This document shows positions 1-39,701 of a DNA stretch of 39,701 nt, piece after piece. The notes under the pieces were generated by a model. That model was not told the origin of the DNA, made no database searches, and saw only the letters and a list, made by a program, of their open reading frames with translations. The stretch is taken from positions 1 through 39,701 of the forward strand of contig JACRME010000032.1 in assembly GCA_016235045.1 (NCBI GenBank), given 5' to 3'. Source of the DNA: Nitrosomonadales bacterium. Its GTDB lineage: Bacteria > Pseudomonadota > Gammaproteobacteria > Burkholderiales > Gallionellaceae. How positions within the stretch are numbered: the stretch's first letter is position 1; every line of letters starts with the position of its first letter. Made by a program: the position numbers and the translations under genes.

Positions 1-1
1 G

Positions 2-1132
2 GCGGGCGTGAACCGGTGGGATACGGACCACTACCAGCGGCCGCGCGGCATTATCGCTTCCGCCGGCGGCATCATCGCCGCGGCTGAAACGAAGCAACTG
101 GCGCAGCGCGCCGGCTTCCTCCGTCCCATCCTGTGGGGCATCGACCTGCTGGCAGCTGCGGTGCTGCTGCTGTTCGTCTACGGCTATGCGGCGCGCGCCT
201 ATGCCGCGTTCCGGAAGCACCTCGACGCCTATCTCTATGTGGCGCCCGCCATGATCGGCATGCTGGTGCTGGTGTTCTTCCCGTTCTCCTACGGCATCAC
301 GCTGGCGTTCACCGACACCACGCTGTTCAACGAATCGCTGCCGTTCCTCGACCGCCTGATCGGCTGGGGCAACTTCAGGGCCATCCTCGGCGATTTCAAC
401 ATCTACCAGGAGACCGCGGACGGCTTCATCTGGAACTACCAGAACTTCTACTGGACGCTGATGGTGACGATCGTGTGGACCATCACCAACGTCACCGTCG
501 GCGTCAGCGTCGGCTTCATGCTGGCGATGGCGCTCAACACCGACGGCTTGCGCGGCAAGGCGATCTACCGCGTGCTGCTGATCCTGCCCTGGGCCATCCC
601 CAACTACATCACCGCGCTGGTGTGGCGCGGCATGTTCCATCCGCAGTTCGGCGTGATCAACCAGGTGCTGCAGATGTTCGGGCTGGAACCGGTGTCCTGG
701 TTCGACGGCGTGTTCAGTTCCTTCATCACCGGGCTGGCAACCAACGGCTGGCTGAGTTTCCCGTTCATGATGGTGGTGATCCTGGGCGCGTTGCAATCCA
801 TCCCGAAAGACATGTACGAGGCGGCCGAGGTGGAGGGGGCGAGCCGTTGGCAGCGCCTGCGCTACATCACGATGCCACTGCTGAAACCGACATTGATCCC
901 GGCCATCGTGCTGTCGGTGGTGTGGACCTTCAACATGTTCAACATCATCTTCCTGGTGTCCGGCGGCGAACCGGCCGGGGCCAACGAAATCCTGGTGACC
1001 AAGGCGTACAAGATCGCGTTCGAGCAGTACCAGTATGCCTATGCCGCCGCCTACTCGACGGTGATCTTCATGATCCTGCTGGTATATGGTTTCTTCCAGA
1101 CCCGCATCACCAAAGCGACGGAGTCGTTCTGA
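2..1132 (+). CDS. malF: Maltose/maltodextrin-type ABC transporter permease, MalF family (5' end probably outside window)
   Basis: This is an inner-membrane permease subunit of a carbohydrate ABC importer of the maltose/maltodextrin class. The frame is open to the left edge and the first possible start is a GTG at 8, so the protein is probably longer upstream. The visible 374 residues hold several hydrophobic helices, starting near residues 41-60 and 75-100. The EAA loop that docks onto the ATPase lies near residues 270-295 (EAAEVEGAS then MPLLKP). The extra N-terminal helices and the charged stretch before the core fit MalF rather than MalG. The next gene begins one base after this stop, so the two form an operon. 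The binding protein and ATPase are not visible and may lie upstream. The permease family is certain; the exact sugar is inferred. Confidence 0.88.
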   Translation, partial: AGVNRWDTDHYQRPRGIIASAGGIIAAAETKQLAQRAGFLRPILWGIDLLAAAVLLLFVYGYAARAYAAFRKHLDAYLYVAPAMIGMLVLVFFPFSYGITLAFTDTTLFNESLPFLDRLIGWGNFRAILGDFNIYQETADGFIWNYQNFYWTLMVTIVWTITNVTVGVSVGFMLAMALNTDGLRGKAIYRVLLILPWAIPNYITALVWRGMFHPQFGVINQVLQMFGLEPVSWFDGVFSSFITGLATNGWLSFPFMMVVILGALQSIPKDMYEAAEVEGASRWQRLRYITMPLLKPTLIPAIVLSVVWTFNMFNIIFLVSGGEPAGANEILVTKAYKIAFEQYQYAYAAAYSTVIFMILLVYGFFQTRITKATESF

Positions 1133-1133
1133 C

Positions 1134-2006
1134 ATGGCCGAGCCGAAAACGAAAAACCACATCTGGCTGCACCTCGGGCTCATCAGCTTCACGCTGCTGG
1201 CGCTGTACCCGGTGCTGTGGGTGCTGGCGCTGTCGTTCTCCGGGCAGCAGAGCGTGGGGCTGATCGACCTGCCGCAGGACCCGAGCTTCCTCGAACGCTT
1301 CCGCGCCATCCTGCCGTTCCCGGAACACTGGTCGGTGAAGAATTTCACCGAGGTGTGGACCGAGCAGCAGTTCGGGCGCTGGCTGTGGAACAGCGTGGTG
1401 ATCTCGCTGATGACCACCTTGCTCGGCGTGTTCCTCGCCTGCACCGCGGCGTATGCGTTTTCGCGCTTCCGCTTTCCCGGCCGCAATCTCGGCATGCTCG
1501 CGTTCCTGGTGTCGCAGATGTTCCCCGGCACGCTGATGCTGATCCCGCTGTTCATCATCATCGTCAAGCAACTGCAACTGGGCAACACCTACATCGGGCT
1601 GGTGATCGTGTATGCGACCACTTCGATTCCGTTCTGCGTGTGGATGCTGAAGGGCTATTTCGACACCATTCCCTACGACATCGAGGAGTCGGCGCTGATC
1701 GACGGCGCTTCGCGGCTCACCATTTTCTGGCGCATCATCCTGCCGCTGGCCAAGCCGGCCATCGCCATCACCGCGCTGTTCTCGTTCATGACCGCGTGGA
1801 ACGAATTCATTCTTGCATCGGTGTTCATGGAGTCGGAAGCGAACTACACCGCGCCGGTGGGGCTGCGCTTTTTCGTCGGCGGATTCTCTTCGCAGTGGGG
1901 GTATTTTGCGGCCGGCTCGGTGATTGTGTCGTTGCCGGTGGTGGCATTATTTCTGCAGTTGCAGAAATATTTGATCTCCGGACTGACGGCGGGGAGTGTT
2001 AAATAG
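1134..2006 (+). CDS. malG: Maltose/maltodextrin-type ABC transporter permease, MalG family
   Basis: This is the second inner-membrane permease subunit, 290 aa, and pairs with the preceding MalF-like protein. I chose ATG 1134, one base after the malF stop, although the frame is open upstream to 1086. The tight spacing implies translational coupling. About six hydrophobic helices are visible. The cytoplasmic EAA loop is present near residues 185-210 (EESALIDGAS then LPLAKPA), the ATPase contact of binding-protein-dependent permeases. The protein ends in a short GLTAGSVK tail typical of MalG. About 200 AT-rich bases follow before the next gene. Maltodextrin specificity is inferred from family resemblance and from the carbohydrate-binding-like genes downstream. 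Confidence 0.9.
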   Translation: MAEPKTKNHIWLHLGLISFTLLALYPVLWVLALSFSGQQSVGLIDLPQDPSFLERFRAILPFPEHWSVKNFTEVWTEQQFGRWLWNSVVISLMTTLLGVFLACTAAYAFSRFRFPGRNLGMLAFLVSQMFPGTLMLIPLFIIIVKQLQLGNTYIGLVIVYATTSIPFCVWMLKGYFDTIPYDIEESALIDGASRLTIFWRIILPLAKPAIAITALFSFMTAWNEFILASVFMESEANYTAPVGLRFFVGGFSSQWGYFAAGSVIVSLPVVALFLQLQKYLISGLTAGSVK

Positions 2007-2204
2007 ATAATAAAAAAGGGGTTTTCATATATTACCGGAGGAGTATACTCGGATAATCGTATATCGATAATGCATCTCAATCGTTACGGTTGCTTTTGAA
2101 AAGTTAGTAACAATTGCTGTAGTTGTATTTAAGTATCTGATCTCGGAATTTCGTCAGTAGGTTTCACTTAACTGTAACGTTCAACAGAGAGAAGGAGAAA
2201 GCAT

Positions 2205-2990
2205 ATGATCAGCAACAACACTTCACTCGCGATTTGTTTCGCATCCATCCTGGCACTTGCTGCCAGTACCGCCCAGGCAGTTACATTCACCGACCCCAAA
2301 GGCGACGACAACGGTCCGGGCACCTATGTATATCCAACCGATAGCGTCTACAAACCCGGTTCATTCGATCTGACCAAGCTCGCCGTCACCAAGAAAGGCG
2401 ATCAGGTCGAGTTTGCCGCCGACGTGAACAGCTCGCTCGAAGACCCGTGGGGAATGGGCAACGGATTTGCGGTGCAGATGGTATTCATCTTCGTCAAGAC
2501 TGGCGCTGGCGGCCACACGGAAGGATTGCCCGGCCTCAATGTGCAATTCGCACCGGGCAACGAGTGGAACAAAGTGGTGATTTTGTCGCCGCAGAAAAAG
2601 GCGCGCGTCATCGGCGAAGCGGAGACCAAAGCCCCCAAGCTGGTGGCTGACATCGTTGTCCCCAACTCCACACGCGGCAGCAACCGCACTATCAAGGGCT
2701 CCGTACCGCTGAGCGAACTGGGTGGCGACGGCAACGTCGACGGCTGGTCGTATCAAGTGGTCATGCAATCCAACGAGGGCTTCCCGGCGGCCACCGACCT
2801 GCTGACACGCAAGGTCAACGAGTATGAGGGACAGCACCGCTGGGGCGGCGGCAATGACGGCGATTGCGATCCGCACGTGACGGATGTGCTGGAATCCGAT
2901 AGCGCGAAACAGGCAGACATGCTGGCTTATACCTGCGGCCCGAACGGCGAGTCGGCAAAAATGGCAACACTGAAAATGATCAAGAAGTAA
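2205..2990 (+). CDS. Secreted protein with glucodextranase C-terminal-like domain
   Basis: This is a 261-aa exported protein. The first 25 residues form a signal peptide ending in a QA cleavage context (AQAVTF). The mature part starts with an FTDPKGDDNGPGTYVYP segment, the hallmark of the domain at the C terminus of glucodextranases and some amylopullulanases, thought to bind alpha-glucan or the cell surface. No glycosidase catalytic domain is present, so it is a stand-alone binding-type module. A strong ribosome site (GAAGGAG) precedes ATG 2205. Two Cys near the C-terminal end (in GDCDPH and YTCGPN) may pair in the periplasm. It sits between malFG and an outer-membrane barrel and has a paralogue at 4942. 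I infer a role in capture of alpha-glucans; this is not shown directly. Confidence 0.75.
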   Translation: MISNNTSLAICFASILALAASTAQAVTFTDPKGDDNGPGTYVYPTDSVYKPGSFDLTKLAVTKKGDQVEFAADVNSSLEDPWGMGNGFAVQMVFIFVKTGAGGHTEGLPGLNVQFAPGNEWNKVVILSPQKKARVIGEAETKAPKLVADIVVPNSTRGSNRTIKGSVPLSELGGDGNVDGWSYQVVMQSNEGFPAATDLLTRKVNEYEGQHRWGGGNDGDCDPHVTDVLESDSAKQADMLAYTCGPNGESAKMATLKMIKK

Positions 2991-3026
2991 TCCGCAGTTC
3001 ATCACTCAAGAGAAAGGGAATTGAAA

Positions 3027-4805
3027 ATGAACAAATTCACATTCAAACCTTTGTGCATGGCTATCGGCATGGCGTTGGCGGGTTCCGCCACTGCCACCAC
3101 GATAGATTTCAGCGGCTCGAATTTCTACATGAAATTTCTCGACGGCAGCCAGCGCGGAGCTCCATCGGGGAGTATCGACACGGCCAGCGGCGGTGACCAA
3201 GGCCAGTTCACCGAATTGAATCTCGTGTTCAAGGCGACAATCTCGCCCAAAGTCGAAGCAGGCGGTCGAATCCAGAGCCGCAGCAGTGCGGCGTACTGGA
3301 CTGAATTCGGCGGTTTCGGCATGGAGAATTCGGTCGGTAACAACGAGGTCAATCACCAGAAGATGATGAAACTGCGCGGCGCCTACGTGGAATTGAGCCC
3401 GGGGTACGACTGGTTAAGCCAGGTTCGCATCGGCACCAGCGATTGGGGCATGTTCGATCCGTTCACGGTGGGCAAAGTCCGCTACATCGACCGCGACAAT
3501 TACAACGGCCTGTATTTCAAAGGGCCCATCGCCACGGGGAGCACGTGGGAGTTTGCGCGCGTTTCCCTGCCGACCTATCTGCAGTTCAATTACGGACAAG
3601 GCCCGACCTGTTGCAGTACCGATAGCACGCAATACAACGAAGCGGTCTATATCGCGCAGGTAAAAGTGCCGGTCGGCAGTGCCAAGCTTGCAACGAGCTA
3701 CCAATCCTTCATCGACCACACCCTGTCACCCACAGCCAACACGTTCACTGGGGTAAATTCCCAGGGGATATACAAGAACACGGTTTTTGCGCTGAAGGCG
3801 GATGGCAGCCTGACCGATGCGCTGGAAGTGCGCGGTGCGTACTACCGGTCGACCTCCGAACCTTCGGTCGGTTCGGTGGGCGAGCCTTGGGGTAACACTC
3901 CACGGGGCAATATCAGCGACAAGGCGATCAAGCTGGACCTGGATTTGACGCAAACACCCGTTGAAGGGCTGAGTTTCAACTTCCAGTACTTCAATATCGG
4001 GGCGGGCTACTTCAGCACTGCAGCCGCGCGGCGCGAGTCGGACGTGTTGCTTACCGAAGGCTCGGAGGCGGCCTGGTACAACTGGGGTAATGCGCTCTGG
4101 TCCGGCGGGGCAACGTCAGACTTCACGCAAGGTGCCGCATCGCCAAAGGGACGTCCCGGGGTGCCTAACGGAACGCAAAATGGCCTGACCGACAACGACT
4201 TCATGGATTTCAACGAGTCGCCAGCCGAGTCGGCGGTCGGCTGGAAGGGAATTACGGCAGTGGGCAAACTGGACGTGGCCGAAACGCCAATGTCGCTTGA
4301 GGTCACGCGTGTCGGTTACAACAACAACTGGCAGGGATATACAAGCGATGGGCCTTTGTACAACGTCTTCCCCGCGAACCAGGATCGCTCGACCAACATC
4401 ATCGCGTTCAAGCTCAACCACAACTTCCCGGTGATGGGAGGACTTGATGGCAATCTCAAGATCAAGCGGGTGGATGACAAGGACAAGGTGTCGGCTGCGA
4501 TTGCCACGGATGATCGGGACGTGCTGGATACCGGCGTCACGGCCAGCGTGGGCAACCAGGTGTTTGCGGACCTGTACGCCACGCTCTCGTATGGGCGCTA
4601 TATCCGCGACATCAAGGTCGGCGCCAATGCGTTCAACAACTCCAAGAGCATCTACGGCGTGCGTCTCGCTTACAACCTGCCCGGGTTCGAGATGGGGATG
4701 TTGACTCAATGGATTCGAGGCAACGGCAATCCGTCTGAGGCCGCGGGTGGCGATGTGAAGATCCAGCAATATCGCATGAAGGCGTATTCGCAAGTTAACT
4801 TCTAA
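3027..4805 (+). CDS. Putative outer-membrane beta-barrel protein (porin-like)
   Basis: The protein has 592 aa, a signal peptide of about 24 residues (cleavage near GSATA-TTI) and many alternating short hydrophobic and polar stretches. It ends in a terminal phenylalanine (SQVNF), the usual recognition signal for outer-membrane barrel assembly. I prefer ATG 3027 over TTG 3021 because AGAAAGGG lies 8-9 bases upstream of it. It has no obvious similarity to LamB by eye, yet it lies between two glucodextranase-C-like secreted proteins and downstream of maltodextrin-type permeases, so uptake of large glucans is the natural guess. An adjacent CC pair occurs in an extracellular-type loop (PTCCSTD). 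A strong terminator follows the stop. Barrel nature is fairly sure; substrate is unknown. Confidence 0.7.
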   Translation: MNKFTFKPLCMAIGMALAGSATATTIDFSGSNFYMKFLDGSQRGAPSGSIDTASGGDQGQFTELNLVFKATISPKVEAGGRIQSRSSAAYWTEFGGFGMENSVGNNEVNHQKMMKLRGAYVELSPGYDWLSQVRIGTSDWGMFDPFTVGKVRYIDRDNYNGLYFKGPIATGSTWEFARVSLPTYLQFNYGQGPTCCSTDSTQYNEAVYIAQVKVPVGSAKLATSYQSFIDHTLSPTANTFTGVNSQGIYKNTVFALKADGSLTDALEVRGAYYRSTSEPSVGSVGEPWGNTPRGNISDKAIKLDLDLTQTPVEGLSFNFQYFNIGAGYFSTAAARRESDVLLTEGSEAAWYNWGNALWSGGATSDFTQGAASPKGRPGVPNGTQNGLTDNDFMDFNESPAESAVGWKGITAVGKLDVAETPMSLEVTRVGYNNNWQGYTSDGPLYNVFPANQDRSTNIIAFKLNHNFPVMGGLDGNLKIKRVDDKDKVSAAIATDDRDVLDTGVTASVGNQVFADLYATLSYGRYIRDIKVGANAFNNSKSIYGVRLAYNLPGFEMGMLTQWIRGNGNPSEAAGGDVKIQQYRMKAYSQVNF

Positions 4806-4837
4806 GCGCAAGCGCTTTCCGATTGACTTGCATAGGA

Positions 4838-4868
4838 ACCCTCCCGCATTGCGGGAGGGTCTTTTTTT
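4838..4868 (+). terminator. Rho-independent terminator after the barrel gene
   Basis: A perfect 10-bp stem (ACCCTCCCGC / GCGGGAGGGT) with a 3-base loop is followed by seven T residues. It ends the transcript of the 2205 and 3027 genes, so the paralogue at 4942 needs its own promoter. Confidence 0.95.
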
Positions 4869-4941
4869 GCGTGTGGCCGATTGCATATTCGGCTAGGATA
4901 ATGCTCCGCAGCACAGATATTGACATACGGAGGAGCAACAC

Positions 4942-6054
4942 TTGAGATCGGCATTACTCTTCATTGCCCTGATGCTGTCCCTGCCGAATGCCGGGGCCGA
5001 TCCGCAGCCTCTGGCCGGTTTCAACGATCCTTCCGGCGACGACTTCGGTGCGGGAAACCTGGCCTATCCCAATCGGGACGACTATCAGGCCGGCGATCTC
5101 GACTTGCTGCAACTGAAGATCGATCGCGACGCCTCCGGCTATTGGTTCGAGGCCAAATTCAGGAACGCCATCCGCAATCCCGGCAATGTCCAGAACACCG
5201 TGGGCAACGATTCGCTGGCGGACTTTGCGCGCAAAGGCTTCTACCAGTTCAACCTCGACATCTATGTCGACACGGATCGCATCAATGGATCGGGCAACGT
5301 CTTCACCTTGCCCGGTCGCAAGGTTCAGATCGACCCGGCGTATGCCTGGGAAAAGGTCATGGTGCTTACGCCGCGGCCCGAGCTGATGCGACAGCAACTG
5401 CTGGACGCGTTGCATGAGCAATTCCCCGCCCGCGCCGATGCCGAAATCGCGGCCGTCGTCGACCAGTCGATTTTCTTTCCCTCCCGGATTAAGGTTCGCG
5501 GCAAGTCGGTCTCCTTCCTTGTCCCCGCCAGTTTCTTTGCCGGAAGCGATGGGTCGGATTGGGCTGTCACCGCGCTGGTCACCGGCGCCATCACCGCCAT
5601 ACCGGCGGATTTTTCGTTCCTTCCGGCGACCAAGTCGGTCCTCGAGAGGCTTCAGTTGGGTGTCATGCAACCCGTGCCCGGACATCCCATCGGGACATTC
5701 GGCTATGGCGGGGCCGGCGCGAGTCCGGTTGTGGATTTGCTGGGAGAGGATGCGCAGCAACAAGCGCAACTTGAAGCAATGACCGGACTCACCGGTGTCG
5801 CATGGGGGGCGCACGCCCAAGGTGCGGCGGCAAGCGATCCGTCGGCCGTACCGGTAATGACCATCGACAGGCTTTTCCTGCCCAGGGATCAGGCTGCCAA
5901 ACCCGCCGCATCAACCCCCGCGGACGCAAGTCCCGCCGCCGACAAGCCTTCTATCGTCCAGCGCATGCAAACGCTGCAGAAACTGTTCGATCAGAAACTC
6001 ATCGACGAAGACGAGTACAAGCAACAAAAGCAACGCATCCTGCAAGAGCTGTAG
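4942..6054 (+). CDS. Secreted glucodextranase C-terminal-like domain protein with SHOCT tail
   Basis: This 370-aa exported protein appears to start at TTG 4942, because a strong ACGGAGGAG site lies 7-8 bases upstream and the signal peptide (LLFIALMLSLPNAGA) begins immediately after. The mature N terminus (AGFNDPSGDDFGAGNLAYP) is clearly paralogous to the 2205 product. The middle part is about 200 residues of the same beta-rich family. An Ala/Pro-rich linker near residues 310-335 leads to a C-terminal helix pair ending KLIDEDEYKQQKQRILQEL. That is the SHOCT (short C-terminal) domain, normally an oligomerisation element. This domain pairing is uncommon. Its own terminator follows. The role is inferred to be alpha-glucan binding at the surface or in the periplasm; no catalytic residues are recognised. 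Confidence 0.72.
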   Translation: MRSALLFIALMLSLPNAGADPQPLAGFNDPSGDDFGAGNLAYPNRDDYQAGDLDLLQLKIDRDASGYWFEAKFRNAIRNPGNVQNTVGNDSLADFARKGFYQFNLDIYVDTDRINGSGNVFTLPGRKVQIDPAYAWEKVMVLTPRPELMRQQLLDALHEQFPARADAEIAAVVDQSIFFPSRIKVRGKSVSFLVPASFFAGSDGSDWAVTALVTGAITAIPADFSFLPATKSVLERLQLGVMQPVPGHPIGTFGYGGAGASPVVDLLGEDAQQQAQLEAMTGLTGVAWGAHAQGAAASDPSAVPVMTIDRLFLPRDQAAKPAASTPADASPAADKPSIVQRMQTLQKLFDQKLIDEDEYKQQKQRILQEL

Positions 6055-6068
6055 TTCGCCAACAAATC

Positions 6069-6099
6069 ACCCCTGAGCCCCACCGCTACAGGGGTTTTT
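6069..6099 (+). terminator. Rho-independent terminator
   Basis: A 7-bp stem (ACCCCTG / CAGGGGT) with a 13-base loop is followed by a T-run. It separates the carbohydrate block from the nif control region that begins only a few bases later. Confidence 0.8.
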
Positions 6100-6105
6100 A
6101 TTGCT

Positions 6106-6121
6106 TGTCGCAAACACTACA
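6106..6121 (+). promoter_or_regulatory. NifA upstream activator site (TGT-N10-ACA)
   Basis: A perfect TGT-N10-ACA sits about 95 bases upstream of the -24 element of the nif promoter at 6216. That is the normal enhancer distance for NifA. It is the only perfect copy I found between the terminator at 6099 and the promoter. Confidence 0.8.
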
Positions 6122-6173
6122 ACCCCCTATCCCCGTCTTGTTCCGCACACGGGAGTTGAGCGGATTCCCCGGT

Positions 6174-6186
6174 TAACTTCCTGATT
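6174..6186 (+). promoter_or_regulatory. Candidate IHF site between NifA site and sigma-54 promoter
   Basis: The sequence TAACTTCCTGATT matches the reverse IHF consensus YAANNNNTTGATW at all but one defined position. It sits between the NifA site and the promoter, where IHF bends DNA in nif promoters. The assignment is tentative. Confidence 0.45.
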
Positions 6187-6215
6187 AAACAGTCTGTTGG
6201 CGCTTTGCTGCGGGC

Positions 6216-6230
6216 TGGCACGCAGTTTGC
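6216..6230 (+). promoter_or_regulatory. Sigma-54 (-24/-12) promoter of the iscA-nifUSV operon
   Basis: TGGCAC-N5-TTGC matches the sigma-54 consensus completely, with GG and GC separated by exactly 10 bases. The predicted transcript starts near 6242, about 27 bases before the first gene, leaving room for its GGAG ribosome site. With the NifA site at 6106 this shows nitrogen- and oxygen-responsive control of the whole operon. Confidence 0.92.
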
Positions 6231-6268
6231 GAATACTCAGGCACAGACCACCCGAACAGGAGCAGACC

Positions 6269-6592
6269 ATGATCAAGATGACACCCAACGCAATCTCCGC
6301 CGTGGAGAGATTTATCAAAGGAACGGATGCCCCCGTTGCCGGACTGCGCATCGCCATCGCCGGTGGAGGATGTTCCGGTTTCCAGTATGGCATGTCGCTG
6401 GAAGAGGTGAAGAACGAAGACGACACGGTTCTGGAATATGGCGCGGTCACTTTGCTGGTCGATCCTCTCTCTGCACCGCTGCTCGAAGGCGTGACTGTCG
6501 ACTTTGTCGATAGCCTGACCGGTAGCGGTTTCAAATTCGAAAACCCGAACGCCAGCTCAACCTGCGCGTGCGGTTCGTCGTTCAACGCATAA
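6269..6592 (+). CDS. iscA: Nif-associated A-type Fe-S carrier (IscA/HesB family)
   Basis: This 107-aa protein is a scaffold or carrier that receives Fe-S clusters and hands them to targets, here most likely nitrogenase proteins. The three conserved cysteines of the HesB/IscA family are visible: Cys35 in GGGCSG, and Cys99 and Cys101 in the CAC near the C terminus. I chose ATG 6269 because AGGAGCAGACC precedes it and the family begins there. The sigma-54 promoter lies inside the upstream open frame, so earlier starts are excluded. It is the first gene of the NifA-controlled operon, 10 bases ahead of nifU, the arrangement of the IscA-nif protein of Azotobacter. Confidence 0.93.
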
Positions 6593-6602
6593 GGAGAGCG
6601 AC

Positions 6603-7493
6603 ATGTGGGACTACTCGGAAAAAGTCAAAGAACACTTCTTTCAACCGCGCAATGCCGGGGTGCTGGAAGGTGCCAATGGGGTGGGCGACGTCGGCTCGAT
6701 TTCCTGCGGCGACGCGCTGCGCCTGATGCTCAAGGTGGAGCCGGAGACCGACATCATCCTCGACGCGCATTTCCAGACCTTCGGCTGCGGTTCGGCCATC
6801 GCCTCGTCTTCCGCGCTCACCGAAATGATCAAGGGCAAGACGCTGGATGAAGCCCTCAAGGTGAGCAATCAGGATATCGCCGATTACCTCGACGGCCTGC
6901 CGCCGGAAAAGATGCACTGCTCGGTGATGGGACGCGAGGCGCTGCAAGCCGCCGTGGCCAACTATCGCGGCGAAGTGTGGAGCGACGATCACGAAGAGGG
7001 CGCGCTGGTGTGCAAATGTTTCGCCATCGACGCCGTGCTGATCGAGGACACCATCCGCGCCAACAACCTCAGCTCGGTGCAGGACGTGACCAACTACACC
7101 AAGGCGGGCGGCGGCTGCTCGTCCTGCCACGAAGGCATCGAAGAAATCCTGGTGAAGGTGATGACCGAGCGCGGCGAGAGCTTCAAGCCAGGCACGCCGG
7201 CGAAGGAAGAAGCCAAGCCTGCCGGCATGACCAACCTGCAACGCATCCGCAAGATCGAAACCGTGCTCGATGCAATCCGTCCGCAACTGAAACGCGACGG
7301 CGGCGACATCGAACTGGTGGACGTGGAAGGCAAGACCATCTACGTCAACATGAAAGGCGCCTGTGCCGGTTGCCAGATGGAAGCGCTGACGCTGCAAGGC
7401 ATCCAGCAGAAGCTGATGGAAGAACTGAAAGAGTTCATCAAGATCGTGCCGACCAAGGCGGGGGCGTTGAGCAGGGCGACTTGCCATCCGTAA
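6603..7493 (+). CDS. nifU: NifU, three-domain Fe-S cluster scaffold
   Basis: NifU (296 aa) assembles 2Fe-2S and 4Fe-4S clusters from sulfur supplied by NifS and delivers them to nitrogenase components. All three domains are visible. The IscU-like domain has Cys35, Cys62 and Cys106. The central domain carries a permanent 2Fe-2S cluster on Cys137, Cys139, Cys172 and Cys175 (CKC and GGGCSSC). The C-terminal Nfu domain has a CAGC pair at 254-257. This is the full-length nitrogenase-dedicated form, not the housekeeping IscU. AAGGAG lies just before the start. A palindromic repeat fills the 122 bases to nifS. Confidence 0.98.
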
Positions 7494-7501
7494 CCAATAG
7501 T

Positions 7502-7598
7502 TCCCTCTCCCGCAGGCGGGAGAGGGTTAGGGAGAGGGGCTGGATATTACGCACCCTCTCCCCCAGCCCCTCTCCCGTAAACGGGGGCGAGGGGAGAA
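7502..7598. repeat. Palindromic repeat element (C-rich family) between nifU and nifS
   Basis: Two hairpin-forming units built from CCCTCTCCCGC / GCGGGAGAGGG and CCCCTCTCCCG / CGGGGGCGAGGGG are separated by about 30 bases. A related single unit lies at 34241. As RNA it would fold into strong stems inside the operon and could tune or stabilise parts of the transcript. It has no open reading frame of its own. Confidence 0.85.
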
Positions 7599-7615
7599 AT
7601 GAAAAGGAGCAGAAA

Positions 7616-8824
7616 ATGGAAGGCATCTATTTCGACAACAACGCAACCACGCGCGTAGACGAAGCGGTGGTGGAAGCCATGCTGCCCTATTTCACCGAGC
7701 AGTTCGGCAATCCGTCGTCGATGCACAGCTTCGGCAACAAGGTCGGCCTCGCCATCAAGAAGGCGCGCATGCAGGTGCAGGAACTGCTCGGCGCGGAACA
7801 CGACTCAGAGATCATTTTCACCTCCTGCGGCACCGAATCGGATTCGACCGCACTCATTTCTGCGCTGAAGGCGCAACCCGAGCGCAAGGAGATCATCACC
7901 ACCACCGTCGAACATCCGGCCATTCTCACGCTGTGTACCCATCTGGAAAAAGAAGGCTACAAAGTGCATCTGCTCAAGGTGGACGGCAAAGGCCGCCTCG
8001 ATCTGGACGAATACAAGAAGCTGCTCACCGACCAGGTGGCCGTGGTGTCGGTGATGTGGGCGAACAACGAGACCGGCACCTTTTTCCCGGTGGTCGAGAT
8101 GGCCGAACTGGCGAATGCCGCCGGCGCCATGTTCCACACCGATGCGGTGCAGGCCGTGGGCAAGGTGCCGCTGAACCTGAAGGACACCAAGATCGACATG
8201 CTCTCCGTGTCCGGCCACAAGCTGCACGCGCCCAAAGGCATCGGCGTGCTGTATCTTAAGCGCGGCACCCGCTTCCGTCCATTGCTGCGCGGCGGCCACC
8301 AGGAACGCGGACGCCGGGCCGGTACCGAGAACAGCACCTCGATCGTCGGCCTGGGCAAGGCCGCCGAGATGGCGCTGGAGGCGATGGCTTACGAGAACAC
8401 CGAAGTCGCGCGCCTGCGCGACAAGCTGGAGGCAGGCATCCTGGCCAAGGTGCCGCGCTCCTTTGTCACCGGCGACCCGACTAACCGCCTGCCTAACACC
8501 AGCAACATCGCGTTCGAGTTCATCGAGGGCGAAGCGATATTGCTGCTGCTCAACAAATTCGGCATCGCAGCCAGCTCGGGTTCTGCGTGCACTTCCGGCT
8601 CGCTGGAGCCGTCGCACGTGATGCGCGCGATGGGCATCCCCTACACCGCGGCACACGGCACGGTGCGCTTCTCGTTGTCGCGTTACAGCACCGAGGCCGA
8701 GGTGGATCGCGTGATCGCCGTGGTACCGGAGATCATCGCGCAACTGCGCAAACTGTCGCCGTACTGGGAAGGCGATGCGCCCAAGGCCGAACCGGAAAAG
8801 GCGTTCGCGCCGACGTACGCATAA
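7616..8824 (+). CDS. nifS: NifS cysteine desulfurase
   Basis: NifS is a PLP enzyme that removes sulfur from L-cysteine as an enzyme-bound persulfide and passes it to NifU for cluster building. The 402-aa product starts at ATG 7616 behind AAAAGGAG. It begins with the family signature YFDNNATT. The PLP lysine is Lys202 in the SGHK motif, and the catalytic cysteine is Cys325 in the SSGSACTSG loop, the long-loop class I type. An open frame continues upstream through the repeat and nifU in another reading phase, but that part is a shadow. The last 25 residues form a charged Pro/Ala tail slightly longer than usual. Confidence 0.98.
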   Translation: MEGIYFDNNATTRVDEAVVEAMLPYFTEQFGNPSSMHSFGNKVGLAIKKARMQVQELLGAEHDSEIIFTSCGTESDSTALISALKAQPERKEIITTTVEHPAILTLCTHLEKEGYKVHLLKVDGKGRLDLDEYKKLLTDQVAVVSVMWANNETGTFFPVVEMAELANAAGAMFHTDAVQAVGKVPLNLKDTKIDMLSVSGHKLHAPKGIGVLYLKRGTRFRPLLRGGHQERGRRAGTENSTSIVGLGKAAEMALEAMAYENTEVARLRDKLEAGILAKVPRSFVTGDPTNRLPNTSNIAFEFIEGEAILLLLNKFGIAASSGSACTSGSLEPSHVMRAMGIPYTAAHGTVRFSLSRYSTEAEVDRVIAVVPEIIAQLRKLSPYWEGDAPKAEPEKAFAPTYA

Positions 8825-8840
8825 CCATGAAACCATTTTT

Positions 8841-8914
8841 GCCACAGAGAACACAGAGATCACAGAGAGGTATGGCTGGGGGTTTTCTCTGTGTGCTCTG
8901 TGAACTCTGTGGCT
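8841..8914. repeat. ACAGAG-type palindromic repeat, copy 1 (nifS-nifV gap)
   Basis: The left arm GCCACAGAGAACACAGAG and the right arm, which ends CTCTGTGGC, form a long imperfect hairpin around a GGTATGGCTGGGGG-like loop. The arms are built from the hexamer ACAGAG and its complement. Related copies lie at 10898, 33601 and 35786, all in intergenic gaps of the nif operons. Confidence 0.92.
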
Positions 8915-8942
8915 AATAGTTTTTGAATTTGAGGTGAATAAA

Positions 8943-10085
8943 ATGTCCCGCACCATCATCGTAAACGACACCACCCTGCGCGACGGCGAACAGACCGCCG
9001 GGGTGGCGTTTACGCTGGCGGAAAAGCTGGAGATTGCGCGCCAGATCGATGCGCTGGGCGTGCCGGAACTGGAAGTCGGCATCCCGGCGATGGGCGCGGA
9101 AGAATGCGAGAGCATCAATGCCGTTGCCGCGCTGGAGTTGAAGGCGAAGCTGATCGTGTGGGGCCGCATGTGCAAGGCGGACATCGAGGCCTGCGAGCAG
9201 TTGGATGTGCCGACGATCAACCTGTCCATCCCGGTGTCGGACATCCACCTCGCCAAGAAGCTGAAGCGCGACCGCGCCTGGGTGCTGGAAACGATCTTCG
9301 ACATGGTGCCTTACGCCTGCGATCACGGGCTGGAAGTGAACGTCGGCTGCGAGGACGCATCGCGCGCCGATCCAGAATTCCTGATGCAGGTGGCCGAGGC
9401 GGTGCAGGCTGCCGGAGCGCAGCGCATCCGCTATGCCGATACGCTTGGGGTGATGGAACCGTTCGGCGTGCACAAAATCATTTCTGCGCTGCGCAGCGCG
9501 GTGGACATCGAGATCGAGATGCACGCACACGACGATCTCGGCCTTGCCACCGCCAACAGCCTTGCTGCCGCCGTGGCGGGTGCCACCCATATCAACACCA
9601 CGGTGAACGGTCTGGGCGAGCGCGCGGGCAACGCGCCGCTGGAAGAAGTCGCGCTCGGCCTGAAGAAACTTTACAACCTGGAGACCGGCGTCGACCTCCA
9701 CCATTTCCCCTCGTTGTCGAAACTGGTGGCCGATGCATCGGGCCGCCCGGTGCCGTGGCAAAAGAGCCTGGCAGGCGAGGGCGTGTTCTCGCACGAGGCG
9801 GGCATCCATGTCGACGGCCTGCTGAAAGACCCGAGCACCTATCAGGCGTTCGATCCGGACGAGGTCGGCCGCCGCAACAAACTGGTGGTCGGCAAACACT
9901 CCGGCGCGCACGGCGTCATTGCCGCCTACGCCACCATGGGACTCAACCTGAGCCAAGCTGAAGCGCGCGCCCTGTTGCCGGATATTCGCAGCTTCTCCGA
10001 GCGCGCCAAGCGTTCGCCCGCCGATCAGGAATTGCTGTTCCTCTATCAACGCTACATCGGGCGCCAGCCCAGTGCGGTTTACTAG
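8943..10085 (+). CDS. nifV: NifV homocitrate synthase
   Basis: NifV condenses acetyl-CoA with 2-oxoglutarate to give homocitrate, the organic ligand of FeMo-cofactor. The 380-aa product has the HMGL-like TIM barrel with the [10 protein letters not shown] signature near its start. The metal-binding HAHDD motif lies near residues 197-201, and [13 protein letters not shown] follows at about 225. I chose ATG 8943 because GAGG lies 8-10 bases upstream; the in-frame GTG at 8934 is too close to that site. It follows nifS after a 118-base gap filled by a palindromic repeat and runs straight into cysE. Confidence 0.96.
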
Positions 10086-10094
10086 GAGCGCGTC

Positions 10095-10883
10095 ATGGAA
10101 GATGTGATGACAGCCGAAGCCGTGATCGCCAAACCAGTGCAGCCCGGATTGCTGCGGTTGTTGCGCGAGGACGTGTCCTGCGTGTTCCAGCGCGACCCGG
10201 CCGCGCGCTCACGCTTCGAAGTGCTGACCACTTATCCCGGCGTGCATGCCATCCTGCTGCAGCGTATCGCGCACCGGTTGTGGAAATTCGGCCTGCGCTA
10301 CCTGGCCAGATTGCTGTCCTGGTTCGCGCGCCTGCTCACCAACATCGACATCCATCCCGGCGCCACCATCGGCAGGCGCTTCTTCATCGATCACGGCGCA
10401 GGCGTGGTGATCGGCGAGACCGCCGAGATCGGCGACGACGTCACGCTGTATCACGGCGTCACCCTCGGCGGCACCACCTGGAACAAGGGCAAGCGCCATC
10501 CCACGCTGGGCGACGGCGTGGTGGTCGGCGCGGGCGCCAAGATTCTGGGCGCGATCACGCTGGGCGCGCAGGTGCGCGTAGGAGCCAACTCGGTGGTGGT
10601 GAAAGATGTGCCGTCGCACCGCACCGTGGTCGGCATTCCAGCCAAGGTCGTGCTGCGCACCGAAGAAGCCAACGCCGACAACATCTACGGCATCAACCTC
10701 GACCATCACCTGATCCCCGACCCGGTCGGCCGCGCCATCGCCTGCCTGATGGAGCGCATCGAAGTGCTGGAAGGGCAGTTGCGCAAACAGGGAGAACCGG
10801 TGGAAGGGCAATGCCGCATCTGTGACGCGGATGATCTGTGCGGTACTGAAGTGGCGCACAGGATAGATAAGGTAAAAATATGA
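10095..10883 (+). CDS. cysE: Serine O-acetyltransferase of the nif operon (CysE/NifP type)
   Basis: The enzyme acetylates L-serine with acetyl-CoA, the committing step of cysteine synthesis. In nif operons it raises cysteine supply for NifS. The 262-aa protein has an N-terminal helical part and then the left-handed hexapeptide-repeat helix, with [20 protein letters not shown] and LYHGVTLGG visible between residues 85 and 135. The catalytic Asp/His region lies there. The tail is odd: it ends with three cysteines in [11 protein letters not shown], which standard CysE does not have to my knowledge. AGGAG precedes ATG 10095, 9 bases after nifV. NifP is an alternative name. Confidence 0.93.
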
Positions 10884-10897
10884 AAACCTCAAATCAA

Positions 10898-10966
10898 GCC
10901 ACAGAGAACACAGAGCACACAGAGAGAGATGCGGTTTTTTCTGTGATCTCTGTGTTCTCTGTGGCT
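10898..10966. repeat. ACAGAG-type palindromic repeat, copy 2 (cysE-TPR gap)
   Basis: This element closely resembles copy 1: GCCACAGAGAACACAGAG on the left and CTCTGTGTTCTCTGTGGC on the right, around an 18-20-base centre with a run of T. It occupies most of the 107-base gap and lies in the same orientation as copy 1. Confidence 0.92.
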
Positions 10967-10990
10967 AATTGGTTGTTAAAGGGCTGAATC

Positions 10991-11521
10991 ATGGACCTGC
11001 TCGATTTTGACCAAGCTGAACTGTATTTTGACGAGCCGCTGGCGCAGGATGTCGCCCGCCTGCTTGAGGCGGCGGCGGACAAGTACGGCAGCGAAGAAGC
11101 CGAAAGCCTGTTGCTGCGCGCCAGCCTGCTGGCACCGCAACACCTGGTGGTGCTGGTCGCGCTGTATCGTTATTACTTCTACCAGCATCGCTTTGAGGAT
11201 GCGCTGCTGGTGGGCGAGTGCACGCTGGCCGTGGTCGGGCGGCGGCTGGAATTTCCGGAAAGCTGGATGTACGTGCGCGAGGCCAACCTCGGCGCGGGCG
11301 TGATGCGCTCGATGGGGCTGGTGCGTTTTTACCTGATGGTGCTCAAGGCGACCGGCTACATCAATCTGCGCTTGGGCTATTTCGAGACCGGGCAGGCCAT
11401 GCTGGAAAAACTGGTGGAACTGGACAGCCACGACCGTATCGGCGGCAAGGCGCTGCTGGAGGTGCTGTACCAGACCATGAACGAAAGCAATATTGAAAGG
11501 GGAACACGATGGACGAACTGA
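10991..11521 (+). CDS. TPR-like helical protein of the nif operon
   Basis: This 176-aa protein has no enzyme motif that I recognise. It is all-helical in appearance and reads as degenerate tetratricopeptide-type repeats: for example, helices around residues 34-75 (EEAESLLLRASLLAPQHL then ALYRYYFYQ) and 113-160 (GYINLRLGYFETGQAMLEKLVELD). Such scaffolds hold other proteins. AAAGGG precedes ATG 10991. Its last codons overlap the start of nifW by 13 bases, so the two are translationally coupled and probably act in the same step of nitrogenase maturation. Function is inferred from position only. Confidence 0.8.
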   Translation: MDLLDFDQAELYFDEPLAQDVARLLEAAADKYGSEEAESLLLRASLLAPQHLVVLVALYRYYFYQHRFEDALLVGECTLAVVGRRLEFPESWMYVREANLGAGVMRSMGLVRFYLMVLKATGYINLRLGYFETGQAMLEKLVELDSHDRIGGKALLEVLYQTMNESNIERGTRWTN

Positions 11522-11841
11522 CACTGGACGAAGCCATGGAGGACATGGTTTCCGCCGAAGATTTTCTGGACTACTTCGGCATCGAATACGACGTCGCCGT
11601 GGTGCAAGTGAACCGCCTGCATATTTTGCAGCGCTTCCATAACTACCTTGCCAAGGCGACTTTGTCCGAAGACGAGGCGGCACGCCGCGTGGTCTATATC
11701 ACGCTGCTGCAACAGGCCTACCAGGATTTCGTGAAATCCGACGCGCTTACCGAAAAAGTGTTCAAGGTGTTTCATATGCACGAACCGCAGGTGAAGTTCG
11801 TGCCGATCAGCGCGATTACGGTGAACAAGGCGGGGTCGTGA
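11509..11841 (+). CDS. nifW: NifW, nitrogenase-stabilising/protective protein
   Basis: NifW helps the MoFe protein to mature and is reported to protect it from oxygen. The 110-aa product matches the family: SAEDFLDYFGIEYD near residues 15-28 and VVQVNRLHILQRFHNYL at about 30-47 are its characteristic segments. Its ATG lies inside the end of the preceding TPR-like gene and has AAAGGGG seven bases upstream. A 186-base gap containing a complex palindromic element follows before nifZ. Confidence 0.95.
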   Translation: MDELTLDEAMEDMVSAEDFLDYFGIEYDVAVVQVNRLHILQRFHNYLAKATLSEDEAARRVVYITLLQQAYQDFVKSDALTEKVFKVFHMHEPQVKFVPISAITVNKAGS

Positions 11842-11853
11842 TGAATCATGAGC

Positions 11854-11989
11854 TTCTACCCCCATCCCAACCTTCCACCCGCAAGGAGTACGCCGGTGGG
11901 TGCCCGGCGGCTTCGCCGCCACCCTTCCGCAGCCACTGCAAGGGGGAAGGAGCGGCATTCCCTCACCCTTGCAGGGGGAGGGAGGGGGT
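11854..11989. repeat. C-rich palindromic repeat between nifW and nifZ
   Basis: The element is bounded by TTCTACCCCCATCCCAACC on the left and GGGAGGGAGGGGGTAGA on the right. Inside it are two smaller hairpins, GGCGGCTTCGCCGCC and a pair of CTTGCAGGGG-type stems. The outer ends match those at 38219-38312 and the right end of 39064-39167, so it belongs to a second dispersed family. Confidence 0.85.
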
Positions 11990-12027
11990 AGACAATATAT
12001 GTAAGACGTCTATGTTGAAGGTGCACC

Positions 12028-12504
12028 ATGCTCCCTAAATACGAATTCGGCGCCGAAGTCCGCATCATTCGCAACGTGCGCAATGACGGCACCTACCCCG
12101 GCGTGCCCACGGGGCAGTTGCTGATCCGGCGCGGCTCCACCGGCTTCGTCACCAACGTCGGCACCTTTTTGCAGGATCAGTTGATCTACACCGTCAACTT
12201 CATCGATCAGAACAAGATCGTCGGTTTTCGCGAGGAAGAGCTCATCGGCATCGACGATCCCTGGATACCCAGCAAGTTCGAGAGCCGCGAAAAAGTACGC
12301 AGCAAAGTCACGCTGACTGTGCGCGGCGAAGTGCGCGTTACACCGGGCATGGAAGGCGAGATACTGAAGGTATTCCGCGATGAAGGCAGCGGCGTGCAGT
12401 ATCACGTAATCTTTCACGACCAGGTGTTGCAAGTACCCGAGGCCTCACTGGAGGCAACCAAAGTTTATGACGACGAGAAAAACGAAAATGCCGCAGCTTA
12501 TTGA
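12028..12504 (+). CDS. nifZ: NifZ, MoFe-protein maturation factor
   Basis: NifZ acts with NifH in forming the second P-cluster of the MoFe protein. The 158-aa product has the two repeated beta-barrel modules of the family: one near residues 5-75 (FGAEVRIIRNVRNDGTYPG then VTNVGTFLQDQLIYTVNF), and a second near 90-145 (VRVTPGMEGEILKVFRDEGSGVQYHV). AAGGTG precedes ATG 12028. The end overlaps the likely nifM start, so translation of the two is coupled. Confidence 0.94.
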   Translation: MLPKYEFGAEVRIIRNVRNDGTYPGVPTGQLLIRRGSTGFVTNVGTFLQDQLIYTVNFIDQNKIVGFREEELIGIDDPWIPSKFESREKVRSKVTLTVRGEVRVTPGMEGEILKVFRDEGSGVQYHVIFHDQVLQVPEASLEATKVYDDEKNENAAAY

Positions 12505-13357
12505 ATCTGGCGTGGCCTACCTTGCGCTCAAGGCCGCACAAAAAATCTACAGCAAGGCAACCGCCGCGTTGCAGCCGGAGGAGTTTGAGCGCGTGCAAGA
12601 CCTGGCACAGAAACAGCACGATCTCGAAACCCGCGTCCTCGCAGCAGCGGAGGCACGCGATGTCATGGTGCCGCCTTCCACGGTGGAGGCGGCGATGCAT
12701 GAAATTCGCGGACGCTACCAAAGCGAAGCAGAATTCACCGATGACCTGGCGCGCAACGGTCTGGATGAAACCAGTTTTGCCGCCGCGCTCGAGCGCGAGC
12801 TCAAAGTCGAAGCCGTCATGGAAAAGGTCGGCACGCGTGCCGAGAGCGTCAGCGACATGGATGTGGAACTGTATTACCAATACCATCCCGAGCAATTCCG
12901 TCGCCCCGAAACAAGGCTGGTGCGCCACATCCTGATAACCATCAACGATAGTATCCCGGAGAACACGCGCGAGGCGGCACACCAGCGCATCGATGAAATT
13001 GCCACGCGGCTGGCAAAAGAGCCGCAGCGCTTCGAGGAGCAGGCGCTCAAGCACTCCGAATGCCCGACCGCGCTGGACGGCGGCAAACTGGGCGATCTGC
13101 CGCGCGGCAAGCTGTTCCCGGAACTGGACAAGGCGCTATTCGAATTGAGCGCGGGCGAGGTGAGCGGCGTGCTGGAATCGGAACTCGGCTTTCACGTCCT
13201 GCGCTGCGACGCCATCACCGAAGCCGGCGTGCTGGGCTACGACCAGGCCAAGCCGCACATCCGCAAGCTGCTGGAGCAGAAACGCAAACGCGTTTTCCAG
13301 CAGGCGTGGGTCAGGCAATTGCTGGAGAGCAAGGCGGGACAGACCATCATACCTTGA
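12467..13357 (+). CDS. nifM: NifM, peptidyl-prolyl isomerase for NifH maturation
   Basis: NifM is a parvulin-type cis-trans prolyl isomerase needed to give active NifH dimer. The first half (to about residue 145) is helical, as in SurA/PrsA-like chaperones. The second half is the rotamase domain, seen from LVRHILITI to [14 protein letters not shown], with [21 protein letters not shown] between. The protein is 296 aa from ATG 12467, or 289 aa from ATG 12488; neither has a strong ribosome site and both overlap nifZ. It is the last gene of the operon. Its 3' end overlaps the convergent chemoreceptor gene by 11 bases. Confidence 0.93.
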
Positions 13358-14972
13358 AATGACGAACACTCTCTTTCAGCGCATGTGAAAGATTCACCAG
13401 CACGTCCGAGCGCCGGCTGGACTCGGACGAGGCGGCGTGCGTCTGTTCAATACCTTGAGCAATGGATTCGATGCGCTGCGCTATGTCGTTGCTGGCCGCG
13501 GTCTGTTCGCGCAATGCATTGACGATGTAGGAAACCGCCTTGCCGACATCCAGCGCGGACTGATCCATCAGCTTCACGGCTTTGTGCACATCCGCTGTCC
13601 GGGTTGCGCCATCCAGTGCCAGTTCCTTGACTTGCTGCATGGCGCTTACTGCCGCATCGGTGGTTTGGCTGATGCCCTCGACGATCTGCGAGATCTTCTG
13701 GGTCGACTTCGTGGTGAGTTCCGCCAGCTTGCGGACCTCGTCGGCGACCACGGCGAAACCGCGACCCTGCTCGCCCGCGCGGGCGGCCTCGATCGCGGCA
13801 TTCAGCGCCAACAGATTGGTTTGGTCGGCGATATCCCGAATGGTCTGCACGATGCCGCTTACGCTGTTCACCTTTTGCGCCAGCTCTTCCATCGTGATCG
13901 AAGCTTGGGTCATCCGCTCGGCGACATTCCCGATCGTGGTCGTGGTTGCCGACACGACATTCATGCCGTCACTGGCCTGTTTCTCCGAAAGTGAAGTGAG
14001 CTCCCCGGCTTTGTCTGCGTTCTCCGACATGACGCCGATGCTGACCGTCAATTGCTCCACTGCCGCGGCAATGGCGGAAACCGCCGAACTTTGATCCTGG
14101 GCGGATTTCGACAAGCCCGCCGCATCGTCCCGCAAGCCTTCGCTCTCGTGCACGACGGAGTCCGCACTGGCGACGGATTGGCCGATCAGTCGGTGGATTT
14201 GCGACTGCATATCTCTCATCGCGGCAACGATGCTGGCGTTGTCGCCGGGGCGAACGGCGACTTGCTGCGTCAGATCGCCGCTGGCGATCCGCTGAAGCGC
14301 GGCGGCAGCGTAGGCAGGTTCACCGCCAACCAGTTTGAATATCCCGCGTGCCACAAATATTGCGACAACGGTAACCATCAGGAAGCTCACAAGGCCGAGC
14401 ACCACGGAAAAATTGCGCGAGCTGTCGAGGCCGTCAAGGAGTTCGATGCGACTGCGCGCGGCCGCTTCTTCCGAACTCTTGACCGCTTCCAATATGTCTT
14501 TCTTGACTGCCCGCCACGCGGGCGTCTCGCTGGCGACGAGCAGGCTCATGGCTTCGGAATTCTTCTTTTCATTGACCAGATTCAGGATCTGGGTCTGGAG
14601 AGGTAGCCACTGTTCGATATCGCTTTTCAGTTGTTTGGTGATCTTTCCGCTATCCGGAGTTTTCGCGATCAGCAGCACCAGTTTGTCTGATTCCTCGCCG
14701 AAGGATTTGCCGGCATCCGCCAGGTTGTCGTAGGCCTTCCGGTTGTCCGGGTCGAGCAGAATATTGCGCAGTGCCTGGCCCATTTGCAGGCCATGGGCAT
14801 AAGATTCGGTGGCCGTCCGGCTGAGGGCGATCTTTTCATCGACAAAGCTCAGCAGGACTGCCTTGCTGTGCTGGGCATGCCAGATGGACGCGATGGCGAG
14901 AATGGCAATGCCGGATGCGCTGATAAGGCCAAGTAGCCAGAGGCGGGATTTCAGTGAGAGTGTATTAAGCAT
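13347..14972 (-). CDS. Methyl-accepting chemotaxis protein
   Basis: This transmembrane chemoreceptor has 541 aa. An N-terminal membrane helix at residues 10-30 is followed by a four-helix-bundle periplasmic sensor (about 31-190), rich in charged helices and similar to the 4HB_MCP class. A second membrane helix (about 191-211) and a HAMP linker come next. The cytoplasmic coiled coil carries the hairpin tip with [17 protein letters not shown], which contacts CheA and CheW. The ligand is not predictable. It converges on nifM and shares its last 11 bases. No clear promoter of the flagellar type was found in the 200 bases upstream. Confidence 0.95.
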
Positions 14973-15175
14973 ATTGGTTTCGCTGCTGTTGATGACGAAT
15001 TTGACGCTCCCTTGTTGCAGCCTTTTATTCGATTGCCCTATGCGGCTTTTTGTTCGAGGCTGAATCTTTAACGGCAGCGAGGGGAGATACTTGAGGCCGA
15101 ATCGCGGGAGGTACTATTTTTCTTGCATGAAGCGGAGTTCGCTCCATCATGGCCTGCTGCGGCGGGAAAAAGCGT

Positions 15176-16459
15176 TCAGGCCTTGAGCAGCACGAGAGAC
15201 AGCGTCGGCCAGTAGGTGATGATCAGCACGGCCAGCAGCAGGATCGCGACGAACGGCAGCACGGAACGGAATATTTCCAGCATGGTCCGGTCGAAGCGGT
15301 ACATGGAGATGAACAGGTTCATGCCCATCGGCGGCATCAGGTAGGCGATTTCCATGTTGGCCAGGAAGATGATGCCCAGATGCACCGGATGGATGCCGTA
15401 GCCCACCGCGATGGGCAGGATCAGCGGCACCATGATCACCAGCGCGGAAAAGATGTCCAGCATCATGCCGAGCATGAGCAGGAACATGTTCAGCAGCAGC
15501 AGGAAGGTGAATGCATTGTCCACATGGCTGCGGATGAAGCCGAACAGCTTGGCCGGGATCTCGGCGTCGAGCAGGTAATTGGTGGAAGCCAGCGACATGC
15601 TCAGCACGATCAGGATCGCGCCGACCAGCACCATGGATTCGCGCATGATCTTGGGCAGGTTGGTCCAGGTGATCTCGCGGTGGATGAGTACCTCGACGAT
15701 GAACACGTAGATCGCCGTCACTGCGGCCGCTTCGGATACGGCGAAGTAGCCGCTGTAGATGCCGCCGAGTACGATGAAAGGCAGAGGCAATTCCCACATT
15801 GCCTCGCGTACCGAAGCCAGCGCTTCGCGCCAGCTAAACGGCTGGTGTCCGGCCTGCGGGCCGCGGTTCTGCCACAAGCCGTAAATCGACAGCATCACGA
15901 TGATCAGCAAACCGGGCAGGATGCCGGCCAAAAACAGGTCGCTGATCGAAACCGGCACGCCGATGTTGAGTTGTTGCGCCACCACGCCGTACAGGATGAG
16001 CGGCAGCGATGGCGCGAACAGCAGGCCGATGCTGCCCGAGGTGGTGACCAGGCCGAGGCTGTAGCGTTCGGGATAGCCCGCCTGCTTGAGCGCCGGATAC
16101 AGCATGCCGCCCAGCGCCACGATGGTCACGCCGGAAGCGCCGGTGAAAGCGGTGAACATGGCGCAGATGACCAGCGCCACGGCCGCCAGTCCGCCCGGCA
16201 TCCAGCCGAAGAAGACGTTGGTGATGCGCACCAGGCGCTTGGGTGCATTCGATTCGGCCAGCAGGTAGCCGGCGAAAGTGAACAGCGGGATGGCGAGCAG
16301 CACCGGCATTTCCGCCAGGCGATAGACTTCGATGATGACGACGGTCAGGTCCACGCCGTCCAGCGCAAAATTCACCATCACGCTCGCCGCGATCACGGCA
16401 AACAGCGGCGCACCCAGCAGCACCATGGCGATGAGCAGGAGGCCGATCAGGATCAACAT
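15176..16459 (-). CDS. dctM: TRAP transporter large permease, DctM family
   Basis: This is the large membrane subunit of a sodium- or proton-coupled TRAP importer for organic acids, 427 aa with 12 or so hydrophobic helices. Conserved features include the start MLILIGLLLIAMVLLGAP, the glycine-rich FTAFTGASGVT stretch near residue 105, and MPPMGMNLF near residue 380. I chose ATG 16459, which overlaps the dctQ stop by one base; the open frame upstream is a shadow of dctQ. It is the last gene of the set tatT-dctP-dctQ-dctM. The substrate cannot be told from the permease. Confidence 0.95.
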   Translation of the reverse strand: MLILIGLLLIAMVLLGAPLFAVIAASVMVNFALDGVDLTVVIIEVYRLAEMPVLLAIPLFTFAGYLLAESNAPKRLVRITNVFFGWMPGGLAAVALVICAMFTAFTGASGVTIVALGGMLYPALKQAGYPERYSLGLVTTSGSIGLLFAPSLPLILYGVVAQQLNIGVPVSISDLFLAGILPGLLIIVMLSIYGLWQNRGPQAGHQPFSWREALASVREAMWELPLPFIVLGGIYSGYFAVSEAAAVTAIYVFIVEVLIHREITWTNLPKIMRESMVLVGAILIVLSMSLASTNYLLDAEIPAKLFGFIRSHVDNAFTFLLLLNMFLLMLGMMLDIFSALVIMVPLILPIAVGYGIHPVHLGIIFLANMEIAYLMPPMGMNLFISMYRFDRTMLEIFRSVLPFVAILLLAVLIITYWPTLSLVLLKA

Positions 16460-16974
16460 CACTCGATCTCCTCGCGCCCGCGCGCCTGCTGTACATGGTG
16501 CATGCAGCGCAGGCCGTAACGCAGGGCGATCAGCGTAAAGCCCAGCGGCAAAATGAACGCGGAAACCCATACCGGCAGCGCGCCAAACGCCATCTCGCCG
16601 GATTCGCGTGCGCTGTGCATGAAACGCAGCGCCTGCCAGGTCAGCAGCAGGCACACGACCAGCGTGAACAGATCGGTCAGCGCCACCACGCCCGATTTGA
16701 CCCGCACCGGCAGCCAGCGCGCGATCGCATCCACATGGATGTGCTTGCCTTCGCGGCTGGCGGCAATGGCGCCCAGAAACGCCACCCACAGCACCAGCAG
16801 GCGCAACATCTGGTCGGCGCCGAAGATGCTGATGTCAAAGAAATTGCGGAAAAATATTTGTGACGCGGCCAGTCCCACCATCAGCGCCAGCATGCCGATG
16901 AGCAGCGCGTTTTCCGTCCAGGTGACAACCCTGATCAGGCGGGCCAGCGCAGGGGGCAGGTTGCGGGTCGGCAT
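16459..16974 (-). CDS. dctQ: TRAP transporter small permease, DctQ family
   Basis: This is the small membrane subunit (171 aa) that links the binding protein to DctM. Four hydrophobic helices are visible at about residues 18-38, 52-70, 95-115 and 135-155. The family segment GKHIHVDAIARWLP lies between the second and third. The gene starts three bases after the dctP stop and its own stop overlaps the dctM start, so the three are co-transcribed and coupled. Confidence 0.92.
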   Translation of the reverse strand: MPTRNLPPALARLIRVVTWTENALLIGMLALMVGLAASQIFFRNFFDISIFGADQMLRLLVLWVAFLGAIAASREGKHIHVDAIARWLPVRVKSGVVALTDLFTLVVCLLLTWQALRFMHSARESGEMAFGALPVWVSAFILPLGFTLIALRYGLRCMHHVQQARGREEIE

Positions 16975-16977
16975 GGG

Positions 16978-17985
16978 CTAGCGGGCGGGATGGCTCTTGC
17001 GGTACGCATCGAGATGGCTGCGCAATTCCCTGATCAAGGCGGGCGAGATTGCGCCTTTGTCGCTCAAGCGCTGAATGGTCTGGTCGGCGGCGGCGCGCAG
17101 CTTGGCAATCTCTTCCGGTGACATGGTGACGAACGCGATGCCCTGTTTGCGCAGCGCTTCGCGCGCGCCGTTGTCATCGATGCGCGTTTGCCTGTTCATC
17201 GCCGCATACACGCGCTCCATCGATTGGCGCACCACGGCCTGGTCGGCCGGGCTCATGGCGGTGAACGCCTTCTTGTCCACGGCCAGCGCGCCGAAAATGG
17301 ACATGGTGGGCATGTCGGTCAGGTATTTCACGCGCGTATGCCATTGCAGGGCGATAGCGCCGGTGGCGGTGGCGCCGATGGTGGTGATGAGCCCGGTCTG
17401 CAATCCGGTGAGCACGTCGGTGAGCGGCAGCGGCAGCGACGGCGCGCCCAGCGTCTCGAACATCGAGCGGCTGATGTCGTCGCCTTCCGGCACCCATATC
17501 TTCTGGTTCTTCAGGTCGTCGACATGCTGCAACTGCGAACTCGACAGCAGGTAGGCAAAGCCGCCGTCGGTGATGCCGAAAGTCACAAAGCCGTGGTCTT
17601 CCAGGCCCAGCGCAATCTTCTTGTCCATGCGCGCGCGCACGTAGTCCAACTCGTCGTAGGAACGGAACAGCATGGGCAGGCTGTATATCTGCGCATCCGG
17701 GTACACCTCGGCCAATGCGCCGCCGGTGAGCGCACCGCCCTGCAACTGGCCCGCGCGGATTTTGCGCAGCACCACGCGGTCGCTGCCCATGCTGCCGCCG
17801 GGATAGAGCTTGATGGTGACGCGCCCCTCGGTGCGTTTCTCGATTTCTTCCGCGCCGCGGCGCAGTTCCTGCATCCACTGCGTGCCATCCGGTGCGAAGG
17901 TGGCGATCTTCAGGCTCAGCGCCTGGGCCGGAAGACTTGGAACGGCCAGCAGTGCGGTTAACAGCAGTGAAAACAACGAACGCAT
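16978..17985 (-). CDS. dctP: TRAP transporter substrate-binding protein, DctP family
   Basis: This is the periplasmic solute receptor of the TRAP system (335 aa). A signal peptide spans residues 1-22 (cleavage after AQA). The mature part has the DctP fold signatures: [28 protein letters not shown] at the start, then [10 protein letters not shown] near residue 60 and the PMLFRS segment near 105. The gene starts behind AGGGGGAAGAA. Members of this subgroup with a companion T-component form the TAXI- or TatT-linked systems, and the substrate is open. Confidence 0.93.
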
Positions 17986-18030
17986 TTCTTCCCCCTTGGT
18001 CGCCGATGGGGCGATTCCCCGTTTACGGCC

Positions 18031-18882
18031 CTAAAAATAACTTTCCGCACTCGCCAGCAGTTCTTTCGCCTGCCGTTTTGCCAGCACATTGCTCAACGTA
18101 AGCCCGGGTACCGCAGCATCGGCGTCAAGTACTTCCCGCAGCAACCGGTCATGCAGTTCCCGGTCATAAATAATGCGGGCATAACGGCGCGCGTATTCTA
18201 CCTTCGCCATCAGGTCGCGTCCTGCCGAAAGTTGTATGGCGCGCTCGAAGTGCGCGCGCCCCTCTTCCGGCTTGCCGCCCAGCGCGGGCGGCAGCAGCGT
18301 GGCAAACACGCCCAGGTACAAATGGCCCTCGCCATGGCTATACGTCTCGTCCAGTTCGACCGCACGCACCATCAGGGCCTTGACCTTGGGCAGGCTGGCG
18401 ATCGCATTCCAGTCGCTGCTGTTGGCCTGAATCCATCCCGCCCAGGCTGTGCCGCTGACATACAGCAACGGCACATCGTCCACCTTCAAGATGGCGATGG
18501 CGGAGACAAACTCGTCATAGGGTTTGTCCAGCACATTGCACAACTTCGCGTCGTGGGTGCATAGCGCGCGATCGCTGTAATCGCGCGCCTTGCGCGCCAG
18601 CCGTTTGGCGCGCTCCGGTTCCCGGACGAAAGCCGCCGCATAGGCGCCATACAATTTGCTGCCAGACAGCAGCATGCTTTCATTCTGCGGGTCGCCCTCG
18701 ATCAGGCTGTCGACCAGCAACAGGTAGGAAGGCATACCGGCCTGCACCGTCTCGGGGTCGTCCTGGTTGAGGATCGCGCTGGACAAATTATCGGCCAGTT
18801 TGCCGGTGGCCGAGGAGGCAAGGCTGGCGCAGCCCGTCAATGCAAGCAACGCGTACAGGAAAACGAACAGACGGAGGCGCAT
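18031..18882 (-). CDS. TRAP-associated lipoprotein, TatT (T-component) family
   Basis: This periplasmic protein (283 aa) belongs to the family that associates with TRAP binding proteins; the Treponema TatT forms a pore-containing trimer around its partner. A lipoprotein signal is visible, with lipobox LTGC at residues 15-18 after MRLRLFVFLYALLA. The rest is helical with TPR-like packing (for example, SHGEGHLYLGVFATLLPPALGGKPEEGRAHF). The stop lies 45 bases upstream of dctP in the same direction. ATG 18882 is chosen because it puts the signal peptide at the N terminus. ATG 18918 has an AAGGAGA next to it, but too close to be a good ribosome site. Confidence 0.85.
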   Translation of the reverse strand: MRLRLFVFLYALLALTGCASLASSATGKLADNLSSAILNQDDPETVQAGMPSYLLLVDSLIEGDPQNESMLLSGSKLYGAYAAAFVREPERAKRLARKARDYSDRALCTHDAKLCNVLDKPYDEFVSAIAILKVDDVPLLYVSGTAWAGWIQANSSDWNAIASLPKVKALMVRAVELDETYSHGEGHLYLGVFATLLPPALGGKPEEGRAHFERAIQLSAGRDLMAKVEYARRYARIIYDRELHDRLLREVLDADAAVPGLTLSNVLAKRQAKELLASAESYF

Positions 18883-19058
18883 GGTTGGGATCGGGTCGCG
18901 TTCGACAAAGGGAATCATTCTCCTTGGTTTCCGGCGCGAGCTCAACCTTCTGTCAGATTCATGCAACCGGGACGAGACAGGCGAGGGAGGTCCTGCGCGA
19001 TTACAGGCGTGAATCTGGTATCGTGCCACTCCCGGATGGAGCGCGGAGTAAATGGGAC

Positions 19059-20186
19059 ATGAGCAAGAATACGATCTTTGCCAAAACGGCCAAAGCCGAA
19101 CGCGAGGGCACAAAACTCCCGATTGATCTTGTACGCATGTTGTCCTTGATGGACGGCAAATCGAAATCCGGCGATCTGGCCAAGCGCGCACCGCCCAGTC
19201 TGCGGAAAAAATGGGACGAGCTTTTGCATGAACTGGTAAAGAGTGGCTACCTTATAGACGTTCCGGAAGCCGCTGCAACGGCAGACAACCAGGGCGGACA
19301 GGGTGCATCCGCGGCTGCACGCGTTGCGGCGGAGCGGGCCAAACAGACCGAGCAGGATGCCGCAAGTGCCCGTGCAGAGCTTGAGGCTGCCGCTGCTGCA
19401 GCCAGGGTGACATCGGAGGCCGAGGCAAAGGCCGAGACTGAGGCCAAACAGAAGGCCGAGAAGGCTGCGCGTGCCGCCGAACTGAAGGCTTTCTTTGCGA
19501 CGGCCAAGGAGAAGGCCAAGGTAGAAGCCAAGCAGGCGAAGCAGGAAGCTGACCGCGCCCGCGCCGAACTCGAAGCGGCCTCCGCGGCAACCGCCAGGGT
19601 GAAGTCGGGCGCAGAAGCGAAGGCCAGGGCCGAGGCGAAACAGCGGGAACAGGAAGCCGAGCGCGCGCGCGCCGAACAGGAAGCTGCCATTGCGGCAGCC
19701 CGGGCGAAGTCGGGGGCGGAAGCAGAAGCGAAAGCCAGGGCCGAGGCGAAACAGCGGGAGCAGGAGGCTGCGCGTGCCCGCGCCGACCTGGAGGCCGCCG
19801 TAGCCGCCTCCAAGCACAGGACTGACGCACTGGCCAAAGCCAAGGCGGAAGCCAAACAGCGGGAAGAGGAAGCCGCGCGTGCCCGACTCGAACTGGAAGA
19901 GGCCAATCTCGCGGCCAAGCCCAAGTCGGACGCCGAGATCAGGGCCAGGTTCAGGCGGGAAGCGCAAGGCGAAGCGCAGGTTGCCGCGCCCGCCGACAAA
20001 CCGGCGCGCAGCGATCGTTCTTACAAATGGCGGGCGAAATTCGGCGGACTGCAGGCAAACGATGCCCAGCGGTTGCGAAATCTGGAACTGGAGAACGACA
20101 TGCTGAAGAAATTGATGGCAGAAGCGTATCTGGAAATTGAGGTTCTTAAATTGACCTACGGTGTGAAGCGCGAGCCTGATAGCTGA
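19059..20186 (+). CDS. Coiled-coil protein with winged-helix-like N terminus and IS3 OrfA-like C terminus
   Basis: This 375-aa protein has three parts. Residues 1-68 (LVRMLSLMDGKSKSGDLAKR then LLHELVKSGYLID) resemble a small winged-helix/response domain found in betaproteobacterial regulators. Residues 75-310 are a highly charged Ala/Glu/Lys/Arg coiled coil with near-repeats of 37 codons (for example, starting at 19615 and 19726). The last 58 residues (RSYKWRAKFGGL then LENDMLKKLMAEAYLEIEVLK) look like the C-terminal leucine-zipper end of the OrfA protein of IS3-family elements. No OrfB or inverted repeats are seen, so this is a fusion or domestication, not a live transposon. GGAG precedes ATG 19059; the frame is open further upstream. 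Function is unknown. Confidence 0.75.
   Translation: MSKNTIFAKTAKAEREGTKLPIDLVRMLSLMDGKSKSGDLAKRAPPSLRKKWDELLHELVKSGYLIDVPEAAATADNQGGQGASAAARVAAERAKQTEQDAASARAELEAAAAAARVTSEAEAKAETEAKQKAEKAARAAELKAFFATAKEKAKVEAKQAKQEADRARAELEAASAATARVKSGAEAKARAEAKQREQEAERARAEQEAAIAAARAKSGAEAEAKARAEAKQREQEAARARADLEAAVAASKHRTDALAKAKAEAKQREEEAARARLELEEANLAAKPKSDAEIRARFRREAQGEAQVAAPADKPARSDRSYKWRAKFGGLQANDAQRLRNLELENDMLKKLMAEAYLEIEVLKLTYGVKREPDS
19610..19900 (+). repeat. Degenerate 111-bp tandem repeat inside coiled-coil gene
   Basis: Segments such as AAGCGAAGGCCAGGGCCGAG recur 111 bases apart (19615 and 19726), with a third, more diverged unit after 19830. The period equals 37 codons and so preserves the frame; it lengthens the coiled coil. 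Confidence 0.7.
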
Positions 20187-20212
20187 TAGTCCTGCGCAAC
20201 CCCCGATCGAGA

Positions 20213-20899
20213 CTAGAGGAATAGATACCTGATTTCTTCCAGCGAATCCTCGATCGAGTAAGGCAACATCTTGGCGAATATGTCCAACTGAACTACCGCA
20301 TTCACCGCGGAATCCTGGGCGCCGACAGTGCGCAGGCGCGCGGACATCGCCTTGTTCACGATTTGAATCCTGTCATAGATATTCTTCAGGCCTTCCAGCT
20401 CCAGATCGACGCTCAACGCTTGTTTGTGCCTGAAGTATTGCTCCAGCAGGTAGGTCGATACCACCCTGAAAATCGTCTCTTCCTGGGTGGCAAAAGGCAG
20501 GTGATAGCGCGCCATGGGCTGCAGGAATGCCATGTGGGGGCAACTGCTGGTTGCCATGACCAGCCCCATCAGCGAGCTCACGGCGCGCTGTGCCGTGGTG
20601 TTCTTGGTGACCATTCTTTCCGGGGTGGTAACCTCCATTTTGACTTCATCATGCGAGAGCACGTTCTGGCACGCGGCCATCAGTCTGACGAGCCGGGTGG
20701 CAAGCGGGCAATTGGGTTGGTTCGCGGTTTGCAGAGGGCAATTCGGACATTGATGAAAATCCAGCCTGCACCAGGCGGGAGGCGTGCCGGAATCTTCGGG
20801 AAGCGATTCCATGGTCTGCTTGTCTATCTTCACCACGATCAGGTCTTCCCGGTTATTCGGGAAAATGAATCGATAGCTGATTGCCAGGCCTTGATCCAC
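20213..20899 (-). CDS. Conserved hypothetical protein with N-terminal cysteine cluster
   Basis: This 228-aa soluble protein belongs to no family that I can name with confidence. The N-terminal 35 residues are beta-rich (ISYRFIFPNNREDLIVVKID). A Cys-rich patch follows at residues 43-65 (WCRLDFHQCPNCPLQ and NCPLATRL), five cysteines that could bind zinc or an Fe-S cluster. The C-terminal half is helical, with FRVVSTYLLEQYFRHKQ and LDIFAKMLPYSIEDSLEEI. It begins at ATG 20899 without a strong ribosome site and converges on the coiled-coil gene, leaving 26 bases between the stops. Similar stand-alone proteins occur in other betaproteobacteria; the role is unknown. Confidence 0.75.
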   Translation of the reverse strand: MDQGLAISYRFIFPNNREDLIVVKIDKQTMESLPEDSGTPPAWCRLDFHQCPNCPLQTANQPNCPLATRLVRLMAACQNVLSHDEVKMEVTTPERMVTKNTTAQRAVSSLMGLVMATSSCPHMAFLQPMARYHLPFATQEETIFRVVSTYLLEQYFRHKQALSVDLELEGLKNIYDRIQIVNKAMSARLRTVGAQDSAVNAVVQLDIFAKMLPYSIEDSLEEIRYLFL

Positions 20900-21048
20900 G
20901 AGTGCCTCCGACTTCGAAAAACACGATGGCTGTCATGTTAACTGCGCATGAATTGCCGCAGCCTGCCGCAATTGGGTGCTGACAGATCAAATTTACCGGA
21001 GTAGCATGAAAACGTAATTTTCCCTTAATCACTATAAGGAGTTAAATT

Positions 21049-21195
21049 ATGTCCAAACTACATCACACCGACAGAGACAACAAGAAGAAGCCCTTGTTGA
21101 CTGCGAAGCAAAGGAAGATGGCAAAGCAAGCGAAGAAGCATAGCCATGACGCTCAAACGCTTCTTCAGGATGTCCCCCCTCACGTCACGCATTAA
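21049..21195 (+). CDS. Small basic protein, 48 aa
   Basis: A 48-codon frame starts at ATG 21049 behind a strong AAGGAG with a 7-base spacer. The product is very rich in Lys and His (for example, RDNKKKPLLTAKQRKMAKQAKKHSHD) and has no membrane segment or cysteine. The clean ribosome site, the isolated position between two minus-strand genes and the amphipathic Lys/Ala centre support a real gene. It might bind nucleic acid, but nothing shows this directly. Confidence 0.65.
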   Translation: MSKLHHTDRDNKKKPLLTAKQRKMAKQAKKHSHDAQTLLQDVPPHVTH

Positions 21196-21353
21196 GTTCG
21201 CTGCCGCAGTCTGAAAGCGCGATTATTTCGCGCGCGCGACCTGGTGGCGGCTTGGCTGCTTGCCATCGGTTGCTGTTGCAGTCGTGCCGGGATGTGCGAT
21301 CCTCAACGCTGTAAAGGTGTATCGGCGCGCCCTGACGCGCGCCTGGTATCTGG

Positions 21354-21725
21354 TCATTTCATCGAGTGCAAGCCGATCATGTTCCCTTCGGTATCCACTG
21401 CCAGGGCAATAAAGCCGTATTTTCCGATGGGCATCTTGGCGCGCTCCAGGGAGCCGCCGTATTTTGCAACGCGATCCGCCTCGACAGCACAGTCCTTGCA
21501 ACTGAAATAAACCAGGGTGCTGTTTCCGCCGGAAGCGACGCCTTTCATTTTTACCAGGGAGCCGCTGGCTCCCGGGCCGTTCATCTCCATCGGGAAACCC
21601 CACATCTCGATTTCGGTGCTGTCGAGTCTCTCCAACTTCACCTGAAAAACCGATTCGTAAAAGGCTTTGGCACGGGACATGTCTTGCACATAGATTTCAA
21701 ACCAGATTGCAGGATTGGCGGGCAT
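21354..21725 (-). CDS. VOC-fold (glyoxalase/bleomycin-resistance-like) protein
   Basis: This 123-aa protein of the vicinal-oxygen-chelate superfamily has the duplicated beta-alpha-beta-beta-beta modules, seen in IWFEIYVQDMSRAKAFYESVF at residues 7-27 and GKYGFIALAVDTEGNMIGLHS at the end. The usual use of the fold is metal-dependent chemistry or small-molecule binding; the substrate is not evident. A very good AAAGGAGATAACC lies before ATG 21725. It stands alone, downstream of the hydrolase gene. Confidence 0.88.
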   Translation of the reverse strand: MPANPAIWFEIYVQDMSRAKAFYESVFQVKLERLDSTEIEMWGFPMEMNGPGASGSLVKMKGVASGGNSTLVYFSCKDCAVEADRVAKYGGSLERAKMPIGKYGFIALAVDTEGNMIGLHSMK

Positions 21726-21857
21726 GGTTATCTCCTTTGGGAAATCGTTGCGGGAGGGGAGGCGATGGTTCCATACTACGCCTGCGGACTGTTTTTGTGC
21801 CAGCCGGGGGGCGACGATAAGCAGCCCGCAATTGGGGCGGGTCCGCCCGAACCGTAT

Positions 21858-22625
21858 TCAGGAAGGGGCGTGCGTTGCCAGCCACTCCTTGACTTGCTGT
21901 GCCACCCAGTTTCCATCGTCCAGCGGGATGTCGTGGCCTGCGGTGGGATGCACCCTGATTTCGCAGTTCCAGTGCCGGGCCAGCGCAAGCGAACAATTCA
22001 CATTGACCAGCCGGTCGTGCTGCCCGGCGAGCAACAGCACCGGCATGGGCGGGGGAGACGGCGCGGCGCGGTAAGCGATGGCGGCGCGCAGTTGGCGCAG
22101 GATGTTGGCGCGGCTGACGGGGCATTCCCCGGCATAAGCGATCCATTGCTCCAGCAATACCGCTTGCTGCTGCATGGTGCGCTCCTTCGTGCTGGTGAGC
22201 TGCAATATCGTTTTTTCGCGCCGGGCGAGGGAGGGCTGGATCAGGAAGCGGGCCAGGGCGGGATAATTGCGGGGACGCAGCCGCTGGTAAAACGGGTTGT
22301 ACGGCGCCAGGCTGGTATTGATCAATACCATTCTTTCGAGTTCGTCCGGATTCAGTTCGCTCCATGCGACAGCCGCCATCGCGCCCAGCGACAGCGCAAG
22401 CACGCGGTAAGGCGGTTCGTATCCCATCTGCTTGAGCTGCGTACGGCAGGCGCGCGCCATTCCTGCCGCACTGATGGGGCTGGTTTGCGCATGCAGTTTG
22501 CCGTTGCCGGGAAAATCAGGCGCCACGACTTGTTGCGCGCCAGTGGTTTTCTGGAATTGCGCGGTGAAATCACCCCAATGGCGGGACTCGCGCATCAGGC
22601 CGCGCAACAGGACCCAGGTGGTCAT
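21858..22625 (-). CDS. Alpha/beta-fold hydrolase
   Basis: This 255-aa hydrolase of the alpha/beta superfamily starts at ATG 22625. The nucleophile is probably Ser79 in ALSLGA, a slight departure from GxSxG because the first glycine is alanine. The acid is likely the Asp in AGQHDRLV near residue 205, and the base is the His in TAGHD near 235. A cap-like helical insert lies between. The gene overlaps the stop of the M14-type peptidase gene by four bases (ATGA), so the two are coupled. The substrate is unknown. Confidence 0.85.
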   Translation of the reverse strand: MTTWVLLRGLMRESRHWGDFTAQFQKTTGAQQVVAPDFPGNGKLHAQTSPISAAGMARACRTQLKQMGYEPPYRVLALSLGAMAAVAWSELNPDELERMVLINTSLAPYNPFYQRLRPRNYPALARFLIQPSLARREKTILQLTSTKERTMQQQAVLLEQWIAYAGECPVSRANILRQLRAAIAYRAAPSPPPMPVLLLAGQHDRLVNVNCSLALARHWNCEIRVHPTAGHDIPLDDGNWVAQQVKEWLATHAPS

Positions 22626-23632
22626 TGCCTGTACCAGCGCGCGACGGCGCGTTCCTGCATGCGCAGGCGGGTGGGCCCTGTTGCCAGCCATTTGTCGTAG
22701 CCGCTTGCGGCGCGCATCAGGAAATCCAGCCACACGGCATGCCTGCGCAAAACCCGATGCAGGCGATGCTCGACCAGAGGATTGAAGATGCCGTGGAGGG
22801 AGAACAATTGGCGGGGATTTTTCTTTACCCACAACCACGAACCCATCTCCAGCGTCAGCGGCAGGAACGTCCTGCTGCTGTCTTGCCGGGCCTGCAGGTA
22901 AAGGTAATCCCATACATCGCCATGCGTGCGGTAGTGCAGGCATTGCGGTTCGAACAGGTAACGGCTGTTGGGGTAAGTCTGGTGGAACAGTTCTTCCAGC
23001 GTGAGTATGTCGGCCAGGTGATCGATGGGCTCCAGGCTATGCGCATGGGGAAACCATATCCGGTCGCGCGAACCGAAGCCGGAATGGCAATCCACGGCGA
23101 TGCTGAAAGGACGCGTCAGCAAATGCTCTTGCACGACGCGGCACAGCGCCTGATTCTCGCTTTCCATTTCGGCGCCTTCCGAACCGCGATACCAGGGCAG
23201 GTGGCGGCTGATCCGGTGCCCGCCCAACAGGAAAGGGACGTCGCCTGCCGCCTCGACCGGCGCATTGCGCATCAGATCCACGCCGTGCGGATTGCTGCGC
23301 GTCGAATTCCACATCCCGCCCGGGTTGATCAGCGGAACGAACACCAATTGCATGTCCTGCAGCAAATGGTGCAGGCTTTTGTCCCATTCTAGACGCGCGA
23401 GCAGGCTGCGCAGAAAATACAGCAATACCTGCGTGCCGATGCGCTCCAGGCCGTGAATGCCGCCGAAGAATCCGATCGCGGGCAGGCCGGGATCGGGATT
23501 TCCCAGGGTCAGGCGGTATACCGGAAGACGGCGATTCCCTGCACCGACTTCGCACATGACACGCGACTCCAGGCGATTGCGGCCCAGTTCCAGGATGCTT
23601 TCCAGTTCGCTTAATTCGGGCAGCTTTGGCAT
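22622..23632 (-). CDS. M14-family zinc carboxypeptidase-like protein
   Basis: This 336-aa protein has the M14 metallopeptidase core. The zinc ligands appear as His60 and Glu63 (GGIHGLE) and His183 (DCHSGFG). The catalytic Glu262 lies in LTLEMGS, and the substrate-carboxylate region is NPHGVDLMRN near residues 114-123. No signal peptide is present, so it is probably cytoplasmic. It may act on peptides, peptidoglycan fragments or N-acyl amino acids. The next gene, an alpha/beta hydrolase, overlaps it by four bases, which suggests a joint catabolic step. Confidence 0.87.
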   Translation of the reverse strand: MPKLPELSELESILELGRNRLESRVMCEVGAGNRRLPVYRLTLGNPDPGLPAIGFFGGIHGLERIGTQVLLYFLRSLLARLEWDKSLHHLLQDMQLVFVPLINPGGMWNSTRSNPHGVDLMRNAPVEAAGDVPFLLGGHRISRHLPWYRGSEGAEMESENQALCRVVQEHLLTRPFSIAVDCHSGFGSRDRIWFPHAHSLEPIDHLADILTLEELFHQTYPNSRYLFEPQCLHYRTHGDVWDYLYLQARQDSSRTFLPLTLEMGSWLWVKKNPRQLFSLHGIFNPLVEHRLHRVLRRHAVWLDFLMRAASGYDKWLATGPTRLRMQERAVARWYRQ

Positions 23633-23918
23633 GGGAATACGAGTATGTTCTTTCGGTTAATAATGCCGGGGTTATAGTTTCCGCATGTGTTGCGAGTAGC
23701 TGGTCTGCGGATTCTGCGCTTCTTGATTCTGCTTGTCCCTTGTAATACTTCACCCGCCCAGGGTGCTTACGGAGCAAGCAGACCGCCGGAAGGCCGGCCA
23801 TTTTTTGACGAACCGGCTCCGGAAGTGAACAATGATGCGACCGTCCCTTGCGCCACGGGCAAACCGACTACCGCATCGGCAAGAAACCGCTCTACCAGAT
23901 AACCGGAAAACCAGACGC

Positions 23919-24269
23919 ATGGCCAAAGACCCGACAGATTGCAGCACCGTGGATTTCATCGCCCCCGCATTGCACGTGACATGCGGCCAGGTGCTGATGG
24001 ACAGGCAGCGGCATATTGCGATTGTCGCGAAGAAAGGCAGAACCAGCGCGCATCTGGTGCGCGTGAAATCCGGCATGCTGAAGCTGAGCAAGCTCGGCGC
24101 CCGGGAACTGGTAGAGGAATGGACCGATGCGGATTATCCGTTCGAGCGCGCGGTGGGCAAGTTGCTCGAGTTGGGCAAGCAGCACGGCATTACGGATGCC
24201 GCGCGCCTGGCACTGGAAAAGCTGGTTAAGACAGGTCGCGAGCCGATGCAGCAGCGGTTGTTCGGCTAA
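23919..24269 (+). CDS. Hypothetical protein, 116 aa (has decayed partial copy downstream)
   Basis: No family is recognised. The N-terminal half looks beta-rich (DFIAPALHVTCGQVLMDRQRHIAIVAKKG then AHLVRVKSGML). The C-terminal half is helical (ELVEEWTDADYPFERAVGKLLELGKQHG). I prefer ATG 23919 over the in-frame start at 23832; the ribosome site is weak. The C-terminal half is clearly related to a degenerate sequence at about 25593-25790, on the other side of the kelch gene, so the locus was partly duplicated. Confidence 0.65.
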   Translation: MAKDPTDCSTVDFIAPALHVTCGQVLMDRQRHIAIVAKKGRTSAHLVRVKSGMLKLSKLGARELVEEWTDADYPFERAVGKLLELGKQHGITDAARLALEKLVKTGREPMQQRLFG

Positions 24270-24356
24270 GCAGTATCAAACCTGATGTCAATCGGGATAT
24301 AGGTTGACAGAATCCAGGAACATTTGAATCTTGCTCTTCATGTTGCATGACTTGCA

Positions 24357-24391
24357 CAAAAGCAGAGCGCCGGGATTGGTCCGGCGCTCTG
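24357..24391 (-). terminator. Rho-independent terminator of the kelch gene
   Basis: A perfect 11-bp stem (CAGAGCGCCGG / CCGGCGCTCTG) with a 7-base loop is followed, on the minus strand, by TTTTG. It lies 22 bases beyond the stop of the kelch gene. Confidence 0.8.
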
Positions 24392-24412
24392 ATCAACACT
24401 GGCTACTCTATT

Positions 24413-25573
24413 TCAATAAAGCTCTGAACTGGTCAATCCTCCAAACGATGCGCTCCAACCGCCCCCGGTTACCAATACTTTATTGTTGGTCAACAAAGTG
24501 GAGGTGTGGACGCTACGCGCGGTGGCGAGATTGCCTGAGGTAGTCCAAGTGCCTGTGGTTGTGTCATAGAGTTCGGTGCTGGCAAGTGTGCTAGACATCG
24601 TTGTGTAACCACCCGCTATGAGCACTTTGCCATCGGTCAGCAGGGTAGCGGTATGGCTATCGCGACCTTCGGCAAGATTTCCCGTTGCGGACCAAGTGCC
24701 AGCGGTTGTATCGTACAACTCAGAACTTGCAAGGTATCCCGTCCCTCCCGTTACCAGTACTTTTCCGTTGGCCAGCAAGGTTGCGGAGTGATTGGCTCGA
24801 CCGGTAGCGAGACTTCCTGTTGCAGTCCAGTTTCCGGAGGCTGGGTCGTACAGATCGGTACTGGCAATTGATGACGATGTGCCATTCACGCCTCCGGTCA
24901 CCAATACCTTGCCGTTGCCCAACAAGGTAGCAGTGTGGTTGCTGCGCGCAATGGCGGAGCTTCCTGTCGCAGTCCAAGTGCCGGCAGTTTGATCGTACAG
25001 TTCGGCACTGGCAATTTGCGCATGGGTATTGTCCTGGCCCGCCACCACCAGCACTTTGCCATTACCCAGCATGGTGGCGGTATGGTTGGCGCGGGTCGAG
25101 GTCAGACTACCTGTTGCAGTCCAGATGCCGGTGGTTGGGTCATATATTTCGGCACTATCAAGCGTTGATATTCCTCCCGCCATGCTGCCTGTCAATCCAC
25201 CTGTCACCAGCACTTTGCCGTTGGGCAGGAGAGTGGCGGTGTCGCGGTAACGTGCAGTGTTGAGATTGCCCGTTGCGGTCCAGGCGCCGGTGGAAGGATC
25301 GTATATTTCGGCGTTGGCTATCGCGTCTGTTCCACTCCAACCCCCGGCTACCAGAACTTTACCGTTGGTCAATAGGGTGGCGGTATGGTCGGTTCGACCT
25401 GTGACGAGATTACCCGTCGCATTCCAAATCCCTGTTACAGTCGTGCCGGGGGTATTTGTAGTTGTTGCCGTCGGTGAGGCTCCGCCTCCACCACATGCCG
25501 ATAGAATCAAAGAGGCCAGAAAGAGGGGCAAGTAACAACTTCGGTTGGTCAATGTTGAAATGCGGATTTGCAT
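24413..25573 (-). CDS. Kelch-repeat beta-propeller lipoprotein
   Basis: This 386-aa exported lipoprotein has lipobox LSAC near residue 27 followed by GGGG. Seven kelch repeats of about 50 residues follow, each with the pattern TATGxLxxxRxxHTATLLxNGKVLVTGG and a YDxxxGTW strand. The last repeat lacks its closing strand, but the N-terminal segment GIWNATG can supply it, which is the usual Velcro closure of a seven-bladed propeller. The repeats are nearly identical, so recent internal duplication is likely. No catalytic galactose-oxidase residues are seen. A terminator follows on the same strand. It probably binds a ligand at the cell surface. Confidence 0.9.
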   Translation of the reverse strand: MQIRISTLTNRSCYLPLFLASLILSACGGGGASPTATTTNTPGTTVTGIWNATGNLVTGRTDHTATLLTNGKVLVAGGWSGTDAIANAEIYDPSTGAWTATGNLNTARYRDTATLLPNGKVLVTGGLTGSMAGGISTLDSAEIYDPTTGIWTATGSLTSTRANHTATMLGNGKVLVVAGQDNTHAQIASAELYDQTAGTWTATGSSAIARSNHTATLLGNGKVLVTGGVNGTSSSIASTDLYDPASGNWTATGSLATGRANHSATLLANGKVLVTGGTGYLASSELYDTTAGTWSATGNLAEGRDSHTATLLTDGKVLIAGGYTTMSSTLASTELYDTTTGTWTTSGNLATARSVHTSTLLTNNKVLVTGGGWSASFGGLTSSELY

Positions 25574-25592
25574 AATGGGTAATCCTTCAGTT

Positions 25593-25795
25593 ATGGATGT
25601 TAAAACGGGACGGCTGACTATTATCCACGATAAGAATGTGGATGAACAACTTGCGGAAACTCAGGAACTGCTAACGGAATGAACGGGTGCGGATTTCCCG
25701 TTTGAACGCAAAGCGGGCAAGGGCAAGCAGAAGGGTATCAGTGATATTGGCGCTTAAAACTGGCAGCGAGCGGATGCAGAAGGGACTTCAGTGCG
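25593..25795 (+). pseudogene. Decayed partial copy of the 23919 gene
   Basis: Translation from ATG 25593 reads DVKTGRL, then QELLTE and an early stop. The following bases continue as TGADFPFER, AGKGKQKGISD in a neighbouring frame. These match VKSGML, RELVEEWTDADYPFERAVGK and LGKQHGITD of the 23919 product. Small deletions and a stop make it non-functional. It lies between the kelch and response-regulator genes. Confidence 0.65.
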
Positions 25796-25807
25796 CACCA
25801 GTAAATG

Positions 25808-26749
25808 TCACTTCCTGCAAAGCGGGTTCCCCACCAGTTCGCGGTAAGCCAGGGCCTGGATGGCGGCGATTCTGAGCTGGTGGAGATTCCAGGCGTGGCG
25901 GCGTGCTTCGTTGCGGAGTTCGGAGTCGGTCCAGTACAGGCTGAGAATACCTTGCACCTCGGCCTCATTGATGGCTTTCAGCATCGTTTCCTGGTCGGGA
26001 TCGCTGCTGATCAGGATAAGTACGACGTTCGGATGCTCGCTTCGCATCGTCTTGAGCAACCGGATGCCGTCCATGTCGGACAGGGTTTGCGCGGTAACGA
26101 CGAGGTCGCAGCGGTTGCTCCTGGCAAATGCTATGGCCTCTTGCGCGGTGGTGCAACTTTTCACTTCGCATTTGAATGTCCTGGACAGAGAGCGCTGGTT
26201 CAAGTCTTCCTGTATCGCATCGTACAAATTCGCCTGCCCGCCTTCTTCAGCCAGGGCGCGCGCTTTCAACGCGAGCAGTCGCGCATCGCTGTCTACCATG
26301 ACGATCTGGTAGGGCTCGTTCTCCTTTCGCGCTGGTACAGAGGCAAGCTTGCTGTTGGCAAGCTGACGGCGATTCTCCATGATGGCATCGTGGTGGGCCA
26401 GCGCTTGCCGGATATTGGATTGCAGTTCCGATCTTTCCCACGGCTTGGAAAGAAACCGATAGATGTGCGTTTCGTTGACCGTGCGGATCAGTGTATTGAT
26501 GTCGGCTTCGCCGCTTAACAGGATGCGCGATGCATCGGGCTGGATTTGCTTGAACTGCTTGAGAAACTCGATGCCGTTCAATCCCGGCATGTTGTAATCG
26601 GCGATCACCAGATCGAATTGCGTTGCGCGGCAATGTTCGAGCGCCGCGGCCGGGTCGTCGAATGTCTCCAGTTCATAGTCGCCTCCCAACTCGCGGCGCA
26701 GCGCATTGAGCACGTTTTGTTCGTCGTCAACCAGCAGGATTCTTGTCAT
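25808..26749 (-). CDS. Two-domain response regulator (REC plus pseudo-receiver)
   Basis: The 313-aa protein starts at ATG 26749 behind GGAGG. The first receiver domain (about residues 3-118) is complete: acidic pocket Asp8/Asp9 (LVDDE), phospho-acceptor Asp51 (IADYNMPG) and Lys102 (SKPWE). The second receiver-like domain (about 146-265) begins IVMVDSDARLL. Where the acceptor Asp should be it reads LVVTAQTLSDMDG, so it probably cannot be phosphorylated. A helical tail follows, with no DNA-binding or enzyme domain. No histidine kinase is adjacent. It may signal by protein contact, as in single-output RpfG-less regulators. Confidence 0.9.
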   Translation of the reverse strand: MTRILLVDDEQNVLNALRRELGGDYELETFDDPAAALEHCRATQFDLVIADYNMPGLNGIEFLKQFKQIQPDASRILLSGEADINTLIRTVNETHIYRFLSKPWERSELQSNIRQALAHHDAIMENRRQLANSKLASVPARKENEPYQIVMVDSDARLLALKARALAEEGGQANLYDAIQEDLNQRSLSRTFKCEVKSCTTAQEAIAFARSNRCDLVVTAQTLSDMDGIRLLKTMRSEHPNVVLILISSDPDQETMLKAINEAEVQGILSLYWTDSELRNEARRHAWNLHQLRIAAIQALAYRELVGNPLCRK

Positions 26750-26769
26750 GGCCACCTCCGCGCTTTGAC

Positions 26770-26799
26770 TATATACAGCAGATTCGCTCAGGGATGCAA
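26770..26799 (-). promoter_or_regulatory. Candidate sigma-70 promoter of the response regulator
   Basis: On the minus strand TTGCAT (26799-26794) and TATATA (26775-26770) are spaced by 18 bases and lie 20-50 bases upstream of the ATG. The match is fair. Confidence 0.45.
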
Positions 26800-27005
26800 T
26801 TCAGCGGTTGGACCGGGTTGCCCGACCGGTGGGGACACAAGCGGAGCCGCCGAGCGGCGGCCAGGTGACACGATTGCCCGACCCATGCCCGAAAATCGGC
26901 TTGCCAGCGTCACCCGGGTGTCTCTTGGCGTTTCTCTATGCATATGTTTCGACCGACTTTTTGAATATCCGCGAGCGAAGACAGCATGCGCAGCAGTGTC
27001 TATAG

Positions 27006-27034
27006 TTGACAGCAATGGTCTACTATACGACAAT
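27006..27034 (+). promoter_or_regulatory. Candidate sigma-70 promoter of the DsrC-like cluster
   Basis: TTGACA and GACAAT lie 17 bases apart, about 70 bases ahead of the 41-aa frame. The rest of the 356-base stretch between the response regulator and this cluster (26750-27105) holds no gene, repeat or hairpin that I could support. Confidence 0.4.
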
Positions 27035-27105
27035 CCAATTCCGATACGGCACCTGCCGTCCCGTCAGACGATGGGATGCCCCTCGAAATCGATGAGGAGG
27101 AAATC

Positions 27106-27231
27106 ATGGAAAACCTCAACATTCCCCAACCGCTCACGGGCGATTCACCCGACCAGGGCAACGAGATGATTTGCCGCACTGGCGGCGTGTCTTGCGTGCC
27201 CCTCGACGAGTGGACCAGCAAGCTCACCTGA
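27106..27231 (+). CDS. Short protein, 41 aa, upstream of DsrC-like gene
   Basis: A 41-codon frame starts at ATG 27106 with an excellent GAGGAGGAAATC ahead of it. The product is acidic, with two cysteines (EMICRTGGVSCVPLDEW) and no hydrophobic segment. The gap to the next gene is 37 bases. No family is recognised. The strong ribosome site argues that it is translated. It could be a small partner of the DsrC-like protein or a leader peptide. Confidence 0.6.
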   Translation: MENLNIPQPLTGDSPDQGNEMICRTGGVSCVPLDEWTSKLT

Positions 27232-27268
27232 GAGTGGCGAGCGGATTTCTGCAGGAAAGGAGACCGCC

Positions 27269-27637
27269 ATGTTGGATATCAATCACATCATCAATGAACC
27301 CGAGCACGACCGGATCGATCCGGAAGGGCATATGTACGACTTGGAGCACTGGTCCCCGCTTACGGCAACGGAGTTGGCGCGTGAAGAGGGAATCGGAGAG
27401 CTCACCGAAGCGCACTGGCATGTGATCTATGCGTTGCGGAATCTCTACCGGGAAAACGGACGCGCCTCAAGCGCACGCGTCGTCATGCGCATGCTGGAGC
27501 AGGACTTTGCGGACGAAGGCGGGCGTCGTTACCTCTACGAGTTGTTTCCCAAAGGCCCCGTCAGCCAAGGGTCGCGTCTGGCCGGCGTTCCCGTCCCGCC
27601 CTACGCCAGCGATCCGTCGTTCGGCTGGGCCGGGTGA
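27269..27637 (+). CDS. DsrC/TusE-family protein lacking the conserved cysteines
   Basis: This 122-aa protein has the DsrC/TusE core: ELTEAHWHVIYALRNLYRENGR, ARVVMRMLEQDF and YELFPKGPVSQGSRLAGVPVP follow the family order. In true TusE and DsrC the C-terminal arm carries one or two cysteines that transfer sulfur. Here the arm reads SQGSRLAGVPVPPYASD and ends FGWAG, and the protein contains no cysteine at all. Such forms have been proposed to be regulatory rather than sulfur-carrying. GAAAGGAG precedes ATG 27269. No dsrAB or tusBCD neighbours are present. Confidence 0.85.
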   Translation: MLDINHIINEPEHDRIDPEGHMYDLEHWSPLTATELAREEGIGELTEAHWHVIYALRNLYRENGRASSARVVMRMLEQDFADEGGRRYLYELFPKGPVSQGSRLAGVPVPPYASDPSFGWAG

Positions 27638-27680
27638 AAGAGGAAAGTACCAGGTTTCGCTTTAAGTGAAGGAGAACACC

Positions 27681-27911
27681 ATGAACACAGCAGACATGTT
27701 GATCTACATACATCCGGAGTTGGATGTGCAGAAAAGAGCCGATTTGCAGAAAACGGTGGAGGGGCGCGCCGGAGTGGATTGCGCGGAATTCGACCCTCGC
27801 TCGCATAACCACGCAATGATGGTAAGGTACGATCCCGACGCGATTCAGAGCATGCAGATTCTGGATATCGTGCGCAAAGCCGATCCGGTGGCGACCATGG
27901 TGGGAATGTAA
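27681..27911 (+). CDS. Small HMA-like (ferredoxin-fold) protein without CxxC
   Basis: This 76-aa protein has a beta-alpha-beta-beta-alpha-beta pattern like heavy-metal-associated domains: MLIYIHPELD, a helix, VDCAEFDPRSHNHAMMVRYDP, a helix ILDIVRKA, then ATMVGM. The metal-binding CxxC is absent; only Cys34 remains. GAAGGAG lies seven bases before ATG 27681. It follows the DsrC-like gene by 43 bases in the same direction and is probably in the same operon. Metal binding is doubtful; its role is unknown. Confidence 0.75.
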   Translation: MNTADMLIYIHPELDVQKRADLQKTVEGRAGVDCAEFDPRSHNHAMMVRYDPDAIQSMQILDIVRKADPVATMVGM

Positions 27912-27986
27912 TCGCCGGCAAGAACCAAACCGGACTGTCCCGGTCCGGATAATTCCCCCCCACAGGCGGCGGGTGTGATTGAACTC

Positions 27987-28001
27987 TGGCATAGGGGTTG
28001 C
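27987..28001 (+). promoter_or_regulatory. Sigma-54-like promoter upstream of DUF1614 gene
   Basis: TGGCAT-N5-TTGC has the GG and GC doublets exactly 10 bases apart. The only departure is T at the last base of the first box, which is tolerated. The predicted start is about 50 bases before the DUF1614 gene. No TGT-N10-ACA was found nearby, so a different enhancer-binding protein could be involved. Confidence 0.6.
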
Positions 28002-28061
28002 AGCGCGTGCGCGGAGCGCCATTGACGTCAACGGATAGAACATTGCCAGTTGGATTCGATC

Positions 28062-28724
28062 ATGCCCTTTTCTCCGTTACGCTTCCTGCTATTCATTCTC
28101 GCCGCGGCTTTCCTGGTCGTCCTGATTCAGGTCGGGCTGATCACCATTGCCTTCGACAAACTTGGACTATCGAGGGAATCGGCTTACCTGTTGCTGTTGT
28201 GCACGGTGGCGGGCAGCATGGTCAATCTGCCCTTGTTCACGTTGCAGGCCGATATTTCGGCGCCGCCGAAAATTCCGCTGGAATTGCTGCGCTGGTCGTT
28301 TATCAAGCTGCCTGCCGCTGCCGATCGAATCATGATCGTGGTCAATGTCGGCGGGGCAGTGGTGCCTGTCGCCTTTTCGTTTTACCTGGTGGCCCACAAC
28401 CCGGTCAGCCCGCTGCAGGTCGCCGCCATGGTGGCGGTGGTCGCCGTCATTGCGCGCGCGATCAGTCGGCCAATTCCCGGCACCGGCATCGGCATGCCGA
28501 CGCTGATTGCACCCATCGCCGCGGCACTGTTTGCCACGATGCTGGATCCCGACCAGCGCGCCCCGCTGGCATATATCGGGGGAACGCTGGGCGTATTGAT
28601 AGGCGCCGACTTGCTGCGCCTGAATGACATCCGAAAACTGGGTTCGCCCGTCGCGGTCATCGGAGGAGCAGGAACCTTCGATGGCGTGTTTATTACCGGC
28701 CTGCTCGCGGTATTGTTGGCATGA
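28062..28724 (+). CDS. DUF1614-family membrane protein
   Basis: This 220-aa integral membrane protein has about seven hydrophobic helices, beginning LRFLLFILAAAFLVVLIQVGLITIAF. The sequence matches the DUF1614 type: GLSRESAYLLLLCTVAGS near the second helix, then AISRPIPGTGIGMPTLIAP in the middle and IGGAGTFDGVFITGLLAVLLA at the end. The function of the family is not known. I chose ATG 28062; the in-frame TTG at 28050 is an alternative. A sigma-54-like promoter lies upstream, which suggests control by nitrogen or stress. Confidence 0.87.
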   Translation: MPFSPLRFLLFILAAAFLVVLIQVGLITIAFDKLGLSRESAYLLLLCTVAGSMVNLPLFTLQADISAPPKIPLELLRWSFIKLPAAADRIMIVVNVGGAVVPVAFSFYLVAHNPVSPLQVAAMVAVVAVIARAISRPIPGTGIGMPTLIAPIAAALFATMLDPDQRAPLAYIGGTLGVLIGADLLRLNDIRKLGSPVAVIGGAGTFDGVFITGLLAVLLA

Positions 28725-28751
28725 TTCGGAAATTCCGCGCCGGCTGAACCG

Positions 28752-29378
28752 CTAGTGCTTGGGCATCCAGATTGCCAGCATGCCGATAAAGACCAGTGCA
28801 AACAGGCTTTGTTCGATCTGGTTGCGCGCCTTGGCGATCAGGTTGTCGTTCAATCTCCGCTTTTCGCCCAGCATGTCGAGTTCGGAAACTGCAAGGTAGG
28901 TGAGTATCGGCTCGTCTATGCCTTTGACCGCAGCATCGGCCCGGGTGGGGTTGTAGTTGTTCTGCACCAGCAGATCCATGCTCATTCTGTACTTCTCGTG
29001 ATTCAGTGCATGAGCTTCGATGAAGCTCTTCATCTTCTGATGGATTTCGCGCACGTCGTTCTGCGCAATGATCTTCCCGGCTTCATCAACGACTTTCCGA
29101 TGCTGCGCTTCAAAGGCGCGCCAGTTTTGATCGAGGGCCTTGTCGTTGTTGCTGCGCAACAGCAAGTCCTTCCATAACTGGATTTCGTTCTTGAATTCGA
29201 CCTGAATATGATGGATTGCAGTCAGGCGATCGGTGGTGGCATCAATGCTTTCGTTCAGGCCCGAGGTGCTGTTCCAGATCAGGTAGAGCCAGAAAAAGAA
29301 AACGGCCGAAAATCCGAGCCGCGCAAGCGCGTTCCACGGGGTACGGAAAGACCGGGATCGTTCGATACTCTTTGCCAT
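28752..29378 (-). CDS. Sensor-like membrane protein resembling a chemoreceptor without its signalling part
   Basis: This 208-aa protein has a membrane helix at about residues 19-38 (LGFSAVFFFWLYLIW) and a 150-residue helical, charged periplasmic part (for example, HIQVEFKNEIQLWKDLLLRSNN). A second membrane helix ends at the C terminus (SLFALVFIGMLAIWM). The layout is that of the four-helix-bundle sensor of chemoreceptors, but the chain stops where HAMP and the cytoplasmic coiled coil would start. No downstream frame continues it. It could be a truncated receptor or a stand-alone sensor. Confidence 0.75.
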   Translation of the reverse strand: MAKSIERSRSFRTPWNALARLGFSAVFFFWLYLIWNSTSGLNESIDATTDRLTAIHHIQVEFKNEIQLWKDLLLRSNNDKALDQNWRAFEAQHRKVVDEAGKIIAQNDVREIHQKMKSFIEAHALNHEKYRMSMDLLVQNNYNPTRADAAVKGIDEPILTYLAVSELDMLGEKRRLNDNLIAKARNQIEQSLFALVFIGMLAIWMPKH

Positions 29379-29450
29379 TGCCAGTACTCCTCAACTTGCG
29401 GATTCGATATGGATTTGATTCCCGACGCCAGGCTACGACGATGCGGAAGG

Positions 29451-30332
29451 CTAGATTTGGCCCAGCCAGTTGACGCCGTGTCGGCGAAATAGTTTCCGAA
29501 CCGATTCAAATTGCCCGGTTTGCAACGCTCCTGCCTCGACCCGAATCGCGTTTTTCAGAAGATGATCGATCGAAGAGGTGCCGACAATGGCAGAGCAAAC
29601 TGCCGGGGCATAAGCGGCGAAACGCAATGCCAGCGTCTCCCAATCCATGCCGAACGTGTCGGGTTCCATCGCCTTCCAGCGCAGCCAGTACTCCTCGCAA
29701 TAATTGCCGGCCGGCCTTGCGGCGAACCTCCATGGTGCGTTGGCAAGCGGCCGCTTGGCGATCACGCCGATGCCGCGCTGCTGCGCCATGGGCAGCGCGC
29801 GTTCAAGGCAACGCTGGTCGAACAGGTTCACGGAACATTCGACGCCCCCGAAATGCCCGCTCTCGATTGCCCACTGCAACTCGTCGTTCTCGCCGGAGTA
29901 GGCGGCCACGCGCAACTTGCCCCGTTCCCGCGCGTCGAGCAACGCGCGTATGGCATCTCCGCGCTGCAAGGTCTCGAGCGGGCAGGAGTGCAGGTGCACG
30001 ATGTCCAGGTAGTCGGTGCGCAACCGCGCGAGCGCGGCATCGATTCCCGCCAGTATGCAGCCGTACGTCCAGTCCGCGTGACCGGGTATGCCATAGCCGA
30101 CCTTGGTGGAAATCGCGAACTGGCTGCGGCGCCTGCCCAGATGGCGGCCGATTCTTTCTTCCGACATGCCGTAGCTGCGCGCCGTATCGATCAGCGTGAT
30201 GCCGAGATCCAGCGCCCGGTTGAGCAGGGCGCCCGCGCGGTCCTCATCCAGCGCCGGGTCGCCGATATGTCCCGCACCCAGACCCAGTGCGGAAACGGTG
30301 AAACCCTGTGTTCCGAAAGCACGTTGTTCCAT
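29451..30332 (-). CDS. Aldo/keto reductase-family oxidoreductase
   Basis: This 293-aa NAD(P)H-dependent oxidoreductase has the TIM-barrel AKR pattern. The catalytic residues are visible as Asp49 and Tyr54 (DTARSYG), Lys77 (STKVGYG) and His115 (VHLHSCP). The C-terminal cofactor segment is AIVGTSSIDHLLKN. I chose ATG 30332 with GGGGAT upstream; the open frame begins 12 codons earlier. The gene is followed, on the same strand, by the sensor-like gene. The substrate is unknown. Confidence 0.92.
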   Translation of the reverse strand: MEQRAFGTQGFTVSALGLGAGHIGDPALDEDRAGALLNRALDLGITLIDTARSYGMSEERIGRHLGRRRSQFAISTKVGYGIPGHADWTYGCILAGIDAALARLRTDYLDIVHLHSCPLETLQRGDAIRALLDARERGKLRVAAYSGENDELQWAIESGHFGGVECSVNLFDQRCLERALPMAQQRGIGVIAKRPLANAPWRFAARPAGNYCEEYWLRWKAMEPDTFGMDWETLALRFAAYAPAVCSAIVGTSSIDHLLKNAIRVEAGALQTGQFESVRKLFRRHGVNWLGQI

Positions 30333-30480
30333 TTGATCCCCGCCGCTTTTGCGGGATGCGAAACACATCCCGCTTTCAGGACTTACATAGGGCGAACATG
30401 ATGATAGACTGGCTGCGCAGCAGACGCTTACCGTTGACGCAGGTATCAGTTTAATACGCTAACCAGGCCAGGAGGCAAAC

Positions 30481-31161
30481 ATGGATCGCGATTCCGACGC
30501 TGATGATGATCAGGGGACGCCCGCACCGGAAGGCGATGTGCGCGCGAAACTGAAGATTGCGGCGCATTACGCAATGCTCGGTTTTGCTCCTGTCGTCTCC
30601 GTCCTGGCACTGGTCGCGGCGTTGTTTGCCAACGGCAACCATTCCGACCCGGCTCAATTAAGCGAACTTGCCGCCCAGGTAAACAACCTGAATGCAAGCC
30701 TGGCTGCGTCCAGGGCCGAACTGGAGAATCTCAAGTTCGGCATGTCGCGCGAGAAATCCCAGCGCGGGGACGAGCGCAGGAAGGCGGAGGAAATCGATGA
30801 GTTGGTCATCCGGAATGTTTCTCGCCTGCAGACCAAGCTGAAAGTTGCGCCCACGTTGGAGGAACAGTTGCAAGCCGCGGTCAAAGCGCCTGAAGCAGCC
30901 TCAGCGGCTGCCGGTGCGGCTTCAGCGCCTGTAGCGGCGGCGCCGGTCAAGCAGCATGCTGTTTCCGCTGCGGTGGCGGCCGGTCCGGACAAGAAGCCTG
31001 CCACAGCGGCAACTGTGAGCGCGAACCCCCCGGCTGCTGCAACGCCGAAACCCGATGAAAAAAAGAAAGCGGCGCCGGTGCCTGCCCCCAAGCCCAGCCC
31101 CAAACTGAGCCCTCAGGTGAAAGCCTTGAAAGACGCGATCGATCAATACAACAAGGATTAA
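30481..31161 (+). CDS. Membrane-anchored coiled-coil protein with Ala/Pro-rich tail
   Basis: This 226-aa protein has an acidic N terminus (DRDSDADDDQG), one membrane helix at about residues 36-55 (FAPVVSVLALVAALFA) and a predicted coiled coil at 58-120. A low-complexity Ala/Pro/Lys region follows at 135-205, and a final short helix reads SPQVKALKDAIDQYNKD. The architecture suggests a periplasmic spacer that reaches a partner in the wall. AGGAGG lies upstream of ATG 30481. No family is recognised. Confidence 0.7.
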   Translation: MDRDSDADDDQGTPAPEGDVRAKLKIAAHYAMLGFAPVVSVLALVAALFANGNHSDPAQLSELAAQVNNLNASLAASRAELENLKFGMSREKSQRGDERRKAEEIDELVIRNVSRLQTKLKVAPTLEEQLQAAVKAPEAASAAAGAASAPVAAAPVKQHAVSAAVAAGPDKKPATAATVSANPPAAATPKPDEKKKAAPVPAPKPSPKLSPQVKALKDAIDQYNKD

Positions 31162-31201
31162 TCCGCAGAGGAAATCTGCCGGGCATGCATCGGGCGATTC
31201 C

Positions 31202-31621
31202 TTACGGGGCGGGGCAGGCCACTGCGGTATCCACGGTGAATTCGCACGGCTGCGCAGATTCCTTCCAGTGGTGTTTATCCAGCTCGACGGTGCATGCTGC
31301 ATCTTCCATGAGCCTGCGCTGCCCGTCTGCCGTACAGACCAGTACCGTGCTGTGCCGTGCCTTGGCGAGAGCGCGAACCTTGAGCCCCGCAAAGTTGGCG
31401 AGTAGTTGCGGATCATGCTGCGTGGCCAACTGGAGCAATCCCTGTTCATCCAGATCGGCGGGCGGGTTCTTGTAGCGCACTGTCGATTCGAGCGCAGTCG
31501 CCAGCTTGGTCAGTTGCGCCGCCTTGATCAGCATGGCTTCGTTGGTGGCAGGTTCATCTTCGAGGCAGGCGGCCAGTAGTACAACGCAGGCCAGCAGTAC
31601 GGTTTTGCTCGGCAGGTTCAT
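31202..31621 (-). CDS. Putative lipoprotein, 139 aa
   Basis: The N terminus is a lipoprotein signal (MNLPSKTVLLACVVLLAACLEDEP) with the lipidated cysteine near residue 19. The rest is a small domain with cysteines in VLVCTADG, DAACTVE and AQPCEFT that could form disulfides. CTGGAGC, within the end of the preceding gene, acts as its ribosome site. It starts two bases after the phospholipase-like gene's stop, so the pair is coupled. The function is unknown. Confidence 0.8.
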   Translation of the reverse strand: MNLPSKTVLLACVVLLAACLEDEPATNEAMLIKAAQLTKLATALESTVRYKNPPADLDEQGLLQLATQHDPQLLANFAGLKVRALAKARHSTVLVCTADGQRRLMEDAACTVELDKHHWKESAQPCEFTVDTAVACPAP

Positions 31622-31623
31622 GT

Positions 31624-32556
31624 TCAGCTCCAGAAAACAAGTTGATTCGAGTTGTCGCGGCCGGTATCGAGATTCCATTCGCCGAAACCGGCTTGATAGT
31701 CCGTGTTGCCGGCAAAGACGCCGGTCCAGATCAGCGACCACATCGCCTTGACGTTGCCGATGGCCTGGTCGAACAACTCGTCGTAATCCATCTTGCCGCC
31801 GGGCACGCTGAGTCCTTTGATGAAGCCCGTGTCGATACTGCCCGTTTCGGGATAGGTTAAGCCGCAGTCGACTGCCAGATGGCGCGCGCATGGACTCAGT
31901 TTGCCGCCTTCCTCCGCGACTTTATCCACCACCAGCTTGAAAGCCTGATGCCATTTATTCATTTCGGGCGGGTTGGATGCGATGGCAACCGGGTGGCATT
32001 CCGCGAGCATGGAACCCCACAGCGCGGCAATGACGGGCTCCAGCTTGCCGCTGTCCGATGCGGAGCAACATTTGCCGATGCTGGAATCCAGGTATTCGGC
32101 CAGGCCGATGGGGCCAAGGTCAAGGCGCTGGAAGATGTAGGCGTCCTGGTGCATCTCGCATTCCCTGTGCTCCTTTTTGTGCAGCGCATATTCCCCGACC
32201 TTCAGTTCCACCACCGGGTGTATCGTCATGTCCGTGCCCACATGCGCGGCGTAGCCGCATAGCCAGGCGAACGCCTTGCGCCAATCTTCGTTGCGGTTCA
32301 TTTGGGAGAGGCGGCGTATGCCGGACCGGATCATGCCGCCGGTGTTGGTGTAATGCATGGCATCGGCCCATTGGCAGGCCCGCTTGTCCATTGGCACCAG
32401 GTAAGGATAGTCCGGGCTCACCGCGCCCAACTCGCAGAACTTGAAATGATCCATCAACGCGATGGCGGCTTCGTTATCGAAACCCGGAATGCTTTCCAGA
32501 ATGTGCGGCAACCTTAGATGGTTGACCAGGGTGATGTGTGCATAAGCGCCAGGCAT
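31624..32556 (-). CDS. Zinc-dependent phospholipase C-like protein
   Basis: This 310-aa protein resembles the Zn_dep_PLPC family. It begins with GAYAHITLVNHLR and continues with ELGAVSPDYPYL. His-rich metal-site segments include DAMHYTNTGG and YAAHVGTDMTIHPVVE, typical of the all-helical trinuclear-zinc fold. No signal peptide is seen at ATG 32556, which follows AAAGGAAACG. Its position directly downstream of draG in the nifB operon direction is unexpected. The catalytic role is a family inference. Confidence 0.82.
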   Translation of the reverse strand: MPGAYAHITLVNHLRLPHILESIPGFDNEAAIALMDHFKFCELGAVSPDYPYLVPMDKRACQWADAMHYTNTGGMIRSGIRRLSQMNRNEDWRKAFAWLCGYAAHVGTDMTIHPVVELKVGEYALHKKEHRECEMHQDAYIFQRLDLGPIGLAEYLDSSIGKCCSASDSGKLEPVIAALWGSMLAECHPVAIASNPPEMNKWHQAFKLVVDKVAEEGGKLSPCARHLAVDCGLTYPETGSIDTGFIKGLSVPGGKMDYDELFDQAIGNVKAMWSLIWTGVFAGNTDYQAGFGEWNLDTGRDNSNQLVFWS

Positions 32557-32670
32557 ACCGTTTCCTTTCAGAATGTTTGCAGCCTCCCGGTTCGGGGCGC
32601 GGTATTGTTGCATTAATCTGCCCGGTGCGGTGTTGCGGCGCGAAAGTGCGGCGTTGTGCGTGTCGCCGGA

Positions 32671-33573
32671 TCAGTTTCGCATTTCGGGAAGTCCGCCGGA
32701 AAGACGGATGAGCATACGCGCCTGCATGGCACACGACAGGCTGGTGTCCGTGTCCAGTTTTTTCAGCCAGATCTCGGGTATCTCGTCCAATCCGTACAGC
32801 GCGCCCGCCAGCATGCCCGCGATGGCGCCGGTGGTGTCGGCATCGCCGCCGCGGTTGACCACGTCGATCAGGCAACCCTGGAAATCGTCGGTATCGAAAA
32901 AACTCTGGAACACCGCCTGCACGGTGTCGGCGATATAACCGCTGGGATTGGCGCTCTGCTTGACGGCGCGGAATTTGAACGCTGGATATTCGGCGGCGAG
33001 CGGGTGGGCATGATTGTGCAGCAGGTCGTTCTTGCGGGCGCCGCGCAACGCATCCTGCACCATGAACACCAGGCATTCGCAGGCAGCGTCGGAGAACGCG
33101 CTGTGGTGCGTGACATGCGCCTGCGCGCGGCAGGCGGCGCGCACCGCTTCTTCGGATTGTCCGAAGGTGGCGAGCGCCACCGGCAGCACGCGCATCGCGG
33201 CACCGTTGCCCGCGTCGTGTTCGGAGTAGGGCGCTTCCGGGATGCCGGTCTTGCGGAATTGCAGCAGGTTGCGGCGCACGGTGTTGCCGATGTCCACCGG
33301 CTTGGCGCGCATCCACGCGTCGAATGCCTGTGCCGCCGCAAGCGCATCCACTTTGCCTTGCTCGAGGATGGCGTTGCCCAGCGCGAGCGACATGGTGGTG
33401 TCGTCGGTGACCTGCCCCGGTTTCAGGTGCAGCCAGCCGCCGCCCAGGAGTTTGTCGTGGGTGCCGAACTGCGCCGCGATCTCGCGCGGCATCATGAATT
33501 CCACCGTTGCCCCCAGCGCATCGCCGATGGCGAGGCCCAGGTAGGCGGCGGTGGCACGGTCGGTGGTTTGCAT
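32671..33573 (-). CDS. draG: DraG, ADP-ribosyl-[dinitrogenase reductase] glycohydrolase
   Basis: DraG removes ADP-ribose from the arginine of NifH and so switches nitrogenase back on after an ammonium or darkness signal. The 300-aa product has the binuclear-manganese glycohydrolase fold. Metal ligands are visible in TDDTT (residues 56-60) and RGGDADTTGA (241-250). LGLAIGDALGATVEF lies at the N terminus. GGAG precedes ATG 33573. It lies behind nifQ, separated by an ACAGAG-type repeat. The partner transferase gene draT is not in the window. Confidence 0.94.
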   Translation of the reverse strand: MQTTDRATAAYLGLAIGDALGATVEFMMPREIAAQFGTHDKLLGGGWLHLKPGQVTDDTTMSLALGNAILEQGKVDALAAAQAFDAWMRAKPVDIGNTVRRNLLQFRKTGIPEAPYSEHDAGNGAAMRVLPVALATFGQSEEAVRAACRAQAHVTHHSAFSDAACECLVFMVQDALRGARKNDLLHNHAHPLAAEYPAFKFRAVKQSANPSGYIADTVQAVFQSFFDTDDFQGCLIDVVNRGGDADTTGAIAGMLAGALYGLDEIPEIWLKKLDTDTSLSCAMQARMLIRLSGGLPEMRN

Positions 33574-33600
33574 TTTTGGGAAACTCCAAAAGCTTGGTCA

Positions 33601-33660
33601 GCCACAGAGTACACAGGGATCACAGAGAAAGACAGGATGTTGATTTCTCTGCGCTGTGGC
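33601..33660. repeat. ACAGAG-type palindromic repeat, copy 3 (nifQ-draG gap)
   Basis: GCCACAGAGTACACAGGGATCACAGAG on the left, given here as two arms, and TTTCTCTGCGCTGTGGC on the right form the imperfect hairpin. This copy is the most diverged of the four. Confidence 0.85.
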
Positions 33661-33675
33661 AAACCGATTTTCGGA

Positions 33676-34233
33676 TTATTCCTCCGGCCCGAAACAGTTC
33701 AAATAGTCCGTGCAGTATTCGCACGACGGCGCGCGGCAAGTATTGATGCCTTCCTGTTCGCACAACTGCTTGTAGAGAAATTTCTTCCACTTCATATCGT
33801 GCACATTTTTTGCAGCGAGCGCGGGAAAGTTCTGCGTCATCAGTTTGCCGAGATGGGTGCGCGACCGCAGCCCGAGGTCCTGCCACAAGTGGTCGTTGGC
33901 CATGCAGGCGGCAGTGACGATTTCGGCCATCCATTGTTCCGACATGTTGCGGTGGGCGCGGTGTTCGAGCAGCAGGCCGAGCACGTCGTCGCGTTCCGGA
34001 GCGCGCGGGTCGGTGCTGTTGTCCGCAAGGCCGATTGCCAATCCGATGCCGGGAAAGTGGCACGTCAGCAACGCGGAAAAATCCTTTGCGGCCAGACCCA
34101 GGCCGGGCGGCAATGCGCCAGCGCCGTCGATCTGGCTGGCGATCATCTGCGCGAATAACTCGTCGTTGGGCTGCCCGACCGCATGCGCCATCAACTCCGC
34201 GTACCAGCCCGAGAGTCGAAGATTGCCGTTCAC
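33676..34233 (-). CDS. nifQ: NifQ, molybdenum donor for FeMo-cofactor
   Basis: NifQ carries a Mo-Fe-S cluster and gives molybdenum to NifEN/NifH during cofactor synthesis. The 185-aa product has the C-terminal cysteine motif C-x4-C-x2-C-x5-C (CRAPSCEYCTDYLNC), the cluster ligand set of the family. The likely start is GTG 34233, with AAAGGA six bases upstream. The open frame runs on to ATG 34311, but that part is encoded by a palindromic repeat (LPQAGERT type) and would add a 26-residue tail. The operon order is fdx-nifQ-draG. Confidence 0.93.
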   Translation of the reverse strand: MNGNLRLSGWYAELMAHAVGQPNDELFAQMIASQIDGAGALPPGLGLAAKDFSALLTCHFPGIGLAIGLADNSTDPRAPERDDVLGLLLEHRAHRNMSEQWMAEIVTAACMANDHLWQDLGLRSRTHLGKLMTQNFPALAAKNVHDMKWKKFLYKQLCEQEGINTCRAPSCEYCTDYLNCFGPEE

Positions 34234-34240
34234 GTTTGTC

Positions 34241-34278
34241 CTTTCTCCCGCTTGCGGGAGAGAGTTAGAGAGAGGGGT
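34241..34278. repeat. C-rich palindromic repeat unit upstream of nifQ
   Basis: CTTTCTCCCGC and GCGGGAGAGAG form a stem, followed by TTAGAGAGAGGGG. It is very close to one half of the element at 7502, and it carries the nifQ ribosome-binding site at its edge on the minus strand. Confidence 0.8.
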
Positions 34279-34320
34279 TTCTTGTTGTCCAGGCAAGCTG
34301 TCGGGCTGCATGATGGTTGC

Positions 34321-34680
34321 CTATTTGCTCGGATACTCGATCAGCAAGTCTTCGTCGCGCAGCACCATCTGGCAGGCCAGGCGCCATTCGGTGGTGACGA
34401 CATCGTTCACCTTCATCGCCTCGATCTGCGCCGCAGTGATCTTGCCGGAGCCGCTGAGCACGGTGATCTCGCGGTCGGTCAGCGGGCCGGCCATCGGCCC
34501 CTTGTTGGACAGGTTGGTGACCTTCACCAGGCAGGTCGAACATTCGCCGTCGCCGCAGCCGAAGTCGATGGGGATGTGGTTGTCCTTGGCCAGCGTCAGC
34601 ACCGTCATGGTGTGGCTGCCCGCGACGGCATAAACGGTCTTGTCCTTGTGCAGCGGGCTGGAAAAAGTGATGTTCGGCAT
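34321..34680 (-). CDS. 2Fe-2S ferredoxin, plant-type (first of two)
   Basis: This 119-aa electron carrier has the ligand set Cys42, Cys47 and Cys50 (CGDGECSTC) with Cys103 in RLACQ, the adrenodoxin/plant-type spacing. An unusual 25-residue insertion around residues 55-90 distinguishes it from its neighbour. GGAG precedes ATG 34680. A perfect hairpin repeat separates it from the next ferredoxin gene. In this operon it could donate electrons to nitrogenase or to cofactor synthesis. Confidence 0.92.
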   Translation of the reverse strand: MPNITFSSPLHKDKTVYAVAGSHTMTVLTLAKDNHIPIDFGCGDGECSTCLVKVTNLSNKGPMAGPLTDREITVLSGSGKITAAQIEAMKVNDVVTTEWRLACQMVLRDEDLLIEYPSK

Positions 34681-34720
34681 TTCAGTACTCCATGGTTAAT
34701 AAATAAATCGTTCAAATCTT

Positions 34721-34773
34721 TGGTAGGGTGCGCTTGCGCACCATTGCATCCGGTGCGCAAGCGCACCCTACCA
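34721..34773. repeat. Perfect 22-bp inverted repeat between the two ferredoxin genes
   Basis: Arms at 34721-34742 and 34752-34773 are exactly complementary, with a 9-base centre (ATTGCATCC). The arm core is GTAGGGTGCGCTTGCGCACC. It is unrelated to the ACAGAG and C-rich families; there is no T-run, so it is not a standard terminator. Confidence 0.93.
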
Positions 34774-34787
34774 ACTGCAAATTGCCG

Positions 34788-35072
34788 TTACGCCTTGACG
34801 ACGATATCGCCGCCCAATACTTGCGCCTGGCAGGCGAGACGGTGGTCGCGTCCGGCCATGTTCTCCTGCAGCACCTTGTCTTCCAGCACCGAGCGTTCGC
34901 TCATGTTCTCCATGCCGCTGACGATGCGTACCTGGCAGGTGCAGCATTCGCCTTCGCGGCAACCGTAGGTGATGCCCGCGCCGATCTTCTCGGAGATTTC
35001 GATCAGGCGCGTGCCCGCGGGGACGCTGAGGGTGATGCCGAGTTTTTCGAAGGTGACGTTGGCCTTAGGCAT
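34788..35072 (-). CDS. 2Fe-2S ferredoxin, plant-type (second of two)
   Basis: This 94-aa ferredoxin has ligands Cys38, Cys43, Cys46 (CREGECCTC) and Cys81 (RLACQ). The extra Cys44 is not a ligand in the family. It begins MPKANVTF at ATG 35072 behind AGAGGAATC. The start overlaps the end of nifO by eight bases. It is close to the FdxD-type ferredoxins of nif clusters and is probably an electron donor for nitrogenase. Confidence 0.92.
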   Translation of the reverse strand: MPKANVTFEKLGITLSVPAGTRLIEISEKIGAGITYGCREGECCTCQVRIVSGMENMSERSVLEDKVLQENMAGRDHRLACQAQVLGGDIVVKA

Positions 35073-35508
35073 GGCTTGATTCCTCTGGAGTTGGGCACGG
35101 CTTTGCGTGGTGTCCTTTGGGACAGGCCTCGATGTCGCCTTCCGGCTTGGCATCGTTGAGACCGATCCAGGCGCGCACGGCGTCGGCATCGAAGCCGACA
35201 CGCAGTTCGCCTTCAGCCTCCATCAGCGGGCGGCGGATCAACAAGGGTTCGGCGAGCATCAGGTCGAGTGCAGTCTGTGCGTCGTATGCAGCGGGATTCA
35301 CCTCGCCGGACTTCACGCGCGGTGCGGCCGGGTTGAACCATTGCGCGACGGGCAGATCGCCGAAGAACGGACGCAGCCGTTCCGCAGTCCATTTTTCGGT
35401 GAGCAGGTTCTTGGCCAATACGGTATGCCCCGACGCGGCCAGCCACACCTTCTGTTTGGTGTTGTTGCCGCAACCGGGCTTTTCATAGAAGACGACGGTG
35501 GACATCAT
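35065..35508 (-). CDS. nifO: NifO, ArsC-like nitrogenase-associated protein
   Basis: This 147-aa protein of the arsenate-reductase-like thioredoxin fold has the nif version of the site (PGCGNNTKQK near residue 15) instead of a true ArsC loop. The RRPLMEAEGELRVGFD segment lies near residues 92-107, typical of the family. NifO is thought to affect molybdenum allocation between nitrogenase and nitrate reductase. The start ATGATG overlaps the fdxN stop, so the two are coupled. The tail (CPKGHHAKPCP) is His/Cys-rich and may bind metal. Confidence 0.9.
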   Translation of the reverse strand: MMSTVVFYEKPGCGNNTKQKVWLAASGHTVLAKNLLTEKWTAERLRPFFGDLPVAQWFNPAAPRVKSGEVNPAAYDAQTALDLMLAEPLLIRRPLMEAEGELRVGFDADAVRAWIGLNDAKPEGDIEACPKGHHAKPCPTPEESSHA

Positions 35509-35753
35509 GCTGCCAGTTTCAAGATGCCGGTGAGCGAACCGGGCGGATTCATCGGCAGGCCCTCCTCGTTGAGGATCGCGCCTTCGATCGGGCAGATGCT
35601 CGCGCACTGCGAATCCTCGAAATCGCCGGAACATTCGTTGCACTTGTCCGGGTCGATCATGAAATGCGGCTTCGCCTCGTAGATCGCCTTGCTCGGGCAC
35701 AGCGGTTGGCAGGCCCAGCAGTTGGTGCAGAGTTCGATGATTTCGAGTGCCAT
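35505..35753 (-). CDS. fdxN: FdxN-type 2[4Fe-4S] ferredoxin
   Basis: This 82-aa ferredoxin has two cluster motifs: Cys9, Cys12, Cys15, Cys19 (CTNCWACQPLCP) and Cys38, Cys41, Cys50, Cys54, where eight residues separate the second and third ligands. That insert is usual for nif-linked ferredoxins of the Allochromatium type. They feed electrons to NifH or to NifB. AAAGGACATC precedes ATG 35753. The gene follows nifB after a 120-base gap with a palindromic repeat. Confidence 0.93.
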   Translation of the reverse strand: MALEIIELCTNCWACQPLCPSKAIYEAKPHFMIDPDKCNECSGDFEDSQCASICPIEGAILNEEGLPMNPPGSLTGILKLAA

Positions 35754-35785
35754 GATGATGTCCTTTTCCTGTAAACCCTAAATCA

Positions 35786-35858
35786 GCCACAGAGACCACA
35801 GAGTACACAGAGAGGTCAGAGGGTTGTTTTTCTCTGTGATCTCTGTGGTCTCTGTGGC
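35786..35858. repeat. ACAGAG-type palindromic repeat, copy 4 (nifB-fdxN gap)
   Basis: GCCACAGAGACCACAGAG on the left and CTCTGTGGTCTCTGTGGC on the right form an almost perfect stem around a GGTCAGAGGGTTG-like centre. This is the best-preserved copy and lies 15 bases from the nifB stop. Confidence 0.93.
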
Positions 35859-35873
35859 AAATTGTTTTTGCCG

Positions 35874-37379
35874 TTAAGCGACTTTTTGTTGCTCGTCCGC
35901 CTTTGCTTCCAGCTTGCCCGCCGCGCGCATCTCCTCGTACACCTTGAGGATGGCGTCCTCGATGGGCTCCATCGCGTGTTCGCCGTTGGGCTGGATACCG
36001 GCCGCTTCCAGCGGACCCCAGGGTTCGTAGCCGACCTTGCTGCACAGCACGGCCTCGCAACCAGCCAGCACTTTCAGCGTCTTGTCCAGCACGCTCTCGC
36101 CGTCGCCGCAACTGATGTCGCCTTCGCAATACGGCGTGGTCTTGCGGTGGCCGATGAAACGTACGCCTTCCGACGATGCTTCGTAGATCAGGAACTCGCC
36201 GGCATGGCCGAAGTGCTCGTTGATCACGCCACCGCCCTTGGTGGCGACTGCCATCAGTACCGGGCGCGTATTGGTTGCCTTCCTGATGCCCTGGATATTG
36301 ATCACCTGCACTTTCGATTCCCTGGCGAGGCGTTTGCTTTCCAGTTCTTCGTTGATGGCGGCATGCACCTCGGCGCGCATCTTCATCGCTTCGGGGTAAT
36401 TGATGTCCATCTTCTCGATCTTGTCCATGGTGAACTCGGCACCGCGATCTTCGCCCAGCAATCCAACCGCGTCGGCGCGGCACTGGCGGCAGTGGCGCAT
36501 CATGTTCATGTCGCCTTCGCAGGCATCCTGCAAGGCTTGCAGTTCCTCATGGGTCGGGCCGCGCTGGCCGGTGAGGCCGTAGTAAGTGCCGTGCTCCGCT
36601 TCGGAAATGAGCGGCATCACGTTGTGCAAGAACGCGCCCTTGGCCTTGACGATCTTCGACACTTCTTCCAGATGCTTGTCGTTCACGCCGGGGATCATCA
36701 CCGAATTCACTTTCACCAGGATGCCCTTGGCCACCAGCATCTCCAGTCCTTTCTGTTGTTGCGCGATGAGTATCTCGGCCGCTTCGCGTCCCTTGATGCG
36801 CTTGTTCTTCCAGAAGATCCACGGATAGATCTGCGCACCCACATCCGGGTCGACACAGTTGATCGTGATGGTCACATGGTCGATGTTGTATTGCGACAAT
36901 TGCTCCACCTGCTCGGGCAGCGACAAGCCGTTGGTCGACACGCACAGCTTGATGTCCGGGGCTTGCTCGGACAGCATGCGGAACGTCTCGAAGGTGCGCT
37001 CCGGGTTGGCCAAAGGATCGCCGGGACCGGCGATGCCCAGCACCGTCATTTGCGGAATGGTCGCCGCGACCGCCAATACTTTCTTCACCGCCTGCACCGG
37101 GTGGTGCAACTCGGACACCACGCCCGGACGCGATTCGTTGGCGCAATCGTATTTGCGATTGCAGTAGTTGCACTGGATGTTGCAGGCCGGCGCCACCGCC
37201 ACGTGCATACGCGCGAAATAGTGGTGCGCTTCTTCCGAATAACAGGGATGGTTGAACACCTTCTGGCGGATATGCTCCGGCAGGTGGCTCATCTGCTCAT
37301 CCTTCGATCCGCACGACCCGGCGGAACAGCCGCCCTTGGGGGCTTCGCTTGTTGTATTGTTGATTACGGGTAGTTGCAC
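35874..37379 (-). CDS. nifB: NifB, FeMo-cofactor core synthase (radical SAM plus NifX-like domain)
   Basis: NifB uses S-adenosylmethionine to fuse two 4Fe-4S clusters with an inserted carbide and a sulfur to make NifB-co. The 501-aa product has the radical-SAM triad Cys66, Cys70, Cys73 (CNIQCNYC). The N-terminal GGCSAGSCGS motif and the DMNMMRHCRQCRADAVGLLG segment are for the other clusters. A C-terminal NafY/NifX-like domain starts near residue 375 (VATKGGGVINEHFGHAGEF). I chose GTG 37379 because GGAGG lies nine bases upstream and a sigma-54 promoter ends near 37414; the longer frame to 37595 is excluded. Confidence 0.97.
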   Translation of the reverse strand: MQLPVINNTTSEAPKGGCSAGSCGSKDEQMSHLPEHIRQKVFNHPCYSEEAHHYFARMHVAVAPACNIQCNYCNRKYDCANESRPGVVSELHHPVQAVKKVLAVAATIPQMTVLGIAGPGDPLANPERTFETFRMLSEQAPDIKLCVSTNGLSLPEQVEQLSQYNIDHVTITINCVDPDVGAQIYPWIFWKNKRIKGREAAEILIAQQQKGLEMLVAKGILVKVNSVMIPGVNDKHLEEVSKIVKAKGAFLHNVMPLISEAEHGTYYGLTGQRGPTHEELQALQDACEGDMNMMRHCRQCRADAVGLLGEDRGAEFTMDKIEKMDINYPEAMKMRAEVHAAINEELESKRLARESKVQVINIQGIRKATNTRPVLMAVATKGGGVINEHFGHAGEFLIYEASSEGVRFIGHRKTTPYCEGDISCGDGESVLDKTLKVLAGCEAVLCSKVGYEPWGPLEAAGIQPNGEHAMEPIEDAILKVYEEMRAAGKLEAKADEQQKVA

Positions 37380-37413
37380 GATCTGTCCTCCGCTAAGGTC
37401 TGGCTGAGTATGA

Positions 37414-37428
37414 GCAAACAGCGTGCCC
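37414..37428 (-). promoter_or_regulatory. nifB: Sigma-54 promoter of nifB
   Basis: On the minus strand GGGCAC-N5-TTGC gives the GG and GC doublets 10 bases apart; only the first T of the consensus is changed. The transcript would begin near 37402, about 23 bases before the GTG, leaving room for the GGAGG. Confidence 0.82.
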
Positions 37429-37444
37429 GCCCGGCTGCGATTAT

Positions 37445-37457
37445 TAACAAGTTGTTT
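37445..37457 (-). promoter_or_regulatory. Weak candidate IHF site near nifB
   Basis: TAACAAGTTGTTT has one mismatch to YAANNNNTTGATW. It lies between the nifB promoter and the NifA sites, in the AT-richest part of the region. Confidence 0.35.
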
Positions 37458-37489
37458 TATATAGATATTGCGCAAATGGCGTGCGCCAC

Positions 37490-37505
37490 TGTTGGAAATG
37501 GCACA
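37490..37505. promoter_or_regulatory. NifA upstream activator site 1 of the divergent region
   Basis: A perfect TGT-N10-ACA. It lies about 62 bases from the nifB -24 element and about 100 from the opposite promoter. Confidence 0.82.
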
Positions 37506-37522
37506 TGACATGCGCCGGGGCT

Positions 37523-37538
37523 TGTGGCGAAGGCGACA
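37523..37538. promoter_or_regulatory. NifA upstream activator site 2 of the divergent region
   Basis: A second perfect TGT-N10-ACA, 33 bases from the first (about three helical turns), about 65 bases from the -24 of the plus-strand promoter. Confidence 0.82.
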
Positions 37539-37602
37539 AATTCGCGGGGCAGGGGGCTTCCCGGTGGCGGGTAGAGCAATAGCAGAGCCATTCAATCAAG
37601 GC

Positions 37603-37617
37603 TGGCACTGTAATTGC
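37603..37617 (+). promoter_or_regulatory. Sigma-54 promoter of the Fe-S oxidoreductase gene
   Basis: TGGCAC-N5-TTGC is a complete consensus match with correct spacing. The predicted transcript starts near 37628-37630, only one to three bases before ATG 37631. Confidence 0.92.
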
Positions 37618-37630
37618 CTCTTGATCCGGC

Positions 37631-39061
37631 ATGAAAAAACATCATCTCGATTGGTCCTCTTATGAGACTGCCGGACAAGGCGACGCCTATGCGGGCATCC
37701 CCGCCACGGGCGGCGATTTCGCCAAGGCTGTCTCTGTGTGTATTAGCGACAAACTTTGCCAGCGCAAACCCAAAGGCGTGATGTGCCCGAGCTTTCGCGC
37801 TACCGACGATGCGGCGCATTCGCCGGGCGGCAGAGTGAAAGTGCTCAAGGCGGCATTGAATGGCGAACTCGGCGACGAGCCGTTCGCCGGGGCGCAACTC
37901 GCCGCTGCCATGGAACTCTGCGTCGGCTGCAAAGGTTGCAAACGCGAATGCGCCAACCAGGTCGACATGGCCGCCATCAAGATCGAACATCAGGCGCAGA
38001 GAAACGAGCGATTGGGTGTGTCACGGCGCGACCGGCTGGTGGCGGCGATGCCGCGATGGTTGCAGCATCGCCGCGTCTTGCGCGGCCTGATCCGGTTGCG
38101 CAATGGCACGCCGTGGCTGGCGAAGCTGGGCGAGTTTCTGTTCGGCATTTCGGCGAAGCGGCAGTTGCCGGAACTGGCTATAGAACCCTTCAGCGCAACT
38201 AATCCCTTGGAACAACACTCACTCCTTCCCCCATGCAGGGGGAAGGTCGGGATGGGGGTAGACTCGTTGGGAGATAATATTTCTACCCCCACCCTGCATG
38301 GGGGAGGGAACTCTGATGTGATGCTCTTCGTCGACACCTTCGCCCTGCATTTCGAACCCGAGATCGCCGCCGCCGCGCATCAGGTACTGACCGCCGCAGG
38401 CTATAACGTCATCACCCTGCAAGCGCTCCCGCAGGACGAACCCGACCGCGCCCTGTGTTGCGGTCGCACCTATCTCTCGCTGGGGCAGGTCGAGGCAGCA
38501 CGGTACGAAGCGCGCCGATTGCATTCGGCATTGCGTCCGGCCTTGGCTGCGGGCATCCCGGTCGTCGGGCTGGAACCCTCGTGCATCCTTTCTCTGCGCG
38601 ACGACCATCTCAAACTCGGCCTGGGCGAAGAAGCGGTGGCGTTGTCAAAACAGGTCTACCTGCTCGAAGAATTCATCGCCCGCGAACACGACCGCAAACG
38701 CTTCACCCTCGAATTCAAAGCGCTGCCGCGCGGCAAGACACTGGTGCATGGGCATTGCCACCAGAAAGCCGTCGGCGCGATGAAGTCGCTGCGCAAAGTG
38801 CTGCGCCTGATCCCGGAATTCGAATTCGAATTCATCGAAGCCAGTTGCTGCGGCATGGCAGGTAGCTTCGGGCTGGAGGCCGAGCACGCCGACATCTCCA
38901 TGCAGATGGCCGAGATCGACCTGCTGCCCGCACTGCGCGCCGCACCCGATGCCACCATCCTCGCCAACGGATTCTCCTGCCGCCACCAGATACGCGAAGG
39001 CGTGGATCGCCAACCCGTGCATGTGGCGTTGCTGCTGCGCGATGCGCTGAACACCAATTAA
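37631..39061 (+). CDS. Fe-S oxidoreductase (GlpC/GlcF-like, CCG domains), divergent from nifB
   Basis: This 476-aa iron-sulfur protein belongs to the family that carries electrons beside FAD-linked dehydrogenases. The N-terminal cysteines Cys37, Cys43 and Cys52 (VMCPSFRAT) and the second cluster motif Cys97-x2-Cys100-x2-Cys103-x3-Cys107 (CVGCKGCKREC) are typical. Two CCG-type motifs follow: LCCGRTYLSLG near residue 276 and SCCGMAGSFG near 409. Residues of about 197-228 are encoded by a palindromic repeat, in frame. The gene has its own NifA/sigma-54 promoter, so it belongs to the nif regulon and probably feeds electrons to nitrogenase. A GTG at 37736 behind AAGG is an alternative start. Confidence 0.88.
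   Translation: MKKHHLDWSSYETAGQGDAYAGIPATGGDFAKAVSVCISDKLCQRKPKGVMCPSFRATDDAAHSPGGRVKVLKAALNGELGDEPFAGAQLAAAMELCVGCKGCKRECANQVDMAAIKIEHQAQRNERLGVSRRDRLVAAMPRWLQHRRVLRGLIRLRNGTPWLAKLGEFLFGISAKRQLPELAIEPFSATNPLEQHSLLPPCRGKVGMGVDSLGDNISTPTLHGGGNSDVMLFVDTFALHFEPEIAAAAHQVLTAAGYNVITLQALPQDEPDRALCCGRTYLSLGQVEAARYEARRLHSALRPALAAGIPVVGLEPSCILSLRDDHLKLGLGEEAVALSKQVYLLEEFIAREHDRKRFTLEFKALPRGKTLVHGHCHQKAVGAMKSLRKVLRLIPEFEFEFIEASCCGMAGSFGLEAEHADISMQMAEIDLLPALRAAPDATILANGFSCRHQIREGVDRQPVHVALLLRDALNTN
38219..38312. repeat. C-rich palindromic repeat inside the Fe-S oxidoreductase gene
   Basis: CTTCCCCCATGCAGGGGGAAG and TACCCCCACCCTGCATGGGGG are its two arms, with GGATGGGGGTAG and TTCTACCCCCACC as the outer signature shared with the elements at 11854 and 39064. 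It keeps the reading frame open and encodes LLPPCRGKVGMGVDSLG and similar residues. Confidence 0.85.
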
Positions 39062-39063
39062 TC

Positions 39064-39167
39064 CACTCCCTCCCCCTTGCAGGGGGATAACCAGCGACTT
39101 AGCTGGCGTTGTTTGCCAGCTTAGTCGAATGGCTAGTAGTTCCATCAGGGTTGGGGTGGGGGTAGAA
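39064..39167. repeat. C-rich palindromic repeat after the Fe-S oxidoreductase gene
   Basis: The left end CCTCCCCCTTGCAGGGG and the right end GGGTTGGGGTGGGGGTAGA match the family of 11854 and 38219. The centre holds a separate hairpin (GACTTAGCTGGC / GCCAGCTTAGTC, one mismatch). Confidence 0.8.
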
Positions 39168-39237
39168 ACGTCGCCATCCGCTTTTCTATCCCGGACATGC
39201 TTCAAATGGATCATCTGGATCAATAAAGGAGAAAGTT

Positions 39238-39570
39238 ATGCTGAACGCCGCCATGCTCGGACTGATGGAACGCATCGCACTCGACATCATGGTGTTGACC
39301 GACGAGATCGGCGAAGAAGATTTCTTCAACAGCCGCCTGACCAAGGTGCAGACCTTGCAATTGTTGGCGAGCCTGGCCCACACCGTCGTCAATCTTCCTG
39401 CCGATACGCGCGAACGCATGCACGAGATCGACTGGGCGGCATGGCTATTGCCTCCCGGCAATATATTGCTAGAATGCCATATATGGAAACGCAACTCGTC
39501 ATCAAGGACAGAGTACGCAAAGGCGATGCGCTCATCGAGCGGGTTGTCTGGGTGGTGCCCGCGCCTGTAA
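39238..39570 (+). CDS. HepT/DUF86-like protein, probably C-terminally truncated
   Basis: The frame begins at ATG 39238 with AAAGGAGAAAG upstream. The first 75 residues (IALDIMVLTDEIGEEDFFNSRLTK, then NLPADTRERMHEIDWAAW) recall the helical HepT/DUF86 toxin family, whose usual end (catalytic RxxxxHxY) is missing. After residue 80 the frame runs into a different gene (39483) in another phase, so its last 30 residues are probably not authentic. No MntA antitoxin gene is nearby. I read it as a remnant; the family call is tentative. Confidence 0.5.
   Translation: MLNAAMLGLMERIALDIMVLTDEIGEEDFFNSRLTKVQTLQLLASLAHTVVNLPADTRERMHEIDWAAWLLPPGNILLECHIWKRNSSSRTEYAKAMRSSSGLSGWCPRL
39448..39475 (+). promoter_or_regulatory. 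Candidate sigma-70 promoter of the TumE-like gene
   Basis: TTGCCT and TAGAAT are 16 bases apart and the predicted start is within a few bases of ATG 39483. It lies inside the preceding frame, which supports that frame being truncated there. Confidence 0.35.
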
Positions 39571-39701
39571 GGGGCTGTCGCACCGCATCAAGTATCGGCT
39601 GTACTGCGGGCAGAATGGCGCAACCGTGGTGCGCTATGACAATGAATCCGGCAAAGGCGATCATCGGCATCTGGGCAAGAACGAACGCCAGCAAGCCTAC
39701 C
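39483..39701 (+). pseudogene. TumE-like (DUF6516) toxin gene, frameshifted, cut by window end
   Basis: From ATG 39483 the frame reads METQLVIKDRVRKGDALIERVVWVVPAPV. A one-base shift at about 39569 then restores KGLSHRIKYRLYCGQNG and VVRYDNESGKGDHRHLG. Joined, these match the TumE toxin family of TumE/TumA systems. In the first frame the rest is out of register, so this copy is either inactivated or carries a sequencing error. Its antitoxin would lie beyond the edge. Confidence 0.6.

Follow-up and report, generated by a model that had tools for sequence, protein, structure and literature searches.

A pair of NifA sites between nifB and an Fe-S protein gene very probably switches on both genes

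Organization of the nifB/Fe-S interval

In the stretch of DNA analyzed here (39,701 nt, hereafter the window), nifB and a gene for a standalone Fe-S protein point away from each other, and the interval between them holds a TGT-N10-ACA pair (UAS1 and UAS2) together with two outward-facing sigma-54 promoters (Table 1). The NifA, sigma-54 and IHF sites are matches to what we take to be the respective consensus sequences (WATCAANNNNTTR among them), and the C of the GC doublet was counted as -12, a numbering that we likewise assume. In keeping with a bidirectional NifA/sigma-54 nif promoter, -24/-12 elements with GG and GC are present on both sides, and the UAS centres lie about 95-132 bp from both predicted transcript starts, within the distance of about 80-150 bp adopted for such a promoter. 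Only 13 nt separate the -12 C of the Fe-S promoter from the ATG. An earlier sequence-only reading of this DNA had described two perfect TGT-N10-ACA sites 33 bases apart, flanked by outward sigma-54 promoters, with nifB as the left gene; sites and promoters were found again at the positions of Table 1, and the TIGR01290 score of the left gene is well over the cut-off.

The same genome carries nifA (C20, 687.8 bits with its neighbour in frame, cut-off 528.85) and nifH, the latter preceded by its own UAS and -24/-12 site (TGTAGGCACTGCTACA and TGGCACGGAGCTTGCG); no IHF-like match was found upstream of this nifH. A minus-strand sigma-54-like site at 37590-37575 (1 mismatch) might be taken for another nifB promoter but is regarded as a chance match, because few relatives keep it (matched in place with ≤ 3 mismatches only in L001, L009, L014, L017, L022, and L023) and because it lies beyond the NifA sites. 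Plasmid records searched by DNA with the intergenic region gave no match. In the window and in several relatives the Fe-S gene is followed by a small gene (39238-39570 in the window, MLNAAMLGLMERIALDIMVLTDEI...), which had no Pfam match in the two relatives scanned.

Table 1. Coordinates of genes, candidate regulatory sites and predicted transcript starts in the window
Feature	Position	Strand	Details
NifA upstream site 1 (UAS1)	37490..37505		TGTTGGAAATGGCACA, TGT-N10-ACA; in 19/19 regions
NifA upstream site 2 (UAS2)	37523..37538		TGTGGCGAAGGCGACA, TGT-N10-ACA; 33 bp from UAS1, start to start; in 19/19 regions
nifB sigma-54 promoter	37413..37428	-	GGGCACGCTGTTTGCT, 1 mismatch to TGGCACNNNNNTTGCW; mean conservation 0.91 (19 aligned regions)
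Fe-S gene sigma-54 promoter	37603..37618	+	TGGCACTGTAATTGCC, 1 mismatch to TGGCACNNNNNTTGCW; mean conservation 0.86 (19 aligned regions)
IHF-like site between nifB promoter and UAS1	37445..37457	-	AAACAACTTGTTA, 1 mismatch to WATCAANNNNTTR
nifB	35874..37379	-	TIGR01290 648.9 bits (cut-off 343.65); GTG start 37379-37377, Shine-Dalgarno GGAGG just upstream
Predicted nifB transcript start	37402	-	12 bases past the C of the -12 element; predicted leader about 23 nt
Predicted Fe-S transcript start	37629	+	2 nt before ATG, near-leaderless
Standalone Fe-S protein gene	37631..39061	+	476 aa; Fer4_8/Fer4_17 dicluster part and CCG (HdrB/LutA-like) part
Stretch with in-frame copy of dispersed palindromic repeat, linker of the Fe-S gene	38190..38335	+	residues about 190-228

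Conservation of the interval in Gallionellaceae

The number of NifA-type sites in the window shows no enrichment (6 TGT-N10-ACA against 5.3 expected, with at least 6 in 47 of 100 shuffles), and sigma-54-like sites (≤ 2 mismatches) number 39 against 27.7 expected, a value reached or exceeded in 7 of 100 shuffles. As these counts are ordinary, the question was put to relatives. The family sample comprised 150 genomes, 28 of which carry this type of Fe-S gene; 19 loci with a divergent nifB and a gap < 450 bp (window included) were aligned, while the other nine have a nafY-like gene in between (five), are separated by inserted DNA (three) or reach a contig end before nifB (L030). The spacing between UAS1 and UAS2 was exactly 33 bp in all 19 Gallionellaceae regions, no spacing filter having been applied, and the mean frequency of the majority base was 0.93 at UAS1, 0.94 at UAS2, 0.91 at the nifB promoter, and 0.86 at the Fe-S promoter, against 0.64 and 0.60 in the outer spacers, 0.73 between the UASs, and 0.60 in the Fe-S leader. 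Sites and promoters are thus kept in these regions while the outer spacers drift, and it is this conservation among relatives that lifts the sites above chance. Since 33 bp corresponds to about three helical turns, both NifA sites would lie on one face of the DNA.

The two arms of the interval are unequal. From the UAS1 centre to the nifB -12 the distance is 83.5 bp in 12 regions, 85.5 in six and 75.5 in one (L027), whereas from the UAS2 centre to the Fe-S -12 it is 86.5 bp in 10 of 19 and 129.5 in six, with 117.5, 139.5, and 217.5 occurring once each; the nifB arm therefore appears geometrically constrained and the Fe-S arm loose. Helical phasing on the Fe-S side is weak, with a resultant of 0.57 from five distinct distances. 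An AAACAA-N4-TTA motif with variable N4, differing from the IHF consensus at one position, was present on the nifB side in 19/19 regions, while an IHF-like site was seen on the Fe-S side in one of the 19. Shuffled nifB-side spacers produced a chance IHF-like match in 2.5% of cases on average; as the 19 regions are related, the IHF-like site counts as one conserved element and not as 19 events.

Near-fixed geometry and a conserved IHF-like site on the nifB side, neither of which is found on the Fe-S side, are what one would expect if the NifA pair belonged to nifB alone, the Fe-S gene being driven otherwise and its -24/-12 match being a relic. Yet the Fe-S promoter is conserved at 0.86 between flanks of 0.60 on either side, and three genomes in which inserted DNA lies between the two genes bear directly on the point. 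Here (L084, L094, and L099) the nifB and Fe-S start codons are 1.2-2.0 kb apart with no nafY-like gene between them, nifB retains the 33-bp pair and the IHF-like site in each, and one or more separate NifA sites stand 73-195 nt ahead of the Fe-S start; those of L084, with a spacing of 32 bp, resemble a duplicate of the pair. Because each gene has NifA sites of its own once the two are separated, the pair in the compact interval appears to be truly shared. Together with the orthologs outside the family described below, 35 of 56 of which have a sigma-54 site and a UAS (best 80 of 118 relatives) and one alone of which has nifB in the fetched flank, this makes ownership by nifB alone highly improbable.

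In five further loci (L041, L046, L052, L054, and L057) a nafY-like gene, with DIMCO_N and Nitro_FeMo-Co domains in every case, occupies the place of the Fe-S gene behind the NifA pair. The two sites are again 33 bp apart, the nafY-like gene has a perfect -24/-12 site and a predicted leader of 31-45 nt, and an open frame of 88-92 codons (no Pfam match in the one copy scanned) also lies in between. Of the two nafY-type loci examined for an IHF-like site, L088 has one and L089, one of five displaced nifB loci, has none. The earlier proposal that one NifA pair serves both genes is thus strengthened by the conserved arrangement, by the three separated genomes and by the five nafY-type genomes.

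The Fe-S gene beyond nifB

For a scan of contigs from other genomes, the best 80 of 118 relatives were taken, the closest named ones being MAGs titled Gallionellaceae, Gallionella, Sideroxydans, Sideroxyarcus or Nitrosomonadales. Sites were searched in 56 of the 57 loci outside the Gallionellaceae set, several of which come from records titled only Proteobacteria; L117 was left out as it had no start codon in range. Among these loci (best 80 of 118 relatives), 46/56 had a sigma-54 site no more than 70 nt from the start, 36/56 a UAS no more than 330 nt from it and 35/56 both in the proper order, leaving 10 loci with no sigma-54 site and 20 with no perfect UAS inside these limits. In Gallionellaceae, 21 of the 28 loci combine a UAS with a sigma-54 site no more than 70 nt from the start. 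ATG frames ≥ 100 codons on either strand of these loci, whether real genes or not, served as control ORFs; both sites preceded 4 of their 1343 starts and 0.26% of 15826 random positions. Compared with the control ORF starts, the outside loci gave a Fisher p of about 1e-50, with kinship ignored.

nifB was present in the flank of only one outside locus (L112, 5.8 kb off; flanks of up to 6 kb, shorter at contig ends, best 80 of 118), and the link of the Fe-S protein to nitrogen fixation without an adjoining nifB was seen in loci named Azoarcus, Zoogloea, Dechloromonas, Methylomonas, Methylococcus and others, the Azoarcus loci having a sigma-54 promoter and no perfect TGT-N10-ACA nearby. Neighbours include a flavodoxin gene in L107, L108, L134, and L147 (a single cluster, of which the L147 member was scanned). 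Downstream of the Fe-S gene, L132, L135, and L155 have nifE and another gene for a nitrogenase-type subunit (nifE shown in L135, the other gene in L155), and upstream of it L140 (scanned) and L152 (same cluster) have a gene with GAF, sigma-54-activator and HTH domains, of the NifA type. In Methylomonas-type loci the neighbours are DUF6156 and AAA ATPase genes. In seven Methylomonas-type and related loci (L136, L137, L139, L145, L148, L151, and L159) a DUF6156-cluster gene and a UAS are found on the upstream side of the Fe-S gene, the former pointing away from it and faced by a sigma-54-like site, and a gene of the AAA-ATPase cluster comes after it; this is a further bidirectional layout of the NifA type, with a different partner gene.

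Co-occurrence with nifH was assessed in a class sample of 369 genomes, a standalone Fe-S gene being defined by E ≤ 1e-40 and a frame < 600 aa. Six genomes (own included) had such a gene and all six were nifH-positive, out of 32 nifH-positive genomes in total, while the 10 genomes with only a fused YdiJ-like form (frames of 972-1178 aa) included no nifH-positive one; the association of the standalone gene with nifH had a p of 2.7e-7 (3.1e-6 without our own genome). In the family sample, 23 of 28 carriers were nifH-positive, and the other five, in which nifH was not seen, are all at most 88% complete. Since genome searches scored few candidates per genome (10 in the family sample, four in the class sample), absences are uncertain; even so read, 26 of the 32 nifH-positive class genomes had no standalone match and 20 of the 43 nifH-positive family genomes had no Fe-S gene, so that this is at most an accessory nif gene. 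The gene appears to be a repeated companion of nitrogen-fixation genes. The sequence-only reading had tied it to FeMo-co synthesis: the link to nitrogen fixation holds where nifB does not adjoin, and the more specific tie to FeMo-co synthesis is a plausible suggestion.

A second standalone form, paralog B (L066 6458-8475; L064-L073), is about 50% identical and follows a glutathione S-transferase (GST) gene. It was set aside as no part of the switch, having no sigma-54 site within 70 nt in 3/3 loci, and its 13 tree rows are set apart by a branch with 100% support. In L066 a DRAT gene is found immediately upstream, and nifH is 4-9 kb off in several genomes. TGT-N10-ACA occurs 58-68 nt before the GST start in eight of the nine paralog B loci in which this start was found and 337 nt before it in L071; no sigma-54 site was found within 150 nt of the GST start in the nine.

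A predicted near-leaderless message

Leaders and promoters were compared in 110 loci, in which 22 repeats over the 200 bases around the start were counted once, giving 88 rows. The predicted Fe-S leader is 1-4 nt in 20 of the 28 Gallionellaceae loci; the remaining eight are the five loci with a nafY-like gene between, L011 (36 nt), and L015 and L027 with longer leaders. Outside the family it is 1-4 nt in 9 of the 46 promoter-bearing loci and 11-28 nt in the other 37, with none in between (best 80 of 118 relatives). In a protein tree of 113 rows (after removal of four duplicate loci), at least five changes separate short-leader from longer-leader rows, although the tree was built quickly and 29 of its 107 forks are open; with five changes as the minimum, the short-leader state is recurrent. 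nifB, unlike the Fe-S gene, has an ordinary predicted leader. In four Zoogloea-type loci (L101, L102, L103, and L105) an inverted repeat around GGAGAG, recognized by eye, precedes the Fe-S start and spans the predicted transcript start.

The transcript starts are predicted, a sigma-54 start may shift by a base or two, and promoters can escape a consensus scan (a sigma-70 scan found 0 against 0.2 expected, and other promoters are possible), so an unseen upstream promoter, or a sigma-54 start elsewhere, could supply a leader that has an unusual ribosome site. A Shine-Dalgarno match of at least 4 nt was found in 0 of the 29 short-leader loci and in 18 of the 37 longer-leader outside loci; as 19 of the latter also have no such match, the contrast is partial and leaves room for such an mRNA. 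Against it, start codons fall at corresponding residues in short- and longer-leader orthologs, and an in-frame stop (TGA, 37622-37624) 9 nt upstream of the ATG means that no earlier start codon is available in the window. We consider a leadered Fe-S mRNA unlikely and favour the near-leaderless one. In all five nafY-type loci the Fe-S start codon shares bases with the stop codon of the frame before it (ATGA), and from this overlap and the starts of the solo form it follows that the Fe-S start has no clear Shine-Dalgarno sequence of its own in either form; translational coupling would fit the operon form and leaderless initiation the solo form.

The Fe-S protein

The protein encoded in the window matched Fer4_17 (24.3 bits, cut-off 22.2) and, just under the cut-off of 27, Fer4_8 (26.7 bits), as well as the CCG domain PF02754 (22.6 bits, gathering cut-off 20.6, E 0.00012, with no single stretch < 0.001), which was matched at E ≤ 0.001 in 51 of 58 relatives. 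Fourteen cysteines are invariant in the 58-member alignment (C37, C43, C52, C97, C100, C103, C107, C276, C277, C318, C376, C406, C407, and C450). Scores stayed below the cut-offs for GlpC (TIGR03379, 76.6 of 279.9; NF008369, 146.5 of 278, residues 89-474 aligned), the D-2-hydroxyglutarate dehydrogenase YdiJ (NF049975, 115.3 of 1350, the best stretch covering model positions 664-1010 of 1018), LdhH (79.5 of 800) and GlcF (41.3 of 333). The earlier label 'GlpC/GlcF-like' is therefore apt at the superfamily level and fails as a family assignment, all equivalog cut-offs having been missed. Like GlpC, GlcF and the C-terminal half of YdiJ, the protein combines a ferredoxin-like N-terminal part with a CCG part; it differs from them in being standalone, with no flavin partner noticed adjoining, and in occurring with nifH.

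An AlphaFold2 model built from the 58-sequence alignment reached a pLDDT of 88.5 (one from 28 close relatives, at 45.8, was discarded), and a Foldseek search with it retrieved LutA (9a6l_A, E 2.7e-8), EtfD (9ojn, 3.3e-8), HdrB (7bkb_B, 5.2e-5), and also LutB, at 14-21% identity and TM by query of 0.37-0.54 (eight matches, E ≤ 0.001); by sequence, a profile search matched the Fe-S protein to no solved structure. The model thus suggests a CCG-type fold in common with LutA (9a6l, itself an integrative model), mycobacterial EtfD (9ojn) and HdrB, although the overlap is only partial and the genetic context of the Fe-S gene is another one. Residues 208-225 have a pLDDT < 50 and fall inside the in-frame repeat copy. 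This dispersed palindromic repeat has 11 other repeat-like matches in the genome, the fetched copies being 75-91% identical; it is inserted in frame in the Fe-S gene, and the linker length differs among relatives.

The nearest curated families being GlpC, YdiJ, LdhH, and GlcF, albeit all under cut-off, and fused YdiJ-like relatives occurring in nifH-negative genomes, the protein might be part of a carbon-metabolism enzyme (for glycolate, lactate or 2-hydroxyglutarate oxidation) that is in the nif regulon solely for reductant. Against this, the FAD oxidase half fused in YdiJ is absent from the 476-aa protein, no FAD oxidase gene was noticed adjoining among the neighbours annotated, and the neighbours of relatives include nafY-like, nifE, flavodoxin, and NifA-like activator genes. 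We thus hold the carbon-metabolism role to be somewhat unlikely and regard the product as probably a two-[4Fe-4S] plus CCG-domain redox protein of the nif regulon.

Discussion

Divergent genes under joint NifA/sigma-54 control are a familiar type of arrangement. In Klebsiella pneumoniae, Minchin, Austin and Dixon reportedly described in 1988 a pair of divergent sigma-54 nif promoters that have their activator sites in the single region between nifF and nifLA. The nifB/Fe-S interval resembles that system in its two outward sigma-54 nif promoters and in the activator sites of a shared region, and differs in its genes (nifB and the Fe-S gene), in the fixed 33-bp UAS pair, in the IHF-like site on one side only, and in the predicted near-leaderless second transcript.

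Leaderless messages are on record elsewhere, with 171 leaderless mRNA starts reported for Sinorhizobium meliloti (PMC3616915) and 192 transcript starts at the start codon for Bradyrhizobium japonicum (PMC4842269). As predicted for the Fe-S mRNA, these have the AUG at or beside the 5' end; the Bradyrhizobium leaderless genes, in the portions of that report consulted, have an extended -10 type motif, in contrast to the predicted sigma-54 promoter and NifA sites of the Fe-S gene. A literature search covering article text, as distinct from transcript-start tables and supplements, where earlier reports may stand, returned no case of a sigma-54-driven leaderless mRNA. Nor did the open literature, within the article texts covered and with Fe-S protein queries included, return a report of the Fe-S gene as a nif-regulon member. 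The gene may be among the 36 predicted targets in the supplementary table of a NifA study of Azoarcus BH72 (PMC3916325), and it is not named in the consulted text of a NifA-regulon reconstruction for Alphaproteobacteria (PMC4999443). A Gallionellaceae genome paper reports a nifB-nifQ cluster in Sideroxydans ES-1 (PMC3770913), with no mention of its regulatory sites in the portions consulted, and the corresponding portions of PMC3538637, PMC6925177, and PMC5979394 hold nothing on the Fe-S gene.

Comparison of sequences establishes the sites, their spacing and conservation, the recurrent NifA/sigma-54 sites of relatives and the co-occurrence with nifH; NifA, IHF, and sigma-54 binding, the transcript starts, leaderless translation and the biochemical role are inferred. 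Under nitrogen-fixing conditions, NifA bound to both sites would activate sigma-54 polymerase at each of the two promoters. It would act over a near-fixed distance towards nifB, with an IHF-like bend site in between, and over a variable distance towards the Fe-S gene, with no conserved IHF-like site. The nifB mRNA would have an ordinary leader with a Shine-Dalgarno sequence, while the Fe-S mRNA would start 1-4 nt before the AUG and be translated as a leaderless message, its product most likely serving in electron transfer for FeMo-co assembly or nitrogenase. The NifA pair between nifB and the Fe-S gene very probably switches on both, and we are fairly confident, from comparison of sequences, in the fuller account of one NifA enhancer serving two divergent sigma-54 promoters, a leaderless Fe-S message and an Fe-S redox protein in the nif regulon. 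What the comparison adds to the known arrangement is that NifA/sigma-54 sites recur at the Fe-S gene, that an IHF-like site is conserved on one side only, that the two genes are naturally separated in some genomes, and that sigma-54-driven leaderless messages are predicted.

A broader proposal can be offered tentatively, being possible though short of probable: the standalone CCG Fe-S protein may be an unrecognised, dedicated nitrogenase-maturation or electron-transfer factor that recurs across proteobacterial diazotrophs and whose gene came independently to lie directly behind a NifA/sigma-54 promoter as a leaderless message in several lineages, with one enhancer feeding a Shine-Dalgarno transcript (nifB) and a leaderless one (Fe-S). 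If this is true, transcription of the two genes would be coupled, yet the nifB and Fe-S products would be separable at translation under starvation. Sigma-54-driven leaderless mRNAs are predicted, and the shared, separated and nafY-inserted forms may serve as natural variants for studying how one enhancer pair serves two sigma-54 promoters. The Fe-S gene is likely an overlooked component of the nif regulon, standing beside nifB, nafY-like, nifE, flavodoxin or NifA-like genes depending on the relative.
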